From the NCBI GenBank assembly GCA_025024175.1, contig QCXZ01000064.1:56627325-56691324 (forward strand): a DNA stretch of 64,000 nt, written 5' to 3'. The position numbers and the translations under genes are program-made. How positions within the stretch are numbered: the first letter of the stretch is position 1; the number at the start of each line of letters is the position of its first letter. Positions 1-64,000 of this stretch are shown in pieces. Origin of the DNA: Rhyzopertha dominica (Eukaryota; Arthropoda; Insecta; Coleoptera; Bostrichidae). The notes beneath the pieces were generated by a model that saw only the letters and a program-made list of their open reading frames with translations, had not been told where the DNA came from and made no database searches.

Positions 1-600
1 ATTGGATGCATGCAATAAAGAGCCTATTTAATGTGGTTTCTTTCTACACACTTTTTTAGCCCTTATGCTGATGAACTCTGTTTCAAAATTGTATTATGCC
101 CTTCATATGTAAATAACTATTAATGTTCCCTCAGATTTATTTACTGATACCAACTTGAAAAATAACAAATTCTGTTTCATAAATGGCTCTATTACTAAAC
201 GCAATTTGCATTTCGTAATGACTTTATTAAGAAGGCAAACTAGAAACAAATAAATTAAACACACATAGGACCCAATATTTACAGTAACAATGAGGTAAAG
301 ATATAAAACATTATACACTAAGATGGACAAATACATCTACTCATATATTTATTTGAAATACTGTAATAGGCATTCGCAATTAAATATTTATCAAACATTG
401 TATAATTTAAGAAAACCTCTTTTAAAAACCACACGGGCACTGACAGTAGTGAATAAAATAGTTGTTAATTAAAAAAAGTTGAATTTTGATCTTTTAAAAT
501 AAATACATGAATAATTCAATTTCCCTTTGATTCGACCACTAACTACCACAAGTAGTTACAATTTTTTTTGCTCTAATGTGATTTGACACATAATTTACAG
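1..600 (+). other. Brd8: Brd8 upstream intron (3' part)
   Basis: AT-rich sequence with no supportable coding exon. It ends in a splice acceptor (tttacag at 594-600) after a T-rich stretch near 560-570. In the Brd8 reading frame a TAA at 591-593 closes the frame just upstream, so coding must enter by splicing at 600/601. The intron splits a codon after its first base. Confidence 0.7.
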
Positions 601-2342
601 ATGCTGGAATTGAATCTCCAGCGACAGACTTGCTGGAAGATGCTGCTGATACCTTACCAAACCTCAAGATGGAAGACATTGAGAGTACAATTTTGTCTTC
701 TGATGAACCATTACCAGAGATAAAAAATGAAGAGGTTGAAGTGATCATCTCAGACCTTATTGAAAATGCCGATGACATAGTTAATGATCCCGAGCAGCAT
801 TTAAAATTAGACGATGATGACGACATCATTACCAATTTGGATAACGAGCTTAAAGAGCTTGGTGAAGATGATGGAGAGCAGAATTTTGAGCAACAGGAAG
901 AGGAAGCCGCACCTCCGCCTTCCCAGGTTGAGCCTCAACAACAACCGGCGCCTGTGGTTGAGAAGGAACCGCAAAAAATTGATCCATTTGAATTTGCAGA
1001 AGACGAACCAGAGGTGCTGCAGCCACCAAAGTCAAGCATGTCTTTGATAAAGCATCATATGCTGGTTAATGAAGAACAGCATCAGAATGTAGCAGAAAGG
1101 CATACATTGCAAGAGACTAATCTATTAATTGAAGAAAAGGAAATTAAAAAGGAAATGCCGGAAAGAAAAGATAGTTCTGAAGAGAAGAAAAGTGCAGTAA
1201 TGCCAGGTTCTGTTGAAATTGTGGAGGTAGTAGTTTTGGAGGAGGATGAAATCGAGAAACAGCTAAATAAATCTCAAATTGAAGATATTGTGCACTCTCG
1301 TAAACCTTCAGAACAGACTATGATAGAAGAAGAACAAAGTAAAACTGCCGACGTAGTCATCAAAGAGGAACCACAAGAAGACAATGAAAGCTTAACAGAA
1401 GCTACAGTCGTTAATGAAACAATGGAAGACAAAGAGATCAAAGAAGAACTCGATAATGCCAGGATTGANATAGATGAATCGGAAAACTCGAGACGAAACA
1501 CTTTTACTCCGGAATACTCTGAGGAATACTTTGATGATTTGAACATGTCCGTAACGAAACCCGAGAAGAGCGGTAAAGCAAAACGAGATTATTCACGAAC
1601 GAAAAAGAAAGAGGAGAAAGATTTTCACATACTTCTTGCCGTGGAAAAGGCCGTCAACGGACAACTGGAAGAAAATGAATTCGCAGAGGATTCATTTTCC
1701 GATAGGGAGTTTCGGGAAGCCGAAAAGAAATACGGAAGCCTGAGCAAACTGAGAAGTGAAACGGATCGATCCAACAGTCCCTGGACTGAAGACGAAGACC
1801 TAACCAACATGAGGAATAAAAGAAGGTATTCAACTCCGGCCACACCAACGGATTCGATTCCAAATTCTCCAGCTTCGAGTTCTGCTTACTGTGATGACGA
1901 GCGTGACAATCGCAGTTGGAAGAAGGCTGTTATGCTGGTTTACGGGCACCTGGCGGCCCATAAATACGCGTCACTCTTCTTAAAACCCATTACGGATGAG
2001 CAGGCTCCGGGTTATCATACCGTCGTGTATCGGCCGATGGATTTACAAACTATCAGGAAGAACATAGAAAGCGGGGCCATCAGGACGACAGCCGAGTTTC
2101 AGCGTGACGTTTTGCTCATGTTCACCAACGCTATAATGTACAACAAGACGAACGATCTCATTTATAATATGGCTGCGGAGATGCAGAAGGAAGCGATTCA
2201 ACACATCAAACAGTTTTTGCAGGCCCAGGGTCAAATGGATGGTCCTCTTAGGAGGGAGACGCGAACAAGTGAGCCTGGTGGCAAGAGGAAAAGGGAATCC
2301 GAATGTTTCAACAACAGGGCAAAGAAAAGGAAGGATGATTAG
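601..2342 (+). CDS. Brd8: Bromodomain-containing protein 8, terminal exon
   Basis: Last coding exon of Brd8, a chromatin reader and subunit of the NuA4/TIP60 histone acetyltransferase complex in the nucleus. The frame is open from the acceptor at 600; bases 601-602 complete a split codon and the first whole codon is at 603. There is no local ATG start: position 630 is an in-frame TTG (Leu), so the N-terminus lies in exons left of the window. The first two thirds are acidic, low complexity and Glu/Asp/Ser rich, with Gln/Pro tracts and Lys-containing IKEE/VKEE-like repeats that could be SUMO sites. The bromodomain spans about 1905-2220: WKKAVMLVYGHLAAHKYA (helix Z), the PMDLQTI turn in the ZA loop, and YNKTND with the acetyl-lysine-binding Asn. 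A Lys/Arg-rich tail, probably nuclear targeting, precedes TAG at 2340. One N at 1469 leaves one residue undefined. Identity rests on bromodomain plus C-terminal position; I am confident of the family. Confidence 0.92.
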
Positions 2343-2770
2343 CATTATGTGCTCAGGAACAGTGAGATTCTGTTCGACTTTGATTATTTTTGAAACACAC
2401 TTTAGTTTATTAGTTGGGCATGACGTTTATTTGTTTCATTTCTGGTATTTTATAGAAAAGTTTAAAAAGATCATTAAACCTTTTTTTCCTTATTGGGGAA
2501 TGAATATGTTTAGTTTTCTAGTCGTTTTCTTTTCAAATTATTGTAATGTTCTGCTCTTGGGATATTTAATGTAATATTTCCTTGTGGGAATGTCGTAATA
2601 TTGACTACTTGGAGTCACTTAAAGATTTCTTGTAAATCTACCTTATTACATTTAAAAAAGCACGTACAGCTGCATTTAAATGGCATTGTTGAAGTATAGA
2701 ATGTATATATACTTAGCTGAAAGATTAAGCTAAATCTTTATCAATAAAACATTTATGTATAATAAGTGTT
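2343..2770 (+). other. Brd8: Brd8 3'UTR with polyadenylation signal
   Basis: AT-rich non-coding sequence following the Brd8 stop. A canonical AATAAA lies at 2743-2748, about 400 bp after the stop, so cleavage is expected near 2760-2775. No competing signal is seen closer to the stop. Confidence 0.7.
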
Positions 2771-3328
2771 CTTTCATAATTCATACTTGATCATTAATAT
2801 TAACGGGCTGTTCAGATTTTGTGTTAATAGATTGATACAGAGTCGACCCACCAGGGCACACTTTCAATGGATTATGGAAAAACTATACTTAGGGAAAAAT
2901 CCTAAAATTTGGTAGTAAGTTATTGATACTGGCGGACATCAGACAAAAAAATTTAAGGATGTGGTACTTCCTGTTATACCTGAAGTAGATGTCAACTTGT
3001 GAATTTCAAATGAAATAATAAGGTAAAGTTCTATAAAGGCAGGTTTTGCAGCCGTCATTCGATCCACCACAACCGCTAGAGAGAGAGAGAGAAGATAACA
3101 CTGAGTTGCTCTGATATGTTTGAAAATAGTCTTATTAGAAAACTGGTGATCGACATTTTCACGTAAGTAAGCTGGAGGCGGGTGACAACTACAGGCCTAC
3201 GGAGGCATTAAACATATTTTTTAATCAATTTTTGAGTTTAATTTCTTTGTTATTCCTAAAAAAACCTAAGACGAACAACTGCCTATCTGTCTTCATGGGG
3301 CAGGGGGTTTTCTAACTCGGATTTGCCC
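2771..3328. other. Intergenic, no gene seen
   Basis: AT-rich sequence with a short GA microsatellite at 3077-3094. No recognisable coding or mobile-element signal up to the target duplication of the next element. Confidence 0.5.
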
Positions 3329-3336
3329 CCTCTATG

Positions 3337-4840
3337 CAGTGAGGTGTCATATATAACTAGAGTGTGAAAACCCTCCGCCATATTGTTTTTACATGGACGC
3401 CATATTGGAAATAGTGATTCTAAAAATGACTGAAAGTTATGCAACCGTATATGCAGTGATGTATTCATATTGCGTACAGAAATTTTAGTTAAAACACAAC
3501 TTTTATAAGTTTATTGGTTTGTCTGTATTGTTTATTGGTGTTTTGCGATTCATAATTTATTCAGCGTTCAGTACTACAGTGATGAGAGTTAAAAAATACT
3601 GTTACATGAGAAATTGTAAAGCTGTCGACCCTAACAGAAGTTTTCATCGATAGGAGATACGTTAACTTGATAAATCTGTAATGTACCTATCTAATTTTGA
3701 TCTTATTTAAGACTGCCACAATTACAGCCAGAACTATTCCAACAGTGGCTTAAAAACTTGGGTGAAAATGAAGCTTCCATTTTGTCTAAGAAGAGATATC
3801 AGATCTGTTCAGCTCATTTTGATGAAAAATGTTTTGATAGAACTGGGCAAACTGTTCGTTTAAAACCAAACTCATGCCCTACATTATTTCTTGATAAAGA
3901 GGTGATATGTCTAAAGAAATATTACCATTGATTGATATCAAGGAACGTTATTACAAAGAAGAAGACAATTTTTTTTTCAGAAGAACAAATTTTATTTATT
4001 TTTTTAATATATAGTTACATGGGTATTATGCTTTGCATGTAAATGCTTATATAGCGTTTGACTATTCAGATAGCTTTTAATTAAATTTTAAGGATATAAG
4101 TACTGGGGTAAGTATTTAAAGTGCATGTAATATAATACATATTTACCAAATGCATGATGAATGAATTAAAAATAAATGGAAAGAATGGTTTGTAAATATG
4201 ACTTTCAAGTAAGTATGTACCTACATCGGGTTATACTAGGTAATAAAGTAAAACTGCGATGACAACTTTTTTACAATGAGGAATCTTTTGATAACAACGA
4301 CTTCTTGTTCAAAATATAATAAACCATATTGTGTTTCTTCAGATCAAGAAGTAGGTATATGGTATAGATATTCTTTATGCAATAACATATTTATTTTTCC
4401 CTTCAAAAGGGTTATCCATGTAAACGGCTAAAATTTTATACAGTTTACAGGTCACTATTGAGAAGTATGCATATAGACTTTTTCTTAAATAAAACGTATG
4501 GTGTACTGTATACATGTGAGTATATATGTATATATTGATGTTTTTAGTAAATATGTACAGAATGAACTTGTTTTGAATATAAATAACTGTGAGCATTACA
4601 TTTGTTGTTTGTTTATATTTAAGTGTTTACAGCCTGAGGTACTCAAATACGAATATCCACGAAAAAAACACGAAAGTATTAAGATTTATTTCCGTAACGC
4701 CTGTTTGCAGGCAACCCGTCATTTCACCCTGTTTATATAGTATACTTTTACTATTTCCAATATGGCGCCCATGCGAAAACACGACCTATTACCCCTTCTA
4801 CCACCTTTTCTCACTCTAGGTATATGTTTACACCTCACTG
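3337..4840 (+). mobile_element. P-superfamily DNA transposon, non-autonomous
   Basis: A 1504-bp element flanked by a perfect 8-bp direct duplication, CCTCTATG, at 3329-3336 and 4841-4848. Both ends start CAGTGAGGTGT when read inward. Inside them, blocks resembling CTAGAGTGtGAAAA and then GCCATATTGGAAATAG are again repeated in inverted orientation (3396-3418 versus 4750-4775). An 8-bp duplication together with an internal THAP domain is the P-element signature. No RNase H-like transposase catalytic region is visible, so the copy is non-autonomous and probably internally deleted. It lies just downstream of Brd8. Confidence 0.85.
3582..3931 (+). pseudogene. THAP domain fragment of P-like transposase
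   Basis: Sequence-specific DNA-binding zinc module, the N-terminus of P-element-type transposases. The ATG at 3582 begins a protein with the first half of a C2CH THAP finger (CYMRNC, then SFHR), closed by an in-frame TAG at 3651. The second half resumes after an apparent intron (GT at 3661, AG at 3710-3711) with [18 protein letters not shown] (the C-x2-H pair) and [10 protein letters not shown], ending at TGA 3929-3931 unless the GT at about 3902 is used as a donor. The TAG before the intron, or one to two lost bases there, makes the domain non-functional. Family assignment is firm; splicing is inferred. Confidence 0.75.
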
Positions 4841-4865
4841 CCTCTATGTATATATGTTTGAAGTT

Positions 4866-4915
4866 ATCTAGAGTAAAGTCCCTAGATAGATCTATTTAGT
4901 GACTTTAATTTAGAG
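4866..4915. repeat. Collapsed MITE (34-bp palindrome) in the 5' LTR
   Basis: A 34-bp palindrome at 4874-4907 consists only of the two outer ends of the MITE found intact at 5961-6150. It is flanked by ATCTAGAG (4866-4873) and ATTTAGAG (4908-4915), the expected 8-bp target duplication with one mismatch. It sits at the homologous position of the other LTR. Confidence 0.7.
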
Positions 4916-5509
4916 AGATAATCAGCGCCATCTGTAGACCAGAATTGCAGACATGTGGATGCGGTACGGTAGGACACTGCGGGTGGTGGCCCTAGCTACA
5001 GATAGAGAGCGGAACTCTCCAGTAAATTTTTATCAATGAAACCTTCGCGAAGTTCGGATAGCGACAGTAAGATGTCCAACAATTTTCGATGACATAAATA
5101 GCGCGACGAAGAGAGTGCGGGCAGTTCTGAATTCGAATAGCGGTTATTAAGTGCGCGGAAGGCTTAGCGAAGCAGTTGTTTTTAGTGGTAGTATGTACGT
5201 GTAGACATCACAAATCGATGGAATAGTGCAAGAGCACGGTCAAGTAGAGTCACCATCAACAAGAGCGACTGATGGATTGTCGAAAGCTTCCGTAGGCCCA
5301 TCTACGAGTCAGTGATATTGGTCCTTTACTTTGGTGGAAGGAACACAACAGACCATGACCTTAATGGGAGGAAGTGTTCTGGAGAGTCCAGTGGGAATCT
5401 TTGGGTGCAGAGAACAGCCTACTGAAGAGAGCTTGGGAAAGCACCGATGGGAGGCATGTTACCATGTTGTTGGTAGTGCTCAAGGGGCGTGTACAACGAA
5501 TATTAGATT

Positions 5510-5938
5510 AGGTACATAGAGGAGCATCGTATACCAACCTACTAATAAACAGGGCTTTGGCAAAGGTACGCGAACGTTTATATTGGGTGGTTNGTTGTGA
5601 AGATGTAGAGAAATGGTGCAGCGAAGTNAGCAACCTCTGCAGCCAAGAAAGTAACATCAAAAAGTCTGAGGGAAGGGACGAAACAGTACAATGTGGGAGC
5701 TCTATTAGGACAGATTACCACCAGTGATCGTGCGAAAGCTCGCTATAAAGGAAGAGCCAATCACAAACAGTTTACAACCGCTTACGTTGTTACCAACAAA
5801 GTAATGAAAAAGATTAACGACTTAGCCTACAAAATCCAGCGCAGCCCAGATGGAGAGAGTACACTGGAACCATTGAAGCGAGAATACAATGGAGATCAGA
5901 ACGAATCGAAGTGATCGGGACGATCAGTTTCTAAGGAG
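5510..5938 (+). pseudogene. Gypsy integrase remnant (zinc-finger and C-terminal parts)
   Basis: Integrase inserts the retrotransposon cDNA. ALAKVRERLYW followed by WCSEVSNLC (5550-5640) matches the H2C2 zinc-binding region of insect Gypsy integrases, with the histidines lost. QYNVGA follows at about 5690. The frame then jumps to a C-terminal piece containing VMKKINDLAYKIQRSPDG (about 5803-5860), typical of the region just before the polypurine tract. The DDE core between them is missing, so a large internal deletion joined the two. Two Ns (5593, 5628) fall inside. Clearly non-functional. Confidence 0.65.
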
Positions 5939-5952
5939 GGTGTAGTATTACG

Positions 5953-6158
5953 TGCTAGAGTAAAGTCACTAGATAGATAAAGTACCGCAATTGTCCGCCA
6001 TTTTAGTGCAAAATAGTACCGGTAAATTTAAATGTTTATGTAGAAGACGGGATCAAAACTATTTGGTTTCTATGGTTTTGGTTTCATCCGCCATTTTAGT
6101 GCAAAAATAAGGACAATGAATTGCGGTACTTTATCTATCTAGTGACTTTATGCTAGAG
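5953..6158. mobile_element. 190-bp MITE in the 3' LTR
   Basis: An inverted-repeat element at 5961-6150 with 32-bp near-perfect ends (TAAAGTCACTAGATAGATAA inward from both sides). It is bounded by an exact 8-bp duplication TGCTAGAG (5953-5960 and 6151-6158). A second motif, CCGCCATTTTAGTGCAAAA, occurs twice in direct orientation inside. The 8-bp duplication suggests hAT or P mobilisation. No coding capacity. Confidence 0.75.
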
Positions 6159-6599
6159 AGATAATCAGCGTCATCTGTGGACTAGAATTGCAGGTATATG
6201 GACGCCGTATGGTAGAACACTGCGGGTGGGGACCCCAACGTGTGATAGAGGGTGGGAATGTCGACACTTTCCAGTAAATTTTTATCAATGGAACCTTCGC
6301 AAAATTTGAAGAGCGGAGAGGAAATTTCTTCTAGAATTTTCGATGGGGATATAAATAGCTCGACGAAGGAAGTGCGGGCAGTTCTGAATTCGAATAGCGG
6401 TTATTAAGCGGAAGGTTTAGTGAAGCAGTTGTTTTTATTGATAGTGTATACACTGTGCAGTATGGTTATAGTTTAGTTTAGTATTAAATAGTTGTGCTTA
6501 GACCTAGTGTATTTGGTACAAGGTGTTTTAAATAAAAGGGGTTAAGTCGGAAATCCTCAGTTTTCGAGCCCGTAGTCGTAACAGTATAAATGACGGTGA

Positions 6600-7570
6600 T
6601 GGCGACTGGGAATAATAGTTCTTAAAGAGCCTTAAATCGGGCTATTCTTCAACGATATCATATACGGAATTATCTGAACCTTCTCAAAAGTTTGAGGGGG
6701 AAGGGCTTTGGACTTACACTTTAGAGGCGCGTTCCAACTACCAAAACTGAAAAGCTATTGAAACTGGAGGTAGTTTGGAATACACCGTATAGTTTGAGTC
6801 AATGGGTTTAATGTTTCTTTGCTTTCGACAAATAATTGTGCGGAAATATTTTAAGCACCTAAATGTCGAACCATCATCGTGTATACTCATTAATTTGCAG
6901 CTCATGGATCGCAGATTCGCCTAATCGACGCCACAATTACCTAAACAACCCGTTTGCAGCGCGTACAGTCTAAAATGGGACTCATATGTCATGCGAGACA
7001 GGAAAAGTCTTATGGGGCCGCAGCGTTCTTTGAAAGATTCACTCCCGACGTGGAACGCTCCATTTCGTCCGCTAATGATGTAGACTGAGCGTCTGGTGCT
7101 GTCTCGCTGCTTCTTATATTAAAAAAAGTGGAATAACACACGCTAACATTGCTACTGAAATTAATTTCATTGGCTGCACTGCAGAACCTGCAATTGTGTG
7201 CTTTTTCCCTTTTTTGACCCATGCAATCTTTATATTATTCGTACATTATTTTCTTTAATCGAGGCTCAGTAAGCTGCAATAATGATCCATACTAAAAAAC
7301 AACCCAAGTAAACCTGTGCAAAGTGAAAATGTTGATACCCGTTACATGGATTCGCATGTGGGATTTGGACCCTCCTACTCTAGCGTTTGGTGATTAGTAT
7401 TAGTATTAGTATTAGCGAAAATATTTTACCATATCCAAGATGGTGTAAACCGCGCTAAACGCGTCCCTATTCTAATAGTTTTCACTCATTTAGCACACAA
7501 AGGAAAGAATACGGCATAATATACTAGGTAAAGTACTGTACGACTGTTGGATATAAAGACATTTTCAGTC
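6600..7570. other. Intergenic, no gene seen
   Basis: No supportable gene. Contains a very short (ATTAGT)n run at about 7396-7416 and otherwise unique-looking AT-rich sequence. Confidence 0.4.
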
Positions 7571-7574
7571 TTAA

Positions 7575-8761
7575 AGTATCAAGCAACGATCTACGACACT
7601 CATTATACGGACAACCGGTTACCGCTCACAATGGTTTACAAGTATTACCTGAAGCTGTCCTAAATAACAGACGGGTTCGGCACGTTCCACTGTTTAGCAG
7701 CGGAATGGACCGTATCCAAAAATTGAATTTAGGCTTTTTAGAATTTTTTTTCCGTACACATAAATCAATGAGCATTATTTGGTATTATTATTTGAACTAC
7801 TAATATTTCCCATCTTTTAATGTATGACTAAATCGTATTCTTTCCTAATGTAATGAGTAGTATCTATTTTTTCAACAATGGATGGTAAACATTCCAATTT
7901 CAATGTGGCAGCCCATACTTTCTAATTTTTGATCGCGGTGTGCAATTGTCCTCTGCCCTGTTTCTTCACAGGTTAAAATTGTCTTTTAATCCGGGGGGTC
8001 ATAAACGTAGTTTGTACCTATATATTTTTTGGAAATAAGAAGAAATCGGAACTAGTCTACTACTACTATAAACGGTATTGAAAGCATATGTGTTTACTTA
8101 TTTTACAGGATATAAGCGTACAAAGTGCAATATTTTTTTCTTATTCAGTCATACCTACATATATGCTTACATTTAGCTACCTATTAAGAGGCGTTTGTGA
8201 CAAATACATTTCGTAGGGCAACTGGTCAGATGATTTTTTTTTTAGTTTGTGACTCTTGTAATGTGCTTATTAACAACCTGTAATGAACATAATCGATACC
8301 GTGTATAAATTTTATTTTGCACTATTGTAAATTTTTTCTAACAAATGTAAATAATTTTCTATACTTACTAATTTGTATGTTTTTATATTAAATTTGTATA
8401 AATTCGTTATGGCATGTAAAGGCTTTTATTTTATACATCGGGAAATTTAAACCCAATAAAGTATCACATAAAAATAGATCGCGGGTCGCACCAGTTAGTA
8501 TCAGGTCTGCATTAAATAAAATTTGTTATATTGTTTATATTATATGTTTTATTGGTTGCTAAATTATCACAACTAACAAATTTCAAAAATTTATACGGCT
8601 CATTTAGGAACTTTGAAGCGAGCCACTAATCCCAATAGTTTGGGACGGCCGACCATAAGGTTGTAAAAACCCTCATTTACAATACAATAGTTTACGACGG
8701 CCGACCATCAAGCTGTAAAACCCTCTGCATAAGTCAGTGTCATAGATCGTTGCTTGATACT
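7575..8761. repeat. Anonymous element bounded by 26-bp inverted repeats
   Basis: The 26-bp sequence at 7575-7600, starting AGTATCAAGCAACGATCTA, recurs inverted at 8736-8761 with one mismatch. Near its right end a 45-50 bp motif containing GACGGCCGACCAT is tandemly duplicated (about 8635-8683 and 8688-8727), and related pieces lie at 8938-9010. No target duplication and no transposase were found, so superfamily is unknown. Confidence 0.5.
7705..7829. repeat. Dispersed repeat, copy 1
   Basis: About 125 bp that reappear in the same orientation at 13374-13504 with roughly 90 percent identity by eye, from CGTATCCAAAAATTG to TTTTAATGTATGAC. It lies within the 7575-8761 element, so the second copy may be a fragment of the same family. 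Confidence 0.6.
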
Positions 8762-8769
8762 ATATGCGC

Positions 8770-10390
8770 CAAAGGAAAGGAATGACCACCCAAAAACCAG
8801 TGACTCTGAAACAAAAATAATATACCCTCAAATTAAAATACAATATAGAAATACTATTTCAATCATCACAAGTATTGTGATTTTAGAAAAAGGACAATCT
8901 ATTAAACATTAATATTAAAAGGTGTGACAGTAGGTAAGGGCCGACCATAAATATTGTGCGAATATGATTTTGATTGTTTAAGCACTTTATTATGGCCTGG
9001 CCATAAACTCCCATAAAAATAATGACGCCCAGATGTTTATTACAATAGATTTGAATTGTATCTGTAAGGATGGGTCGTAATCAATTTTAACATGAACTTA
9101 CTGCAATTTACTTTTAATTATGCTTTAAGAAAATATCTATAAAGAGCTTTAATTCCTGGAAATGCACTGGCAAACTTTCTCTAAAATATTTAGGTATCTG
9201 TGAATCTATTTAATCTCTTTTAATCCTTTCTTGTGCTGTGTCAAATACAATCATTTTCTTCTTGTGTGTAAACCAGTCTTGTATACTCTGCGAACACTTA
9301 TTTAGGAAACCTCTTTCATAAATTCAATAATGAAAGTTATTTCACTGTTTTACTAGTTCAGGAATGCTAGGAAATCAAATCGAGGTTATTTTTGAAGAAG
9401 TCTTCCCTGTTAGTGAATGTGGAGTATTTTTAAACCATCATACATCATACATATCGAAATTAATGTTGAAAGATATTTCACATTACACCCATGTACCATT
9501 TTGTTTAAGGATTATTTTAAAAAAATCACACAATTGCTTTTCCTTTTGTTATTTCACGAATTTTTTAACATAAACCACTGTAAAGGTGAGTTTAGGTATG
9601 GATACGTCCGGAAGGAGGTCCATTATGAATTGTGCAAGTGTAGTACTGATTGTCGAGCCCATGGAACAGCCAAATACTTGTTTGTTATAAGAATTACCAT
9701 AAGCAAAATAGTTTTTTTTTGAAATTGAAAGTTAATATTTTTAGAAATAATTATTTTCGTTTATATGAATTAGTTAATTTAGGGCATTGAATGTAGGGGT
9801 CATTATCTTGCCACTCTTCACTTATAACTTTAATTGCTAGCTGTTTGGATATGTTGCCAAGTAAATTAACAATATCCAACGATACAACTTCGTATTCCAG
9901 CTGAATTGATATACCCTTTACCTACACTCTTTATAAAATCAAATGTATCTGCTATGTAATATGGATTACTTTTATTATACGTTTTATTAATACCTTGCAC
10001 AGTAGCTGGGCTACATGGTCAAAGGATTGAATAATGCCTGGCCTTAAAATAAAGTGTCGAAAGCTAGGCATAGAAACAAAAGTACTTCTTGGTTAATAAC
10101 CGTAAGGCCGAAAATGCTCTTGCTAACGCTTCCAAATTGTTTTTTAGCATAAATGTCTCGCATTACTGAGCCGTTTTAAAAAAGCTGCAAGTTGTACTAT
10201 TACGTACTTTCTCCTGCATATGGTTTATTTAGGTATAGGTAAATCCTGGAGTGACGGCCCACCTTCTTTAAAATTCCTATCTCTTACCTATTTGAAGAGC
10301 CCAAAAGAAACGACAAATTTATATTATTCAACAAAAAAAAGTGCGATCGGCCATCTCCCCATCCTGTACAGGTGCCCTAATAAGTAAGTA
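8770..10390. other. Intergenic, no gene seen
   Basis: AT-rich sequence with GGCCGACCATAAA-like motifs near 8938 and 8990 related to the preceding element. No other feature could be supported. Confidence 0.35.
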
Positions 10391-10394
10391 AAGC

Positions 10395-10810
10395 TTTTCT
10401 AGTGTTTCTTCTTGGGCAAAGTCTTGCCCAGATATTAAAAAACTGCAATCTTCATTCAACCATTTGTGGCAATGAAGGTATTTAGTCCAGTCTTCTTTCT
10501 TCTTAGTGAGTAATTTTCCCCGCAGTTGACATATTCGTCTTCTTCTATTTGCATGTTCATGTCGTCTTCAGAATCAGTCGCGTGTCCATTGGAAGAGGGG
10601 GGTACAAGCCCCCTAGTCTTCTTGAGTTTAATTTTCTTTGTGTTCATGTATTTGCCTTTCTTGCAGCCCATGCACACTCTTATTTTCTGTTGCTGCACTT
10701 CATTCGCAGTAGTAGCTTCTACAGGAGTTAAAACGTACTCGCAGCTTGCCTTCCTTTGCGTAGCACTTCAAGAGGTTCAGTGTGTGAAACTGGTGACAAC
10801 TGTTTAAGTT
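10395..10810 (-). pseudogene. Pogo/Tigger-type transposase C-terminal tail
   Basis: Reading leftward, the frame gives VCMGCKKGKYMNTKKIK, an acidic linker (DSEDDMNMQIEEDEY) and NCGENYSL. After a one-base shift at about 10495 it continues as KEDWTKYLHCHKWLNEDC. CxxCGE..., W..C..C.KW..E.C is the cysteine-rich end seen in many insect pogo/jerky-class DDE transposases. The catalytic DDE core is absent and the frame is broken, so this is a fragment. The assignment rests on the Cys/Trp pattern only. Confidence 0.45.
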
Positions 10811-11339
10811 TTCCTGGTGAAATAAAATGGGGTATAAATTGTTTTATTTCAATTTCGCAATAATATTGTTTTTGGGTATACTCACATAATTAGCCAGCTA
10901 AATGTTTTGCTAGATGTATTACACTACGACCTTGCTATGGTACGCTTCTGATTAAGCGGGTTCTGACTGAGTTACAAAAGTTTATGTGGTACCTGTACCA
11001 ATAATTTCAGCATGAACGGTTTCGAAAATATTTAAGAAAAACAGTCTTCAGAGTGCACATTTTGATTGAACAGGCGCATCTCCTTTAGAAAGCATTTTTC
11101 GACGGATGTTTATACGAACATTTTACCTAGAACTTTCGACGCATGTTTAGGAACCATTTATTCTAAAATTTACCTAGTGAACAAGTATCTACGCTGCGCT
11201 TTGAAGCGTTGAATAGTGCCGTAACTGCCAAACTTTGTTAAAATAAATGGACTGAACTTAAACATGACGATATCTTGATGTAGGTACGCGCAATATACTT
11301 GCACCTAGGTGCATCAAACGCATCGAAAAACAAGCAGAA

Positions 11340-11809
11340 CCCAAGTTAATCATCCTAATAATAGGGCGGTTTGAGACTTAAGTCGTGCCTGGCATTTCGA
11401 CCAATGGCGTTCGCCGACGTTAAGTAAAACTCGTTTGCTATTGGGATAAGATTAGTCTCAGCCATTTTATAACGACGGAGGTGTCGCGAGGAGGGGCCAA
11501 GTCTCCCCCAATTGAGTATATCCTCTAAACCAGAACGGTTTCTGGTCAAATGATTATTAGTCCGGTTCGTTGGCAGCCACTGAAAAGCTGCGATTCATTT
11601 GTTTTGCGCTTGACCGAGACAGTTTTTTCCTGTTACAAGGTGACCTCGTGAACTTCCTTAGCTTTGGACGGTAGAAGAAAATTTTTTCGCCGGTTCTGCC
11701 ATGGATGTGATCTAATAAACTTTTTGTGTGCTTTTTTCTGTGAATATAGACACTCAGTTTTTAGTGAATTTGTGAGTTAGCAGTTTTCGAAGAACGCAAT
11801 CCTTTTATT
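11340..11809 (+). promoter_or_regulatory. Possible promoter and 5'UTR
   Basis: A locally GC-richer stretch in AT-rich surroundings. It contains a CCAAT-type box (ACCAATGG near 11400), a TTTATAA box near 11465 and an arthropod initiator-like TCAGTT at 11754-11759. A tiny upstream ORF starts at about 11700 (ATGGATGTGATCTAA). It ends at an ATG followed by a good splice donor. All elements are short and could occur by chance; no TE hallmark was seen here. Confidence 0.25.
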
Positions 11810-11819
11810 ATGGACAGTG
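11810..11819 (+). CDS. Possible first coding exon
   Basis: ATG GAC AGT G at 11810-11819 is followed immediately by GTAAGG, a consensus 5' splice site. A tiny initiating exon before a long intron is common in insect developmental genes. No downstream exon could be recognised in this window, so the gene, if real, would continue past a very long intron. Weak, recorded because of the position next to the candidate promoter. Confidence 0.18.
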
Positions 11820-11821
11820 GT

Positions 11822-14800
11822 AAGGATCTTTTTTTTTTAGAAAAAAGTAGGCTTTTCTTAAATATCTATTTTTTACGGAGTTATAGGTATTGATAAGTAT
11901 CTACTTCGCACAGATAGGTACTGTAATGTAACATACAATGTTCGTAGAGATTTAAATTGAAATGTGATCTTCTATTACTTACCTACGTTGTGTTATTTTA
12001 TTTAAACGTACCTTCGATGCACTGGTTATTCAAGTAAATAGGGAGATTTGATGTAATCATAAATAATAAGAACAATCTCAAAACAACTAATTTATTACTA
12101 AACAAGATCAAGTTTGGAGGGTTAACAAATTGTAGAAATGCTGCCGAAAATTGTTATTTAAAACAATGAATGAACTGCCAATTCTAGATCTGTGTTCGAT
12201 ATAACTTTCACTCTCAAGATTCAAAACTGAAGAGATTTTTGTTAACATAGCCGAGTATGGTCTCATGCGGGAGGCAACTCAGCTATATAGTTGAATAGTT
12301 TGGTGCAAAAATTTTGGTTTTTCTTTTACCAGATGTTTGCCCAGCACGGGAGAAAATATTAGTTCATGCATCAAGGTTTACACTTTCAAGCATCACGTAT
12401 AACTATTGCTGCGTGGAAACAGCTAATGAAAGAATGCGAGAACACAGTTAAGAAAACGACATAAATAGTCAAAAAAAGAAGATTACAACAGCAGAATTAG
12501 CTTGAAATGTTACCGTTGACTGCAAATACAGCATGTATGGTGCTTGTTTAAAACTGATTACATAATGTGATTGAAAAAAGGACACAAACAATAAAAATTG
12601 AAACAGTACTAACCTGTGAACAGTTGATAGAACACACTGAAACTGAAGCGCATCTATTTCTCGTCCACTTAAGAACCTACCCCATCGAACATCGCAAATA
12701 TGCCCCATTCCCAAAACCGATGAATAAAATACAGAAGAATACAGAAGATGGCATACCTGGTTACTTCTGTACCATATACAAAGTCACTATCTTTTAAAAT
12801 AAGTTTTCTTTATTAAATTAACCCCCCTTGAGAGTTTTTGCCATCCTGGAGAACTGCTCTTTGGATTGCTCTGTTTAGTTTTTGATGGTCCACGCTTCTG
12901 ACCATTACTGAAGAGCAACAGAATTCATCTAGCTGAAAGCCTTATATCTTGTAAGACGTGATGAATTATGTGATATTTTTTTTAATTTTTATTTTACTTT
13001 ATTTTCACAGGGGGTGCGCGCAAGCAAGCCTAAAACGGCAACCACTAAAAAAAACATAATTATACTAAACTTAAGAATAATCAACAATGAATATTACAAT
13101 TTAGTGTGTACAAAACTAATAAGTCTATCTATATTAGAAAGATATGAAAAAAATATATACACAAATCAATATCCTTGAATACAATAAATAAACTATAAAG
13201 AATTATGCAATATATAAATTACATATAAGAAACAGTATTAAGGTAAGAAAAATTAACAAACGGAAACTATTATCTGAATTTTGATTTTACTAAAGCACTA
13301 AATTTTTTCAAAGAGTTATGGAAATGTCGACGTCAGAACAGTGCAAATTATACGATCTTGTAATGTGCGCTAACGGTCCATTACGACGTATCCAAAAATT
13401 GTGTTTAGGCCTTTTTAGAATTTTTTTCCTTACACATAAGTCAATGAGCATTATTATTATTTGAACTACAAATATTTCTCATCTAATAGCTTTTAATGTA
13501 TGACAAAAAAATTTTGAAGACACTTAAAATTGACATTCTCGCTTCTGAATGTGGACACACCATTCTACGATTACCCACATATCATTGCATTTTCAAGCCC
13601 ATTAAAATGATATGGGGGTAGTTGAAAAAAAAAAAAAGAATTCGACGAGTGAACACCGGTGGAAAATTCAGCAATGAAATGCTACTAAAAATTAGTTTTG
13701 TAACGACCTTTACCTTATTGTTGTCAAAGTTATAGACAAACGAAAATAATCTAAAATTTCTAGTAAATGACAGTACAGCACTTACTGAATTTTAAAAAAA
13801 GTTTGTTAATTTTAGAGTAATTATAGAATTGACATAGGTCGTTTTGAAATAGTAAAGTACAGATGCAGTTGTCAAAGTTTGACAAATATTAGAGAAAACC
13901 GCATCTAATGAAATCCGACATCGCACATCATATCTTTTGAGGACATTTTTTACCTCAGAATACTAGAAGATATCTTCATCCTTTGAACATTTCTTGGCAT
14001 TTCACTCTTGCACACTAAGTTTTTTGCATCTTTTTTATAATTGTATTATTATATTTTTAAAATGAAATCTGTCAAACTATTTGGAATCAGACTTTGGCAT
14101 TTAAAATGCACTAGCATTTGTAGCAGTCACATTATTTTGGTTCTTTGAGCAAAAAAACTCTATACACCTTTCATATCCTACAATTACAAAGAAAATGGGA
14201 CACCCTGTATTTTTATCATTTTTCCTATTTGGTACATGGTGAGAGACTGCAAGAAATCGATAAACATTATTTAAGTAACACTCTACGATTAGAAAATCTT
14301 CGATATTATTCTACCGCCCATAGATTACTATTGAAAAAACCGCAAATGAAAAAAATTGACTTTCTCTTGGTTAGAAAACGTTGCCATTATTGCAACAGCA
14401 ACTTATAAACCGCCAAACTAATAATTATATTTATTAAACAGCTACAGAAATAACTGATATTGTTCCAGGCAGAAAAAATCTAAACTTCTATCAATTAGGT
14501 CACTTAGTTTTCCCATACTTACAAAAAAATGGGTTTTTATGCTGATGTCAAACTTTAAACAATTTCTTCACAAAACAGCTTGTAACAAGTTGCAATCACA
14601 CCACAGGTCTAGCCACCTTAACAGATCTTAAGACATTGCGATTTTCAAGCTTCTAGGTCTGAATCTCCACTAAAGGAAAAAAAATAAATTCTTTAAATAC
14701 CCAGCGAACAACCTCACTTATTTCGGAAAGCAGTTTAGAGAACCTTGCCGATTCTAAATTTTTTGTCTCTTCTCATTATGGGTAGAACACTAATGCCCTC

Positions 14801-15228
14801 TTCTCTACAGAGCTTGCTCAGAACAATCCTTCCTTTAAACATTGAACCTGTTTTATACCTTTGGAGATTAAGTTTTCTACTTGCGTTATAAAGCTTCTCA
14901 TATCGCTTCCATTTGCTAGTGTTTTTATGATCAGTAGTTTCCTCGCTTTCACAAGTTCTCAGTGCGTTAATCACAATGTTTACAGCATCATATCACAACA
15001 ATACTGGCAGTCAGCTGCGCAAAATCAAATAATGAATTCAATAATTATTAAACCTGGATCACCATAAGCAATTTTGTGATGTGACTGTGTACTGTTCGAT
15101 AACTTGTAAGCTGTTTATATATCCGACCTAGCCGTTAGTTTCCTTTTAGGAATACACTATTTGAAAAAACCCGTTCCTTACACGCACCCTTCATTTTCGG
15201 TTTACTAGAGACGTCCCACATCTGCTTA
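11822..15228. other. Intergenic or intronic, mostly featureless
   Basis: AT-rich sequence. Apart from the repeat copy at 13374-13504, I see only short open frames without recognisable domains (12567-12797, 14145-14408, and 14735-14974 on the opposite strand). No gene is supported. Confidence 0.35.
13374..13504. repeat. Dispersed repeat, copy 2
   Basis: Same orientation as the copy at 7705-7829, from CGTATCCAAAAATTG to TTTTAATGTATGAC, with small indels. Confidence 0.6.
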
Positions 15229-15230
15229 TA

Positions 15231-16561
15231 CGAGGCATGTTTTTTAAGTAAGTACTGTTTTGGAATTAAAAAAAGACGTGCAAAGATATCGCAATAATTT
15301 TAACTTACATGAAAGCCTGTACCTTAGTCTACTTTTCTACATAATTTCCGTGAATATTGAGGCACTTGTCATAACGTGGCACCAGTTTTTGAATACCCTC
15401 CTCATAAAATTCTGCCGCCTGACTTGTTAACCACTGTATCACAAATGTTTCGACTTCGTTATCGTCTTGAAGACGCTGACCACCCAGGTGTTTCTTCAAG
15501 TGCAGGAACAAATGGTAGTCGCTGGGCGCCAGATCAGGGCTGTATGGAGGATGATCTAGAGTTTCCCATTTAAAAGATTTGATGAGATCTTTGTCCGATT
15601 AGCCACATGTGGACGGACATTGTCATGCAGCAAAACGATACCCTTACTCAACTTGCCACGTCTTTTGCTCTGGATTGCACGACGCAGATTGTTCAATGTC
15701 TTACAATAAGACGCTGCATTGATTGTCTCATTACGAGGCAGAAACTCCACTAGCAATACTCCTTTTCTGTCCCAAAAAAACTGTGCACATGATTTTCCGG
15801 GCAGAAATTGTTTGCTTAAACTTCACTTTTTTGGGTGATGATGAATGTCGCCATTCCATGGATTGTTGTTTCGATTCTGGTGTGACGTAGGCCACCCATA
15901 TTTCGTCACCAGTAACAATTTGGTCTAAAAAATCTTCACCTTCATTGTGGTACCGCTCAAGGAAAGTCAATGCACTGCCTAAACGTTGGGTTTTGTGCAA
16001 ATCCGTCAACATTTTCGGAACCCAACGTGAACACAATTTCCGGTAATTCAAGTTCTCGGTCACAATGCGATACAAAACACTACGAGAATATTGAGGAAAG
16101 CAGTCGCACAATGATGAAATCGTAAAGCGTCTGTTTTCTCTCACCTTTTCGTTCACTTTCTGCACCAAATCTTCATTAACGACCGAAGGACGCCCACTCC
16201 GTTCTTCATCATGCACATTTGTGCGGCCATCTTTAAATGCTCTCACCCATTTCCTTACCATTCCATCACTCATAATGTTTTATCCGTAAACTTCACAGAT
16301 CTCACTATGAATATCGATCGGTTTTACGCCTTTAGCACTAAGAAATCGTATAACAGCCCGTACTTCACAATCGGCGGGACTCACGATTGTCGGAGGCATC
16401 TTAAACAGTTAGTAAACAACGTATACAATGAAGAATCAAACTGTAATGGCGTCAGTGCGCAGACAAGAGATGTAAGTAACCAGCGCGCATGCGCGGAACG
16501 CCGACCGTAGCGCTGCGGCGGCGGAATCGCAAAACGGTACTTACTTAAAAAACATGCCTCG
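15231..16561 (-). mobile_element. Full-length mariner-family transposon
   Basis: A 1331-bp element flanked by TA at 15229-15230 and 16562-16563. The terminal inverted repeats are at least 28 bp and start CGAGGCATGTTTTTTAAGTA at both ends. The transposase gene is on the - strand. The termini are nearly identical but the gene is inactivated, so the copy may be cross-mobilisable but is not autonomous. Confidence 0.93.
15329..16399 (-). pseudogene. Mariner transposase, inactivated
   Basis: Cut-and-paste transposase with a DD34D triad. It starts at the ATG at 16399-16397 (MPPTIVSP) and carries an N-terminal helix-turn-helix region, then VRKWVRAFKDGR and the linker SGRPS. The catalytic signatures are TGDEIWV (first Asp), LLHDNVRPH (second Asp) and PYSPDLAPSDYHLF (third Asp). 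Three lesions are visible: an in-frame TAA shortly before MSDGMV (about 16277), a one-base gain in a T run at about 15776 after KIMCTVF, and a one-base loss at about 15590 after ANRTK. The remaining frame is otherwise well conserved, indicating fairly recent death. Length matches the family (about 345 codons). Confidence 0.92.
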
Positions 16562-16563
16562 TA

Positions 16564-17990
16564 CATTGCATAAGCAAGGACTGATGGTGATCTATTAAAG
16601 CTGTCAAAAAAAATTTAGATCAGCAGATCATACCACCTTCTGCTGCAATCCTGTTTTATTTTAATAATACCTACCTTCCATTTGCTGGAATCGTAGAGAT
16701 TTTAGGGCATAATGTTCATTAATACGGACGTTCCTTCTTTTTTAAATTCTAGTATATTTTGATTATCCAAAGAAATCTCAGAGAAGTATTGCATCACAGT
16801 TCCGGTGTCAGTTTTAATTCTAGCCGTGCAATCAGTCTAATGATAAACCGGTCACGTATGTGATCGTTGCTCACTGACCCAAAATAATTATGATATGTGT
16901 TATTTGCAGTATTCTGTATAATGAGGCAGGAAGTTCAAGGACATGGATTTGTGCGAAAGATGCTCGCATTATTTTGTTCGGTTCGATACAATTCAGTTAT
17001 TGGAAACTATATACATTTCGATAATTAAACAACTGAAGCAATGCATGTTTAGTCAAATCTTGTACTGGCCTGTAACATTTATGAGCGTATGTAGGAGCTT
17101 TAAGTCCAATGCTTAATGCTTGTATTATTTTACTTTATCACTGTTTTTCACACCTCGGCATCTGCAAGGTCCATCTTCATTACCCCCGTCCATGGCTTCC
17201 TCGGGCATACTCTTTTTCCTCTTCCAAAAGCCTATTTTTTTTTCCTAAATCCTCTGCATGAAGAAGCCATGACAACATATTTCATCTTTACTCTTTCTTC
17301 CCTGAAAATTTTTCTACGCACTCTTTCTTCTCACACTTCGCTTCAAGCTTTTCTTGATCGAGTTGGTAATTCATCTATGGTTTAAGATATCTTCGCCGTC
17401 AAAGATAAAGTCAATTAGAGGTAGGTCTGTTGACCTCAGATGGATGGTCCAACCCACTTGTTAGAAAAGTAATTATTCAGATACGTTCTGTTTTTTCTAA
17501 CTTTTACTAAAACGTGGAAGACTATCATTTATGTCAAAGCACATGAAGTTTGATCTTCTCTGTTCATATTTGTGTGTACTTTTAGTGGCGTAGGTAATTT
17601 TATTCTTGCTAGTTAGATACCCTATATACGTTCTAGTACGCCACTGCCGATCAGTGCCATTTGGTAACACTTTGGCTTACTACATGTGGTGTCCATCTAT
17701 TATCATTGTCTAAGGGTCTTTCGGTGGATATAATTCAAATAATTGTCATAATAGCAAAAGCTTTGCATTTATCAGAAAGCTTCAGGTTTAGAAATAAGCT
17801 AAGCAATTGAATCTTTAACACACGGCGACAACGCACAAATCTATTTGGAAGCAGTTTTTGACATTTTGTGGAGAGCGAAAATATTAAATTCCCTGAGCAG
17901 ACTTCAAACGAACACTTGGCATGAAGAGAGCTGCTGGCATCGATTATGAAAAATTTGGAATATTTCGAACCCGCTTCTCCAAAAAAGTAC
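16564..17990. other. Intergenic, no gene seen
   Basis: No recognisable coding domain or repeat termini. Open frames here are short and of AT-rich composition. Confidence 0.35.
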
Positions 17991-17999
17991 TATGAAGAT

Positions 18000-19310
18000 T
18001 TTAATCGAAATATAGACCCATTCATGTATGTTACAGGAGTTTAGGGACTGTTATGGGAAGGTTTTCAAGGCATCCAACTAGCGGAGAGTTTTTATTAGCG
18101 TCCGTGCTAGTTCGGCTGCATTATTTTTGCTCTTCCTCGGACAAGCTGCTGTCTGAGATTGTATACAGCTTTAAGGCTTCCTTATTTATTGTTTTCTTGT
18201 CTTATGCGATTTCTGACCACTCTGTTTTCTTCAATTATGATAGCTTTCGCTATGATTCCCTCCAATGTTGTTCTCCACGTGTAGCACGGTCGTCCTATTT
18301 TGAGCTTGTTGCTGTTCATTTACCACGCTTTCTGTAGTACATGGTCTTCTTATCTCCTTTGAATATGCTCTAATATTTCTTTACATTTCTATTGTTTTTG
18401 TGATTGTCTTTGCCTCTAGGAGTTCTGGCGCCCCCCGAATTTCGGTTTCTTTGACAGCTTTGGCCAATAATTGCACGATATTTCTTTCTGCGTTTCTCAA
18501 GCTTATTCTGTTAGCTTTGGTAGCAGCCACAGTTTTGACTGTCATAATGTGATGTGTGGTAATTACCGATGTGTATATATTTTTTTGAGATGCTCCATTC
18601 CTGCTTGTGTTTCTCTACAAATTATAGTATAGCTTTTATAACTCTATGCGCGATTTTTGTCCTTTCTTTGACTGTTTCTCTGCGGTTGAGTTTGCTTATT
18701 ATGTAGGTTCCCAAATATTTTTTTCAACCTTATACTTCGGCTCCCTAGTTTGTATACGCTACCTGTCATTAACGTTTTCTATCATGACAGTTTGTTGTAG
18801 ATTATGGTTAACCAGTTTCCTACGTTATTTAAGAAAGTCGGCCAAATCTTTTTAATTCTCTGTTATTACCACCAGGTCATCCGCATATGTCAGTATAAAC
18901 GGAAGTTTTATTTTATTTCCTTGTCGGATATATATATTTTTTTTAGTTGTGCGATAGTTTTTTGAATGATGTCATCTAGGACAATTATAAATATTTTTAG
19001 TGACATGGGGAATCCTTGCTTTACTATTTTTTGTTTTACCGGCGTGGTTGTTTGGTCAAACCACTGTATTGTTGTATCTTCGTGTAGGCAGGCCTTCGTT
19101 ATCCTATTAAATAGGTAGTTGGGAACCTTATTCTTTGCCAGGATTTCTGGTAGAGATAGGAGATTTATCATATCGAATGCTTTCTTTCTTTTCTTTTCTT
19201 CTAGTACGCGCCTTATTGTGTAGGCACATGTGATCCTCCACTGATCTGTTCTTGACAAAGGCTGCTTGATGGTGTGGCATTTCCGGGATGTGATATATTA
19301 TATTTTATTA
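18000..19310 (-). pseudogene. Non-LTR retrotransposon (LINE) reverse transcriptase relic
   Basis: Reverse transcriptase of a LINE, read right to left. HQAAFVKNRSVEDHM (about 19230-19275) matches the RT block before motif A. After a frameshift come KKAFDMINL (motif A with catalytic Asp), a VKQGFPMSLKIF block corresponding to RQGxPLSP, and VLDDIIQ. The YADD catalytic box lies at 18876-18887. Further left the frame is heavily broken, but GRPCYTW (about 18290) resembles the C-terminal end of LINE ORF2. The 5' half is absent. The clade is uncertain. Confidence 0.7.
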
Positions 19311-21265
19311 TCTGTTATAATTAAAAAAACAAAGCATTCGATTTTAATAATAGTTTGTATTAAGTTTGTAATATAATTTGGTGGACACCACATAGGCCGA
19401 CCTGCAAGGATCCTATGTAGTCGCTTGTTGCAATTTTGTACCTTTTGTTGTAAAACAAACGCCTATCTTTGAGGTTAACGATCGGTGTACAAGTCGCCGT
19501 CAGTCACGCGTTCAAATAATGTTTATTTCGAATACACCACGTTTCAAGAATTACGAAGGTAAGGTGCTCAAAATTGCGCCAGCCTGCTGCCAACATAAGC
19601 ACCCAAGAAACGCGTATCTGCGACATTAATTGATGTGAGCTTGTTCCACGTTAGGAAACGCGATTCGGAAGCCGCGTTACGTCGACCAGAAGCAATAATC
19701 TGTTGAAAGGGATAATATTTGTTCGTGTTTGTAAGTTATTTGTTTAGTAAATGGATTGGGACGCTGGAGGTGTCTAACAGAGCTGTTCTCAGCCAGGTAC
19801 GGTGTCCTTTTCGAGTAGCAAAAATACGCTCTTCCTCCGTCTGTGTACCGCTGAACAAATTTTACAAATCGCCTTACGTACGGCTTGCAAATATTTGACC
19901 GGCAGATGGATGTTTCGCTAAATAGTGGAACAACAGGCGTTACCATAATGAGAGGAGATTGTGAAAGTAAACTCCACCTCGCCGATATAACGTATAATTA
20001 ATAAGCTGGTACGGTGGCAATTGTTTTAAGAGAACAAAACAGGAAAAATTAATTGGGCATGTTAAATTCATTTTAAGTGGGTAGTCGTTGTTGAACGAAT
20101 GGGGTTTTAACTATGAAGAAATAATTCAGTGTTACCTGAACAGTGTTTTCACCTTTCTATCATAATTAGAATGTTAGAATCAACAGATTCATTATATGAC
20201 CTCTAATATGGTATCCTCTAATTTTTAATTTTAATTTAATTTCTGTTGCCTAGTTGAGTGATCGGCAATACTGTATAGATTCCATCTTCTGCCTAATGAA
20301 TTACACACGACATGTTCGAAAGTAATGTGCGCGCCAGGAAAGAGGGCAGACGTGGTGGGGACGACTGAACCAGTGCAGTTGGGCTTTAGTATTAAGTATT
20401 CAATACTTTATGACTGCACCCAACTGCAATTTCATTTGTTCACATTGCCTTACTTTAATCGTATTACACACATCTATAAAAAGATCCCAGTTTAGATAAA
20501 TCTGAGTTGAAATGAAATGCCAAACAGGTATATTTATAAAAACTACATTTAAAAAAAAATTATATCAGTTCAGTGCATTGTAAATTTTGGATCCGATTTT
20601 TTAATATGTAGGTATATAAACAGACAAAAATGTAAAACGGTTTAATGCTTGTGCCTATACAAAACGAAACATTTTTATGCAAGTTACATTTTTATTTAAA
20701 GATTAAACAATGAAAAAATTAGGTATTATTCGAAAGAGACAATCGAATAAAATAAACCACGCAAGTAAATCTCACGCCTCAAAGTCGTAGTCAGTCGGTT
20801 CCGTATACACGGTTCACATTGCGGACACGGACAGATGGCTTGGCTCCGCCGTTGACAAAGACCAGCAGGCTAAAAATGTTTCCATTTGGATCTGCATCCG
20901 CTTGCCGCGTATGCAACCGCGGTAGCTAACAAAACTGGATCCGGAGCCGGACCGATTCAGCGGGTGGATGCGGATCCAACGGCTCCACTTGCTGATCTAG
21001 ATCCCTGGAACGGGTCCAAACGGACTAACACATCTCTACTATACATCGTTTACGCTGTCAATAACCTACATTGTTTGGATAAAATAATTTTGTAATTATC
21101 AATAATTTCTTCGAGGTTCGGTTTGAAAAAGTTTGAAAGGTGCCTTTATATCATGGAAAGTGGATTTATTAAGGCAAGTAGTTCAAATTTGCCGAAAATT
21201 GACTATTTTACAGTGGTCACCTTCTTCGCAACATATAGTAAGTTCTGTTCTGCTGAATTCAGAAA
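19311..21265. other. Intergenic; one strong hairpin and a GC-richer island
   Basis: No gene supported. A hairpin at 20374-20428 has arms TGCAGTTGGG and CCAACTGCA plus a pairing AAGTATT/AATACTT core. The stretch 19560-19960 is less AT-rich and lacks repeat hallmarks. At 20915-21010, GGATCC/GGAGCC motifs cluster without an evident role. Confidence 0.35.
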
Positions 21266-21271
21266 TGTTAA

Positions 21272-23108
21272 GACGTCTTTGTAAGTAATATACCAACCAG
21301 CACGATATTTCAGGTTCTGTTCGGCGGATTTTTTCTAAAATTGTACACGGGCCTATGGGCAATTAAAATGCATTTTCTGGAATTTTTTCAACTCAGTGTC
21401 AGCTCTACTTTCCGAGATATGGGCGCAGGTTGCATTTTTTTAATGGGAAGGTGGTTCAAAAGGCACATCATTAAAATGGATATTTTTTCCTGATTTCAAA
21501 AATATATCACACTTGTACAATTCATTGCTTCTGAGTTGAGAAAACTGTGATAACAAATTTGGGTTTTGTAGAAAACTTCAAATTTAAAAATCATATTCGT
21601 TATCGCTAAGTAAGAACAAAAACTCAAGGTGTCTCCATTTTCCTCGTGACTGGTGATAATTTTCATTCACATTGTTATTTGCGATCACAATGCTTCAGTT
21701 AACTGAACACGATCGCATCGAAATTTTGATGATGATTGGTTATGGAGATAGAAGGCGAAGTTATTCGGAAGTAGTTGCTCTCTACAATGCAATTCATGAA
21801 GATCGTGAACCAATTGCTAGATCAACAGTTATTAAAACATTGCAACATTTTGACGAAACCAGCGGTGTTAAAAATCGTCTAAAAGCCAGGACGTCCAAAG
21901 GTTGCTACGGGTGAGGAAAGTAGTTTGAATCTCCTTTTAGATGTGCAAGAGAATCCCAAGTGTTCCGTACAACAGCGTACAACACCATATTAGCAGAACA
22001 TCTGTTCAGAAAATTTTGAAAAAAGAAAAGTCCATACAAAATTCACTTATGAAATGAACTGAACGAAGATGATTTCGATCGTAGGATAGAATTTTGCGAT
22101 GAAGATAGAAACATTTTAAATTGGATTATGTTTTCTGGTGAAGTAAATATACATAATTGCAGATATTGGTCGGACACAAATCCACATTGGATGGAACAAG
22201 TCCACACACAACACCCTCAGAAAGTGAATGTCTGGTGTGGTATAGATGAGCGCGTTATTGGACCTTTTTTCATCGATGGAAATTTGATTGCGGTCAAGTA
22301 TTTACAGCTCTTGTGCGAACACATTATACCAGAACGCCTTTCTGAAAAGGTATGGTTTCAGCAAGATGATGCACCGTCCCATTTTGCAGTCAATGTTCGT
22401 GGATATTTGAATGCGATATTTCCAGACAGATGGATGGGTGGTAGCGGAGCGATAGATTGCCCAGCACAATCCCCTGATCTGACGCCGCTTGATTTTTTTC
22501 CTGTGGGGGTATCTGAAAAATCTTATTTATGTTGATCGGCCACATAATGCAGAAGATTCAAAAGGACGAATCGGGCAGATATTCAGAATTTACCTCCAAA
22601 TATGCTATAAAGAACAATCTTTTACTCAAGATTGCATTATTGCCAGGAAGTAAATGGGGAACATTTTTCATGGAATCATGTTTTTCTTTTTTACTTTTAG
22701 GGTACCCTATTCCCAATAAATTGATCAAACTAGACGAAAATTATCACCAGTCAAGGAAAAATGGTAATACCTGGCTTTTTTGTTCATTTTAGCGATAAAG
22801 AAACTTGTTTTCATTCTTTTCGTTCTTTGTATTTACACTCTTCTCAACTCAGAAGCAATAAATTGTATAAGAGTGAAACATTCTTGAAATCAGGAAAAAT
22901 ATATCCTTTAATGATGTGCCTTTTGTCTCCCTTTCCCATATGAAAAAACGCAATTTGCGCCCATATCTCGGAAACGAGAGCTGACACGGAGTTGAAAAAA
23001 TTCCAGAAAATGCACTTTAATTACTAATAGGTCCATGCACAATCTAAGACAAATCGGTCGAACAGAGCCTGAATTATCCTGCTGGTTTCATACTTTGTAG
23101 CGACCCTG
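21272..23108 (+). mobile_element. Rosa-like (DD41D) Tc1/mariner transposon with long TIRs
   Basis: Terminal regions of about 280 bp are inverted copies of each other (about 21285-21560 versus 22825-23095). They share GCATTTTCTGGAATTTTTTC, GAGATATGGGCGCA and TTGCTTCTGAGTTGAGAA. The right end reads CGACCCTG followed by TA; the outermost bases on the left are diverged or lost, so that border is approximate. Between the TIRs is a broken transposase gene. Confidence 0.8.
21672..22640 (+). pseudogene. DD41D transposase, inactivated
   Basis: Transposase of the IS630-Tc1-mariner superfamily. The N-terminal helix-turn-helix (LTEHDRIEILMMIGYGDRR) is intact from the ATG at 21690, then the frame breaks around 21905. 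NELNEDDFDRRIEFC is readable at about 22045-22105. The catalytic segment runs 22128-22500 with WSDTNPHWM, VNVWCGI, GPFFIDG, VWFQQDDAPSHF (second Asp) and SPDLTPLDFF (third Asp). I count 41 residues between the second and third Asp, the DD41D spacing of rosa-type elements. The first catalytic Asp is replaced: MFSGEV stands where FSDE is expected. A further shift follows at 22535. Confidence 0.85.
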
Positions 23109-23110
23109 TA

Positions 23111-25160
23111 TATTAGTATTGAAAATTTGTAATTTTTTTATTGAAATTACATTTATGAACAGGACGTTAAAAATCATCAGGGCAATCAAGACATTGGTTT
23201 CTACCTCCAAACAAAGATTCAAACCGTCAATTTAAATCATTATATATACCTAAACTACACTACTTATTCAAGTGGAAGGGGTGATTTACCTTATCGCTTT
23301 AAGCTTATCGCTAAGCGCATTACTTACATGGCAATAAAGGTTTTCTATAATACTGATTCAAGCAATTTAGAAAAAACTTCAAATATTTGTATTTGGTCTA
23401 TAATTTTCGATACAGTCTCAACTAAGTAGAAGACTGACATAATTTAAATGCAGCAACCATTATAAAGATTGAAGCCACATCACTACGCTATCTGCACCTA
23501 TTTCGGACAGCATTATGTTATGAAGCAATGAGATAGTGTCTGATGGTGGAAAGCGAATAGGTGGCATATTTTTATGGTTATGCCAACGTCAAATATATAA
23601 ATATTTGTGTCATGATTGTCCAATTTAAGAGAACAAATCGACAGCTTGATTTCCAATATATCTGTCGAGACATGTTCTTTATGGGCACATTTCGAACATT
23701 AATGGACATACCACGTAATCCAGTCGGGGGTTACATCATTTTTACACTGCATGTTTGCGCAATGTGCGGCGTCAACGTTAATAAAATCGGTCCCTGGATG
23801 GCGGATCCCGAAGACACATAATTAATATTATGATCGAAGATATTTGGCGAACTGTTTTACGACGCCGTGTGTATAGTTGACCGCTGGAGCGACTACCGGT
23901 GTTGATTTTAACCGTTTAAAACCATAATGTTGAGCAAACATTACCTAAATTCTACTACAAACACGGCTAACTGTGTTTACCGTGGGCCTTCAGCAAATTG
24001 CTCTCTGAAAGAAGGAGAAACTGCAACTGCTGTCTCTGTTAACCGCCTAGAATGTCTAGATTTTGGAAAGACTAAATACTGTTAGCATTAAAGTTATAAT
24101 TACAAAGAAATGTAGGGGTTGATATTTCATTACATGTAAGTAACAGACATTTGTTACTTCGATTCTATTTTGTCATTATAACCTTTATTAGAGTCTATAG
24201 GTTGCTCAGAATTCGTGTGGTTTTTAGAGTATCTCCAAAAACATAAAACTTTCGGGATAAATTTTTGACAAGTGATTGTGCAAACAAAATTTTTTTGTGA
24301 CATTTTGTTTAGAAGCTGTGGAACAAAATTCAGTTTTTTATACTCTTAAATTCGAATAACTTTTTATTTTTCAAGTTACAAATAAAAATATAAATGTATT
24401 ACTTGTAGGGTTTATAACAAGAAATGTAATAGTGTAAACAACACTTCAACATGTTACACAAACTTATACTTTTTAAAATAGGAATCATAATAGGCTTTGA
24501 TATAATCGAAGTCGTTATTTTTAAGCTTTCAGAGTATTTATAATTTGTCACATAAATTTCGATAGAATAGCTGAAATGTTCGAATTTCTGATTTTGTGCA
24601 TGGTCGGGTTAACGATGGATTAACAACAAAATTATGAGCGAAAGTTATTCTAATTTGGCCTTAAATATAAATACTTTGAGTGCATTACTTTTTGTGGATT
24701 ATAAGAAGCATTATTTAAAAAAAATACAACATCCCGAAATGCTAGAAATTAATAATAATCCCGAAAGATTATACTGGCTAGACTTCTTTTTGCGTAACGA
24801 CATAGTGGGAATACAGTATGCTGACTACAACAGGTGACAACTGCCAGTGACATCACCAAAGAGTATATTCCTCATACGAAAGCATGCGGCAGCATACTGG
24901 ATACATATACATTCATTTTCTTACTGGAAGACTATTATATTCTTGCTCTCTTTTTATTTCTGAATTAATACATACTATTTATCGTATAAAAGTAACAATA
25001 ATGTCAAGTTGTAGTGTTGCTATATTTAAAAAAAAAAAATAAAGACCTAGCCATGCAAGGGATCACCCTTGCAGACGTGAAGATAAGATAAATATGAAGA
25101 ACGATAAACATGATAATCTTTATTACAGAAATGTAGTTCTAAAATATTTATTTTTATTTT
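23111..25160. other. Intergenic or intronic, no gene identified
   Basis: AT-rich sequence with short open frames (23561-23821, 24634-24837) that match nothing I recognise. The last bases, a T-rich tract ending in TTTTAG at 25162, look like a splice acceptor for the THAP exon described next. Confidence 0.35.
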
Positions 25161-25170
25161 AGCTACTATA

Positions 25171-26433
25171 CCAGGTGATTTTTTGAAAACTTCACACCTT
25201 AAATAACTTTAAATAAAGGAAAAATTTAAAATTTTGCAAAAACAGGTAAACTTTTGTTTGCAGGGGGACAACTTTTGAGATAAGTTTTTAATGGATAGCG
25301 CTTACCCTCTTAGCGGGGTAGATACCCCTTCAAAAATTTTAAATGAAACTACCTATCTTACGATACATCATTTAAAAGCTTATTACACAAGGAGTCTTGC
25401 CATGTAATTAGTTTTACTATTTTTTACCCATTGACGGGGTAGTGGGTCAAAAAGTACATTGTAGCAAGTGGCTTATAAAATGGAATATTTTGGATTTTTT
25501 TAACATAATTTATTGTCTTGCAGTTACAATAAAAATTGTCCTTACTTAAGCCTAAAAAAACTTGTTAAAAATAATTGTTACACCTAANCAAAATGCCAAA
25601 AATACTTAAAATTTTCTTTCGACATTACTTGATATTGCAACTCGACAGTTTATACTGAATTGGCTAAATAATTATCTACTTTGTGTTTCCAATTTTTTGT
25701 TTCAACTCTTTGGCTACTTCTTTGGCACGACCATCTTTTTGTTCACATTCCTTTTTATAAATCGCGTGAAATTTTAAAGTGAGAGTCCAAGTGATAATGG
25801 TTTATTCAACTGCCAAAAGGNTAGAAATAATTTTTATNTACGGTGCGGAGCATAGCTGTGCTCGTGCGTCAGCAAGGGTGTGGTNGTGCCAAAGAAGTAG
25901 CCAAAAAGTTGAAACAAAAAATTGGAAACACAAAGTAGATAATTATTTAGCCAATTCAGTATAAACTGTCGAGTTGCAATATCAAGTAATGTCGAAAGAA
26001 AATTTTAAGTATTTTTGGCATTTTGCTTAGGTGTAACAATTATTTTTAACAAGTTTTTTTAGGCTTAAGTAAGGACAATTTTTATTGTAACTGCAAGACA
26101 ATAATTAAGTCCAAAATATTCCATTTTATAAGCCACTTGCTACAATGCACTTTTTGACCCACTACCCCGTCAATGGGTAAAAAATAGTAAAACTAATTAC
26201 ATGGCAAGACTCCTTGTGTAACAAGCTTTTAAATGATGTATCGTAAGATGGGTAGTTCCATTTAAAATTTTTAAAGGGATATCTACCCCGCTAAGAGGGT
26301 AAGCGCTATCCATTAAAAACTTATCTCAAAAGTTGTCCCCCTGCAAACAAAAGTTTACCTGTTTTTGCAAATTTTTAAATTTTTGCTATATTTAAAGTTA
26401 TTTAAGGCGTGAAGTTTTCAAAAAATCACCCGG
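25171..26433. mobile_element. 1.26-kb palindromic (foldback) DNA element
   Basis: Two arms of about 560 bp (25171-25735 and 25880-26433) are inverted copies with high identity, starting CC[AG]GGTGATTTTTTGAAAAC at both ends. The element is flanked by TA (25169-25170 and 26434-26435), a Tc1/mariner-like duplication. The central loop of about 150 bp carries the start of a transposase. Three Ns lie in or near the loop and one in the left arm, as expected for sequence that is hard to assemble. Confidence 0.85.
25797..25900 (+). pseudogene. Transposase N-terminal stub (DUF4817-like helix-turn-helix)
   Basis: MVYSTAKR, then EIIF-YGAEHSCARASARVW resembles the DNA-binding start of insect transposases with a DUF4817-type helix-turn-helix (pattern EIxFIYGA....A....VFN). 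After about 30 residues it runs straight into the right arm. The catalytic domain has been deleted, so the element is an internally deleted derivative. Ns at 25821, 25838 and 25885 obscure three residues. Confidence 0.5.
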
Positions 26434-26649
26434 TATGTTCTAAACATTTTGAAAGTAAATGTTTCATTGTACCGATAAAGTACAAACTTTTAAACGAAAC
26501 ACCACCAATACGGTTTGGAAATTTAAAATATGCAATTCCAACTTTGTATTATCAAAAAATAATGCGCTTGTAGGATCAGTATCAAGGAAGAGATCAGAAC
26601 GAATGATTTTGGCAGACGGCAAGCTATTATTGCTGATGTATTGTTAAAC

Positions 26650-29300
26650 CTTGGCAATAATAACTAATACAACAGCAGAGGAAGCATCATATTCTGATCC
26701 ATCACTTGCTAAAACGAAAGGAAATGAGGCTTCATTAAATGAAAAGAGCGTATGAATGTTACGTAATATTTACATACCTACTGGTAAATGCTTTTGGTTA
26801 AACCTCTTCAAGCTTTTCGTTGTTGATTTCTACCTACAAAGCAAATCTGTAAGCAAGTTATGAGGGTACATTTGCTCAGTCACTCGCCATATCCTTACTA
26901 ATAATAAGCACTAATTTTTCTTGATGATAATTTTTATCAAAATAAGTGAAATCTGACATGTACATCTGTACAGATTATCTAAATGCAATTAGATTTGCGC
27001 AAGCAACATTTAAAGCATATTTTAAAGTTTGTATACCGTGCATTGTAATAAATGACTTTGATAGAATGCAGTTATTAGAAACCACACCTTATAAAAAAAT
27101 CGGGGTCGCGCATTTTAAGAATGGAAGAAAGATTGATCGATTATTAGTTAAACTATTCTCCTTATCAGCTAGTTATTAAAAAAGTATACATAACTGATTC
27201 CACTCAGGTAATTTACTATATTTTTATTATCTGCACCGGTATTCGGCCGTTTGTAGAATCGATAATAATAAAGCAAACATAACTTACTTTTTGATTCAGA
27301 AGTAATGGATTCTGGTCAATTTTTGTGATATGGTTCTATAGATTTATCGAACCTTCTTTATAGTATACGTTTATGTTCTGTTCTGAGAATGTACAGATCT
27401 TAAAAGCAATCATTTGATGTGTACAGTATATTCCGGCAGATTTTGTTCATTTAGTCAGTTTTATTTACAATTTGGTCCGCATCTTTGGCACCTTAAAAGT
27501 ACATTCCACATACTTTGCCTTCTGAAAATCGCCTGTAAAACTAAATACTTGCTTGCAATTTGTGCAATGTATTTCAACTGTTATTATATTACTTTCTTTT
27601 TTACGTTTACGTCTTTTACACGAGCAGTTAATGTCAAAACACTATTACATATATATAAAAGTATAAGCAAATATATTTTTTATTAACATGTACCAAAATT
27701 TTGCTTTAATGTCTTCAAATTATTTGAACAGTTTTATAGGGGTATGATATGATCATATAGCCATTATTTAAATTTTAGCCCCTTTATGTTTATGGCAACG
27801 TTCATCATCTTAGCAAACTTTTTTACAAAATAGTGTTTCCTTTTTGTGTGTTTGATTGGTTGAATGCTTCGACAGTAAAAGTTTTGAACCAGGTCTATAT
27901 TAAAAAGGTTACATGAATAAATTGTTATACTTCATTAAAAAGGATAATACGTTCTTTGTCAGGAAATGTTAAAGAATTAAAAAAATAATTGTTAAAAGAA
28001 TAAAACAGACGATCATTTTTTATAAACAAAATGCTTTTACGTGATATAAGGAGGTCAACATCGCACATGAGCTAGTAATCATTGACCTTTAAATAATTTA
28101 GGAACAGACTGTTTGTATTACAACGATTAGGAATATATGTTCATGGTAGAATGACTCTATACAGTTTTGAAGTTGATAATTTTCGAAATTTGTGTCAATT
28201 TAGCTTCTTATATAGGAGTAATCTTCCAGAAAAAAAGCGTCTACTGAAAGAGTTGTTTTATCTTTACATCTATTTCGTTTTATTGATAGTTTGTTTATTG
28301 ATTAGAAGCTTTTTTGGAATGCCTCAGAAGTTTTCTGTCTTCATTGATCTTATAAAAACTTGTAAAACTCACCTAACTGTAAAAGATCATGTATTAATTT
28401 TAGAGACTGTATTTATCTTAAACTTGATACAGTAGGTATATATGTATGTATAGTGTGAGTTTCCCCATACATTTCACTTCATCATTTTCAAACTTGTGTG
28501 AATTTACTTGTGTTGTCTAGCCTCTTACACTATAGTACTAATGGTAATTATAATTAATTATCGTCGTAACAATTTACTGCATAAGCGGTAAAATTAATTA
28601 CGACGTAAAATTGCAGTATTCATCCATCCAATTTTAATTAATTTTATTTATTTCCCTAGTGTTTCAATTTATAAAATTACAACTAGGCATCTGATTTAAT
28701 ATGAGTTGATTGTTTTTTCGTATATCCAAACTATATTGCGAAGTACACGTAATTTAAAATAGGTTTTAATGGCTTTATATCTTCAACCACTTAATGGCGT
28801 TAGATAAACGGTATCTACAAGGTTATTAAAATCGGCGGTATTAGCTGTAATATAAGAAAAAATATTCTGATCCAGTTTTCCAAATATTCAGTTTAAAATA
28901 ATTTAATAACAACTGTCCTTTACATTAAACATGTTTTTGGAGCAACTAGAAAATGTAAATTTGTTTAGTCTTTCTTGGATGAGTATAAGAGTCAATCTTG
29001 TTTTACCAGATAGTCATTTTATATTCTTAAACAAAAGAAGTGCCATTTGATTTCATTATTCAGCACTCATAATGATAGTCCGACATAGATATGCGAGCGC
29101 GGAAGTGAAGTCTCACTTGTTTACATACTGAATGAAGCTGAAGTAGAATCCTTTGTATGGTCTACTTCCAAAAAATTTTGCTCTAGTTTGCTAGCGGTTA
29201 TTAGTTGTTATTGACGAGATTTGAGGAGAGAACCTGAGTATTTTTTCAAAACGAAACTTTGGAGGTATGGGGTACCTTTGCAAAAGCAGGCGTTTTAACA
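26650..29300. other. Intergenic, no gene seen
   Basis: AT-rich, with several short open frames (26946-27179, 27414-27686, 28151-28435) of no recognisable family. The region 28548-28622 has an imperfect inverted structure around TAATTA..CGTCGTAA and TTACGACGTAA. Confidence 0.35.
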
Positions 29301-29317
29301 TAGGCTTACCCATCAAC

Positions 29318-29568
29318 ACGAATGAACAGTCGAGAGTGCATTGAAGTTCTTGGAGACAAATTTAATGCCTTTTCTAAATAACAATTACGAACGAGATTTC
29401 ATTTTCCAACAAGATAATGCGAGGATTCATGTCAGTAGAGGGTCGATGGCTTGGTTTGCCAACCAAAATGTCGACTTGTTAGAGTGGTCCTCTTGTTCAC
29501 CTGACATGAACCCAATTCAAAACTGGTCCCAGCTTGTACGATTTTTTTTAAATTTTGGTATTATATAG
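29318..29568 (+). pseudogene. Tc1-like transposase C-terminal fragment
   Basis: Transposase piece containing FQQDNARIHVSRG (second catalytic Asp), WFANQNVDLLEW and SCSPDMNPIQN. In Tc1 elements the last motif is normally SPDLNPIENxW, whose Glu is the third catalytic residue; here it reads Gln, so catalysis would be lost. Upstream, MNSRECIEVL is in a different frame and joins after a small indel at about 29352. It stops at 29568. No clear TIRs were found nearby. Confidence 0.75.
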
Positions 29569-29569
29569 A

Positions 29570-30460
29570 AAAACAAATTTCTGTCAAGAAAGCACTCTTG
29601 TAATTTTTTTGTTAAGTTAATAATTTTCGAGTTATTTGGAATAAACCGATTTCAAAATTTATATATTTTCGCTAATATCACGAGGACTTTGTCTTAGAAA
29701 AAATGTGTAGAGAGACAAAATGCTCAAAATCTGATTACTAATCGTATAGTATAAGAAATAAAGACGTAAATGTCATTTTGACAATCGGATGTGGCTTGTA
29801 TTGATTTTTTTTAACTNAAATTTCTGCATAATTTTAAAACCACCATTTGTTATTGTTCTTAAGCTACAGAATCCTTTCAGGTATTATATTCATCTTGCTG
29901 GCTGTCATTGATTTGCAAAATATGGCTCAATATCGCCAAAAACTGAATTTGGTTGGAAGCATGAATTCTGGAATTTTTGTGCTAACTAGGAAGAGCGGAG
30001 ACCAAACCCATTATTAATTAATTTACGAATGTTTTGTTAAAATTTGTTCAATTCTGTGTGAAATAATTTAATTTTTTTTTAATTAGAATACGGAAACTAT
30101 TAATAAAAGATTCTGAATAGTCTACTTCTTATTATTTTCGTTTCTTTTATCCCTCTTGTTAGTTACATTAATTTACGTTTGCATTTGATGAAGAAAAACT
30201 TAAACTTCAGGATGGAGCTATAGGTATGCTCCCCAGTGTATAAGCATTTCATCAGTAAAGGAGTTTAACCGATCTCCTCCAATGTACGTTGTCGTCGGTA
30301 AACTCTCCTTACTGTTCTTGATACATAATACACTATTACAAGCGTACAGTATATTTAGTTACGATGAATTGTCAGAGTACCTACATTAAACACAAATTAC
30401 AACTTGCGACGATCACCAAAAGAGGAAACAGCTTCAAGTTATGTCAAATAACATAATTCT
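29570..30460. other. Intergenic, no gene seen
   Basis: AT-rich sequence with no recognisable coding or repeat features. Confidence 0.3.
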
Positions 30461-31320
30461 TAAACATAACTTCTCGCCAAAATACCTTGGAGTACAACAA
30501 AGATCTAGAAAAGGTCAGTAAAGAATTACAGACTAGAAATAACATTCTGCATAAGCGTGCTGGTATAAGTTGGGGTGCAAATGCAAATGTACTCCGTACT
30601 TCTGCAACTGCCTTTCTTTATAGCATTGCCGAGTACTGCTGCCCTGTTTGGAAATACAGTCATCACACAGGAAAAATTGACACTCAGTTAAATACTGCAA
30701 TGCGACTAATCACTGGAACAATTAAGTCAACTCCATTACCTTGGCTTCCGATTCTTTCAAACATTGCTCCTCCGGAGATTCGCAGACAGTTTGCCACATA
30801 TAAAGCTTGGCAAAAATATCGATCAGCTCCTAATGAGTTTCTGATTTCGAGATCTGCAAGAGCTATCTACAACTCGGCTAACTTCTAAAAAACCTCTGTG
30901 GACAGAAGATTTCCATCGTGCTCCTTATACCATTGAAGATGGATGGTGTTCTGTTTGGCAACTTAAGAAACATGATATATTCAATCAGCAGCTTATAAAC
31001 GATCCTACGGAAGAGGTAGCAGGAACTGACCTCCCAAGTAGGTGTTGGGTCACTCCGAATCGCCTTCGCACTGGTCATGGGAAATGCAAGTTTTTTTCTT
31101 AATAAATGGGATTCATCTACCAACCCTTCTTGTGAATGTGGAGATCCCCTCCAAACAATTGAACATATGGTCAACAGATGCCCCCGTACAGCATGGTGTG
31201 GTGGTTTTGCGTCTATCCATCGTGTTGATGAAGGTGTTAAAGACTGGCTCAAGACAACAGAGATCTGTTTTCTTCAATACTCTATCCAGAATAAATACAT
31301 ACATGTATGTATCTACTATG
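30461..31320 (+). pseudogene. LINE ORF2 C-terminal region (5'-truncated copy)
   Basis: The end of the pol protein of a Jockey-like non-LTR retrotransposon. NFSPKYLGV (about 30468) is the block just after the RT palm. After a small deletion, EKVSKELQTRNNILHKRAG, NVLRTSATAFLYSIAEYC and LPILSNIAPPEIRR follow (to 30888). A shift then leads to DLPSRCWVTPNRLRTGHGKC and a zinc-like motif CECG...H....C (C-x-C-x8-H-x4-C, about 31133-31185). The frame ends by 31325 near a TACA-type simple repeat (31296-31312), a usual LINE 3' terminus. The 5' part, including the RT catalytic core, is missing as in typical 5' truncation. Confidence 0.8.
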
Positions 31321-31329
31321 GATAAAGCG

Positions 31330-32990
31330 AAAATTCGAGATTTCTTATCATTGTACGGAAATATTTTTTTTCTTTCAACGCTTTTATAAAAGTCGACCGT
31401 AGTCGCATGAAATTAACAGTACTGTGGAATGTATTAATGATTTTCATAAGAATATATGTATATACAACTAGCGACATTACATTTCATTTCAAAATGATAT
31501 CGTTCCTATTGAAAAAAATCCATTACATTGCTATATCATAATAACAGGTATTGCATACATTACATTAGCTTTCTACAGCTATTCACTATTCGTGCATGCT
31601 ATCTTACGAGTTATTAGACATTCTCGAAAATTTGTTTTTCCGGTTTCTCGCTGTACCTGCACTCGTTAGGAGCATCGTTTTAAAGGCCAATAAATTAGAC
31701 GCATGACTTGGTGGGTAGTATGTTGTATAAGCGTTGGTCTGTATCAGCCGTTCTAGTCAAAGGTTATCTGGAAATGCGATAGCAGAGCGGCTGCTGTTGA
31801 TGTGTAGCATCTTCAAGGCTCACTTAATCCCAATAAGCTGTGCATTACTTCCCCATTTCTGAACGGGTTTCGTGCACAGGGTCCGTCCGTCGGGTGCAGC
31901 GGTCATACTTGGATGAATAAACGAATGCCAACGAGACGAACTAAATCTAAACTTAGATGAAAATAAAAACGAAAATTACTTAAATGAATAACAAAAGCGC
32001 TTTTGTCGACAAAACGCAAAAGTAATTAATTATGAATATATGGTGCTATAGTGGATATTATGTTTACTACTTTCATACAGGCCCGGCGAAAGGGGGACTG
32101 CGGGTGCAGCTATACCAGACCCCATGTTACTCTTATACGCCTGCCTTGTAAGAGCATTTTCATACAAATATCATACAAGATTTTTTCTTCATGAATTTGA
32201 ATATTCTAATGTTATTAGAAAAAATTTGTACATTTTCGTACAATTTGCAGAATGTCTCCAACGAATAAATTTAAAGCGCAGCTTCAATTAGCTAGAAAAT
32301 ACTGTTACTAAGGTAACTTTTTCAAACAACGCCAAAACGCCATCAATTTTGTGAATTTCACGTTTGGTATTTAAAAGTTTGTTCATTTTTCCACCTATTT
32401 GCAAGAAAAGCATGAGTAGTGATGAAATGAAGTCTAGAGTCGAATATGATACAGCGTATGTACATACGATTTCAAAAACGATTTGATGAAAAGAAGGTAA
32501 AAAAACCCTAGCAAGAATGTTCTGTTAACATATTTTCAACAAAAATCCAAGGTCATAAAACCATCCTCAGTTTGGAGCTTCTTCTCAATGCCGAGATCAT
32601 TGTTATTGAAAATCCGAAGGCTATAAAGCGAAAAAAATATAGCGTTAAGCAAATACGATATTGCAAAATTTTTAACAACAGCAGATGATGAAAATTACTT
32701 GGTGAAGTTTATGTCTATAATGCATAAAATAGAAAGCCATGGAAATAAGCGCACGGCCTTAAAGAATTTCGAATATATATATATAAAAAAAGCACACAGA
32801 TAAGAATGATCTCGTAGAACAACACCCTATCTAGAGCTCCAGCGGAAAATCACAGATTAAATCACACAAAGGAACGTCAACATCATCATGAAAGAGTAAC
32901 CTAAACACGATACAGAAATGGAACAATTACATAAAATTCTAAGAGTTTAATTTACAATGAGTCCTAATGTTGTGTACTTATGTTTGCCTT
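31330..32990. other. Intergenic; one hAT-like terminus
   Basis: No gene supported. CAGGCCCGGCGAAAGGGGG at about 32088-32106 looks like a hAT terminal repeat, but no partner was found. Confidence 0.35.
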
Positions 32991-32994
32991 ATTA

Positions 32995-33777
32995 CAGGGT
33001 TTCTATAAATGATTAATACATTCAGGGTGCTTATGGAAATTATCGATTAAATCAATTTGCCGCCTTTCAGGAATTATTTGATATATTTCAATATGAGAAA
33101 ACGCCTTGGAGTGTGTATTTTCAACATATTCTGAAGTGCAGGGGCGGATCCAGAGTAGGATTTTGGGGGGGGGGGGAACTACATAATTTTGTACTTTATT
33201 TAAGAAATGTGTAAATGTAAACCATAGATTTATTTTTGATACATATTACAACATGTATTTCATAGTATCAAATCTACCACTATCTCTTCTGTTGAGAACG
33301 CGCCCACGCGGAAATACGCTTATTTCCAAATGAATCCTTATAGTGTAAATGAAATTTATTAGCAACTCAAAGTCCTTTTCTTCGCAGAGCGTCATTTATG
33401 ATGGAAATGCGGTAACTTACATATTAAAACATAATCGATAATTTTATTGTTAAATGTTCAATTGTTGATTTTTTACGATTTTCGGTGTCTCGTTGGAAAA
33501 AATGTATAACGTACAACTTTTGGGGGGGGGGAAACTCTCCCGCAGTTCCCCCCCCTCCCCATGGATCCGCCCCTGCTGAAGTGTTTTGTGCGATAATAAT
33601 TAACTTTAAGGTTGCACAAAGCTCATATTTCGGAGCTGTCGTGTGACATTGATCTGCAACCATCAGTACCTACTATCGCCGTGCATATTGTAGCTTGGCA
33701 GCAGTTACAAAAAGGCGGCACAAAGAATTCAGAAATCAACGCCGCCTGCGTTGCATGAATCATTTATAGAAACCCTG
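32995..33777. mobile_element. Non-autonomous element with CAGGGTTTCTATAAATGATT ends
   Basis: The 20-bp sequence at 32995 recurs inverted at 33758-33777. TA precedes the left end (32993-32994); the right flank reads CA. TIR start and flank suggest Tc1/mariner-type mobilisation. Excluding the nested hAT MITE (33139-33575) it would be about 340 bp, non-coding. Confidence 0.7.
33139..33575. mobile_element. hAT-type MITE
   Basis: 437 bp with inverted ends CAGGGGCGGATCCA/TGGATCCGCCCCTG and a perfect 8-bp duplication CTGAAGTG (33131-33138 and 33576-33583). Just inside both ends are G/C homopolymers (12 Gs near 33165, 10 Gs near 33522, 8 Cs near 33550). Non-coding. It is nested in the 32995-33777 element. 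Confidence 0.9.
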
Positions 33778-33784
33778 CATTATT

Positions 33785-35040
33785 ATTGTTGCTGTCGCTA
33801 TAATGAGGTAGTTCCGTGTATCTAGTTAAGTTTATACAAGATATTACACAATAGTGGTACATAAAATCCTGGAAGACGGAAACTGCCTTCAAAGAAACTG
33901 GCTCACCAAATATACAAAAGAGCACAAGAACAACACAAGAGAAATAAGTAGAAAAACTGTGGGTCACTGTAAACCCGGGAGTGGCAGAAATACCGACTCG
34001 TTTAACCAATCAATCAAGCGGATATTTTTTCAAGGTAATGCGCATTCTTGGCATAGCAGGGGAATGTAGAAGATGTTAGAGACCGCTCGACGACTCTCTC
34101 TCGAGAATTTTTGATCACTTGCGGAAACATTGAAGGATTGAACTGGGGTAAAAATTTTACAGAAACATGTTTGTCTACGCCCACTTTAATCCGACCATTG
34201 ACGATTTCTTCTTGCACACAGAAAAGGGCAATGTATCAGACGACCCGTAGGGATCAATACGGACAGATATTTTGACTTTCAAGCTTCACGAGGCATGGAA
34301 ATCAGCCACTGTGGATGAAGGCTACGTGGACTATTTTTTCTAAAACAAAAATAAAACGACTGCGAAAATNCTGGGCGATCAAATAAGTGGGAGTCTGCCA
34401 TTACCAACAGACAAAGCGATGCTGAAGACGAAGCGATCAAAATCTACAACGCAATTTCCTCAAATCAAATGTCTTCAAGCTTAAGAATGGTCAATTTTAC
34501 TTTTAAAAATTATGTTATATATATGTATAAATAAAATTCTTATAAAATAAAAGTTTTGATTTTAACGTTAATCTGTCAAATACAGTTGTTTTTGTACTGC
34601 ATGCATTAAACTGGCACTTTTCAAACTAAAATGAGCAAAATGATATTAATAAAACGAGGTATTCAAATTATTTAAATATTTTATTTCCAAAGTTAGCGTT
34701 CTGCAGTAGAATATATTTAGCTCCATTTAGATTGTAGGTGACTTGAAAAAAAATATGTTCGTATGTTTGGGAAAAATTAAAATTCAAAGTAGAACCCACG
34801 GGTGTTTGTTTAGTGTTAGTGTTTAGTCAATAAAAAAGCTAGTTTGGGCAATATAACATTGCCATCTTCAGTTTGATATGTATGGGTACAAAATTAATAA
34901 TAAAAATACAAGTAGCAAAGGAAAAAAGCTTAACTAAAATATTTAATCAACGAATTTAACGTGATATTTAAAAAGTGTTTAAAAATATAACAATAAAATA
35001 GAAGAGTTGCGGAAGGAAAGCCCTGCCTTAGTGTTAAACT
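33785..35040. other. Intergenic, no gene identified
   Basis: No recognisable gene. One N at 34370. Some stretches (33850-34460) have coding-like composition in short frames but no domain I can name. Confidence 0.3.
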
Positions 35041-35165
35041 AAGACGCCTACGTCCATGACCATAAGCTCGCCACTGAAGATGCCTGCCACAGTAGTAGGC
35101 GAAACGTCTAAAGCAGAAAAGACATCGATTAGGGCCATACAGCCTAGAAGCTTCACATCACTATT
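35040..35165 (+). repeat. Penelope-like 3' tail (isolated)
   Basis: Contains CTGAAGATGCCTGCC, a GCCT/AGGC hairpin at about 35082-35100, and GAAACGTC at 35101-35108. The arrangement of a hairpin directly before GAAACGTC is shared with the tails at 45641-45676, 46802-46967 and the - strand tail at 61985-62035. No RT or endonuclease is attached. Confidence 0.45.
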
Positions 35166-35169
35166 TGTG

Positions 35170-38070
35170 CCTATATAAGTTGACGGGATATGAGGTAGCA
35201 AAAACGAACGGTTTCTATGTTATATTACATAAATTTATGGGTGGAGAGCAAAATGCAAAATTGCAAATGTATTATACATTTTATTAGAAAAAGTTTCGTT
35301 GGAAAGGCCTAATTTTGTGGCCTGATTTATTGAATGGCAAAATAAAAATTCGCACACTTTTGCAGCTTTATCATATTTTCTGAAGATGCAACCGCTAATA
35401 AAATCCATCGTACAAAAATTATTAATTTTACTGCTATAATTGTAATCTTTTATTAATACCCGAAAAAGGAGTTGATGGATTTGTCATTTCGAAGGGGATA
35501 GACCGTGGTATGTGCAATTCCATAAGACATTCATCCTTTAGACGGGGGGTCCCGTAAAATTTATTACCAATGGGACCTAGACTGGTTCTTGACGGTCCTG
35601 CTGTCTAAATGATCTGACTTGAGTGCTTCGTCCTTCTCAGGTTGCAAAGTCTAAAATGTAGCTGATATTAGTGTATCGTTTCACTTTGTTTTCGCCGTCC
35701 GACCTCTTAACCCGAAGCATTTTACGATTGTTATATTTCTCCCTTTTACTGCCTTTTTATATTGAAACTATTTACTTTTTTTATAATGTGTAATCTATTT
35801 CTGATACAGTTTTATGAGGAGCGTTATCCACAAATATGGTTATATTTATTAAAATATAAACACGTAAAGGGTATTACAAAATAAATGTCACCGTAAAAAT
35901 ATCGTAAAATTTTTAAATTTCTCATTTTTATTGCGCAGATAGGTCGATCGTAACTTGAGATGAATGGGTAATACAGTGGCGATAACACAGTGGAAAAGTA
36001 AATTAAATGAATATGTAAACCGGGTATAACGGCATTTTTAAAACCGAACGACTGTGTTCTGAGACAATGTGGTGTAAGAAATGCTTAAACAATCCAAGTA
36101 CATATTAATTATTATTGCTAATCGACAATACGTGTTATCGTGTTCCTATATGATCAAAATTTTGCTTATTTGATACCAACACCAAATCGTTGTAAATACG
36201 CATTTAGCAAATCATCGTTTACTGCTCGGTATCGAGATTAACTCCAGTATCATATTTATTAAAAGCAAATAACCGAAGTATGGGACTTGATATAGTTAAA
36301 CTGCATCTGCTGCTTTTAAAGAAAAACCTAAATTGACACATTTTTCTTGCCGGTACCTGGTAATTTTGTCTAATGCAGCAATATTTACGGTCTGCGCTTT
36401 ATCTCCGAAAGGAATTATGTGATAAAGGGTTACGGGTTAAGTATGAAGGTCACTCCGACTGAGTGAATTTACGTATCGTCGTTGTATCGTGTTTTATAAG
36501 CGATTAAGTAGTTTCGAGTACATACATTAGTCAGCTGGCGGCAGCAAGATATGTGTTTTTAAGTTTAACAATCTTAAAGTAAACGCTAACGTTGAAAAAG
36601 CATTGTGAAATGTTAATAATTAATAATTAACTTATGTGTTAATTATTCTTTTTGTTAATTTCATCAATTAATTAATAAAATTCTTAAAATTATCATGCAT
36701 TGGCACCTAAAACGTTAGTTAATGTTGCAATGTCTATATACTATAAATTATACCAATCACTAGATCACAAAAAGCTTTGGGAGCGTTGTGTTTTAGTCGT
36801 ATCAGAAAACTCAACTTTATAGCCCAAGTGAGATGGACGGTAATTACACGTAAGATTTAAAGTACAACATATTTGCCTTTATATTGTTTGGCATATTTTT
36901 AGACCGTTGAATGTATTAGACACTGTGATTTTCACAGACAAATTCGTCAGTGCACTGCGATATGCAATAGCTCATAAGGTTTCTAAAGTTTTAGTTTTTG
37001 TGCATTATTAGGAAACATTTCTTATCTCTGCAATTTTGCAATTTGCTCCTTCTACCTTAGTGACTAACTTAATAAACTGTCCATGACTTTATTATATACA
37101 TGGTTAGCGAACATGACGTCAAGCTTAAAAATTATTGCTTGTTGTAAATTAAACTAATTATACGCCCCTTTAAAGTTTATGACCTAGCGCGCAATTTTNA
37201 GTAATGGNCATATAGTGAGGTACGAAATTTATGTACCTATGAACAGAGACATGCACTGAGGCCAATTTTAGGTATTNTATCTTTCATTCGTGATATTAAA
37301 ATCTTTAGGGATGTGAAAGCCGACTATCACAATTCAGTAGGTTTTAAGAATAACAATAATAATAATAATAATAAGCTTCTTAGAGGTATAAAGCGCAGCA
37401 TGTATCGTATCGGTAATGAGATTTTTACTGCTAACCAGCTTATACAACAACGCTAGCCGTTCCTTCAATTAAGTATTCGGCTGTACATCTATGTCATTTG
37501 TAATCAGATTTACCACGAAAGGCTGAACCTTACAAAAATCTTAGATTTACATCAGTATAACGTGCCACAGAAACATATTACATATTACTCTAACGGTGAC
37601 TTGCAGACAAATTGCAACTGCTTTAAGACCAGTACTGACGTAATTTTTATAGGTTGAGTGAAGGAGGTGCCATATTTTTATATGATTCCTTAATATGAAC
37701 TGCATTTCACTCAGAAATAGAAGACATACGTTTCCTATATGTAAAAGGACAGCTTTTAAACCAAATTTTGAAGTATTGATGAAAAGATGACATCTGCTTC
37801 CAGGTTTATTTGCATAACCTAATGCTTTATCATCAAGTTTTCAACATTCCTGCAAAATGAAAGACTTGCTTCGGTTAAAAAATTCTGTTGATCTCGATTT
37901 GGACTCTGAAATATGCGCTCTAGGAGCAGTGTTGATCCTAATATTTCTTCCTGAGTTTTTGATGATTTGAGACCTTGCATTAAGCGAGCCTTTTAAATAC
38001 GATGGCTGATGTTTCTCATGACTATATCCGGCAACTACGGAACTACTTTCGTCTCTGTACTAGTCAGTGG
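35170..38070. other. Intergenic or intronic; AAT microsatellite
   Basis: No gene supported. (AAT)n lies at about 37352-37373. Inverted TTAATTATT motifs cluster at 36605-36680. Parts of 36150-36460 are less AT-rich and repeat-free. Confidence 0.3.
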
Positions 38071-38076
38071 TATATA

Positions 38077-38300
38077 CAGGGTCCGCTAACTTCCCAGGCT
38101 CGTATTTTCTTTGTTTTTTAGGTACAACCTTAAGTTATATGTCAAATTGTAGGCCTTTTTAAACTCTTTAAAAATAGCTTAGTAAGTGTCCAAATAATTT
38201 CTTATTTAATAAATTAATATATGAAAATTTTCCAAAAATGAATGTTTTGCATCTATTAAAAAATATTTCTTATGTCGGAAACATTAGCAACAAAATTAAA
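38077..38300 (+). repeat. Single arm of the foldback family found at 39092
   Basis: Starts TA|CAGGGTCCGC and runs through GGCTCGTATTTTC, GGTACAACCTTAAGTTAT and TTTAAACTCTTTAAAAATA like the arms of the 39092-39830 element, then diverges near 38200. No second arm is present. It ends just before the Penelope fragment. Confidence 0.65.
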
Positions 38301-38354
38301 AATATATTAATTACTTTTAAACCTACCTTAACTTTGACAAAAGCTCTATTTAAT

Positions 38355-38870
38355 AACAAAGATGATGGATAAATGTGGGGTATACAAATTATGATGCAAT
38401 GACTGTATATATAGGCAGAACCTTAAGAAAATTTAAAACAAAAATAAAAGAATATTTAAGATCTTGGCGATCGGCACAAAATTATTTGCTGTTGGCAAAC
38501 CATCTTTTAGATACTGATCACACTTTCGAAATTAATAACAATGTTGATATTTTACATATTGGCCAATTACTTAATTCATTAGAAATTTGAGAAATAATAA
38601 GATCCGATAAATGTTCTGACGAAATAACACTAAATTCTCAAGTAAATTTTGAACCTACATCACTGATTAACAGTTTTTTTAGAAAAAGTTTAGCGTTCAG
38701 ATGTCAATATTTATGTCAAATTGGTAACGTCAGAATGACAATAGTTTATTGTAAGCTAAATTGATTGTAAAATTTAAATGTATGTAGCTTATGCTTCTTT
38801 TTGTAGCCGATGGTCCAAGGATGAGCTTTCATTAATTACCTCGAAACCGGTTACCTTATAGAATAAAAGA
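38355..38870 (+). pseudogene. Penelope-like GIY-YIG endonuclease fragment and tail
   Basis: Endonuclease part of a Penelope-like retroelement, which nicks target DNA for target-primed reverse transcription. VYIGRTLRKFKTKIKEYLRSW (about 38407-38470) covers the YIG motif and the downstream Arg helix; ANHLLDTDHTFEINN and the DILHIGQLLNSLEI end are typical of these proteins. It starts abruptly without RT or the GIY half, and stops at 38590. At 38810-38860, GATGGTCCAAGGATGAGC and CGAAACCGGT resemble the usual tail of Penelope-like copies. A 5'-truncated insertion. Confidence 0.72.
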
Positions 38871-39091
38871 ATTTGGAGAAAAGGCATTATTGTACTCATA
38901 ATAATTATTATATTTACTCCACAGTAGGGTCCACTTACAATTATTTAAAGAATTATTGGTGATTAACTATATATTGATTCAACAATTTAGAAAAGCTTTA
39001 GTTTACACTAATTGTCTTATTGTATTTCTCTAGAGAACCTTGCATTTTTATAATTACCTGGGGAGAGCTTAATGGAAATATGTACATACAT

Positions 39092-39830
39092 CAGGGTCCG
39101 CCACTTAAAACTCCCCAGGCTCGGATTTTCGCTATTTTTGGGGTACAATCTTAAGTTATTTATGTAATTGTAGATCTTTTTAAACTCTTTAAAAATAGAA
39201 TATTGGGTGTCCAAAAATTTTTTTTGTTAATTATCATATTTTGCAAATAAAGTTAATTTTTGTAAATATTTTTTAACCTTACCCCGTATAATAAACATTG
39301 CTTTATAGTTGGATGCCGCCTTTTATTTTGTTCAATTTGTGTCTTTACCATGTATGCGTAATTTTTACTCCTTCTTAGTGAAAAACAAGAAAAAACTATT
39401 CACCGCCATTTTTAAGTGTTATTTTAGTAGCTTATTACGGTACAAATGATGCCTGCATACTCATAAGCTACTAATGTAACACTTAAAAAATTCTAAATAA
39501 CCCTATTAACAAAAATGGCGGCGACTAATTTTTCTTGTTTTTCACTAAGAAGGAGTAAAAATTACGCATACATGGTAAAAACACAAATCGAAGAAAATAA
39601 AAGCCGGCATCCAATTATAAAGTAATATTTATTATACGGGGTAAGGTTAAAAAATATTTACAAAAATTAAATTTATTTGCAAAATATGATAATCTGCAAC
39701 AAATTTTTTGACACCCAATATTCTATTTTTAAAGAGTTTAAGAAGACCTACAATTTGACATATAACTTAAGGTTGTACCTTAAAAAATGAAGAAAATACG
39801 AGCCTGGGGAGTTTTAGGTGGCGGACCCTG
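39092..39830. mobile_element. 739-bp foldback (fully palindromic) element
   Basis: Arms of about 350 bp each pair almost along their whole length: CAGGGTCCGCC at the left end and GGCGGACCCTG at the right, and TAAAAATTACGCATACATG on both arms. The centre (about 39410-39525) itself folds via CGCCATTTTTAAGTGTTA. The right flank is TA, the left AT, so a TA target duplication is likely but mutated. No coding potential. Confidence 0.85.
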
Positions 39831-39834
39831 TATG

Positions 39835-40715
39835 TACATATTTTGACGCACAACAATGACATATTTTTAAAAGGACATATGAGGTTCCATCAATACCAGA
39901 TCCTTACGAATTACTGAATCTACTGATAACAGACTTCGCATTGTCCCGAGTTCAAATTACATTAGGCTTCTGGCTGTTAAACTGGATAAACCTGCATTTA
40001 AAAATAGACAAGCTCGCCGTTAAAACATTTGGAAGTAAGTACAAATTGCCTAATTTTAGCAACCCCACAACAAAACCGAGAACCATCTCGCCGACAGCCG
40101 ATGTAACGTAAGGCCTCATTAGAATAGCGGAGTTTTTTTCACCAGGCCATAAATAATAATAACAAATCTATTCCGCTAATAAAGTCCGCTCAAAGAAGTG
40201 CCGTGATGCATGATCTAACATGTGTTGACATTGCCCGGTCGTTAATGCATTAGCCTCAAGCCACTTTGATCTGGGCCCTGGTAATTTATGCCAGAGCATT
40301 TGCCTCTACGGCATATCGTAATGAAGGTTCATGCACGACAATATTTTATGCAACAGTATGCAGTCCTGTGACGCCGATCTGAGTTTTTGGATGCTGCTTT
40401 GTTATCGTGTTTCCAATCTGCGGCAGAAATGCCAAAACAAAAGAAAATCAGCAAAGGCTGGTTTCACTCTCTGTTTTACGGCAAAATGCATAATTTTATA
40501 GAAGGGACAGATTTATTCTAAATATAAGTATTTGTGCGAAGCAAGTACTACCGATAGTTGTTAAAATCTGCAGGAGAAAAAGTGTGCAATTGGGTATTAT
40601 CACTTTTTTTGAAAATTACGCAAAATGAATCTTGAAGTGCATATATATCGCACGCCATGTTAAAAAAACAAAAAATATTTGTAGGTAGAGAATTTCAGGT
40701 CTTAAATTCGAATCT
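39835..40715. other. Intergenic; unique-looking island
   Basis: No gene supported. 40080-40430 is GC-richer, repeat-free and contains homeodomain-like and CATGC motifs. It is a candidate for conserved non-coding DNA, not shown to be so. Confidence 0.3.
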
Positions 40716-40724
40716 TAGGAGTCA

Positions 40725-41750
40725 CCGCCAAAACGCTTCTATCCAAGGTTATTCAACTCATGACGTCAAGTGTCATGTAAACATTAGTATAGTATTAGTG
40801 TATTAGTGTAGTATTATTCTTGTATGGAAAAGCTTTTGTGTGGTGTTTATTGAAAGGACGGTATAAGGGGTCTTACCAAAAAGTGAGTTGTGTAGTTTTA
40901 CAAGCATCTGTTATGTATGGAAAACAAAACAAGTGTTGTTTTGTACATGGTTATAAAAGTACTTCAGTCAGTATAGTTATAAAATTTTTGTAACCGTTCC
41001 TCCAGATTATCAACGTATGAAAAAGTTGTTTAAGGCCCCTAGACGTGATATTCCGAAATCACAAAGTTTGTTTTTCTGTTGTGAAGATCATCTTAACTCT
41101 TATGTAAATTTCATTATTCTTTTTGGAGTTATTTGTTTACTATTCAGTTTCCATTTTATTATAGCTTGAAGAGGATATGAAAAATTATATGAGTTTTAAG
41201 TTGATAGAGGGAAATGTTATAATAAAGAACGACGTTGTTCCCCGAGTTGTTCTCCATATATTTGACTGTTAGCCAGACCGGAAACGAGCCGTAAGAGCCC
41301 AGAAAATAAATGGTAATTTATATTTATTCTGANCTCTAAAATAAATGTCAAGTTTGGGGTACATTTTTGATTCTTACTTTTTTATATTTACAAATAGTAT
41401 ATTTCCAACAAACCACTGTGATAAGATTATCAATGCTACGTTAATTTGATAAAACGTTCACTTATGCTGTTGCTTTTGCTTTTACGTTCCTCATCTCCGC
41501 CGCGTTGAACCGCTCGTCGCTGTACACAAAGTCCATAACAATGAACATGCCTTCAGAAGTCATAACTCATAAGTTTTTCATTTTTTCTTGGCGTATTTTA
41601 ATTCGCTTGTCACAAAATGAACGCAAACAACAAACTGATAAATTGACGGGCTGAGACTGACGCGTGACGCGCTGACCCCAGATCTAAACAAGCAGCCATT
41701 TATAAGACACCTGACGTCACGGCCAATATGTTCGCGTTTTGGCGGGCCCT
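40725..41750 (+). mobile_element. Second THAP-bearing element with inverted ends
   Basis: CCGCCAAAACGC plus TGACGTCAAGTGTC at 40725-40775 recur inverted at 41690-41745 (TGACGTCAGGTGTC, then CCGCCAAAACGC when read from the right). Between them lies a THAP-domain pseudogene and otherwise no transposase. I found no convincing 8-bp duplication, so exact borders are uncertain. TIRs plus THAP point to another P-type non-autonomous element. Confidence 0.55.
40930..41300 (+). pseudogene. THAP-domain protein, frameshifted
   Basis: DNA-binding zinc finger. CCFVHGYKS provides the first cysteines; after a length change in a T run (about 40985) the frame continues VTVPPDYQRMKKLFKAPRRD, then LFFCCEDHLNSY with the C-x2-H pair (ending about 41104). 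A short intron (GTAAAT at 41105, TTATTATAG ending about 41166) is inferred. The next exon reads LEEDMKNYM, then VIIKNDVVPRVV and the IFDC-PDRKRA tail typical of insect THAP proteins, with one in-frame stop (about 41271). It is non-functional but clearly a different THAP gene from those at 3.6 and 26.5 kb. Confidence 0.7.
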
Positions 41751-41759
41751 TTAAATATT

Positions 41760-42485
41760 CACATTTTTAATATTAAAAATACACCTTACGAGCCATTTTT
41801 TCGAATTTATAAGCTGTCACAGCTGTTTTGTGGATTAGATGCTACCTATTAATATGCAATTTAATAAAATATAAATACATGGCAAATATGCAATTTTACA
41901 TTATGGCAAAATTGAGCTATATTATCTACATAAAAACATAATTAGATATCTTTTTTTTATTGGAGTTAATGAAGATTTAAAATAATTTGATAAATATAAA
42001 AATACGGATATTATTCACGTAATTTTTTGTTAGCTAATTATTTATTATCTCTTAAATACTACCTCGAGAGACAATTTAAAATCATTACAATCCTATTAAA
42101 ACTAAAATTTTACAATGTGAAATGATTCTTCTAATTTCAGTTTCCCAGTCAGCTTCCTTATTGAAATTGTTTTATTTGATGAATATTTTGCTTGCGTTAC
42201 GTTGCTTTTTGTAGTCAAGGCTGCTTGTTTCGATTAATTTTGACAACTTGACAGCGTCAGAATTTATATTTTCTCAAAATCATATACTGCGTTACTGACG
42301 CTGGCTTGTTTGCTGAAAACGCTGTAGGTATTATTTCAAACTAATANAGTGGATATCAACTTTGAGCTAGATATTAAATATTTGTTGTGAAAGTTTTATG
42401 ATTGCGACCCACGTGATTCTTATGTACCATCTATACTGTTCAAAATACGAAAACCGCCCTACACCGAACTTAAACAGATTACTTT
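41760..42485. other. Intergenic, no gene seen
   Basis: AT-rich sequence; one N at 42346. Nothing recognisable. Confidence 0.3.
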
Positions 42486-42490
42486 GCTAC

Positions 42491-42712
42491 CAGTGGCGTA
42501 GCCAGAAAATTAACTTGAGGGGGGGCGAAGCTCCAAAGCATAAGAAAGTTGAGTAAAAACACAAAAAAAGTCATGTACAATTAATGATTATAGGATTTTA
42601 ATTTGTTTGCAGGTAAATATATTTTTGAAAAAGTATTCTCACATTTGACCAGGAATTGAACCAGGAACTTTTAAATGCTAGTCAAATGCGCTATCACTGC
42701 ACCATCAAAGCC
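42491..42712 (-). repeat. tRNA-derived SINE-like element
   Basis: On the - strand, 42712-42645 reads like a degenerate tRNA. It has an A-box-like TGATAGCGCATTTGA, a B-box-like GGTTCAATTCC, and TTTGA/TCAAA acceptor-type pairing. The sequence then continues to a terminus reading CTGGCTACGCCACTG (+ strand CAGTGGCGTAGCCAG at 42491), which is also a hAT-type terminal motif. A related stretch (ACCATCAAAGCC.TATTCA) recurs at 43222-43275. It could be a SINE head fused to hAT debris; not a functional tRNA gene. Confidence 0.4.
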
Positions 42713-43289
42713 GTATTCAGATTCCAGGTTAAAGTGACATATATATGTCAATGTTTATAATGTAATGCTACCAAAAACGTCATTCGTTATTTGCAAGCTT
42801 CAGAGTGGACTTCCACTACGCTGGCAAGGTTCTGACGACCGGTAGCTATTACAACCCACATTATTATACAGGGTATTATACCACATGGACATATTCAGCG
42901 TATGTAAACAGACTAGGCATGATTGACTGTAAGCCGGAATCTGAATAAATTTTACTTAATTGTGTCAATAATATCGTTTGTTTCATTTGTCATGGCCTTG
43001 CTGATGTGATTCGAATATCCCATTTCTGATTAAACATTTTTGATTAAAATGTCGTTTATCTCGAAAATGGTTAATCAAAAAGAGTAACTTTTTGTGCAAG
43101 AAGAGTGACGGATTTCAAAAATTAGGTCAGTACCTCGAAACCACTAAGGGATGGAAAGTTATTTAGAAGAAAAGGGTAACTACCCTTAAGTTTTCCACTC
43201 CTCAGTGAATGCTTCTGCTTGACCATCAAAGCCCTATTCAAATTCCACGACAAAGTGGCATGTATATATCAAAGCGGGCAATTTGGATA

Positions 43290-45370
43290 ATTCATTTAAT
43301 ACTGATATGAAAAATAGAATTCATTTAGCATCGTTAGATTAGCCTGCTAACGTAGACATAAACTTTCAGCAAAGGGTTCAATTGTGTTTGCGAGAAAATA
43401 ACGATCATTTGAACATTTGTAATAATTAATCTTTGTTGCTGTCGTTTTGTACTTTTTATTGTTGTTCTTCTTCTGTTAATATAAGAAATAATTTAATAAA
43501 ACTCCTCTGCATAGCAATTGATTTGGTTATTGGAAGTTAGAAAGATATTCTCACTGGCCAGTTGGTATGTTTGGCTAATGAGTACCAAAAAGGACGAAAC
43601 GCGGTGTCTATTTTCGTAGTTGCTAAAATGCCGTCGAAGAGCATAGTTGCATTAAGACCAGCACAAATAACTTACTGAAAATGGAAAGAAAAAAGTAATA
43701 ATTATCGAAGTAAAAGGGCAAGAAGCCTTCCTCGCGTATCCTTTAATTGTCTGATGAAAATATGTAAATATTTGCCATTGCATATATACGTTCATAATTT
43801 TTTAGATATTGTAATGATACTGATTCCTTTTCCAAGGAAAAAGCATTAGGTATTGCTTACGTTCAGTGGCAACATTATGACACCTTTTTGGTCTAGAAAG
43901 TTTTTTATTATTATTGTACTAAAATTAACGATTTCACCTCGGTAACCTCCCTTTACTACGCCTTCCAATGAACCACACGGATTCTCTTCCAAATTCTGTT
44001 TTGCCACACACTTAATTAATTAATTAATAAGAGAATAGGATGTTGTCTGTTGTCCAGCAGTTCGGGTCCAATAGATCCATTTGCTAGCAAAACTGGCGTT
44101 TTCGAACAGTATAGCCTTCAGCGATTTTCTGAAGGAATGACTTTTTTGCTCTTTAGAAATTCTACTACTTCACTAGCTGGCGGCCTGTTTTCTTGAACAG
44201 CCAACAGTACATTAAGCTCGACCTCTTCAGTGCATGTACTTTGTTGATTAACAACAGCTTTTCTTACATTCCGTTTCCCCAAAACTGTTTTTCAACTTTG
44301 ATAATAGTTCCTTGTGTTCAGTCTTGTGATTTTCTGTCAAGAAAGGAAATTAAATACTAAATGCACTTTTGTACCAAATTTGTTCCAAAAGTTCCAGGTA
44401 TAGTTTTAGCAATGGATCAAATAGGTTCATTTTAAAGTCGGTGATCAAAAGAGTTAATCATATATTCCACCACAGAAATGAACTGGATTATTTTGTATTT
44501 ATTTATATCTGGTTTATTCCTCGATTAAGAATCATATAAACAGTTTTGTTAGCATTGATAATGAGCTTGTTATTGTTTAGCGAGTTAACATAATTATTAC
44601 AAGTCGAAGTTTATTTCTTTTTGGAGTTTTACATAATTAAATCAATAATAATAAACAGCGCAGCGTTTTAAGATCACATATTTCAACCTGTTAACGTATA
44701 ATCAGAGCCAGNGCNCTAATATGATAACTTCAAATTCTTCAATAATANCTAATGTTATTTTAGTTGGATTGANCTCTAACACAAAACAAAGAAGAGTAGC
44801 ATTTCACCAGAGGGAGATGAACAGTAATTGTTTTCATTCAGTTTTTGGTCCTACAAGCGTGAAATGAGCTGCATACCTATCATACATTCCAAACATAGTT
44901 GCTGTGTATATATTCAGTATACTTTGAATTAAGATGTACGTCTGTTTGTACTACGAATTACGTAGTTCTTATTTACGCCAGTTCTCTTATCAGATTCAGG
45001 GATTACATTTAAAACACAATATCAATATTGTCACTAAGCATAAAAAAGTTCAGTTTTTGGACACCTTATCTTTTATTACATATCTGGATTGTCTATACCA
45101 AAATGCAACCGTTTTTAAGATATTTAATACCTTAAAAAAATCGCCGTTATCTATTACAGACAGCTGAAAAAAAATGAAATCTTATTACTTGACGAAGAAT
45201 TTAAGCCAAAAATGTGGGGCATTTCATTTAAAAAATGAGTTATAGCTGTTTCAGTTTATCGACAGTGCAAATGACAAATATAAAAATTAAATAGCTCACA
45301 AACGGTTGAATTTTGAGATGACAGCCTGCACTTGCCAGCGGTTTGGAAACCAGGATTGGAGAAGTACAAG
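43290..45370. other. Intergenic; low-support transposase trace
   Basis: Mostly featureless. On the - strand around 44170-44290 a frame reads EEVELNVLLAVQENRPPASE, which resembles a transposase linker segment (compare SSLNLLLDVQENPK of the 21.3-kb element), too short for a firm call. Ns at 44712, 44715, 44748 and 44773. Confidence 0.3.
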
Positions 45371-45374
45371 TTGA

Positions 45375-45488
45375 CTTTGGGATCGAGTGTAGCTGCAAAC
45401 AGTGCTGTAGCCTCTGGATCTTCAAGTCATGCTTTGGGATCGAGTGTAGCTGCTAACAATGCTATAGCCTCTTGATCTTCAAGTCATA
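45375..45488 (+). repeat. 57-bp tandem duplication (two units)
   Basis: Units begin CTTTGGGATCGAGTGTAGCT at 45375 and 45432 and differ at about five positions. In one frame they encode a Ser/Ala-rich repeat (SSVAANSAVAS) interrupted by a stop in the second unit. Confidence 0.75.
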
Positions 45489-45640
45489 CGCACATCACAA
45501 CTAGTCAGGATCAAAATGCATCAGCATACACTGCGCTAGTCACCAGCAATCGTGCGAGGACAGCTACAACATAAAAATCAAGTTGCAATAGATTTTGACT
45601 TTGTTAAAAGTTACAGAAACTTTGAACGTTTTTTACTACT

Positions 45641-45725
45641 AGAAGATGATGAGTGCCATCTCATCGAAACGTCGTGGACAAGACTCTTCGCAGAGCTTTT
45701 CACGATACATGCGAGAAAATCCTGA
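45641..45725 (+). repeat. Penelope-like 3' tail (isolated)
   Basis: GATGAG-TGCCAT-CTCATC forms a hairpin immediately followed by GAAACGTC (45666-45673), the same arrangement as the other Penelope-like tails here. It ends at the hAT MITE. Confidence 0.5.
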
Positions 45726-45741
45726 AAGGTATGATAATAAT

Positions 45742-46117
45742 TAGAGCAGGCGTGAGGGCGAGGCGAAGGAGGTATATGCCACGGGCGCAATCAATCTAGG
45801 GGCGCAAAATCTGAATTTTTTTATTAAAAATAATGATTTTCTAGACTACAAGATCTATATTACATACATATATGATGGGTTTTTGTCAATTTTGGACGAC
45901 AAATAGTTAATGCTACCAGAGATTAAGCCATTACGGAATTAATTTCAAAGTAAATAACATTTTAGTTTTTTTCCATCACTTTATTCCTGATCGTGAAAAT
46001 AACCCTTAATTGTAAACATAATCAATAAATATCTATCATGAAAAACATTAAAAATTATATTTTAAGGGCGCATTTTGAAAGTTCGCCGCGGGCGCTAGAA
46101 TTCTAGTTCCGGTTCTG
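45742..46117. mobile_element. hAT-type MITE
   Basis: 376 bp between 8-bp repeats ATAATAAT (45734-45741 and 46118-46125). The ends are TAGAGCAGG (left) and CAGAACCGG (right, inward). Both interiors carry GGGCGC motifs. The duplication is low complexity, which lowers certainty. Confidence 0.55.
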
Positions 46118-46125
46118 ATAATAAT

Positions 46126-46670
46126 AACACAATAAAATGTATGTCTACACAAAAAATTAGCTTAAGTTACTCTCATTACGCCTTTGTTTGAATACAGTGT
46201 GTAGTGAGGACATATCATAAGTCATTTACTGGCCAGATTCAACATTAGGGTGTGCAGACTAAATAAATCCGAGATCCATGTCCAATTCAGCACATTTATA
46301 ACTTTAATGGTAATTTGGGGTTGATTAGGTTTCTGTAAGGGGAAGCAGACCCCTTGCTTCTTCCAGAACCCGTACATGTTTCAGAGCATGCCGACGCCTC
46401 AATCTAATTAAAGCGTTTAGCTATAAAGAGCGAGCGCGCCGGACTGGGGTGTTTGTTTTTGAGCAGGAACCATGGCTAATTTGCCGTCGACAATTTCAAG
46501 CCTTGTGAATCAGAAAATTTCTTGTAAACAGCGAGATTTCTTTGAACTTTGTGACGTAACTCTGGCTTTCGTCGCAGATAGGAAATTTTCTATGACTTTG
46601 GCACTTAATTTTATGTAGTGTCGTTTGCTATTAAATGCCGTTCACTTTAATGAAAATCAGACGAATTCTA
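46126..46670. other. Intergenic, no gene seen
   Basis: No recognisable gene. 46380-46570 is somewhat GC-richer and repeat-free. Confidence 0.3.
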
Positions 46671-46801
46671 TATACAGGGGACCGGAATGTCCGCGGACAA
46701 CCTATTTCAACGATAACTTTTTTTAATTAGCAACGATATTGAAGAAAATTACATACATTAGAAAGCCAACGAAATTCTATACAAATTACTTGAGGATATG
46801 A

Positions 46802-46967
46802 CATGTTGTTTTCCGGGCTGGTCCCCACGTTGATTATTTGACATTGACGTTTCGACATTCATGTCGGTGTCGTCCTCAGAAGTAGCTCTGAAACTGTTTC
46901 ATCGACATTAGTGTCGAAACGTCAATGTCAAATAATCAACGTGGGAACCAGCCCGGAAANCAACATG
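46802..46967. repeat. Penelope-like tail as a 60-bp-arm inverted repeat
   Basis: Near-perfect arms of about 60 bp starting CATGTTGTTTTCCGGGCTGG (46802) pair with the sequence ending CAACATG (46967). Each arm contains GAAACGTC preceded by a small hairpin. The loop has GTCGTCCTCAGAAGTAGC. One N at 46960. Two Penelope tails in head-to-head orientation are the simplest reading. Confidence 0.6.
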
Positions 46968-46989
46968 TGATCGACAACAACCACAGAAG

Positions 46990-47118
46990 CCTTCAAACCA
47001 AAATACTTAAGGACACACAAGCCTTCAGACGCTTTTGAAAATGTTTGACGGTGGCTGCAAGCGTTTTGTTGGGAATTTCAACCCACACCTTTTGGAGAGC
47101 GTGCTTTAGGGATAACAT
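46990..47118 (-). pseudogene. Transposase C-terminus, downstream half
   Basis: On the - strand LSLKHALQKVWVEIPNKTL and AATVKHFQKRLKACV form the C-terminal helix region of a Tc1/mariner-class transposase. The upstream half resumes at 47757 beyond the inserted element. Confidence 0.7.
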
Positions 47119-47755
47119 GGATGTATAAAAGGGGGGATACCGCATTTCATTGACAGAAAGCGCATTGTTGTGAAGCAGACATCTGAATGGCGTGAAGTTA
47201 ATGCAATAACAAACTTTGTTTTCCACCCGCGGCATTAGCGTGCCGTAATTTGCATTCTTCAGTATATTTCGGAAATCTAAAAATAATAGATAGGAAAAAT
47301 ATTGGATGAATATGATTTATGCANACATATAAAACTCATTTTTTTGTTATACACTAGTAAATAATTCATCTTTTAGTAGTAGTGTTGTAAAATATCGGCA
47401 TAATAAGCAATTTAAATACCGCACGCCTATGAATCTTAACCTTAAATACTACTTGGGTGTTACATACCTGTAAAATGAAACATTGGGTTAACGTATATCA
47501 ATCTTTCTGCACATTTGACACTGCCTGATCATCTTATCACTGCTACCGTTAACAATTATATAGAAATAATTCCCTGCATCTTGCACATCATAAAACCAAA
47601 TGGTGTGTGACCGTGAACATGAAGCTTAGTCATTGGACATACACAACTGGTCAACTGGAAGATCCAATGTTTTCTACAAATAAACGCTCAGACTGTGATC
47701 ACATGTTGGCATCAGTTTAGAATGTGAAAAGCTGGATCCCCTCTTTTATACATCC
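47119..47755. mobile_element. 637-bp insertion with GGATGTATAAAAG ends
   Basis: Inverted ends GGATGTATAAAAGGGGGGAT (left) and GGATGTATAAAAGAGGGGAT (right, read inward), flanked by AT on both sides (47117-47118, 47756-47757). It interrupts a transposase reading frame between IESL and LSLKHAL. Non-coding; an N at 47324. Superfamily undetermined. Confidence 0.65.
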
Positions 47756-47756
47756 A

Positions 47757-48030
47757 TGAGGGATTCAATGGTGGCGTGGCTTGTAGCGCAGGCTTTTTTT
47801 CCAGGACCAACGAAATCGCGAAGTCCATCGGATTTAGGTCGGGCGAGTTGGATGGGCATGAATCCTTGCCTCAAACGTCGATTCCGTGGTTTTTACAAAA
47901 AATCCATCGTGGATCGTGCAGAATGAGCCAGCGTCCAGCGGCAATTTTTGAAATACCGTTTGCCCCACTACCTTCAAAATGCGCTGCTGGTTAGGTTGCG
48001 GAGTTGATCTTGACACCACGCCACTGTGCA
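47757..48030 (-). pseudogene. Transposase catalytic C-terminal region, upstream half
   Basis: NSPDLNPMDFAISLVLEKKA, then SHATIESL (about 47757-47860) carries the third catalytic Asp region (SPDLNPMDF) of a Tc1/mariner-class enzyme. Upstream (47870-47960) the frame is broken with a stop; HDGFFVKTTEST in another frame may be the second-Asp region. The N-terminal half is missing. Confidence 0.7.
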
Positions 48031-48221
48031 TGTGCAGTCCATACGCCTACTTAACTTAATTTCTCGTGTTTTTGTTAAAACGTTTTCCATTTAGAGGTCG
48101 CCAGGTTATTCCTATTTTACTTTACGATTCACATTTCTAGGACTGAAATTTATTACTCTTAATTTTTATGCTCATAGGTATATTTTACAATTGCTTTGTG
48201 GAAAAATTGTATTATGTTTAG

Positions 48222-49180
48222 GGCTGGGCAAAGTATCGATATCTTTGGCTGTATCGAGTACCGATACCACCTTTTCGTGGTATTCAAATATCGAAAGCAT
48301 TCAAAAGTATCGAAGAATCGAAAGTATACAAAAGTGTCGAAGTATTTAAAGTGTTCAAAGGTATCGAAGTATTGAAAGTATAAACATATTTAAAAGTATC
48401 GAATGTATTTAAAAACGACCGAAGTACCGAAAGTATCACATGTAATGAAAATATTGAAGCATTGATAATGGGCTGGACAGAGTATCAATACGTACTCAAA
48501 GTATTCTTATTTTTGCCGCTATGGAGGATCGATACCATCTTGTTGTGGTATTCAAATACTGAAAGCATCGAAAGTACTCAAAAATATCGAAGTATCGAAA
48601 GTATTCAAAAGTATCTGACTTGTCGAAGGTATCAAATGTGTTGAAAATATCGAGTATGTGAAGCTTCATAGGTATTGCAGCATCCAAAGTATCGCCGGTG
48701 TTAAAAGTATTACAAATTTAAACAATACAAGGTTGGAATAGTATCTATCGGCAAAAAAAGTACTAGCGTCAGAATATTGATAGTATTTAGTGTACTAGCG
48801 GTATGAAAAGTATCGAAAGCATCAAAATATCGAATTAATTTAAAACTTGAGAAGTATCTAAAGTTGTGAAATGAAAAAGTCCTGGCATTTGTTGCGCTGG
48901 AATTAGGAATACAATAATCTAATGATTCCCCTGTTTGATAAACTATAACTGGATCTAACATTCGATATATTGCACATGCGCCTCAGCATACCTATTCCAA
49001 ACTGTTCCTGTTTCAATAATAGTGAAATAACTTTGATACTTTTGACAGATTTGATACTTTCAATACTCCAATATTTTCGATACTTCGATACTTTTGTTAC
49101 TTTGAATGCTTTTGATACATTGAGATACTTTAGGTACTTTCGATATTTTTGATACTTCGATATTTTTGAGTAGTATCGAT
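48222..49180. repeat. GTATCGAA-type simple/tandem repeat, partly inverted
   Basis: A degenerate array of about 10-bp units (AAAGTATCGA and variants) runs on the + strand through 48222-48850. It reappears on the opposite strand at 49035-49180, the two blocks separated by about 190 bp. A higher-order motif GGGCTGG(GC/AC)A(A/G)AGTATC at 48222 and about 48470 gives a period near 250 bp and resembles a hAT terminus (TAGGGCTGGGCAA). Open frames here (Lys/Tyr/Ser-rich) are artefacts of the repeat. Confidence 0.75.
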
Positions 49181-49189
49181 ACTGCACCA

Positions 49190-49980
49190 CATTGATTTTT
49201 TAAAAATTAAGTACACTATACAAACTGCCCTAAATCGGAATCATATTGTGTTGTAACTATAGCTTAATGGTTTGTATTCGAACCTGTAGATGGTTGACGA
49301 TTGCTTTCTCTGGTCTACAAGCATATTAACTTCAATATACCATAATTTCCCTATCATTTTCTAATTTGCCGTAAACTTCTAAGTACTTGAAGAGAACAGC
49401 AATGCCATTGTTTAAATTGCAGTCAAAAGACCGATGGAAGTGGTAGTTTATCGTAGTAATTGATTTGGTTATTGCTCTATCATGGGAATGTGATCACAAA
49501 TCTAAATTACTTCTCATTTTTAAGAACGTGTGGCAGGCGGAGACCGATAAACCGCCTTTACGCAAGTAAATTTCAGCCGTTGAGTCGCAAATTCCTGTGA
49601 ACAAGCGTTTTGAAATGGACGACGTCGGATAATTATTCCTTTATGTTGTATTTAAGAACGAAACTTTTTCATGAAATTGGCAGTATATAATATTTTTTCT
49701 GACCGTTGCGACAGATTGTCAGTGAATTCATGTTATCTGCTACGCCAGGTTTTCAACGTCAAACTGCCGTGCTTTCTATATTTAAAGTCAAACGCTGAAT
49801 TAAAGTTGACCTAGTCTCTCTTAATTTATGCATCAACATTTAATAAGACTGTAGCTGTGGCGTCCATCTGTCTGACAAATGCATTTGCTAAATGTCACAA
49901 ATCGCTTGCTATTTCGTTTGTTGAAAATGTAATTTGAATTGTGGATTCACACTTGTGTCTAACAGTTGCTATAACTCATT
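49190..49980. other. Intergenic; unique-looking island
   Basis: No gene or repeat hallmark. 49540-49930 contains homeodomain-type ATTA and E-box-like motifs in moderately GC sequence; possibly conserved non-coding DNA (untested). Confidence 0.3.
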
Positions 49981-49990
49981 ATGTGTATTA

Positions 49991-50580
49991 TAAGGTGATC
50001 AACTGTCCGGATTTAGCCCGGACAGGTTTGTATTTTTGTTTATGAGTCCGTACTTAATGTGCTATCCGGATTTGTTTGGATTTTCATAATTTTGTTTGGA
50101 TTTGCCCGGTTTTTTATAGTTTTTATTGTTGTCAGTTGTCTTTTCATGCCGTCAGGCGTACCTAACTTCATAGTTTCATGCGTCACATTAATGTCGACCA
50201 CAGAGCACAGACATCTAATCCATTATGTAGACGGATAATTCTTATGGCATGCGCGAGAAAATATTGTAACGACTTGTAAGTCGCCATATTGCTTGTTCAT
50301 AGGGCAGCGAGTCTGCGCGGTAACTCGCTAGTGTGACAAAGTGAATAGCGATTAGCCAAATGTGCGACAGTCCTGTTGTTTGTTGTACCGGCTCGAGGAT
50401 TATTTATCACAAAATCTTATTACATTAAACTTATAGGTCTAGGTATTTAGTTGTGTGGTGTCAACACGCAATTGCGTAGCCGGCATAACCTAATGTCTGA
50501 CCATCCTTTTCATTATCCTACATTACAAATAGCACCATGGAGGCGTCCGGATTTTCTGGTTTGGGAAGTTGGTCACGTTA
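49991..50580. mobile_element. hAT-type MITE
   Basis: 590 bp with an exact 8-bp duplication GTGTATTA (49983-49990 and 50581-50588). The ends TAAGGTGATCAACTGTCC and TAACGTGACCAACTTCCC (right, inward) match the common hAT terminus TAGGGTGACCA. Non-coding. Confidence 0.88.
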
Positions 50581-50589
50581 GTGTATTAT

Positions 50590-51005
50590 CGAGTCAAAAT
50601 ATGGGATTTGCTTAAATATACCCCGATACGGTCGGATACGGCTGTATTTCAGTCTCAGGTGACTACATGGGGATTTCGTATTTCGTTAACAATAAAATAT
50701 AAACAGGTTAAATGAGGAAGAAATACGGGATTTTTAAGAATCTTGGAGGAAATCCATAAAATACAAATTTTTATGTTGTACTCATTTTACTTAAGCATAA
50801 ATCAGTCCCAAATCTCTATATGTATACAGTTCTATGTATAAGACGGTATTTCGTTTAAGTAAAGAAATAAAGAAATAGTTATTGTACCATCGATGTTTGT
50901 TTATGTGTTATATCGATAGTAACGAACACTGTTTTTTCCCGATGTTCATGTTCATACATCGACATTGCCTCAATTTTTTTTCCATCCGTAAATACACCTA
51001 AACAG
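50590..51005. other. Intergenic, no gene seen
   Basis: AT-rich sequence; nothing recognisable. Confidence 0.3.
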
Positions 51006-51664
51006 CAGCAGTTGCCAACTCTGGGCCCAATTTCCCATACATTTAGCTGATTAATTATGTGTGTACACCTAAAAATTGTCTTATTTACAAAATTGTAAAT
51101 ACAGTTAAATTTATAGGCAAGTGTATTTCACAATTTTCATCCAGAACTCATATTTGACCCCTGCAAATGAACTTCTCTAGCAAGTCCTTGTCAAATGGTT
51201 TCCAAGCTTAATCGATGCAATGTGCGTTTTGAAGCTATAACTTCAACATTCTTGTTGTTACGAATCGTTGTCTTAGGGCGGATATAGCTTTAATAAACTA
51301 TCTTGGTCAGGACGAGTCATAACACGATTTCTGCTTAGTTCAGTTCTTCTACCTTTTCCTATAAAAATTGTTCAACTAACTACTGTTATATGGAATCACA
51401 CCAGAATCTGTCATATATTCGGTGATAATTCTAACGTTTGTATCAAATTTCTAAATTCATATTACATTTTAACAATTAATGCAAAAAAACCTAAAAATCT
51501 ATCCAAACTCACGTTTATGAAAGTCAATTTATTTAATATAAGTTTTAGAAGTCCAGTAAAAGCATTACCAGCACGAATTAAAATCCGATGTGTTGTTAAA
51601 AATGCAATTAAATATATTTCAGTTTAAAAATGCATGTCTATGCTGTGCTGTCTACATCTCAACC

Positions 51665-51713
51665 AACTGCAGATAGTACTATTTCGCTGTCATTACAGCC
51701 CATCAGTGCAGTT
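51665..51713 (-). ncRNA. Inverted hammerhead copy with altered core
   Basis: The same motif on the - strand, with identical helices II and III and identical helix I. The core reads CTGATGG instead of CTGATGA: the base after G8 (A9, at + strand position 51700) is changed to G. This change is expected to impair cleavage strongly. It lies in the inverted arm of the 51627-52163 insertion. Confidence 0.75.
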
Positions 51714-51975
51714 TAGGTCTAGTGTAGACAACACGGCATAGAACTGGTTTTGCTTATATACCAAAGCAATGGTATGATGAAAGTAAGAATTTAGGATGGC
51801 TACAGGTCACTTCCTTTAGGAAGTCGTTCCCGTTAAGGCAGCTAGGTGGCTTTGTCATCATGTCAGTGTAATGCTGACAGATGGCATTGCCATCCTAAAT
51901 TCTTACTTTCATCATACCATTGCTTTGGTATATAAGCAAAACCAGTTCTATGCCGTGTTGTCTACACTAGACCTA

Positions 51976-52024
51976 AACTGCACTGATGAGCTGTAATGAC
52001 AGCGAAATAGTACTATCTGCAGTT
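51976..52024 (+). ncRNA. Type I hammerhead ribozyme, complete core
   Basis: Self-cleaving RNA motif. Helix I is AACTGCA (51976-51982) with TGCAGTT (52018-52024). The core is CTGATGA (51983-51989). Helix II is GCTGT-AATG-ACAGC (51990-52003), then GAAA (52004-52007). Helix III is ATAGT/ACTAT (52007-52016) with no loop, and C at 52017 is the cleavage nucleotide. All conserved core bases are present. RNA enters and leaves through helix I (type I). A loopless palindromic helix III would be unstable alone and favours cleavage as a dimer, as described for hammerheads of animal retrozymes and Penelope-like elements. Activity is inferred. Confidence 0.85.
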
Positions 52025-52899
52025 GGTTGAGATGTAGACAGCACAGCATAGACATGAATTTTTATGTATGTTGTGGGGGCCTGCTGTCCCCGTTAAGGCA
52101 GCTAGGTGGCTTTGTCATCATGTCAGTGTAATGCTGACAGNTGGCATTGCCATCCTAAATTCTTATATTTCAGTTTACTTAAATGAAGCTCAATTTAGTT
52201 AAAATACTAAGTAGTCGGTTAATTTTTGAGAGCAATGCACTGGCGTTCTAAGAAGGTTGGCTTGACACATAATGCTGAGGCATTTGCCATTCTGAGTTTT
52301 AATCATGTTTTTCCTGGGGAGTAAAAATTACTACAATTGTATCATTAACACCTATACATATGAACTTCTAGCTTAAATTTCTAGTGTGAAAAGTTTAAAT
52401 TGTACTAAAAGCGCATCGTTTAATGCATTAGTCTTTGACATATGTTAATTCTGAATTAGAAATCGAGCTCCTGTTAGCAGAACTTTTAATGTGAAATTTA
52501 TGTTCCTCTAGTACTTCGTATGATATCATTATACATTATGCGGATCACGGATCTTTATTCTCCCAAATAAAATGTATCAACTCATTTTTTGTTAAACGCG
52601 AGAGCGATGCAACTGAATGCGCCTCACCTAACCGAGTTCATCAATAACTGAATTAGTAATAAAGGGGCTTTGTATGATCAGTGTACATAGAAAACATATA
52701 TTGGGGTTTTATTTCACAGAAGATGTTTTAAGTCACTTTGCAGAAAATGCACGAAGATTATTCATCGAATAAATACTTCATTAATTGCTTAAGTACCTAT
52801 ATCTTATAAACGTTTATTATTTCCGTTTATGTTGAATTATACTCTACAGGATGTTCCTGCTTTGCCCCCCATAGACCAAAAGCTGGGTACGCCAATGGG

Positions 52900-53955
52900 C
52901 GTTTTTACTTTAAATCTGTTTGATACAAGCGGTTCTTTACTTATGTCGCAAAAAGCTTAAATGGTCAGCTAGATTTGATGTAAGAAATCCCTAAACAACG
53001 TATTTAAAAACAGGCACGTGTAGTGAATACTTAATGAATTAAAATTTTATATGCTCCATACATTAAATCAGAATGCTATGGGTAATATAAGAGCTATATT
53101 TCCGAACACAATAAATCGCATTGCTGCAGTAAATTTGGTGGCTTGAACGTTACATCAATCGTCGCAGTCGGATATTAAATTTCTCCATTAATAGGTGGAA
53201 AATCGTATTGCTTAAAATCACAAAAGGTTGTTCGAAATATTATAGCTTTATGTCACGGTTGTCGGTTTTCCAATAACAGTGGTGTGGTACAAGCAATTTG
53301 GTTTAACCGTTTCATGAGCATGATGTTTTGTTTTTTGCTTTTAGTGGGGCGTATGCTTCCCTTGAATAGTAACAATATAGAGGAACAAAAAGTGATACTC
53401 TGTTTAACTTAAAATGATCGAAAACTTTCTTTNCCCNCCGTCCCCTATCTTTGCCAGTGGATAACTCGATGCAGTCTTCTGGTTCCGAAAAATTTCGTAA
53501 ACACATTCTTCACATCATGAGGTGGCCTCCACAGTTATGTAATTTAGTTAGCTGTTCATCGACAGAATATTATTCTTCAGTGTTTTTCCTACTAGTGAGG
53601 ATTGAGGACACTTTTCTAAAATGGAGGTAGACTTCCATTGACGTTGACAAGCGATAGCGATTTTGTAGTCCATTGGGCAAAAATCTTTTTAGACGTGTAT
53701 TTCTTCTGTACCAGATTTGAGCCCAGTTCGTTTGATCTTCTCGAATCACTTAATCATANTCCATTGCTCCATACTACTATCTTTAGCGACCATTTAGATG
53801 ATCGCTGGTTAGCAAAAGATGTCCAGCAGGCATGAGAGGTGACTGGTAAAAGTAGAGTTCTCATTTTTTATGGCTCCAAACTGCATTTGGTCTTTATCAG
53901 AGATAACATGATCGTAGTGTTCATTCCGAGAATTACCGGTTTTATTCTACTTTAT
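52900..53955. other. Spacer between inverted copies, no clear gene
   Basis: Ns at 53433, 53437 and 53759. Fragments on the - strand around 53300-53960 may be copia LTR or pol debris but no motif is firm. Confidence 0.3.
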
Positions 53956-54902
53956 GAATCTTCCGAATCCATCTTTACAGCGAGATTTACGTAGGACTAC
54001 TTCGAGCAAGTCAATTTGCTGCCTTACCTAGAAAGATTTTTCGCCCATTGAGCATCTAGTTGATTGATTTCAACACGCCCTCCTCAAATTATGCTTCTTC
54101 ATTCTGAGTTCTTTGAAGCGTCGGTATTTTTGTTTACATCAATCCTGCTAATCTCTGTCTTACAAAATAGAAGTTAACATTGATATGCTTTGTTAGAGAA
54201 TGGGAAAATTGCATTTTTGTTACACACGGGATAGTTGCTTCTGACTAAATACAGTGCAACTGATAATGAAAGTAACAACATATCTTGCTCTTCACAACGA
54301 CTGTTGGAACGGTTACAAAACAGCTGAGTGAATAAGATCTAGTACTTCGACTCCATCAGCAAAATCGTACCTTTTATTCAAATGTCCCAAACTGCAATAT
54401 CCATGCTAACATAATCACCTTTTACTACAGCTCCACTCTTATAGAGAATTACAGTGTTGTAATACCGGTAATGTCTCACACAGTTAAAGATTTTATTACC
54501 AACATTTTTGACATCCCTTTTGACTCATCATAAGCCTGAGTAACAATAACCAGAATAAATTTCTTATTCAGAATAAATATTGGTGTAGATACATACTTTT
54601 TTTGGTCACTGGAAATACAGTACATACAGTACAGTACATCCGCTGTCTACACACCAACGATTATTTAATAACTTTAATCTCAGCTATAGTGAGTTATCAA
54701 GAATATCTTTCTTTTGTACAAGAATGTCATTCTTCACCACCTCACATCTGAGCAACTATTCCTTTCATACCTTTTTCAAAAACTCAATAGAGTTATGGCT
54801 TTTTTAGTGGAAAAACCAGGACATTTAGATTCCTTTTTGATCACTCTTTTTCACTATTAACACACATAGCTTTAGAATTATTATTGATAACATTGACGTC
54901 AG

Positions 54903-55172
54903 TTGTGCCACAGCACTGAAAAGCTTCATCAAATGAATACGTTGAACGGTTTCAAAGGTGAATTCATTTTGAATTCCGCAGGTTTCGCGAACAAGGTAAA
55001 AGAATTATCAATACCAAATAACCTTATTTTTATGTCCTTTGATGTGTCTAATCTTTTCACTTCTATCTCTTTAAATGAACTTTTAACTGCCAGTGGTTTG
55101 CCTTTGTCTCCAGTCTTGGCCGATATTTTCATGTCGAATTTCGTAGAGAAACATTTTGCAAAGAAAAATTAA
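54903..55172 (+). pseudogene. Penelope-like reverse transcriptase fragment
   Basis: FILNSAGFANKVKELSIPNN, then LIFMSFDVSNLFTSI is RT motif A of Penelope-like elements (FDVxxLFTxIP). The frame then jumps to SGLPLSPVLADIFM, the motif-B region (GxPLSPxLA-IFM). About 50-60 residues between them are deleted in frame. It compares directly with SEGDILVSFDVVSLF and GSPLSPVL in the 62-64 kb copy. It ends at 55172 with KKN and lacks the YVDD box. Confidence 0.72.
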
Positions 55173-55389
55173 ATTATCAAAAATGTATTATCGTCTTGAT
55201 ATTGCCAAAATTATGAACTCGGTCTTCAAAACCCCTGTAAAAAGGGGATGTAAACACATCTGCACATCTCACTTTAGTATAACGCTGATACCTCTTTGAT
55301 AATGACCATTTAGGTCGAAATGATCGTCAGAGTTATCTGATAAATCGAGTGAGACAAAGCACATACGTTCAAAAAATCACCTTGTTTTC

Positions 55390-55745
55390 AAGCTACTTAA
55401 TTGACTTCATCAAATGGTTTCGAACGTCTTCACATTTTATAAGTAATAGGACCTGTCGAAGTAAATTCTGATTTCAACATTTCCCAAACTTGCTTTGCAG
55501 CATTCATTTTTTAGCTATCGTAAAAGACTAAAAGCAGTTACAATAAAGTCTGATTTCGCTTCAACACCTCTTTCCCATTTCTCTTTCGCAATAACTGACC
55601 TTGGGTCCCATTCCGTGTAAGTTTAGGTAATCTATTTTACTATTAACATATTTCCACGTTTCATTTTCTTTCATTTGCATCACCCATTTATTATAACTGT
55701 CTTTCATAAACTTCCGTATCGTGTTTGAAAATGTAGACAAGCTTG
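55390..55745 (-). pseudogene. Copia Gag-like fragment
   Basis: FMKDSYNKWVMQMKENETWKYV (in pieces: DSYNKWVMQMKENETWKYV) at about 55650-55720, then after a shift AKSDFIVTAFSL, then MNAAKQVWEMLKSEFTSTG (about 55440-55510). This is the typical UBN2/gag order of copia elements (W...M..ML...WKYV, then AKEVWE.LK). Stops and shifts make it non-functional. Confidence 0.6.
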
Positions 55746-55754
55746 TATTAGTTG

Positions 55755-56825
55755 TTTTTTTAACGTATAAAAATATAGTGAATTTGAAAATATTATCATC
55801 GTTTTACTAAATATTTTTAATTAGACATGAAGTATGCAAAAAGTGCCAAAGGAATATAATTTGTAAAAGATAGAGAAAGTAATTTGTAGCAAAAATTACG
55901 AAATACCCTTAAAAGGAAGGTTTAGTGAGAAAATGGAAACACAATTGCAAGATACACATGTTGGAACATGAGTAAAAATATAATAAATTAATTGTGAAAT
56001 AATAAAAAAAACTATTCGAATGCATTCGTTACTAATAGGTCACAAGGCAATGTAATGGTAAAATCAAAGAGTTTTAGTTGTGCGAAGGCAATAACAACCA
56101 TAAATTTCTGTAATCAAAGTAAAATCTGCTACATGCCTCCATACCTGTCATTCCAGCTATGCATATTTGGCTCTGAGAAGAAGCCAAAAATACTTCATCC
56201 CCAAGTTTAGAATTCCAAACGGACGCTTCCTTAACATGAGGGGTGTTACCGTGTCACCTCAATTTCGCAGCGATTTTGTTAACCCTCGCTGCCCTGTAAT
56301 TGACATTTTGACCGAGCACTTTGGTCACGTGTTTCGCATATTGGAAACATATGTGTTCATTCTGCATGTGCTAGGCAACGGTTTCACGAAACAATGAATT
56401 TGCACTCTCTAGTAACATACATAAGTGTCGTAGCTAGAAATATACATGGTTGCGCTTTGTATACATAAAAATATAAGCAATGTAAGTTAAAGTATCTAAA
56501 ATCCACCGTCAGATTTATACAACAATAAGTTTATTTCGGATACTTCTTTAGAAACATTTCTTTTTCTTCTGTAAACGATTTAACATTTTACAGTTCACCA
56601 TATATAATATGATGCCTTAAAATCATTGACTCCTTTCCTAGTAGCTAGTACCATAAAATTTTAAAACACAATATTCATTATTCTTTTAGACATGATTACA
56701 AGAAAAGAAAGTAATATAACGTAACTCTTTGTCTGTGTCAACCTTACCGATGTGTCTCCTACCAGTGTACAAAAGCTCCGCCGATACCCCAGGCGAGAAG
56801 TGTCTTTTTACTTTTCCTATGTTTC
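55755..56825. other. Spacer, no gene seen
   Basis: AT-rich sequence; an open frame at 56167-56397 has no recognisable domain. Confidence 0.3.
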
Positions 56826-56838
56826 ATGTCGCCTTGAT

Positions 56839-59197
56839 CATGGGCGTACCCTGCTTTTTTTTGGTCTAGAAGTAATTAATAAAGTATTTATTCCATGAAT
56901 AATCTTCGTGGATTTTCTGCAAGGTGACTTAAAACATTTTATTTGGAAGAATAAAGATCCGTGATCCACATAATGTATAATGATATCATATCAAGTACCA
57001 AAGGAACATAAATTTCACTTCAAAAGTTCTACTAATAGGAGCACGATTTTTGAATCAGAATTAACACACATCAAGGACTAATGCATTAACCGTTGGGCTT
57101 TTAGTAGTTTCAACTTCTCACACCAGAAGCTTTAGAAATTTAAGATGGGGGTTTATATGTATAGGTGCTAAAGATACAATTGTAGTAATTTTTACTCGCC
57201 AGGGAAAGAGACTCGATGGATAACTAACATTATTAAAACTCAGAATGACAAATGCCTCAGCATTATGCGCCAAGCCAACCTTCTTAGATCGCCAGTGCAT
57301 AGCTCTCAAAAATTAACCGACTACTTAATATTTTAACCAAATGAAGCTTCATTTAAATAAACTGAAATATACTTAATTGCATTTTTAATAACACACCGGG
57401 TTTTAATTCGTGCTGATAATGCTTTAACTGGATTCATAAAACTTATATTAAATAAATTGACTTTTATAAATGTGAGTTCGGATGGATTTTCAGTTTTTTT
57501 TTTGTTTTTTCTGCATTAATTGTTAAAATGTAATGTGAATTTAGAAATTTGGTACAAAAGTTATATGACAGATTCTGATGTGATTTCATATAACAGTAGT
57601 TAGCAGTGGCGGCTCGTCCGGGTCGGCAGGGTCGGCACTGCCGACCCAGATTATTGATCGAAGAAATTATTTTTTTCGTATTTTTATGTATATTTTGTTT
57701 TATTATGTTCAAATATCTTGAAACAGTTGGAGCGTATTTTTTTACATTACCATCAAATTAATAATTAGCCAAAATCACATTTTCCGAGTTGTCCCGAAAA
57801 ATGTACGCTACTCGGCAACCGTGGCTGGGCCGTGTATGTGTTTGTCATTCAAGCCCGTGATCCAAGCGCTGGGTCGGCAGACCGCATCGTATAATATAAG
57901 GAATAGCATCGTTTTCCTATGAGCTTAACAAAGACGCAACCCTGCGCGCATATCAAGACTGCAATGCTTGGGTCCGGCAGACAGCATAAAGCATTAAAAC
58001 GGACTTCATTTATTTCAATTATTTCAAGTTTTTTTTTTAATCAACCAATTATAGTTCTGTTTTCTACTGAGTATTACAAATTATCTGATTAACACCCTTT
58101 ACATGCTTACAGTTTTTTTTATAATCATAATTTAATTTTACGTATATATGTTTTTATTGAAGTTAATAAAGGAGGCCCGGCATTCATAATCATCGGATTC
58201 TGAAAATTAATTTTGACANGTACATTGAACAAGAATTATATATATAGTTCAATACTGAAATCACGAAAAACTACTCGNATGCGAAATTTTTCATTTTTCC
58301 AAGATTATTGTAAGAGCTATCCTCTTAAATAAACAGTTTTAAGCAGATACCTTCAAACATTTAACAGAATTAATTAAATACATGTTATAAATTTAGTCAA
58401 TCTGAAATCATTGAAGAATTTCACACAAAAAGAACATAAAATAAGTAAGCGCCAATACCAATATAATCGCTTAATGCTGTCTGCCGGACTTCCGAATGCA
58501 TCTTCGGATTGGGCTCGACATATATCGGCTTCTCCTCTCCGGTGCGAAATTATGAAGCTAGTTGCCAGATTAGGCTATTTGTTACCAAATAAACTATCTT
58601 TTTAACTTGCGGCGATATGAAAATTTACAGAAGTAGCAAGTAATAAACAACAACTACGAGTATATACAAAATTATTTACTAATTTATAAATAAATAATAT
58701 TGACCAACTAGAGTGGACCAAAGTTTTTACTGTTGACCCAATAGAATTTGTCACGAGCCGCCACTGGTAGTTAGTTAAACAATCTTTATAGGAAAATGTA
58801 GAAGAGCTGAACTAAGCAGAAATCGTGTTATGACTCATCTTGACCAAGACAGTCTTTTAAAGCTATATCCGGCTTAAGAAAACGATACGTAACAACAAGA
58901 ATGTTGCAGTTACAGCTTCAAAACGCACGTGGCATCGATTAAGCTTGGAAACCATTTGACAACGACTTATTAGAGAAGGTCATTTGCAAGGGTCAAATAT
59001 GAATTGTGGATAAAAATTGTGAAATACACTTGCCTATAAATTTTACTGTATTTACAATTTTGTAAATAAGACAATTTTTAGGTGTACACACATAATTAAC
59101 CAGCTAAATGTATATGGGAAATTGGAAGGGCCCAGAGTTGGCAACCCAGGTGAAGGGGGGGCAGTTGCCCCCCCCACCCCCCTTCGGTACGCACATG
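56839..59197 (+). mobile_element. Copy 2 of the CATGGGCGTACC-ended element
   Basis: Ends read inward CATGGGCGTACC (left) and CATGTGCGTACC (right), with an exact 8-bp duplication GCCTTGAT (56831-56838 and 59198-59205). Without the nested hAT element (57604-58766 plus 8 bp) it is about 1.19 kb and non-coding. A C/G-rich tract (about 59153-59183) lies just inside the right end. The 8-bp duplication suggests hAT mobilisation. It is paired with the inverted copy at 51011-52897 across a 3.9-kb spacer. Confidence 0.85.
57604..58766. mobile_element. hAT-type non-autonomous element nested in copy 2
   Basis: 1163 bp with inverted ends CAGTGGCGGCTCGT/CACGAGCCGCCACTG-type and an exact 8-bp duplication GTAGTTAG (57596-57603 and 58767-58774). 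Just inside the left end GGTCGGCA-type repeats occur, echoed at about 57870 and 57970. No transposase domain is readable. Two Ns at 58219 and 58278. The inverted paralogous element provides an empty site. Confidence 0.92.
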
Positions 59198-59209
59198 GCC
59201 TTGATACCT

Positions 59210-59510
59210 GAAGCTAACGAACGAGACAATCTAAACGACGCGTTGTAAAGACATTTTATCTACAGAGAAAAAAAGAAAAAAAGGAAACATAAGAGGGGTT
59301 GTATGCTAAGATAAGCAAGAGGCCAACTGAAGAAGAAGAAAAAGTAGAAATGATAACATCAGAAATAAAAACAGCGTGGACTGCTTAAATCACGTTTTAG
59401 AAGTTGCTAAGAAATAATTATTAATAATGTAGTAAAAACTGTAGTTTTTGTATTCAGTTAAGATTATAATGTAAAATTATTAATTCAAAATAATTATTTA
59501 TTCTTGGTGT
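59210..59510. other. Intergenic, no gene seen
   Basis: A-rich sequence (AAAAGAAAAAAAG near 59270) followed by AT-rich unique sequence up to the candidate exon. Confidence 0.3.
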
Positions 59511-59514
59511 CACA

Positions 59515-59749
59515 GTTCTGGCACGCAGTATATGGTTTTGTCTATCCCTTCAGCCGGCTTCTCTCGAAGAATCCCTTTCAACCAGATGTGATTAGAGCAG
59601 AACCAACTATCGAAACAGTAAACCGTGCAAGGAGATCGTGTAGCCTTACAAACGGTGACATCGTAACTCGAGATGCCTCCGCCGCGACACTGACGGAAGC
59701 ACGTCAAAAATACGAGAGATCGCCGCTTTCTTTGAAACCGCTAATTTAA
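59515..59749 (+). CDS. Possible small host exon
   Basis: A stretch of higher GC opens after an acceptor-like TTCTTGGTGTCACAG (ending 59514). It reads FWHAVYGFVYPFSRLLSKNP through TLTEARQKYERSPLSLKPLI to a TAA at 59747. Composition is coding-like and unlike the flanks. No family is recognised and no donor/upstream exon is known. The following 59760-59960 is also GC-richer and repeat-free, so the block could instead be conserved non-coding DNA. Confidence 0.22.
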
Positions 59750-59759
59750 ATCTCTATTT

Positions 59760-60140
59760 TTTGCTCTCGCCCCTACAAATCGCCTCGTGTTTCCAACTAA
59801 CGTTTAAATGCTAATTAACGACACGTGAATGTGAACGAACGAAACATATATTCGCGTTTGTCGGTTTGATGCGCTTTTTCCACGTACGCTCGACTGTCGG
59901 GCTAATTGGCCTTTTATTTGTAAATGCTGTTAATGATGTTCACGGAACGACATTCTGTCAACTCTTGAGCTTAAATGTGGGTTGCATCCGTTTTATTAAT
60001 GTCTCAAGTTGATTGCGTTTATGGTTATCGGAAATCGACGCACTGTCTTTCCGTCTAATTACAAACACTATAGATACCGTCAAATTTAGTATTCATAATA
60101 GCTTGTTTCAGCCTAGGAATGGGTACATTTTTGAAATACA
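59760..60140. other. Unique-looking island, no gene
   Basis: Moderate GC, no repeat hallmarks, with CACGTG-like and TTTATTTG motifs. Possibly regulatory; unproven. Confidence 0.25.
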
Positions 60141-60142
60141 CT

Positions 60143-60330
60143 TAGGGGTGACCAGACGTCCGGAAATTCGTAGATAAATCCGGAATCCGGACGGAAGTGC
60201 AACAATATGTAAAATTCCGGAGTAAGTAAAATCAATTAAATACCATAATAAGCCCGTTAAAAAATCATCATCGGCCGTTCGTACTCGTTTTGGAATTGCC
60301 TCTGATGGTAACAACCACGGAGCCAAAAAA
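60143..60330 (+). repeat. hAT terminus, partial element
   Basis: TAGGGGTGACCAGACGTCCGG at 60143 (20-base core TAGGGGTGACCAGACGTCC) is a classic hAT end, followed by CCGGAATCCGGAC motifs as in the 49991-50580 MITE. No matching right end was found. Confidence 0.5.
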
Positions 60331-60334
60331 CCTC

Positions 60335-61285
60335 ATCTCTTTCGTTATACACTATCACGATTGGAAGATAGGAGGTGCGGAATACGGGTTAAACTTTTAG
60401 AGTTCAAAAATTCGCAACGAACATTAGAAACTACATTAAAAGTACTTTAGATAACTATAGATTCTCTTCTAAATTAATGGCATTTTCTGGGGACAACGCA
60501 AACACCAATTTTGGAGGAATATAGACGCAAAAAAGGAAAAAACATTATTTTCAAATTTAAAATAATCGTTAGGTCATAATATTGCAGGTATTCTACATAA
60601 CTGCATTCAACATGGTGCAGACGGCTTGAAATTTAATGTAGAGTCTATAGTTCTAAAACTTTTTTTTCATATAACGCTAAGAACGGAAGCGCTGTGACGT
60701 TGTAGATGTCAATGACATAGACTTGTATCACACAAAAACAAGATGGCTGTCTCTTTCCTGGCTATTCACAGAATTCGACAGTTGCAGTAGCACTGAGAGC
60801 CTATTGTCTTTCCAAAGACCAAACCCCAAAGATAATTTTTAATTTTCTTGAAGATGACTTTAGTGAACTATAGTTTATTTTTTCGGCACTCTTTAATGAG
60901 TAGGTATTTTCCAAACTAACATACTCCAACTTGAAAGATAAGACAATTCTGCCTTGGAAATAACGGACACCTTAGAAAATATTACCTAAATCGTATTTAA
61001 CAAAAAGACTAACTCAACGGTTTCTACCACTTAAAGTGAAACAATTACTTTAAAAATTATAGAATAACGGAAAATTCAGTTTAAAGAAGAATCTTTTGCA
61101 GTTTATTCAAGATGTTTGTTCTACTTAAACAAGTGGATGCAAAACTTTGAGAAATTTTCTTGTTTTAAGTGGATGCAGTTGAAACAAATGGAATTCGAAA
61201 ACGTTACCCTAAACATTTACTTCCTACGGGATAAAGTAGTAACTAATATAAATTATGTGATGTCATACTAGTGCATATATTCTTA
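60335..61285. other. Intergenic, no gene seen
   Basis: AT-rich sequence without recognisable features. Confidence 0.3.
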
Positions 61286-61289
61286 GTAG

Positions 61290-61870
61290 ATTTTTGCTTC
61301 CTCTCACGATGCCCCCCTGCTTTTTGCGAGGGTTCGTATGTTGTCATTCTCGATGATGTGTTGTTTGCCTTTTTCTACGTGTGTCCATACGCTACATCTC
61401 GCTGGTGTTGCTGTATGCGACATTGTATGCTGCGTACAGTTTGCCCGACTTTTCCGCACTGATACTGGAGCTGGTAGATTCCCTTGGTGTTTAGTTCCGT
61501 ATTTTGTCCTTGACCGATGGTAGAATATGTCAAATCTTCTGCACAGCGTTGTATCTTACGCTTCTCTTTTTCAGCAGTACGTGTTCTTCTGTCTGTCTGT
61601 CTGTTACCCCGGAAACGTATGGTAGGTAGGCATATCCTTCGAGTTGTAGTTTCTGCTGTCCTTTGTATGTTTCTTCTTGTTCTTAGAACCTCCTTCGGCT
61701 TATAACCAAATCTTTTCCAAAGGCACTCCTGACATATTGAATCTCCTCGGTTCTGCTTTCTGCGTCAGTAGTCTTTATATTTGTTATGAAGCTAAATATA
61801 ATGTTCTCTGGTCAGTTTTTGACCAGGCACAATACTCTTCCAGAATTTTTATCTGTTGAGGTATTACCTC
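61290..61870 (-). pseudogene. Penelope-like element, RT end and GIY-YIG domain
   Basis: Read leftward. LPYVSGVTDR (about 61600) is the linker block between RT thumb and endonuclease in Penelope/Poseidon elements. Then come a VRYNAVQKI block, SVKDK, and GIYQLQYQCGKVGQTVRSIQ (about 61405-61475), covering GIY and a deleted YIG motif, followed by CRIQQHQRDVAYGHT. Stops and shifts are frequent. The RT catalytic region is missing. It is a different family from the next copy, whose linker and endonuclease differ. A (CTGT)n run lies at about 61588-61603. Confidence 0.72.
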
Positions 61871-61979
61871 AAAATTATTCGATTTATGCGCTATTCTTCG
61901 ACATTTAACTCAATTGCTTTTTTAAGATAATATATTCTCGGAAAGATCGCTGTTTCTTGAAAACACTGACAAAAAATTA

Positions 61980-64000
61980 TAAGTCTGACGTTTCGATTAC
62001 ACCTGTAATCTTTGTCAAAGGCGAAGAACCTCAAAATTTGCCTGACACAAGTTCAAACAAAATTTTTAAAGTAAATAAACAATTTACCAAGGAAGCGAGA
62101 TGTCATAGAAACAACGTGCCAACCTGATAGAAAAGAACCTAACGACGAGAAAGGAACTACCTACCTACTAGATATACACGAACTACTTCATAAAAGATAA
62201 CTACAAAATAGCTTTCCAAATTTCAACTAACTCATAATTTCCACAATCCCTATTAAAATTATTAGCATTATGTGTTTAATCAAATATGAGTGTTCAGCTA
62301 CGGAAGATTTATCTATCTGTTGCAGCATACGTGTTCTTTCAAACGCGTACCTACTTTTCTTTTAATTTGACCTGTGTAACACTTGCCGCAAGAACAAGTA
62401 ATTTTGTAAACCCCTTCACTCTCTAAATGTACTTTGTCTTTAGTAGAATTTAAAATTTTATCTAAATTATTATATGTACTATCAACAACTAAAATATCGT
62501 GTTTTCTAAGCATCCTCATTAATTTTTCCGAAAGGCCCTGTACAAAAGGCAAACTCAACTTCAATTTACTTTGCCCTGGCTGAGAATTTACTTGATTTGG
62601 TTGAGCACTTTTATTAAAAACTGACCAAATATTCTTATTGCTATAACCATTTCTCACTAGCGCTGATTTAAGATGATATATTTCGTTTTGTAAAGAACTT
62701 TCGTCTGATATCCTTTGTGCTCTAACAAATAACGTTCTTATAAGACTATTCTTTTGAGAGGGAGGCTCGTGAGATGAGGCATGTAAATATCTGTCTGTGT
62801 GTGTTGGTTTTCTGTAAACTTTGTGTCCTAACTGCCCAGTGTTTGTTCTGTAAATTTGGACATCCAAGAAAGGTAAACTACCATTGCTTTCTAATTCCAT
62901 AGTAAATTTTATGTCGGGATTTTGACTGTTCAAATGATTTAGTAACCTACCCAGCTCTTCTATACCGTGGGGCCAAATAACAAAAGTGTCATCTACGTAC
63001 CTATACCAATATTTTGGTTTAAACTGAAAACTGTTTATCGCTACCTGTTCAAAATTTTCCATAAACTAATTGGTTAGTACAGGACTTAGAGGTGAACCCA
63101 TTGCACAACCTCATTTTTGTTCATAAAAATTTTCGTTCCATAAGAAATAAGGATCTGGCTATCGTGTCACCTAGGGGATCGCTATTAAGCTTAGATTTGA
63201 TAATATCGATGGTTTCAGGGATGGGTACTTTCTTAAATAAAGAAACCACGTCAAAACTAACTAAAATATCACCTTCTGAGATACTTAAACCTTTTATAAT
63301 ATCAATAAAGTCTGAAGAATTTTTGATGAAACTACTGGTTTTTCCTACTAGTATGGGTCTCAATGGGACATTAGTTATGTGGATTTTAGGCAAACTATAC
63401 AATTTAGGTACCTTGCAATCGGAAACAGTTAAAAGAGACTTCTCTTCATTCGAAAGACTTGAGCTTTTGATAAGATCATTAGTAATTTTGGAAATTTTTG
63501 ATGTAGGACCTCGGGATAATTTTTGATATGTTTCCTCATCTAACAACTCCCTAACTTTATTCTCATAAGCTGTTCTACCTAAAATGACTGTGACTGAACC
63601 TTTATCTGCTCTAGTAACTATAATGAACTTATCTGTATTCAAATCCTTAAGAGCCTTCATTTCCTCAGATGTACATGCATTTCTAATAGCGTGGCATACA
63701 TCCATCCTAATCTTATCCGCTTGATCTTTCGGAAGCAGTCTTATACTAGATTCCATCGATGACATTATCTCCACTTTTGGAATGGTCCGTGGCGTTACAG
63801 CAAAGTTCATCCCCTTCGCTAAAATATTTATATCAGCATCTGAGACACTCTTTTTTGACAGATTTATCACAGTGTTGTTGGTTTTAACCACGTTATATGA
63901 TTTGAACTTATTGTGTTTAATGGTATTGAACTTCTCAAATTTACGAATGTTTTGTCCTTGACCTTAGTAAAGTGTTGTTTGTATACTTTTTGTGTGAACT
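61980..64000 (-). mobile_element. Penelope-like retroelement, continues beyond window
   Basis: A nearly complete 3' two thirds of a Penelope-like element. RT occupies 62600-63960, GIY-YIG endonuclease 62250-62430, and an untranslated tail ends near 61980. In the tail (- strand) an ATTAC-AGGT-GTAAT hairpin runs into CGAAACGTC (61987-62014), the feature shared with the isolated tails at 35.1, 45.6 and 46.9 kb. The 5' end and any pLTR lie past 64000. Confidence 0.85.
62250..63955 (-). pseudogene. Penelope-like RT/GIY-YIG protein, inactivated
   Basis: Single protein joining a telomerase-related reverse transcriptase to a GIY-YIG nuclease. The readable order is an N-terminal region (from about 63955), DKFIIVTRADKGSVTVIL (about 63565-63620), PKLYSLPKIH (RT block), ILVSFDVVSLFKKVPIP (motif A, about 63200-63250), GCAMGSPLSPVLTN (motif B), and WYRYVDDTFVIW with catalytic YVDD at 62988-62999. 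LPFLDVQIYR, YRKPTHTDRYLH, a linker, and GVYKITCSCGKCYTGQ-KRKVGTRLKEH (GIY and YIG variants, 62407 downward) follow. Lesions: a frameshift near 63145, two in-frame stops around GCAMGSP (about 63062-63100), and a shift after LKEHV (about 62330). Otherwise well preserved, so this is a relatively young copy. Confidence 0.88.

Follow-up and report, generated by a model that had tools for sequence, protein, structure and literature searches.

Metazoan retrozymes have been described by Cervera and de la Pena (2020, PMC7229834), who proposed Penelope-like elements (PLEs) as their movers; as worded in the discussion of that paper, the proposal rests on shared features and co-occurrence. In the available text of PMC11167929, a PLE protein that is predicted to form a dimer cuts and extends both strands in vitro, starting inside the RNA, with two adjacent sites. 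No difference in start site between the strands is reported in vitro, so that by itself this work lends no support to a strict rule of one site per strand (PMC11167929). Rotifer Penelope inserts head-to-head with an optional tail on one inverted pLTR, for which self-priming has been proposed in the part of PMC3846280 available to us.

Here we compare these systems with an insertion found in a stretch of 64,000 nucleotides from Rhyzopertha dominica, the whole of which is called the window below. Elsewhere the window carries a BRD8-like bromodomain gene (594-2342, plus strand) with an ORF closest to beetle proteins (best named among 120 listed: Ignelater luminosus, 55%), a tRNA-Ala gene (42640-42712, minus strand), and a fragment at 15731-16279 (minus strand) that has an HTH_32 match and was read by eye as a mariner-like transposase.

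Structure of the insertion at 51627-52163

Unit positions (u) are counted from the base after the predicted hammerhead cleavage site, u1 being window position 52018, and A and B denote the two recurrent start sites described below. The insertion comprises the following features, together with an empty site elsewhere in the window.

51613-51626, no strand: left target-site duplication, TATATTTCAGTTTA, an exact repeat; single copy in a diverged empty paralog
51627-51800, minus strand: left arm, a cDNA from site A with its outer end at ~u45, inverted, running back to u224
51672-51706, minus strand: the hammerhead core again, in inverted form, with a single core substitution (CTGATGG in place of CTGATGA); Rfam aligns more weakly here, at 51651-51723
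51798-52163, plus strand: right arm, a cDNA from site B with its outer end at ~u238-240, running back to u133
51966-52038, plus strand: hammerhead ribozyme of type I, with its core at 51983-52017 and cleavage predicted at 52017/52018 (cleavage and helices assigned by eye)
52164-52177, no strand: right target-site duplication, an exact repeat
57358-57371, minus strand: empty homologous target site with the 14-mer once, in a diverged paralog of the host sequence

The initial annotation of this locus had described a non-coding, tandem insertion of 537 bp that has a 260-bp period and is flanked by an exact target duplication of 14 bp. The insertion and its duplication were borne out in full, and no stop-to-stop frame of at least 110 aa (the shortest listed) lies inside 51627-52163, which agrees with the non-coding character. 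The 260-nt spacing is also real, as an 80-nt direct repeat recurs at that distance (51826-51905 and 52086-52165, 98%). However, it is not the unit of the family: genomic arrays repeat every ~352 nt, with at most ~5 units per array, and the window has the shorter, deleted form because its right arm lost most of u57-160 of the 352-nt unit, with a scar at ~52073-52086. The plain tandem reading had to be abandoned, since the left part is an inverted copy of the right (over 176 nt, 51625-51800 is 99% complementary to 51889-52064) and the insertion is thus head-to-head. To its left, an AT-rich frame at 51277-51627 (plus strand) gave a Pfam match to GP120 of 19.3 bits, against a cut-off of 27, which we take as chance.

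A second retrozyme insertion (locus L036, 1387-1925) was found at the homologous position of a host-repeat copy that has diverged. Its 14-bp duplication is identical to that of the window insertion (51613-52177) and its inner junctions differ. The two are either independent hits on one site or the outcome of later conversion.

A type I hammerhead in many genomic places

The hammerhead at 51966-52038 aligns end to end with Rfam RF02275 (28.5 bits, E 6.8e-5 in an 801-base search). The complete hammerhead that had been proposed at 51976-52024 is upheld, with a complete core, type I topology and a predicted cleavage site. Among the outcomes named beforehand as speaking against a retrozyme were a covariance score below threshold and an absence of further copies. 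The first is indeed the case: 28.5 bits lies under the RF02275 gathering score of 52, so that a strict threshold misses the hammerhead, and a tRNA is the sole Rfam match at gathering score in the whole window. The second is not, as the 45-mer core, with at most 3 mismatches, was found at 3278 places in the 479-Mb genome and its reversed control at 0. The core 35-mer, likewise with at most 3 mismatches, occurs at 2 places in the window, with 0 expected from shuffles. We regard the hammerhead as real because its core is complete and because of this genomic count; a chance hammerhead is ruled out by the same count, its reversed control and the shuffle expectation. The core pattern had no match in viral and prokaryotic sequence collections. 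Low variation of the core (0.005 vs 0.030 elsewhere) was set aside as a signal, since the loci had been chosen by that core.

Two outer ends are paired in head-to-head insertions

We mapped 59 loci holding 62 insertions, 36 of the loci from BLAST places (window included) and 23 from hammerhead places, the latter drawn from the first 30 core places listed, all on one contig (C1). Loci repeating an already counted insertion were left out, and the sample is biased toward copies with a good hammerhead region. Those 30 core places fall in 25 insertions, which gives an estimate of roughly 2,700 insertions for the genome.

Forty of the 62 insertions are divergent, with a minus arm on the left, a plus arm on the right and the RNA 3' ends outward. 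In 38 of these 40, site A (~u47) at one outer end is paired with site B (~u243) at the other, and neither A/A nor B/B pairs occur; within the divergent set, A ends lie at u44-52 and B ends at u238-252. The script assigned 23 A/B and 14 B/A arrangements, and the 38 include L036, in which site A was called by script and site B by eye beside a small end deletion. The two that break the pairing (L040 and L075) have one unclassified end each and no duplication was found in them. Were the two ends independent and of equal frequency, the chance of 38 mixed pairs would be ~4e-12 (by arithmetic). Single-orientation insertions by script number 22/62 (14 ending at A, 7 at B, 1 unclassified), and in one counted among them, L073, a short minus piece from site B was seen by eye.

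Head-to-head arms could also be produced by self-priming, in which a single cDNA, or an antisense RNA (proposed in 2013 for rotifer Penelope), would fold back on itself and serve as its own template. This is how inverted arms with palindromes at the junctions of PLEs have been interpreted (PMC3846280, as far as its text was available), and one of our insertions, L012, turns at nearly the same unit position. Such a snap-back would be expected to leave identical outer ends and to turn at a single position, whereas the outer ends differ in 38/40 divergent insertions and the inner ends lie within 10 nt of each other in 1/40 and within 25 nt in 6/40. The unequal outer ends and unrelated turn positions led us to reject a fold-back palindrome, and we consider self-priming in any form very improbable here.

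Priming of the two target strands at separate RNA sites, followed by joining of the two cDNAs, is the reading that we prefer. At the inner joint, the arms overlap by at least 2 nt in 32/40 insertions, against 33% of 300 simulated joints (p 1e-4, on 36 hand-copied values). A target duplication of at least 10 nt was found in 42/62 insertions and none that long in the other 20; its length is 13 nt in 14 cases, 14 nt in 13, 12 nt in five, 15 nt in four, 10 nt in three, and 11, 17 and 20 nt in one each, i.e. 13 or 14 nt in 27/42. The duplication overlaps the element end by a mean of 2.9 nt at either site, and for this reason priming is probably helped by short pairing.

Start sites and the RNA template

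The unit taken from L009 has a GC content of 0.44, and its predicted circle folds at -138.9 kcal/mol (z -9.2). In predicted circles, site A is the apical loop of a hairpin at u36-53, and site B falls in u233-248, where the reference unit has its longest unpaired stretch. Across complete units from 17 insertions, the predicted unpaired probability is 0.94-1.00 at u43-46 and 0.63-0.94 at u237-247.

Inner ends are scattered along the unit, without clustering at the cleavage junction (5/104, against 3.5 expected if uniform). The junction is passed by 51/54 A-started and 35/46 B-started cDNAs, a count in which the choice of loci by a match to the hammerhead region favours long A-started arms. At least one unit plus 10 nt is covered by 24 A-started and 29 B-started cDNAs. 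A cut linear monomer is ruled out as template by the passage of the junction, and from the scattered inner ends together with that passage the template is read as either a circle or an uncut multimer.

Passage beyond the junction fits these two equally well, and two-strand priming on uncut multimeric transcripts would leave cleavage and circularisation without a part in insertion. Such transcripts would account for L022, where the units of one arm differ by ~3% among themselves in their match to the other arm, and agree with the report that PLE insertion in vitro is independent of hammerhead activity, hammerhead mutants having inserted normally (PMC11167929, in its available text). On the other side, the arms and units of L010, L011, L012 and L013 are identical or nearly so, as expected of one small circle, for which a homogeneous array transcript would be equivalent, and abundant circles are described for elements of this kind from other animals in the accessible part of PMC7229834. 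On balance we find the multimer an unlikely template and favour the circle. The two arms of an insertion are nearer each other than the median of other insertions in 22/28 cases (binomial 0.0037, Wilcoxon 1.8e-5). In the other 6/28 they are no closer, and a single template molecule is thus not established for all insertions.

A Penelope-like element of the same genome shows the same insertion architecture

A PLE relic, a member of a large family, begins 9.7 kb from the retrozyme insertion.

61923-63963, minus strand: PLE relic of the family proposed as mobiliser; matches insect PLE proteins and continues beyond the region; its start was obtained by arithmetic from the alpha end of L079

A search of the same genome with this relic scored 150 of 11,634 candidates. 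Among the listed copies (the window's own aside), protein identity is 88-92%, some frames exceed 800 aa and several copies form divergent pairs. In L090, a 726-aa frame contains an RVT_1 domain and, by eye, a GIY-YIG-like stretch; PF01541 was present in 2 among 120 listed homologues of the relic. Near the PLE copy of L090 there is a diverged retrozyme fragment (2979-3157, ~80-88% identical to the unit), likewise of divergent architecture, which suggests an older retrozyme subfamily. The window also contains, at 61375-61764 (minus strand), a frame of a second, older PLE family, in which a GIY-YIG-like stretch was seen by eye. This second relic was rejected as a candidate, its other listed copies being 33-79% identical and many of them carrying stops.

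The PLE insertions pair one end, alpha (L085 2738-2750), on one side with another, beta (2772-2780), on the other side. The pairing holds in 7/7, 6/6 and 10/10 insertions of three sets, 23/23 together. The 7/7 set consists of the L079-L090 loci with both ends visible, the other 5 being uncounted, and the left end of L082 is that of a pair in the 6/6 set; the 10/10 set was read from BLAST coordinates alone, with a query that stops at beta, so that read-through would look alike. In 13 PLE cases that could be read, the duplication is 13 nt in eight, 14 nt in two, 15 nt in two and 11 nt in one, or 13 or 14 nt in 10/13.

Sequence similarity of the PLE starts to sites A and B was not significant (best alignment 20; shuffles 15.6, sd 3.3). 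When a linear piece of L085 was folded, neither PLE start came out as clearly single-stranded (unpaired 0.52-0.57 at alpha, and from 0.9 down to 0.01 at beta). A conserved hammerhead-like motif, GTCT TTGACAAA GATTAC AGGT GTAATC GAAACGTC AGAC, is present at 61983-62022 (minus strand) and in all 12/12 loci L079-L090; its core departs from CTGATGA in having U for C3 and A for G8 (by eye) and an extra A. Rfam hammerhead models gave no match in the PLE locus L085 up to E 5.

The two elements have a target motif in common. With A (or alpha) set to the left, both favour AA at -3,-2 and TT at +2,+3 outside the duplication (TSD), the edges of which were drawn by one longest-match rule in both. The full pattern AAN-TSD-NTT occurs at 18/42 retrozyme sites, 8/13 PLE sites and 295/20,386 (1.4%) other flank positions. 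When retrozyme sites were scored by the PLE motif, their mean percentile among their own flanks was 0.93 (Wilcoxon 8e-9), with 25/42 sites at 0.95 or above and 0/42 below 0.5. Motif and duplication length were compared in the retrozyme and the PLE alone and might be common to other retroelements.

The insertion architecture points to Penelope-type machinery for the retrozyme. The earlier suggestion of mobilisation by Penelope-like enzymes has thereby gained support at the level of the genome, through the head-to-head form, the paired starts, the duplication length and the motif. The mover might instead be a LINE. L1 elements are known to undergo twin priming with 5' inversions, and the window has a reverse-transcriptase fragment at 18908-19297 with a weak RVT_1 match. 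A PLE is the better fit to two fixed starts (one on each strand) that are paired as in PLEs, and to the PLE target motif; we judge a LINE mover improbable.

Proposed mechanism and comparison with known systems

Our main reading, to which we give a probability of roughly 0.8, is that the element is a non-autonomous metazoan non-LTR retrozyme, mobilised in trans by a PLE, in which each target strand primes reverse transcription at a different fixed site of a circular or multimeric RNA. The hammerhead would cut the transcripts, which would then, as in the known family, be closed into circles. The PLE enzyme would cut both target strands ~13-14 bp apart at a palindromic AAN/NTT site, a dimer possibly holding both start sites, and the target 3' ends would prime reverse transcription, one at the apical loop of site A and the other at the single-stranded stretch of site B. 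Copying back along the RNA, both cDNAs would frequently cross the cleavage junction and frequently extend beyond a single unit. Their free ends would join by a few nucleotides of homology, so that the arms lie head-to-head and the RNA 3' ends face outward.

A broader version, to which we give even odds, is that PLE insertion is obligatorily two-handed: a dimer would cut a palindrome and use two starts on one self-cleaved circle, making one cDNA per target strand. The retrozyme would then be an RNA parasite whose two starts dock on the dimer, and the PLE 'tail' would correspond to the distance between starts.

The type I core, the 352-nt unit with GC below 50%, the multicopy tandem and non-coding organisation and the duplication of more than 4 bp are all found here. 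These agree with the metazoan non-LTR retrozymes of PMC7229834, which, in its available text, have type I hammerheads, low-GC non-coding units of 170-400 nt in tandem copies and duplications of more than 4 bp; their RNA is highly self-paired, as the fold of ours is predicted to be. We therefore favour a new retrozyme family of this known metazoan kind, as the initial annotation had considered possible; its many copies support this, and the family was not found in the literature searched. The head-to-head insertions with two paired starts set it apart from those retrozymes, no mention of them having been found in the text of PMC7229834 that was available. Nor did paired starts in retrozymes appear in the literature searched, which consisted of titles and abstract openings from a collection with few closed-access papers. 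Plant LTR retrozymes, as summarised in the accessible part of PMC7229834, are likewise non-autonomous hammerhead elements with circular RNA (which we infer for ours), and differ in their type III hammerheads, LTRs, 4-bp duplications and proposed Gypsy machinery.

The retrozyme lacks an ORF with reverse transcriptase and GIY-YIG endonuclease, by which a PLE is recognised, and has only the insertion architecture in common with PLEs. It further differs in its more complete hammerhead and in starts ~156 nt apart, where those of this genome's PLE are separated by ~34 nt. The likeness lies in the PLE features of head-to-head inverted ends, a 'tail' on one inverted pLTR, internal starts, and cutting and extension of both strands in vitro (PMC11167929 and PMC3846280, in their available parts). 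Because the retrozyme and the PLE of one genome are alike in architecture, paired starts, duplication length and motif, the question of the mover becomes directly testable. With paired starts, the inverted repeats of PLEs and the tail on one side of them can also be read simply; these had earlier been put down to self-priming in the accessible text of PMC3846280.
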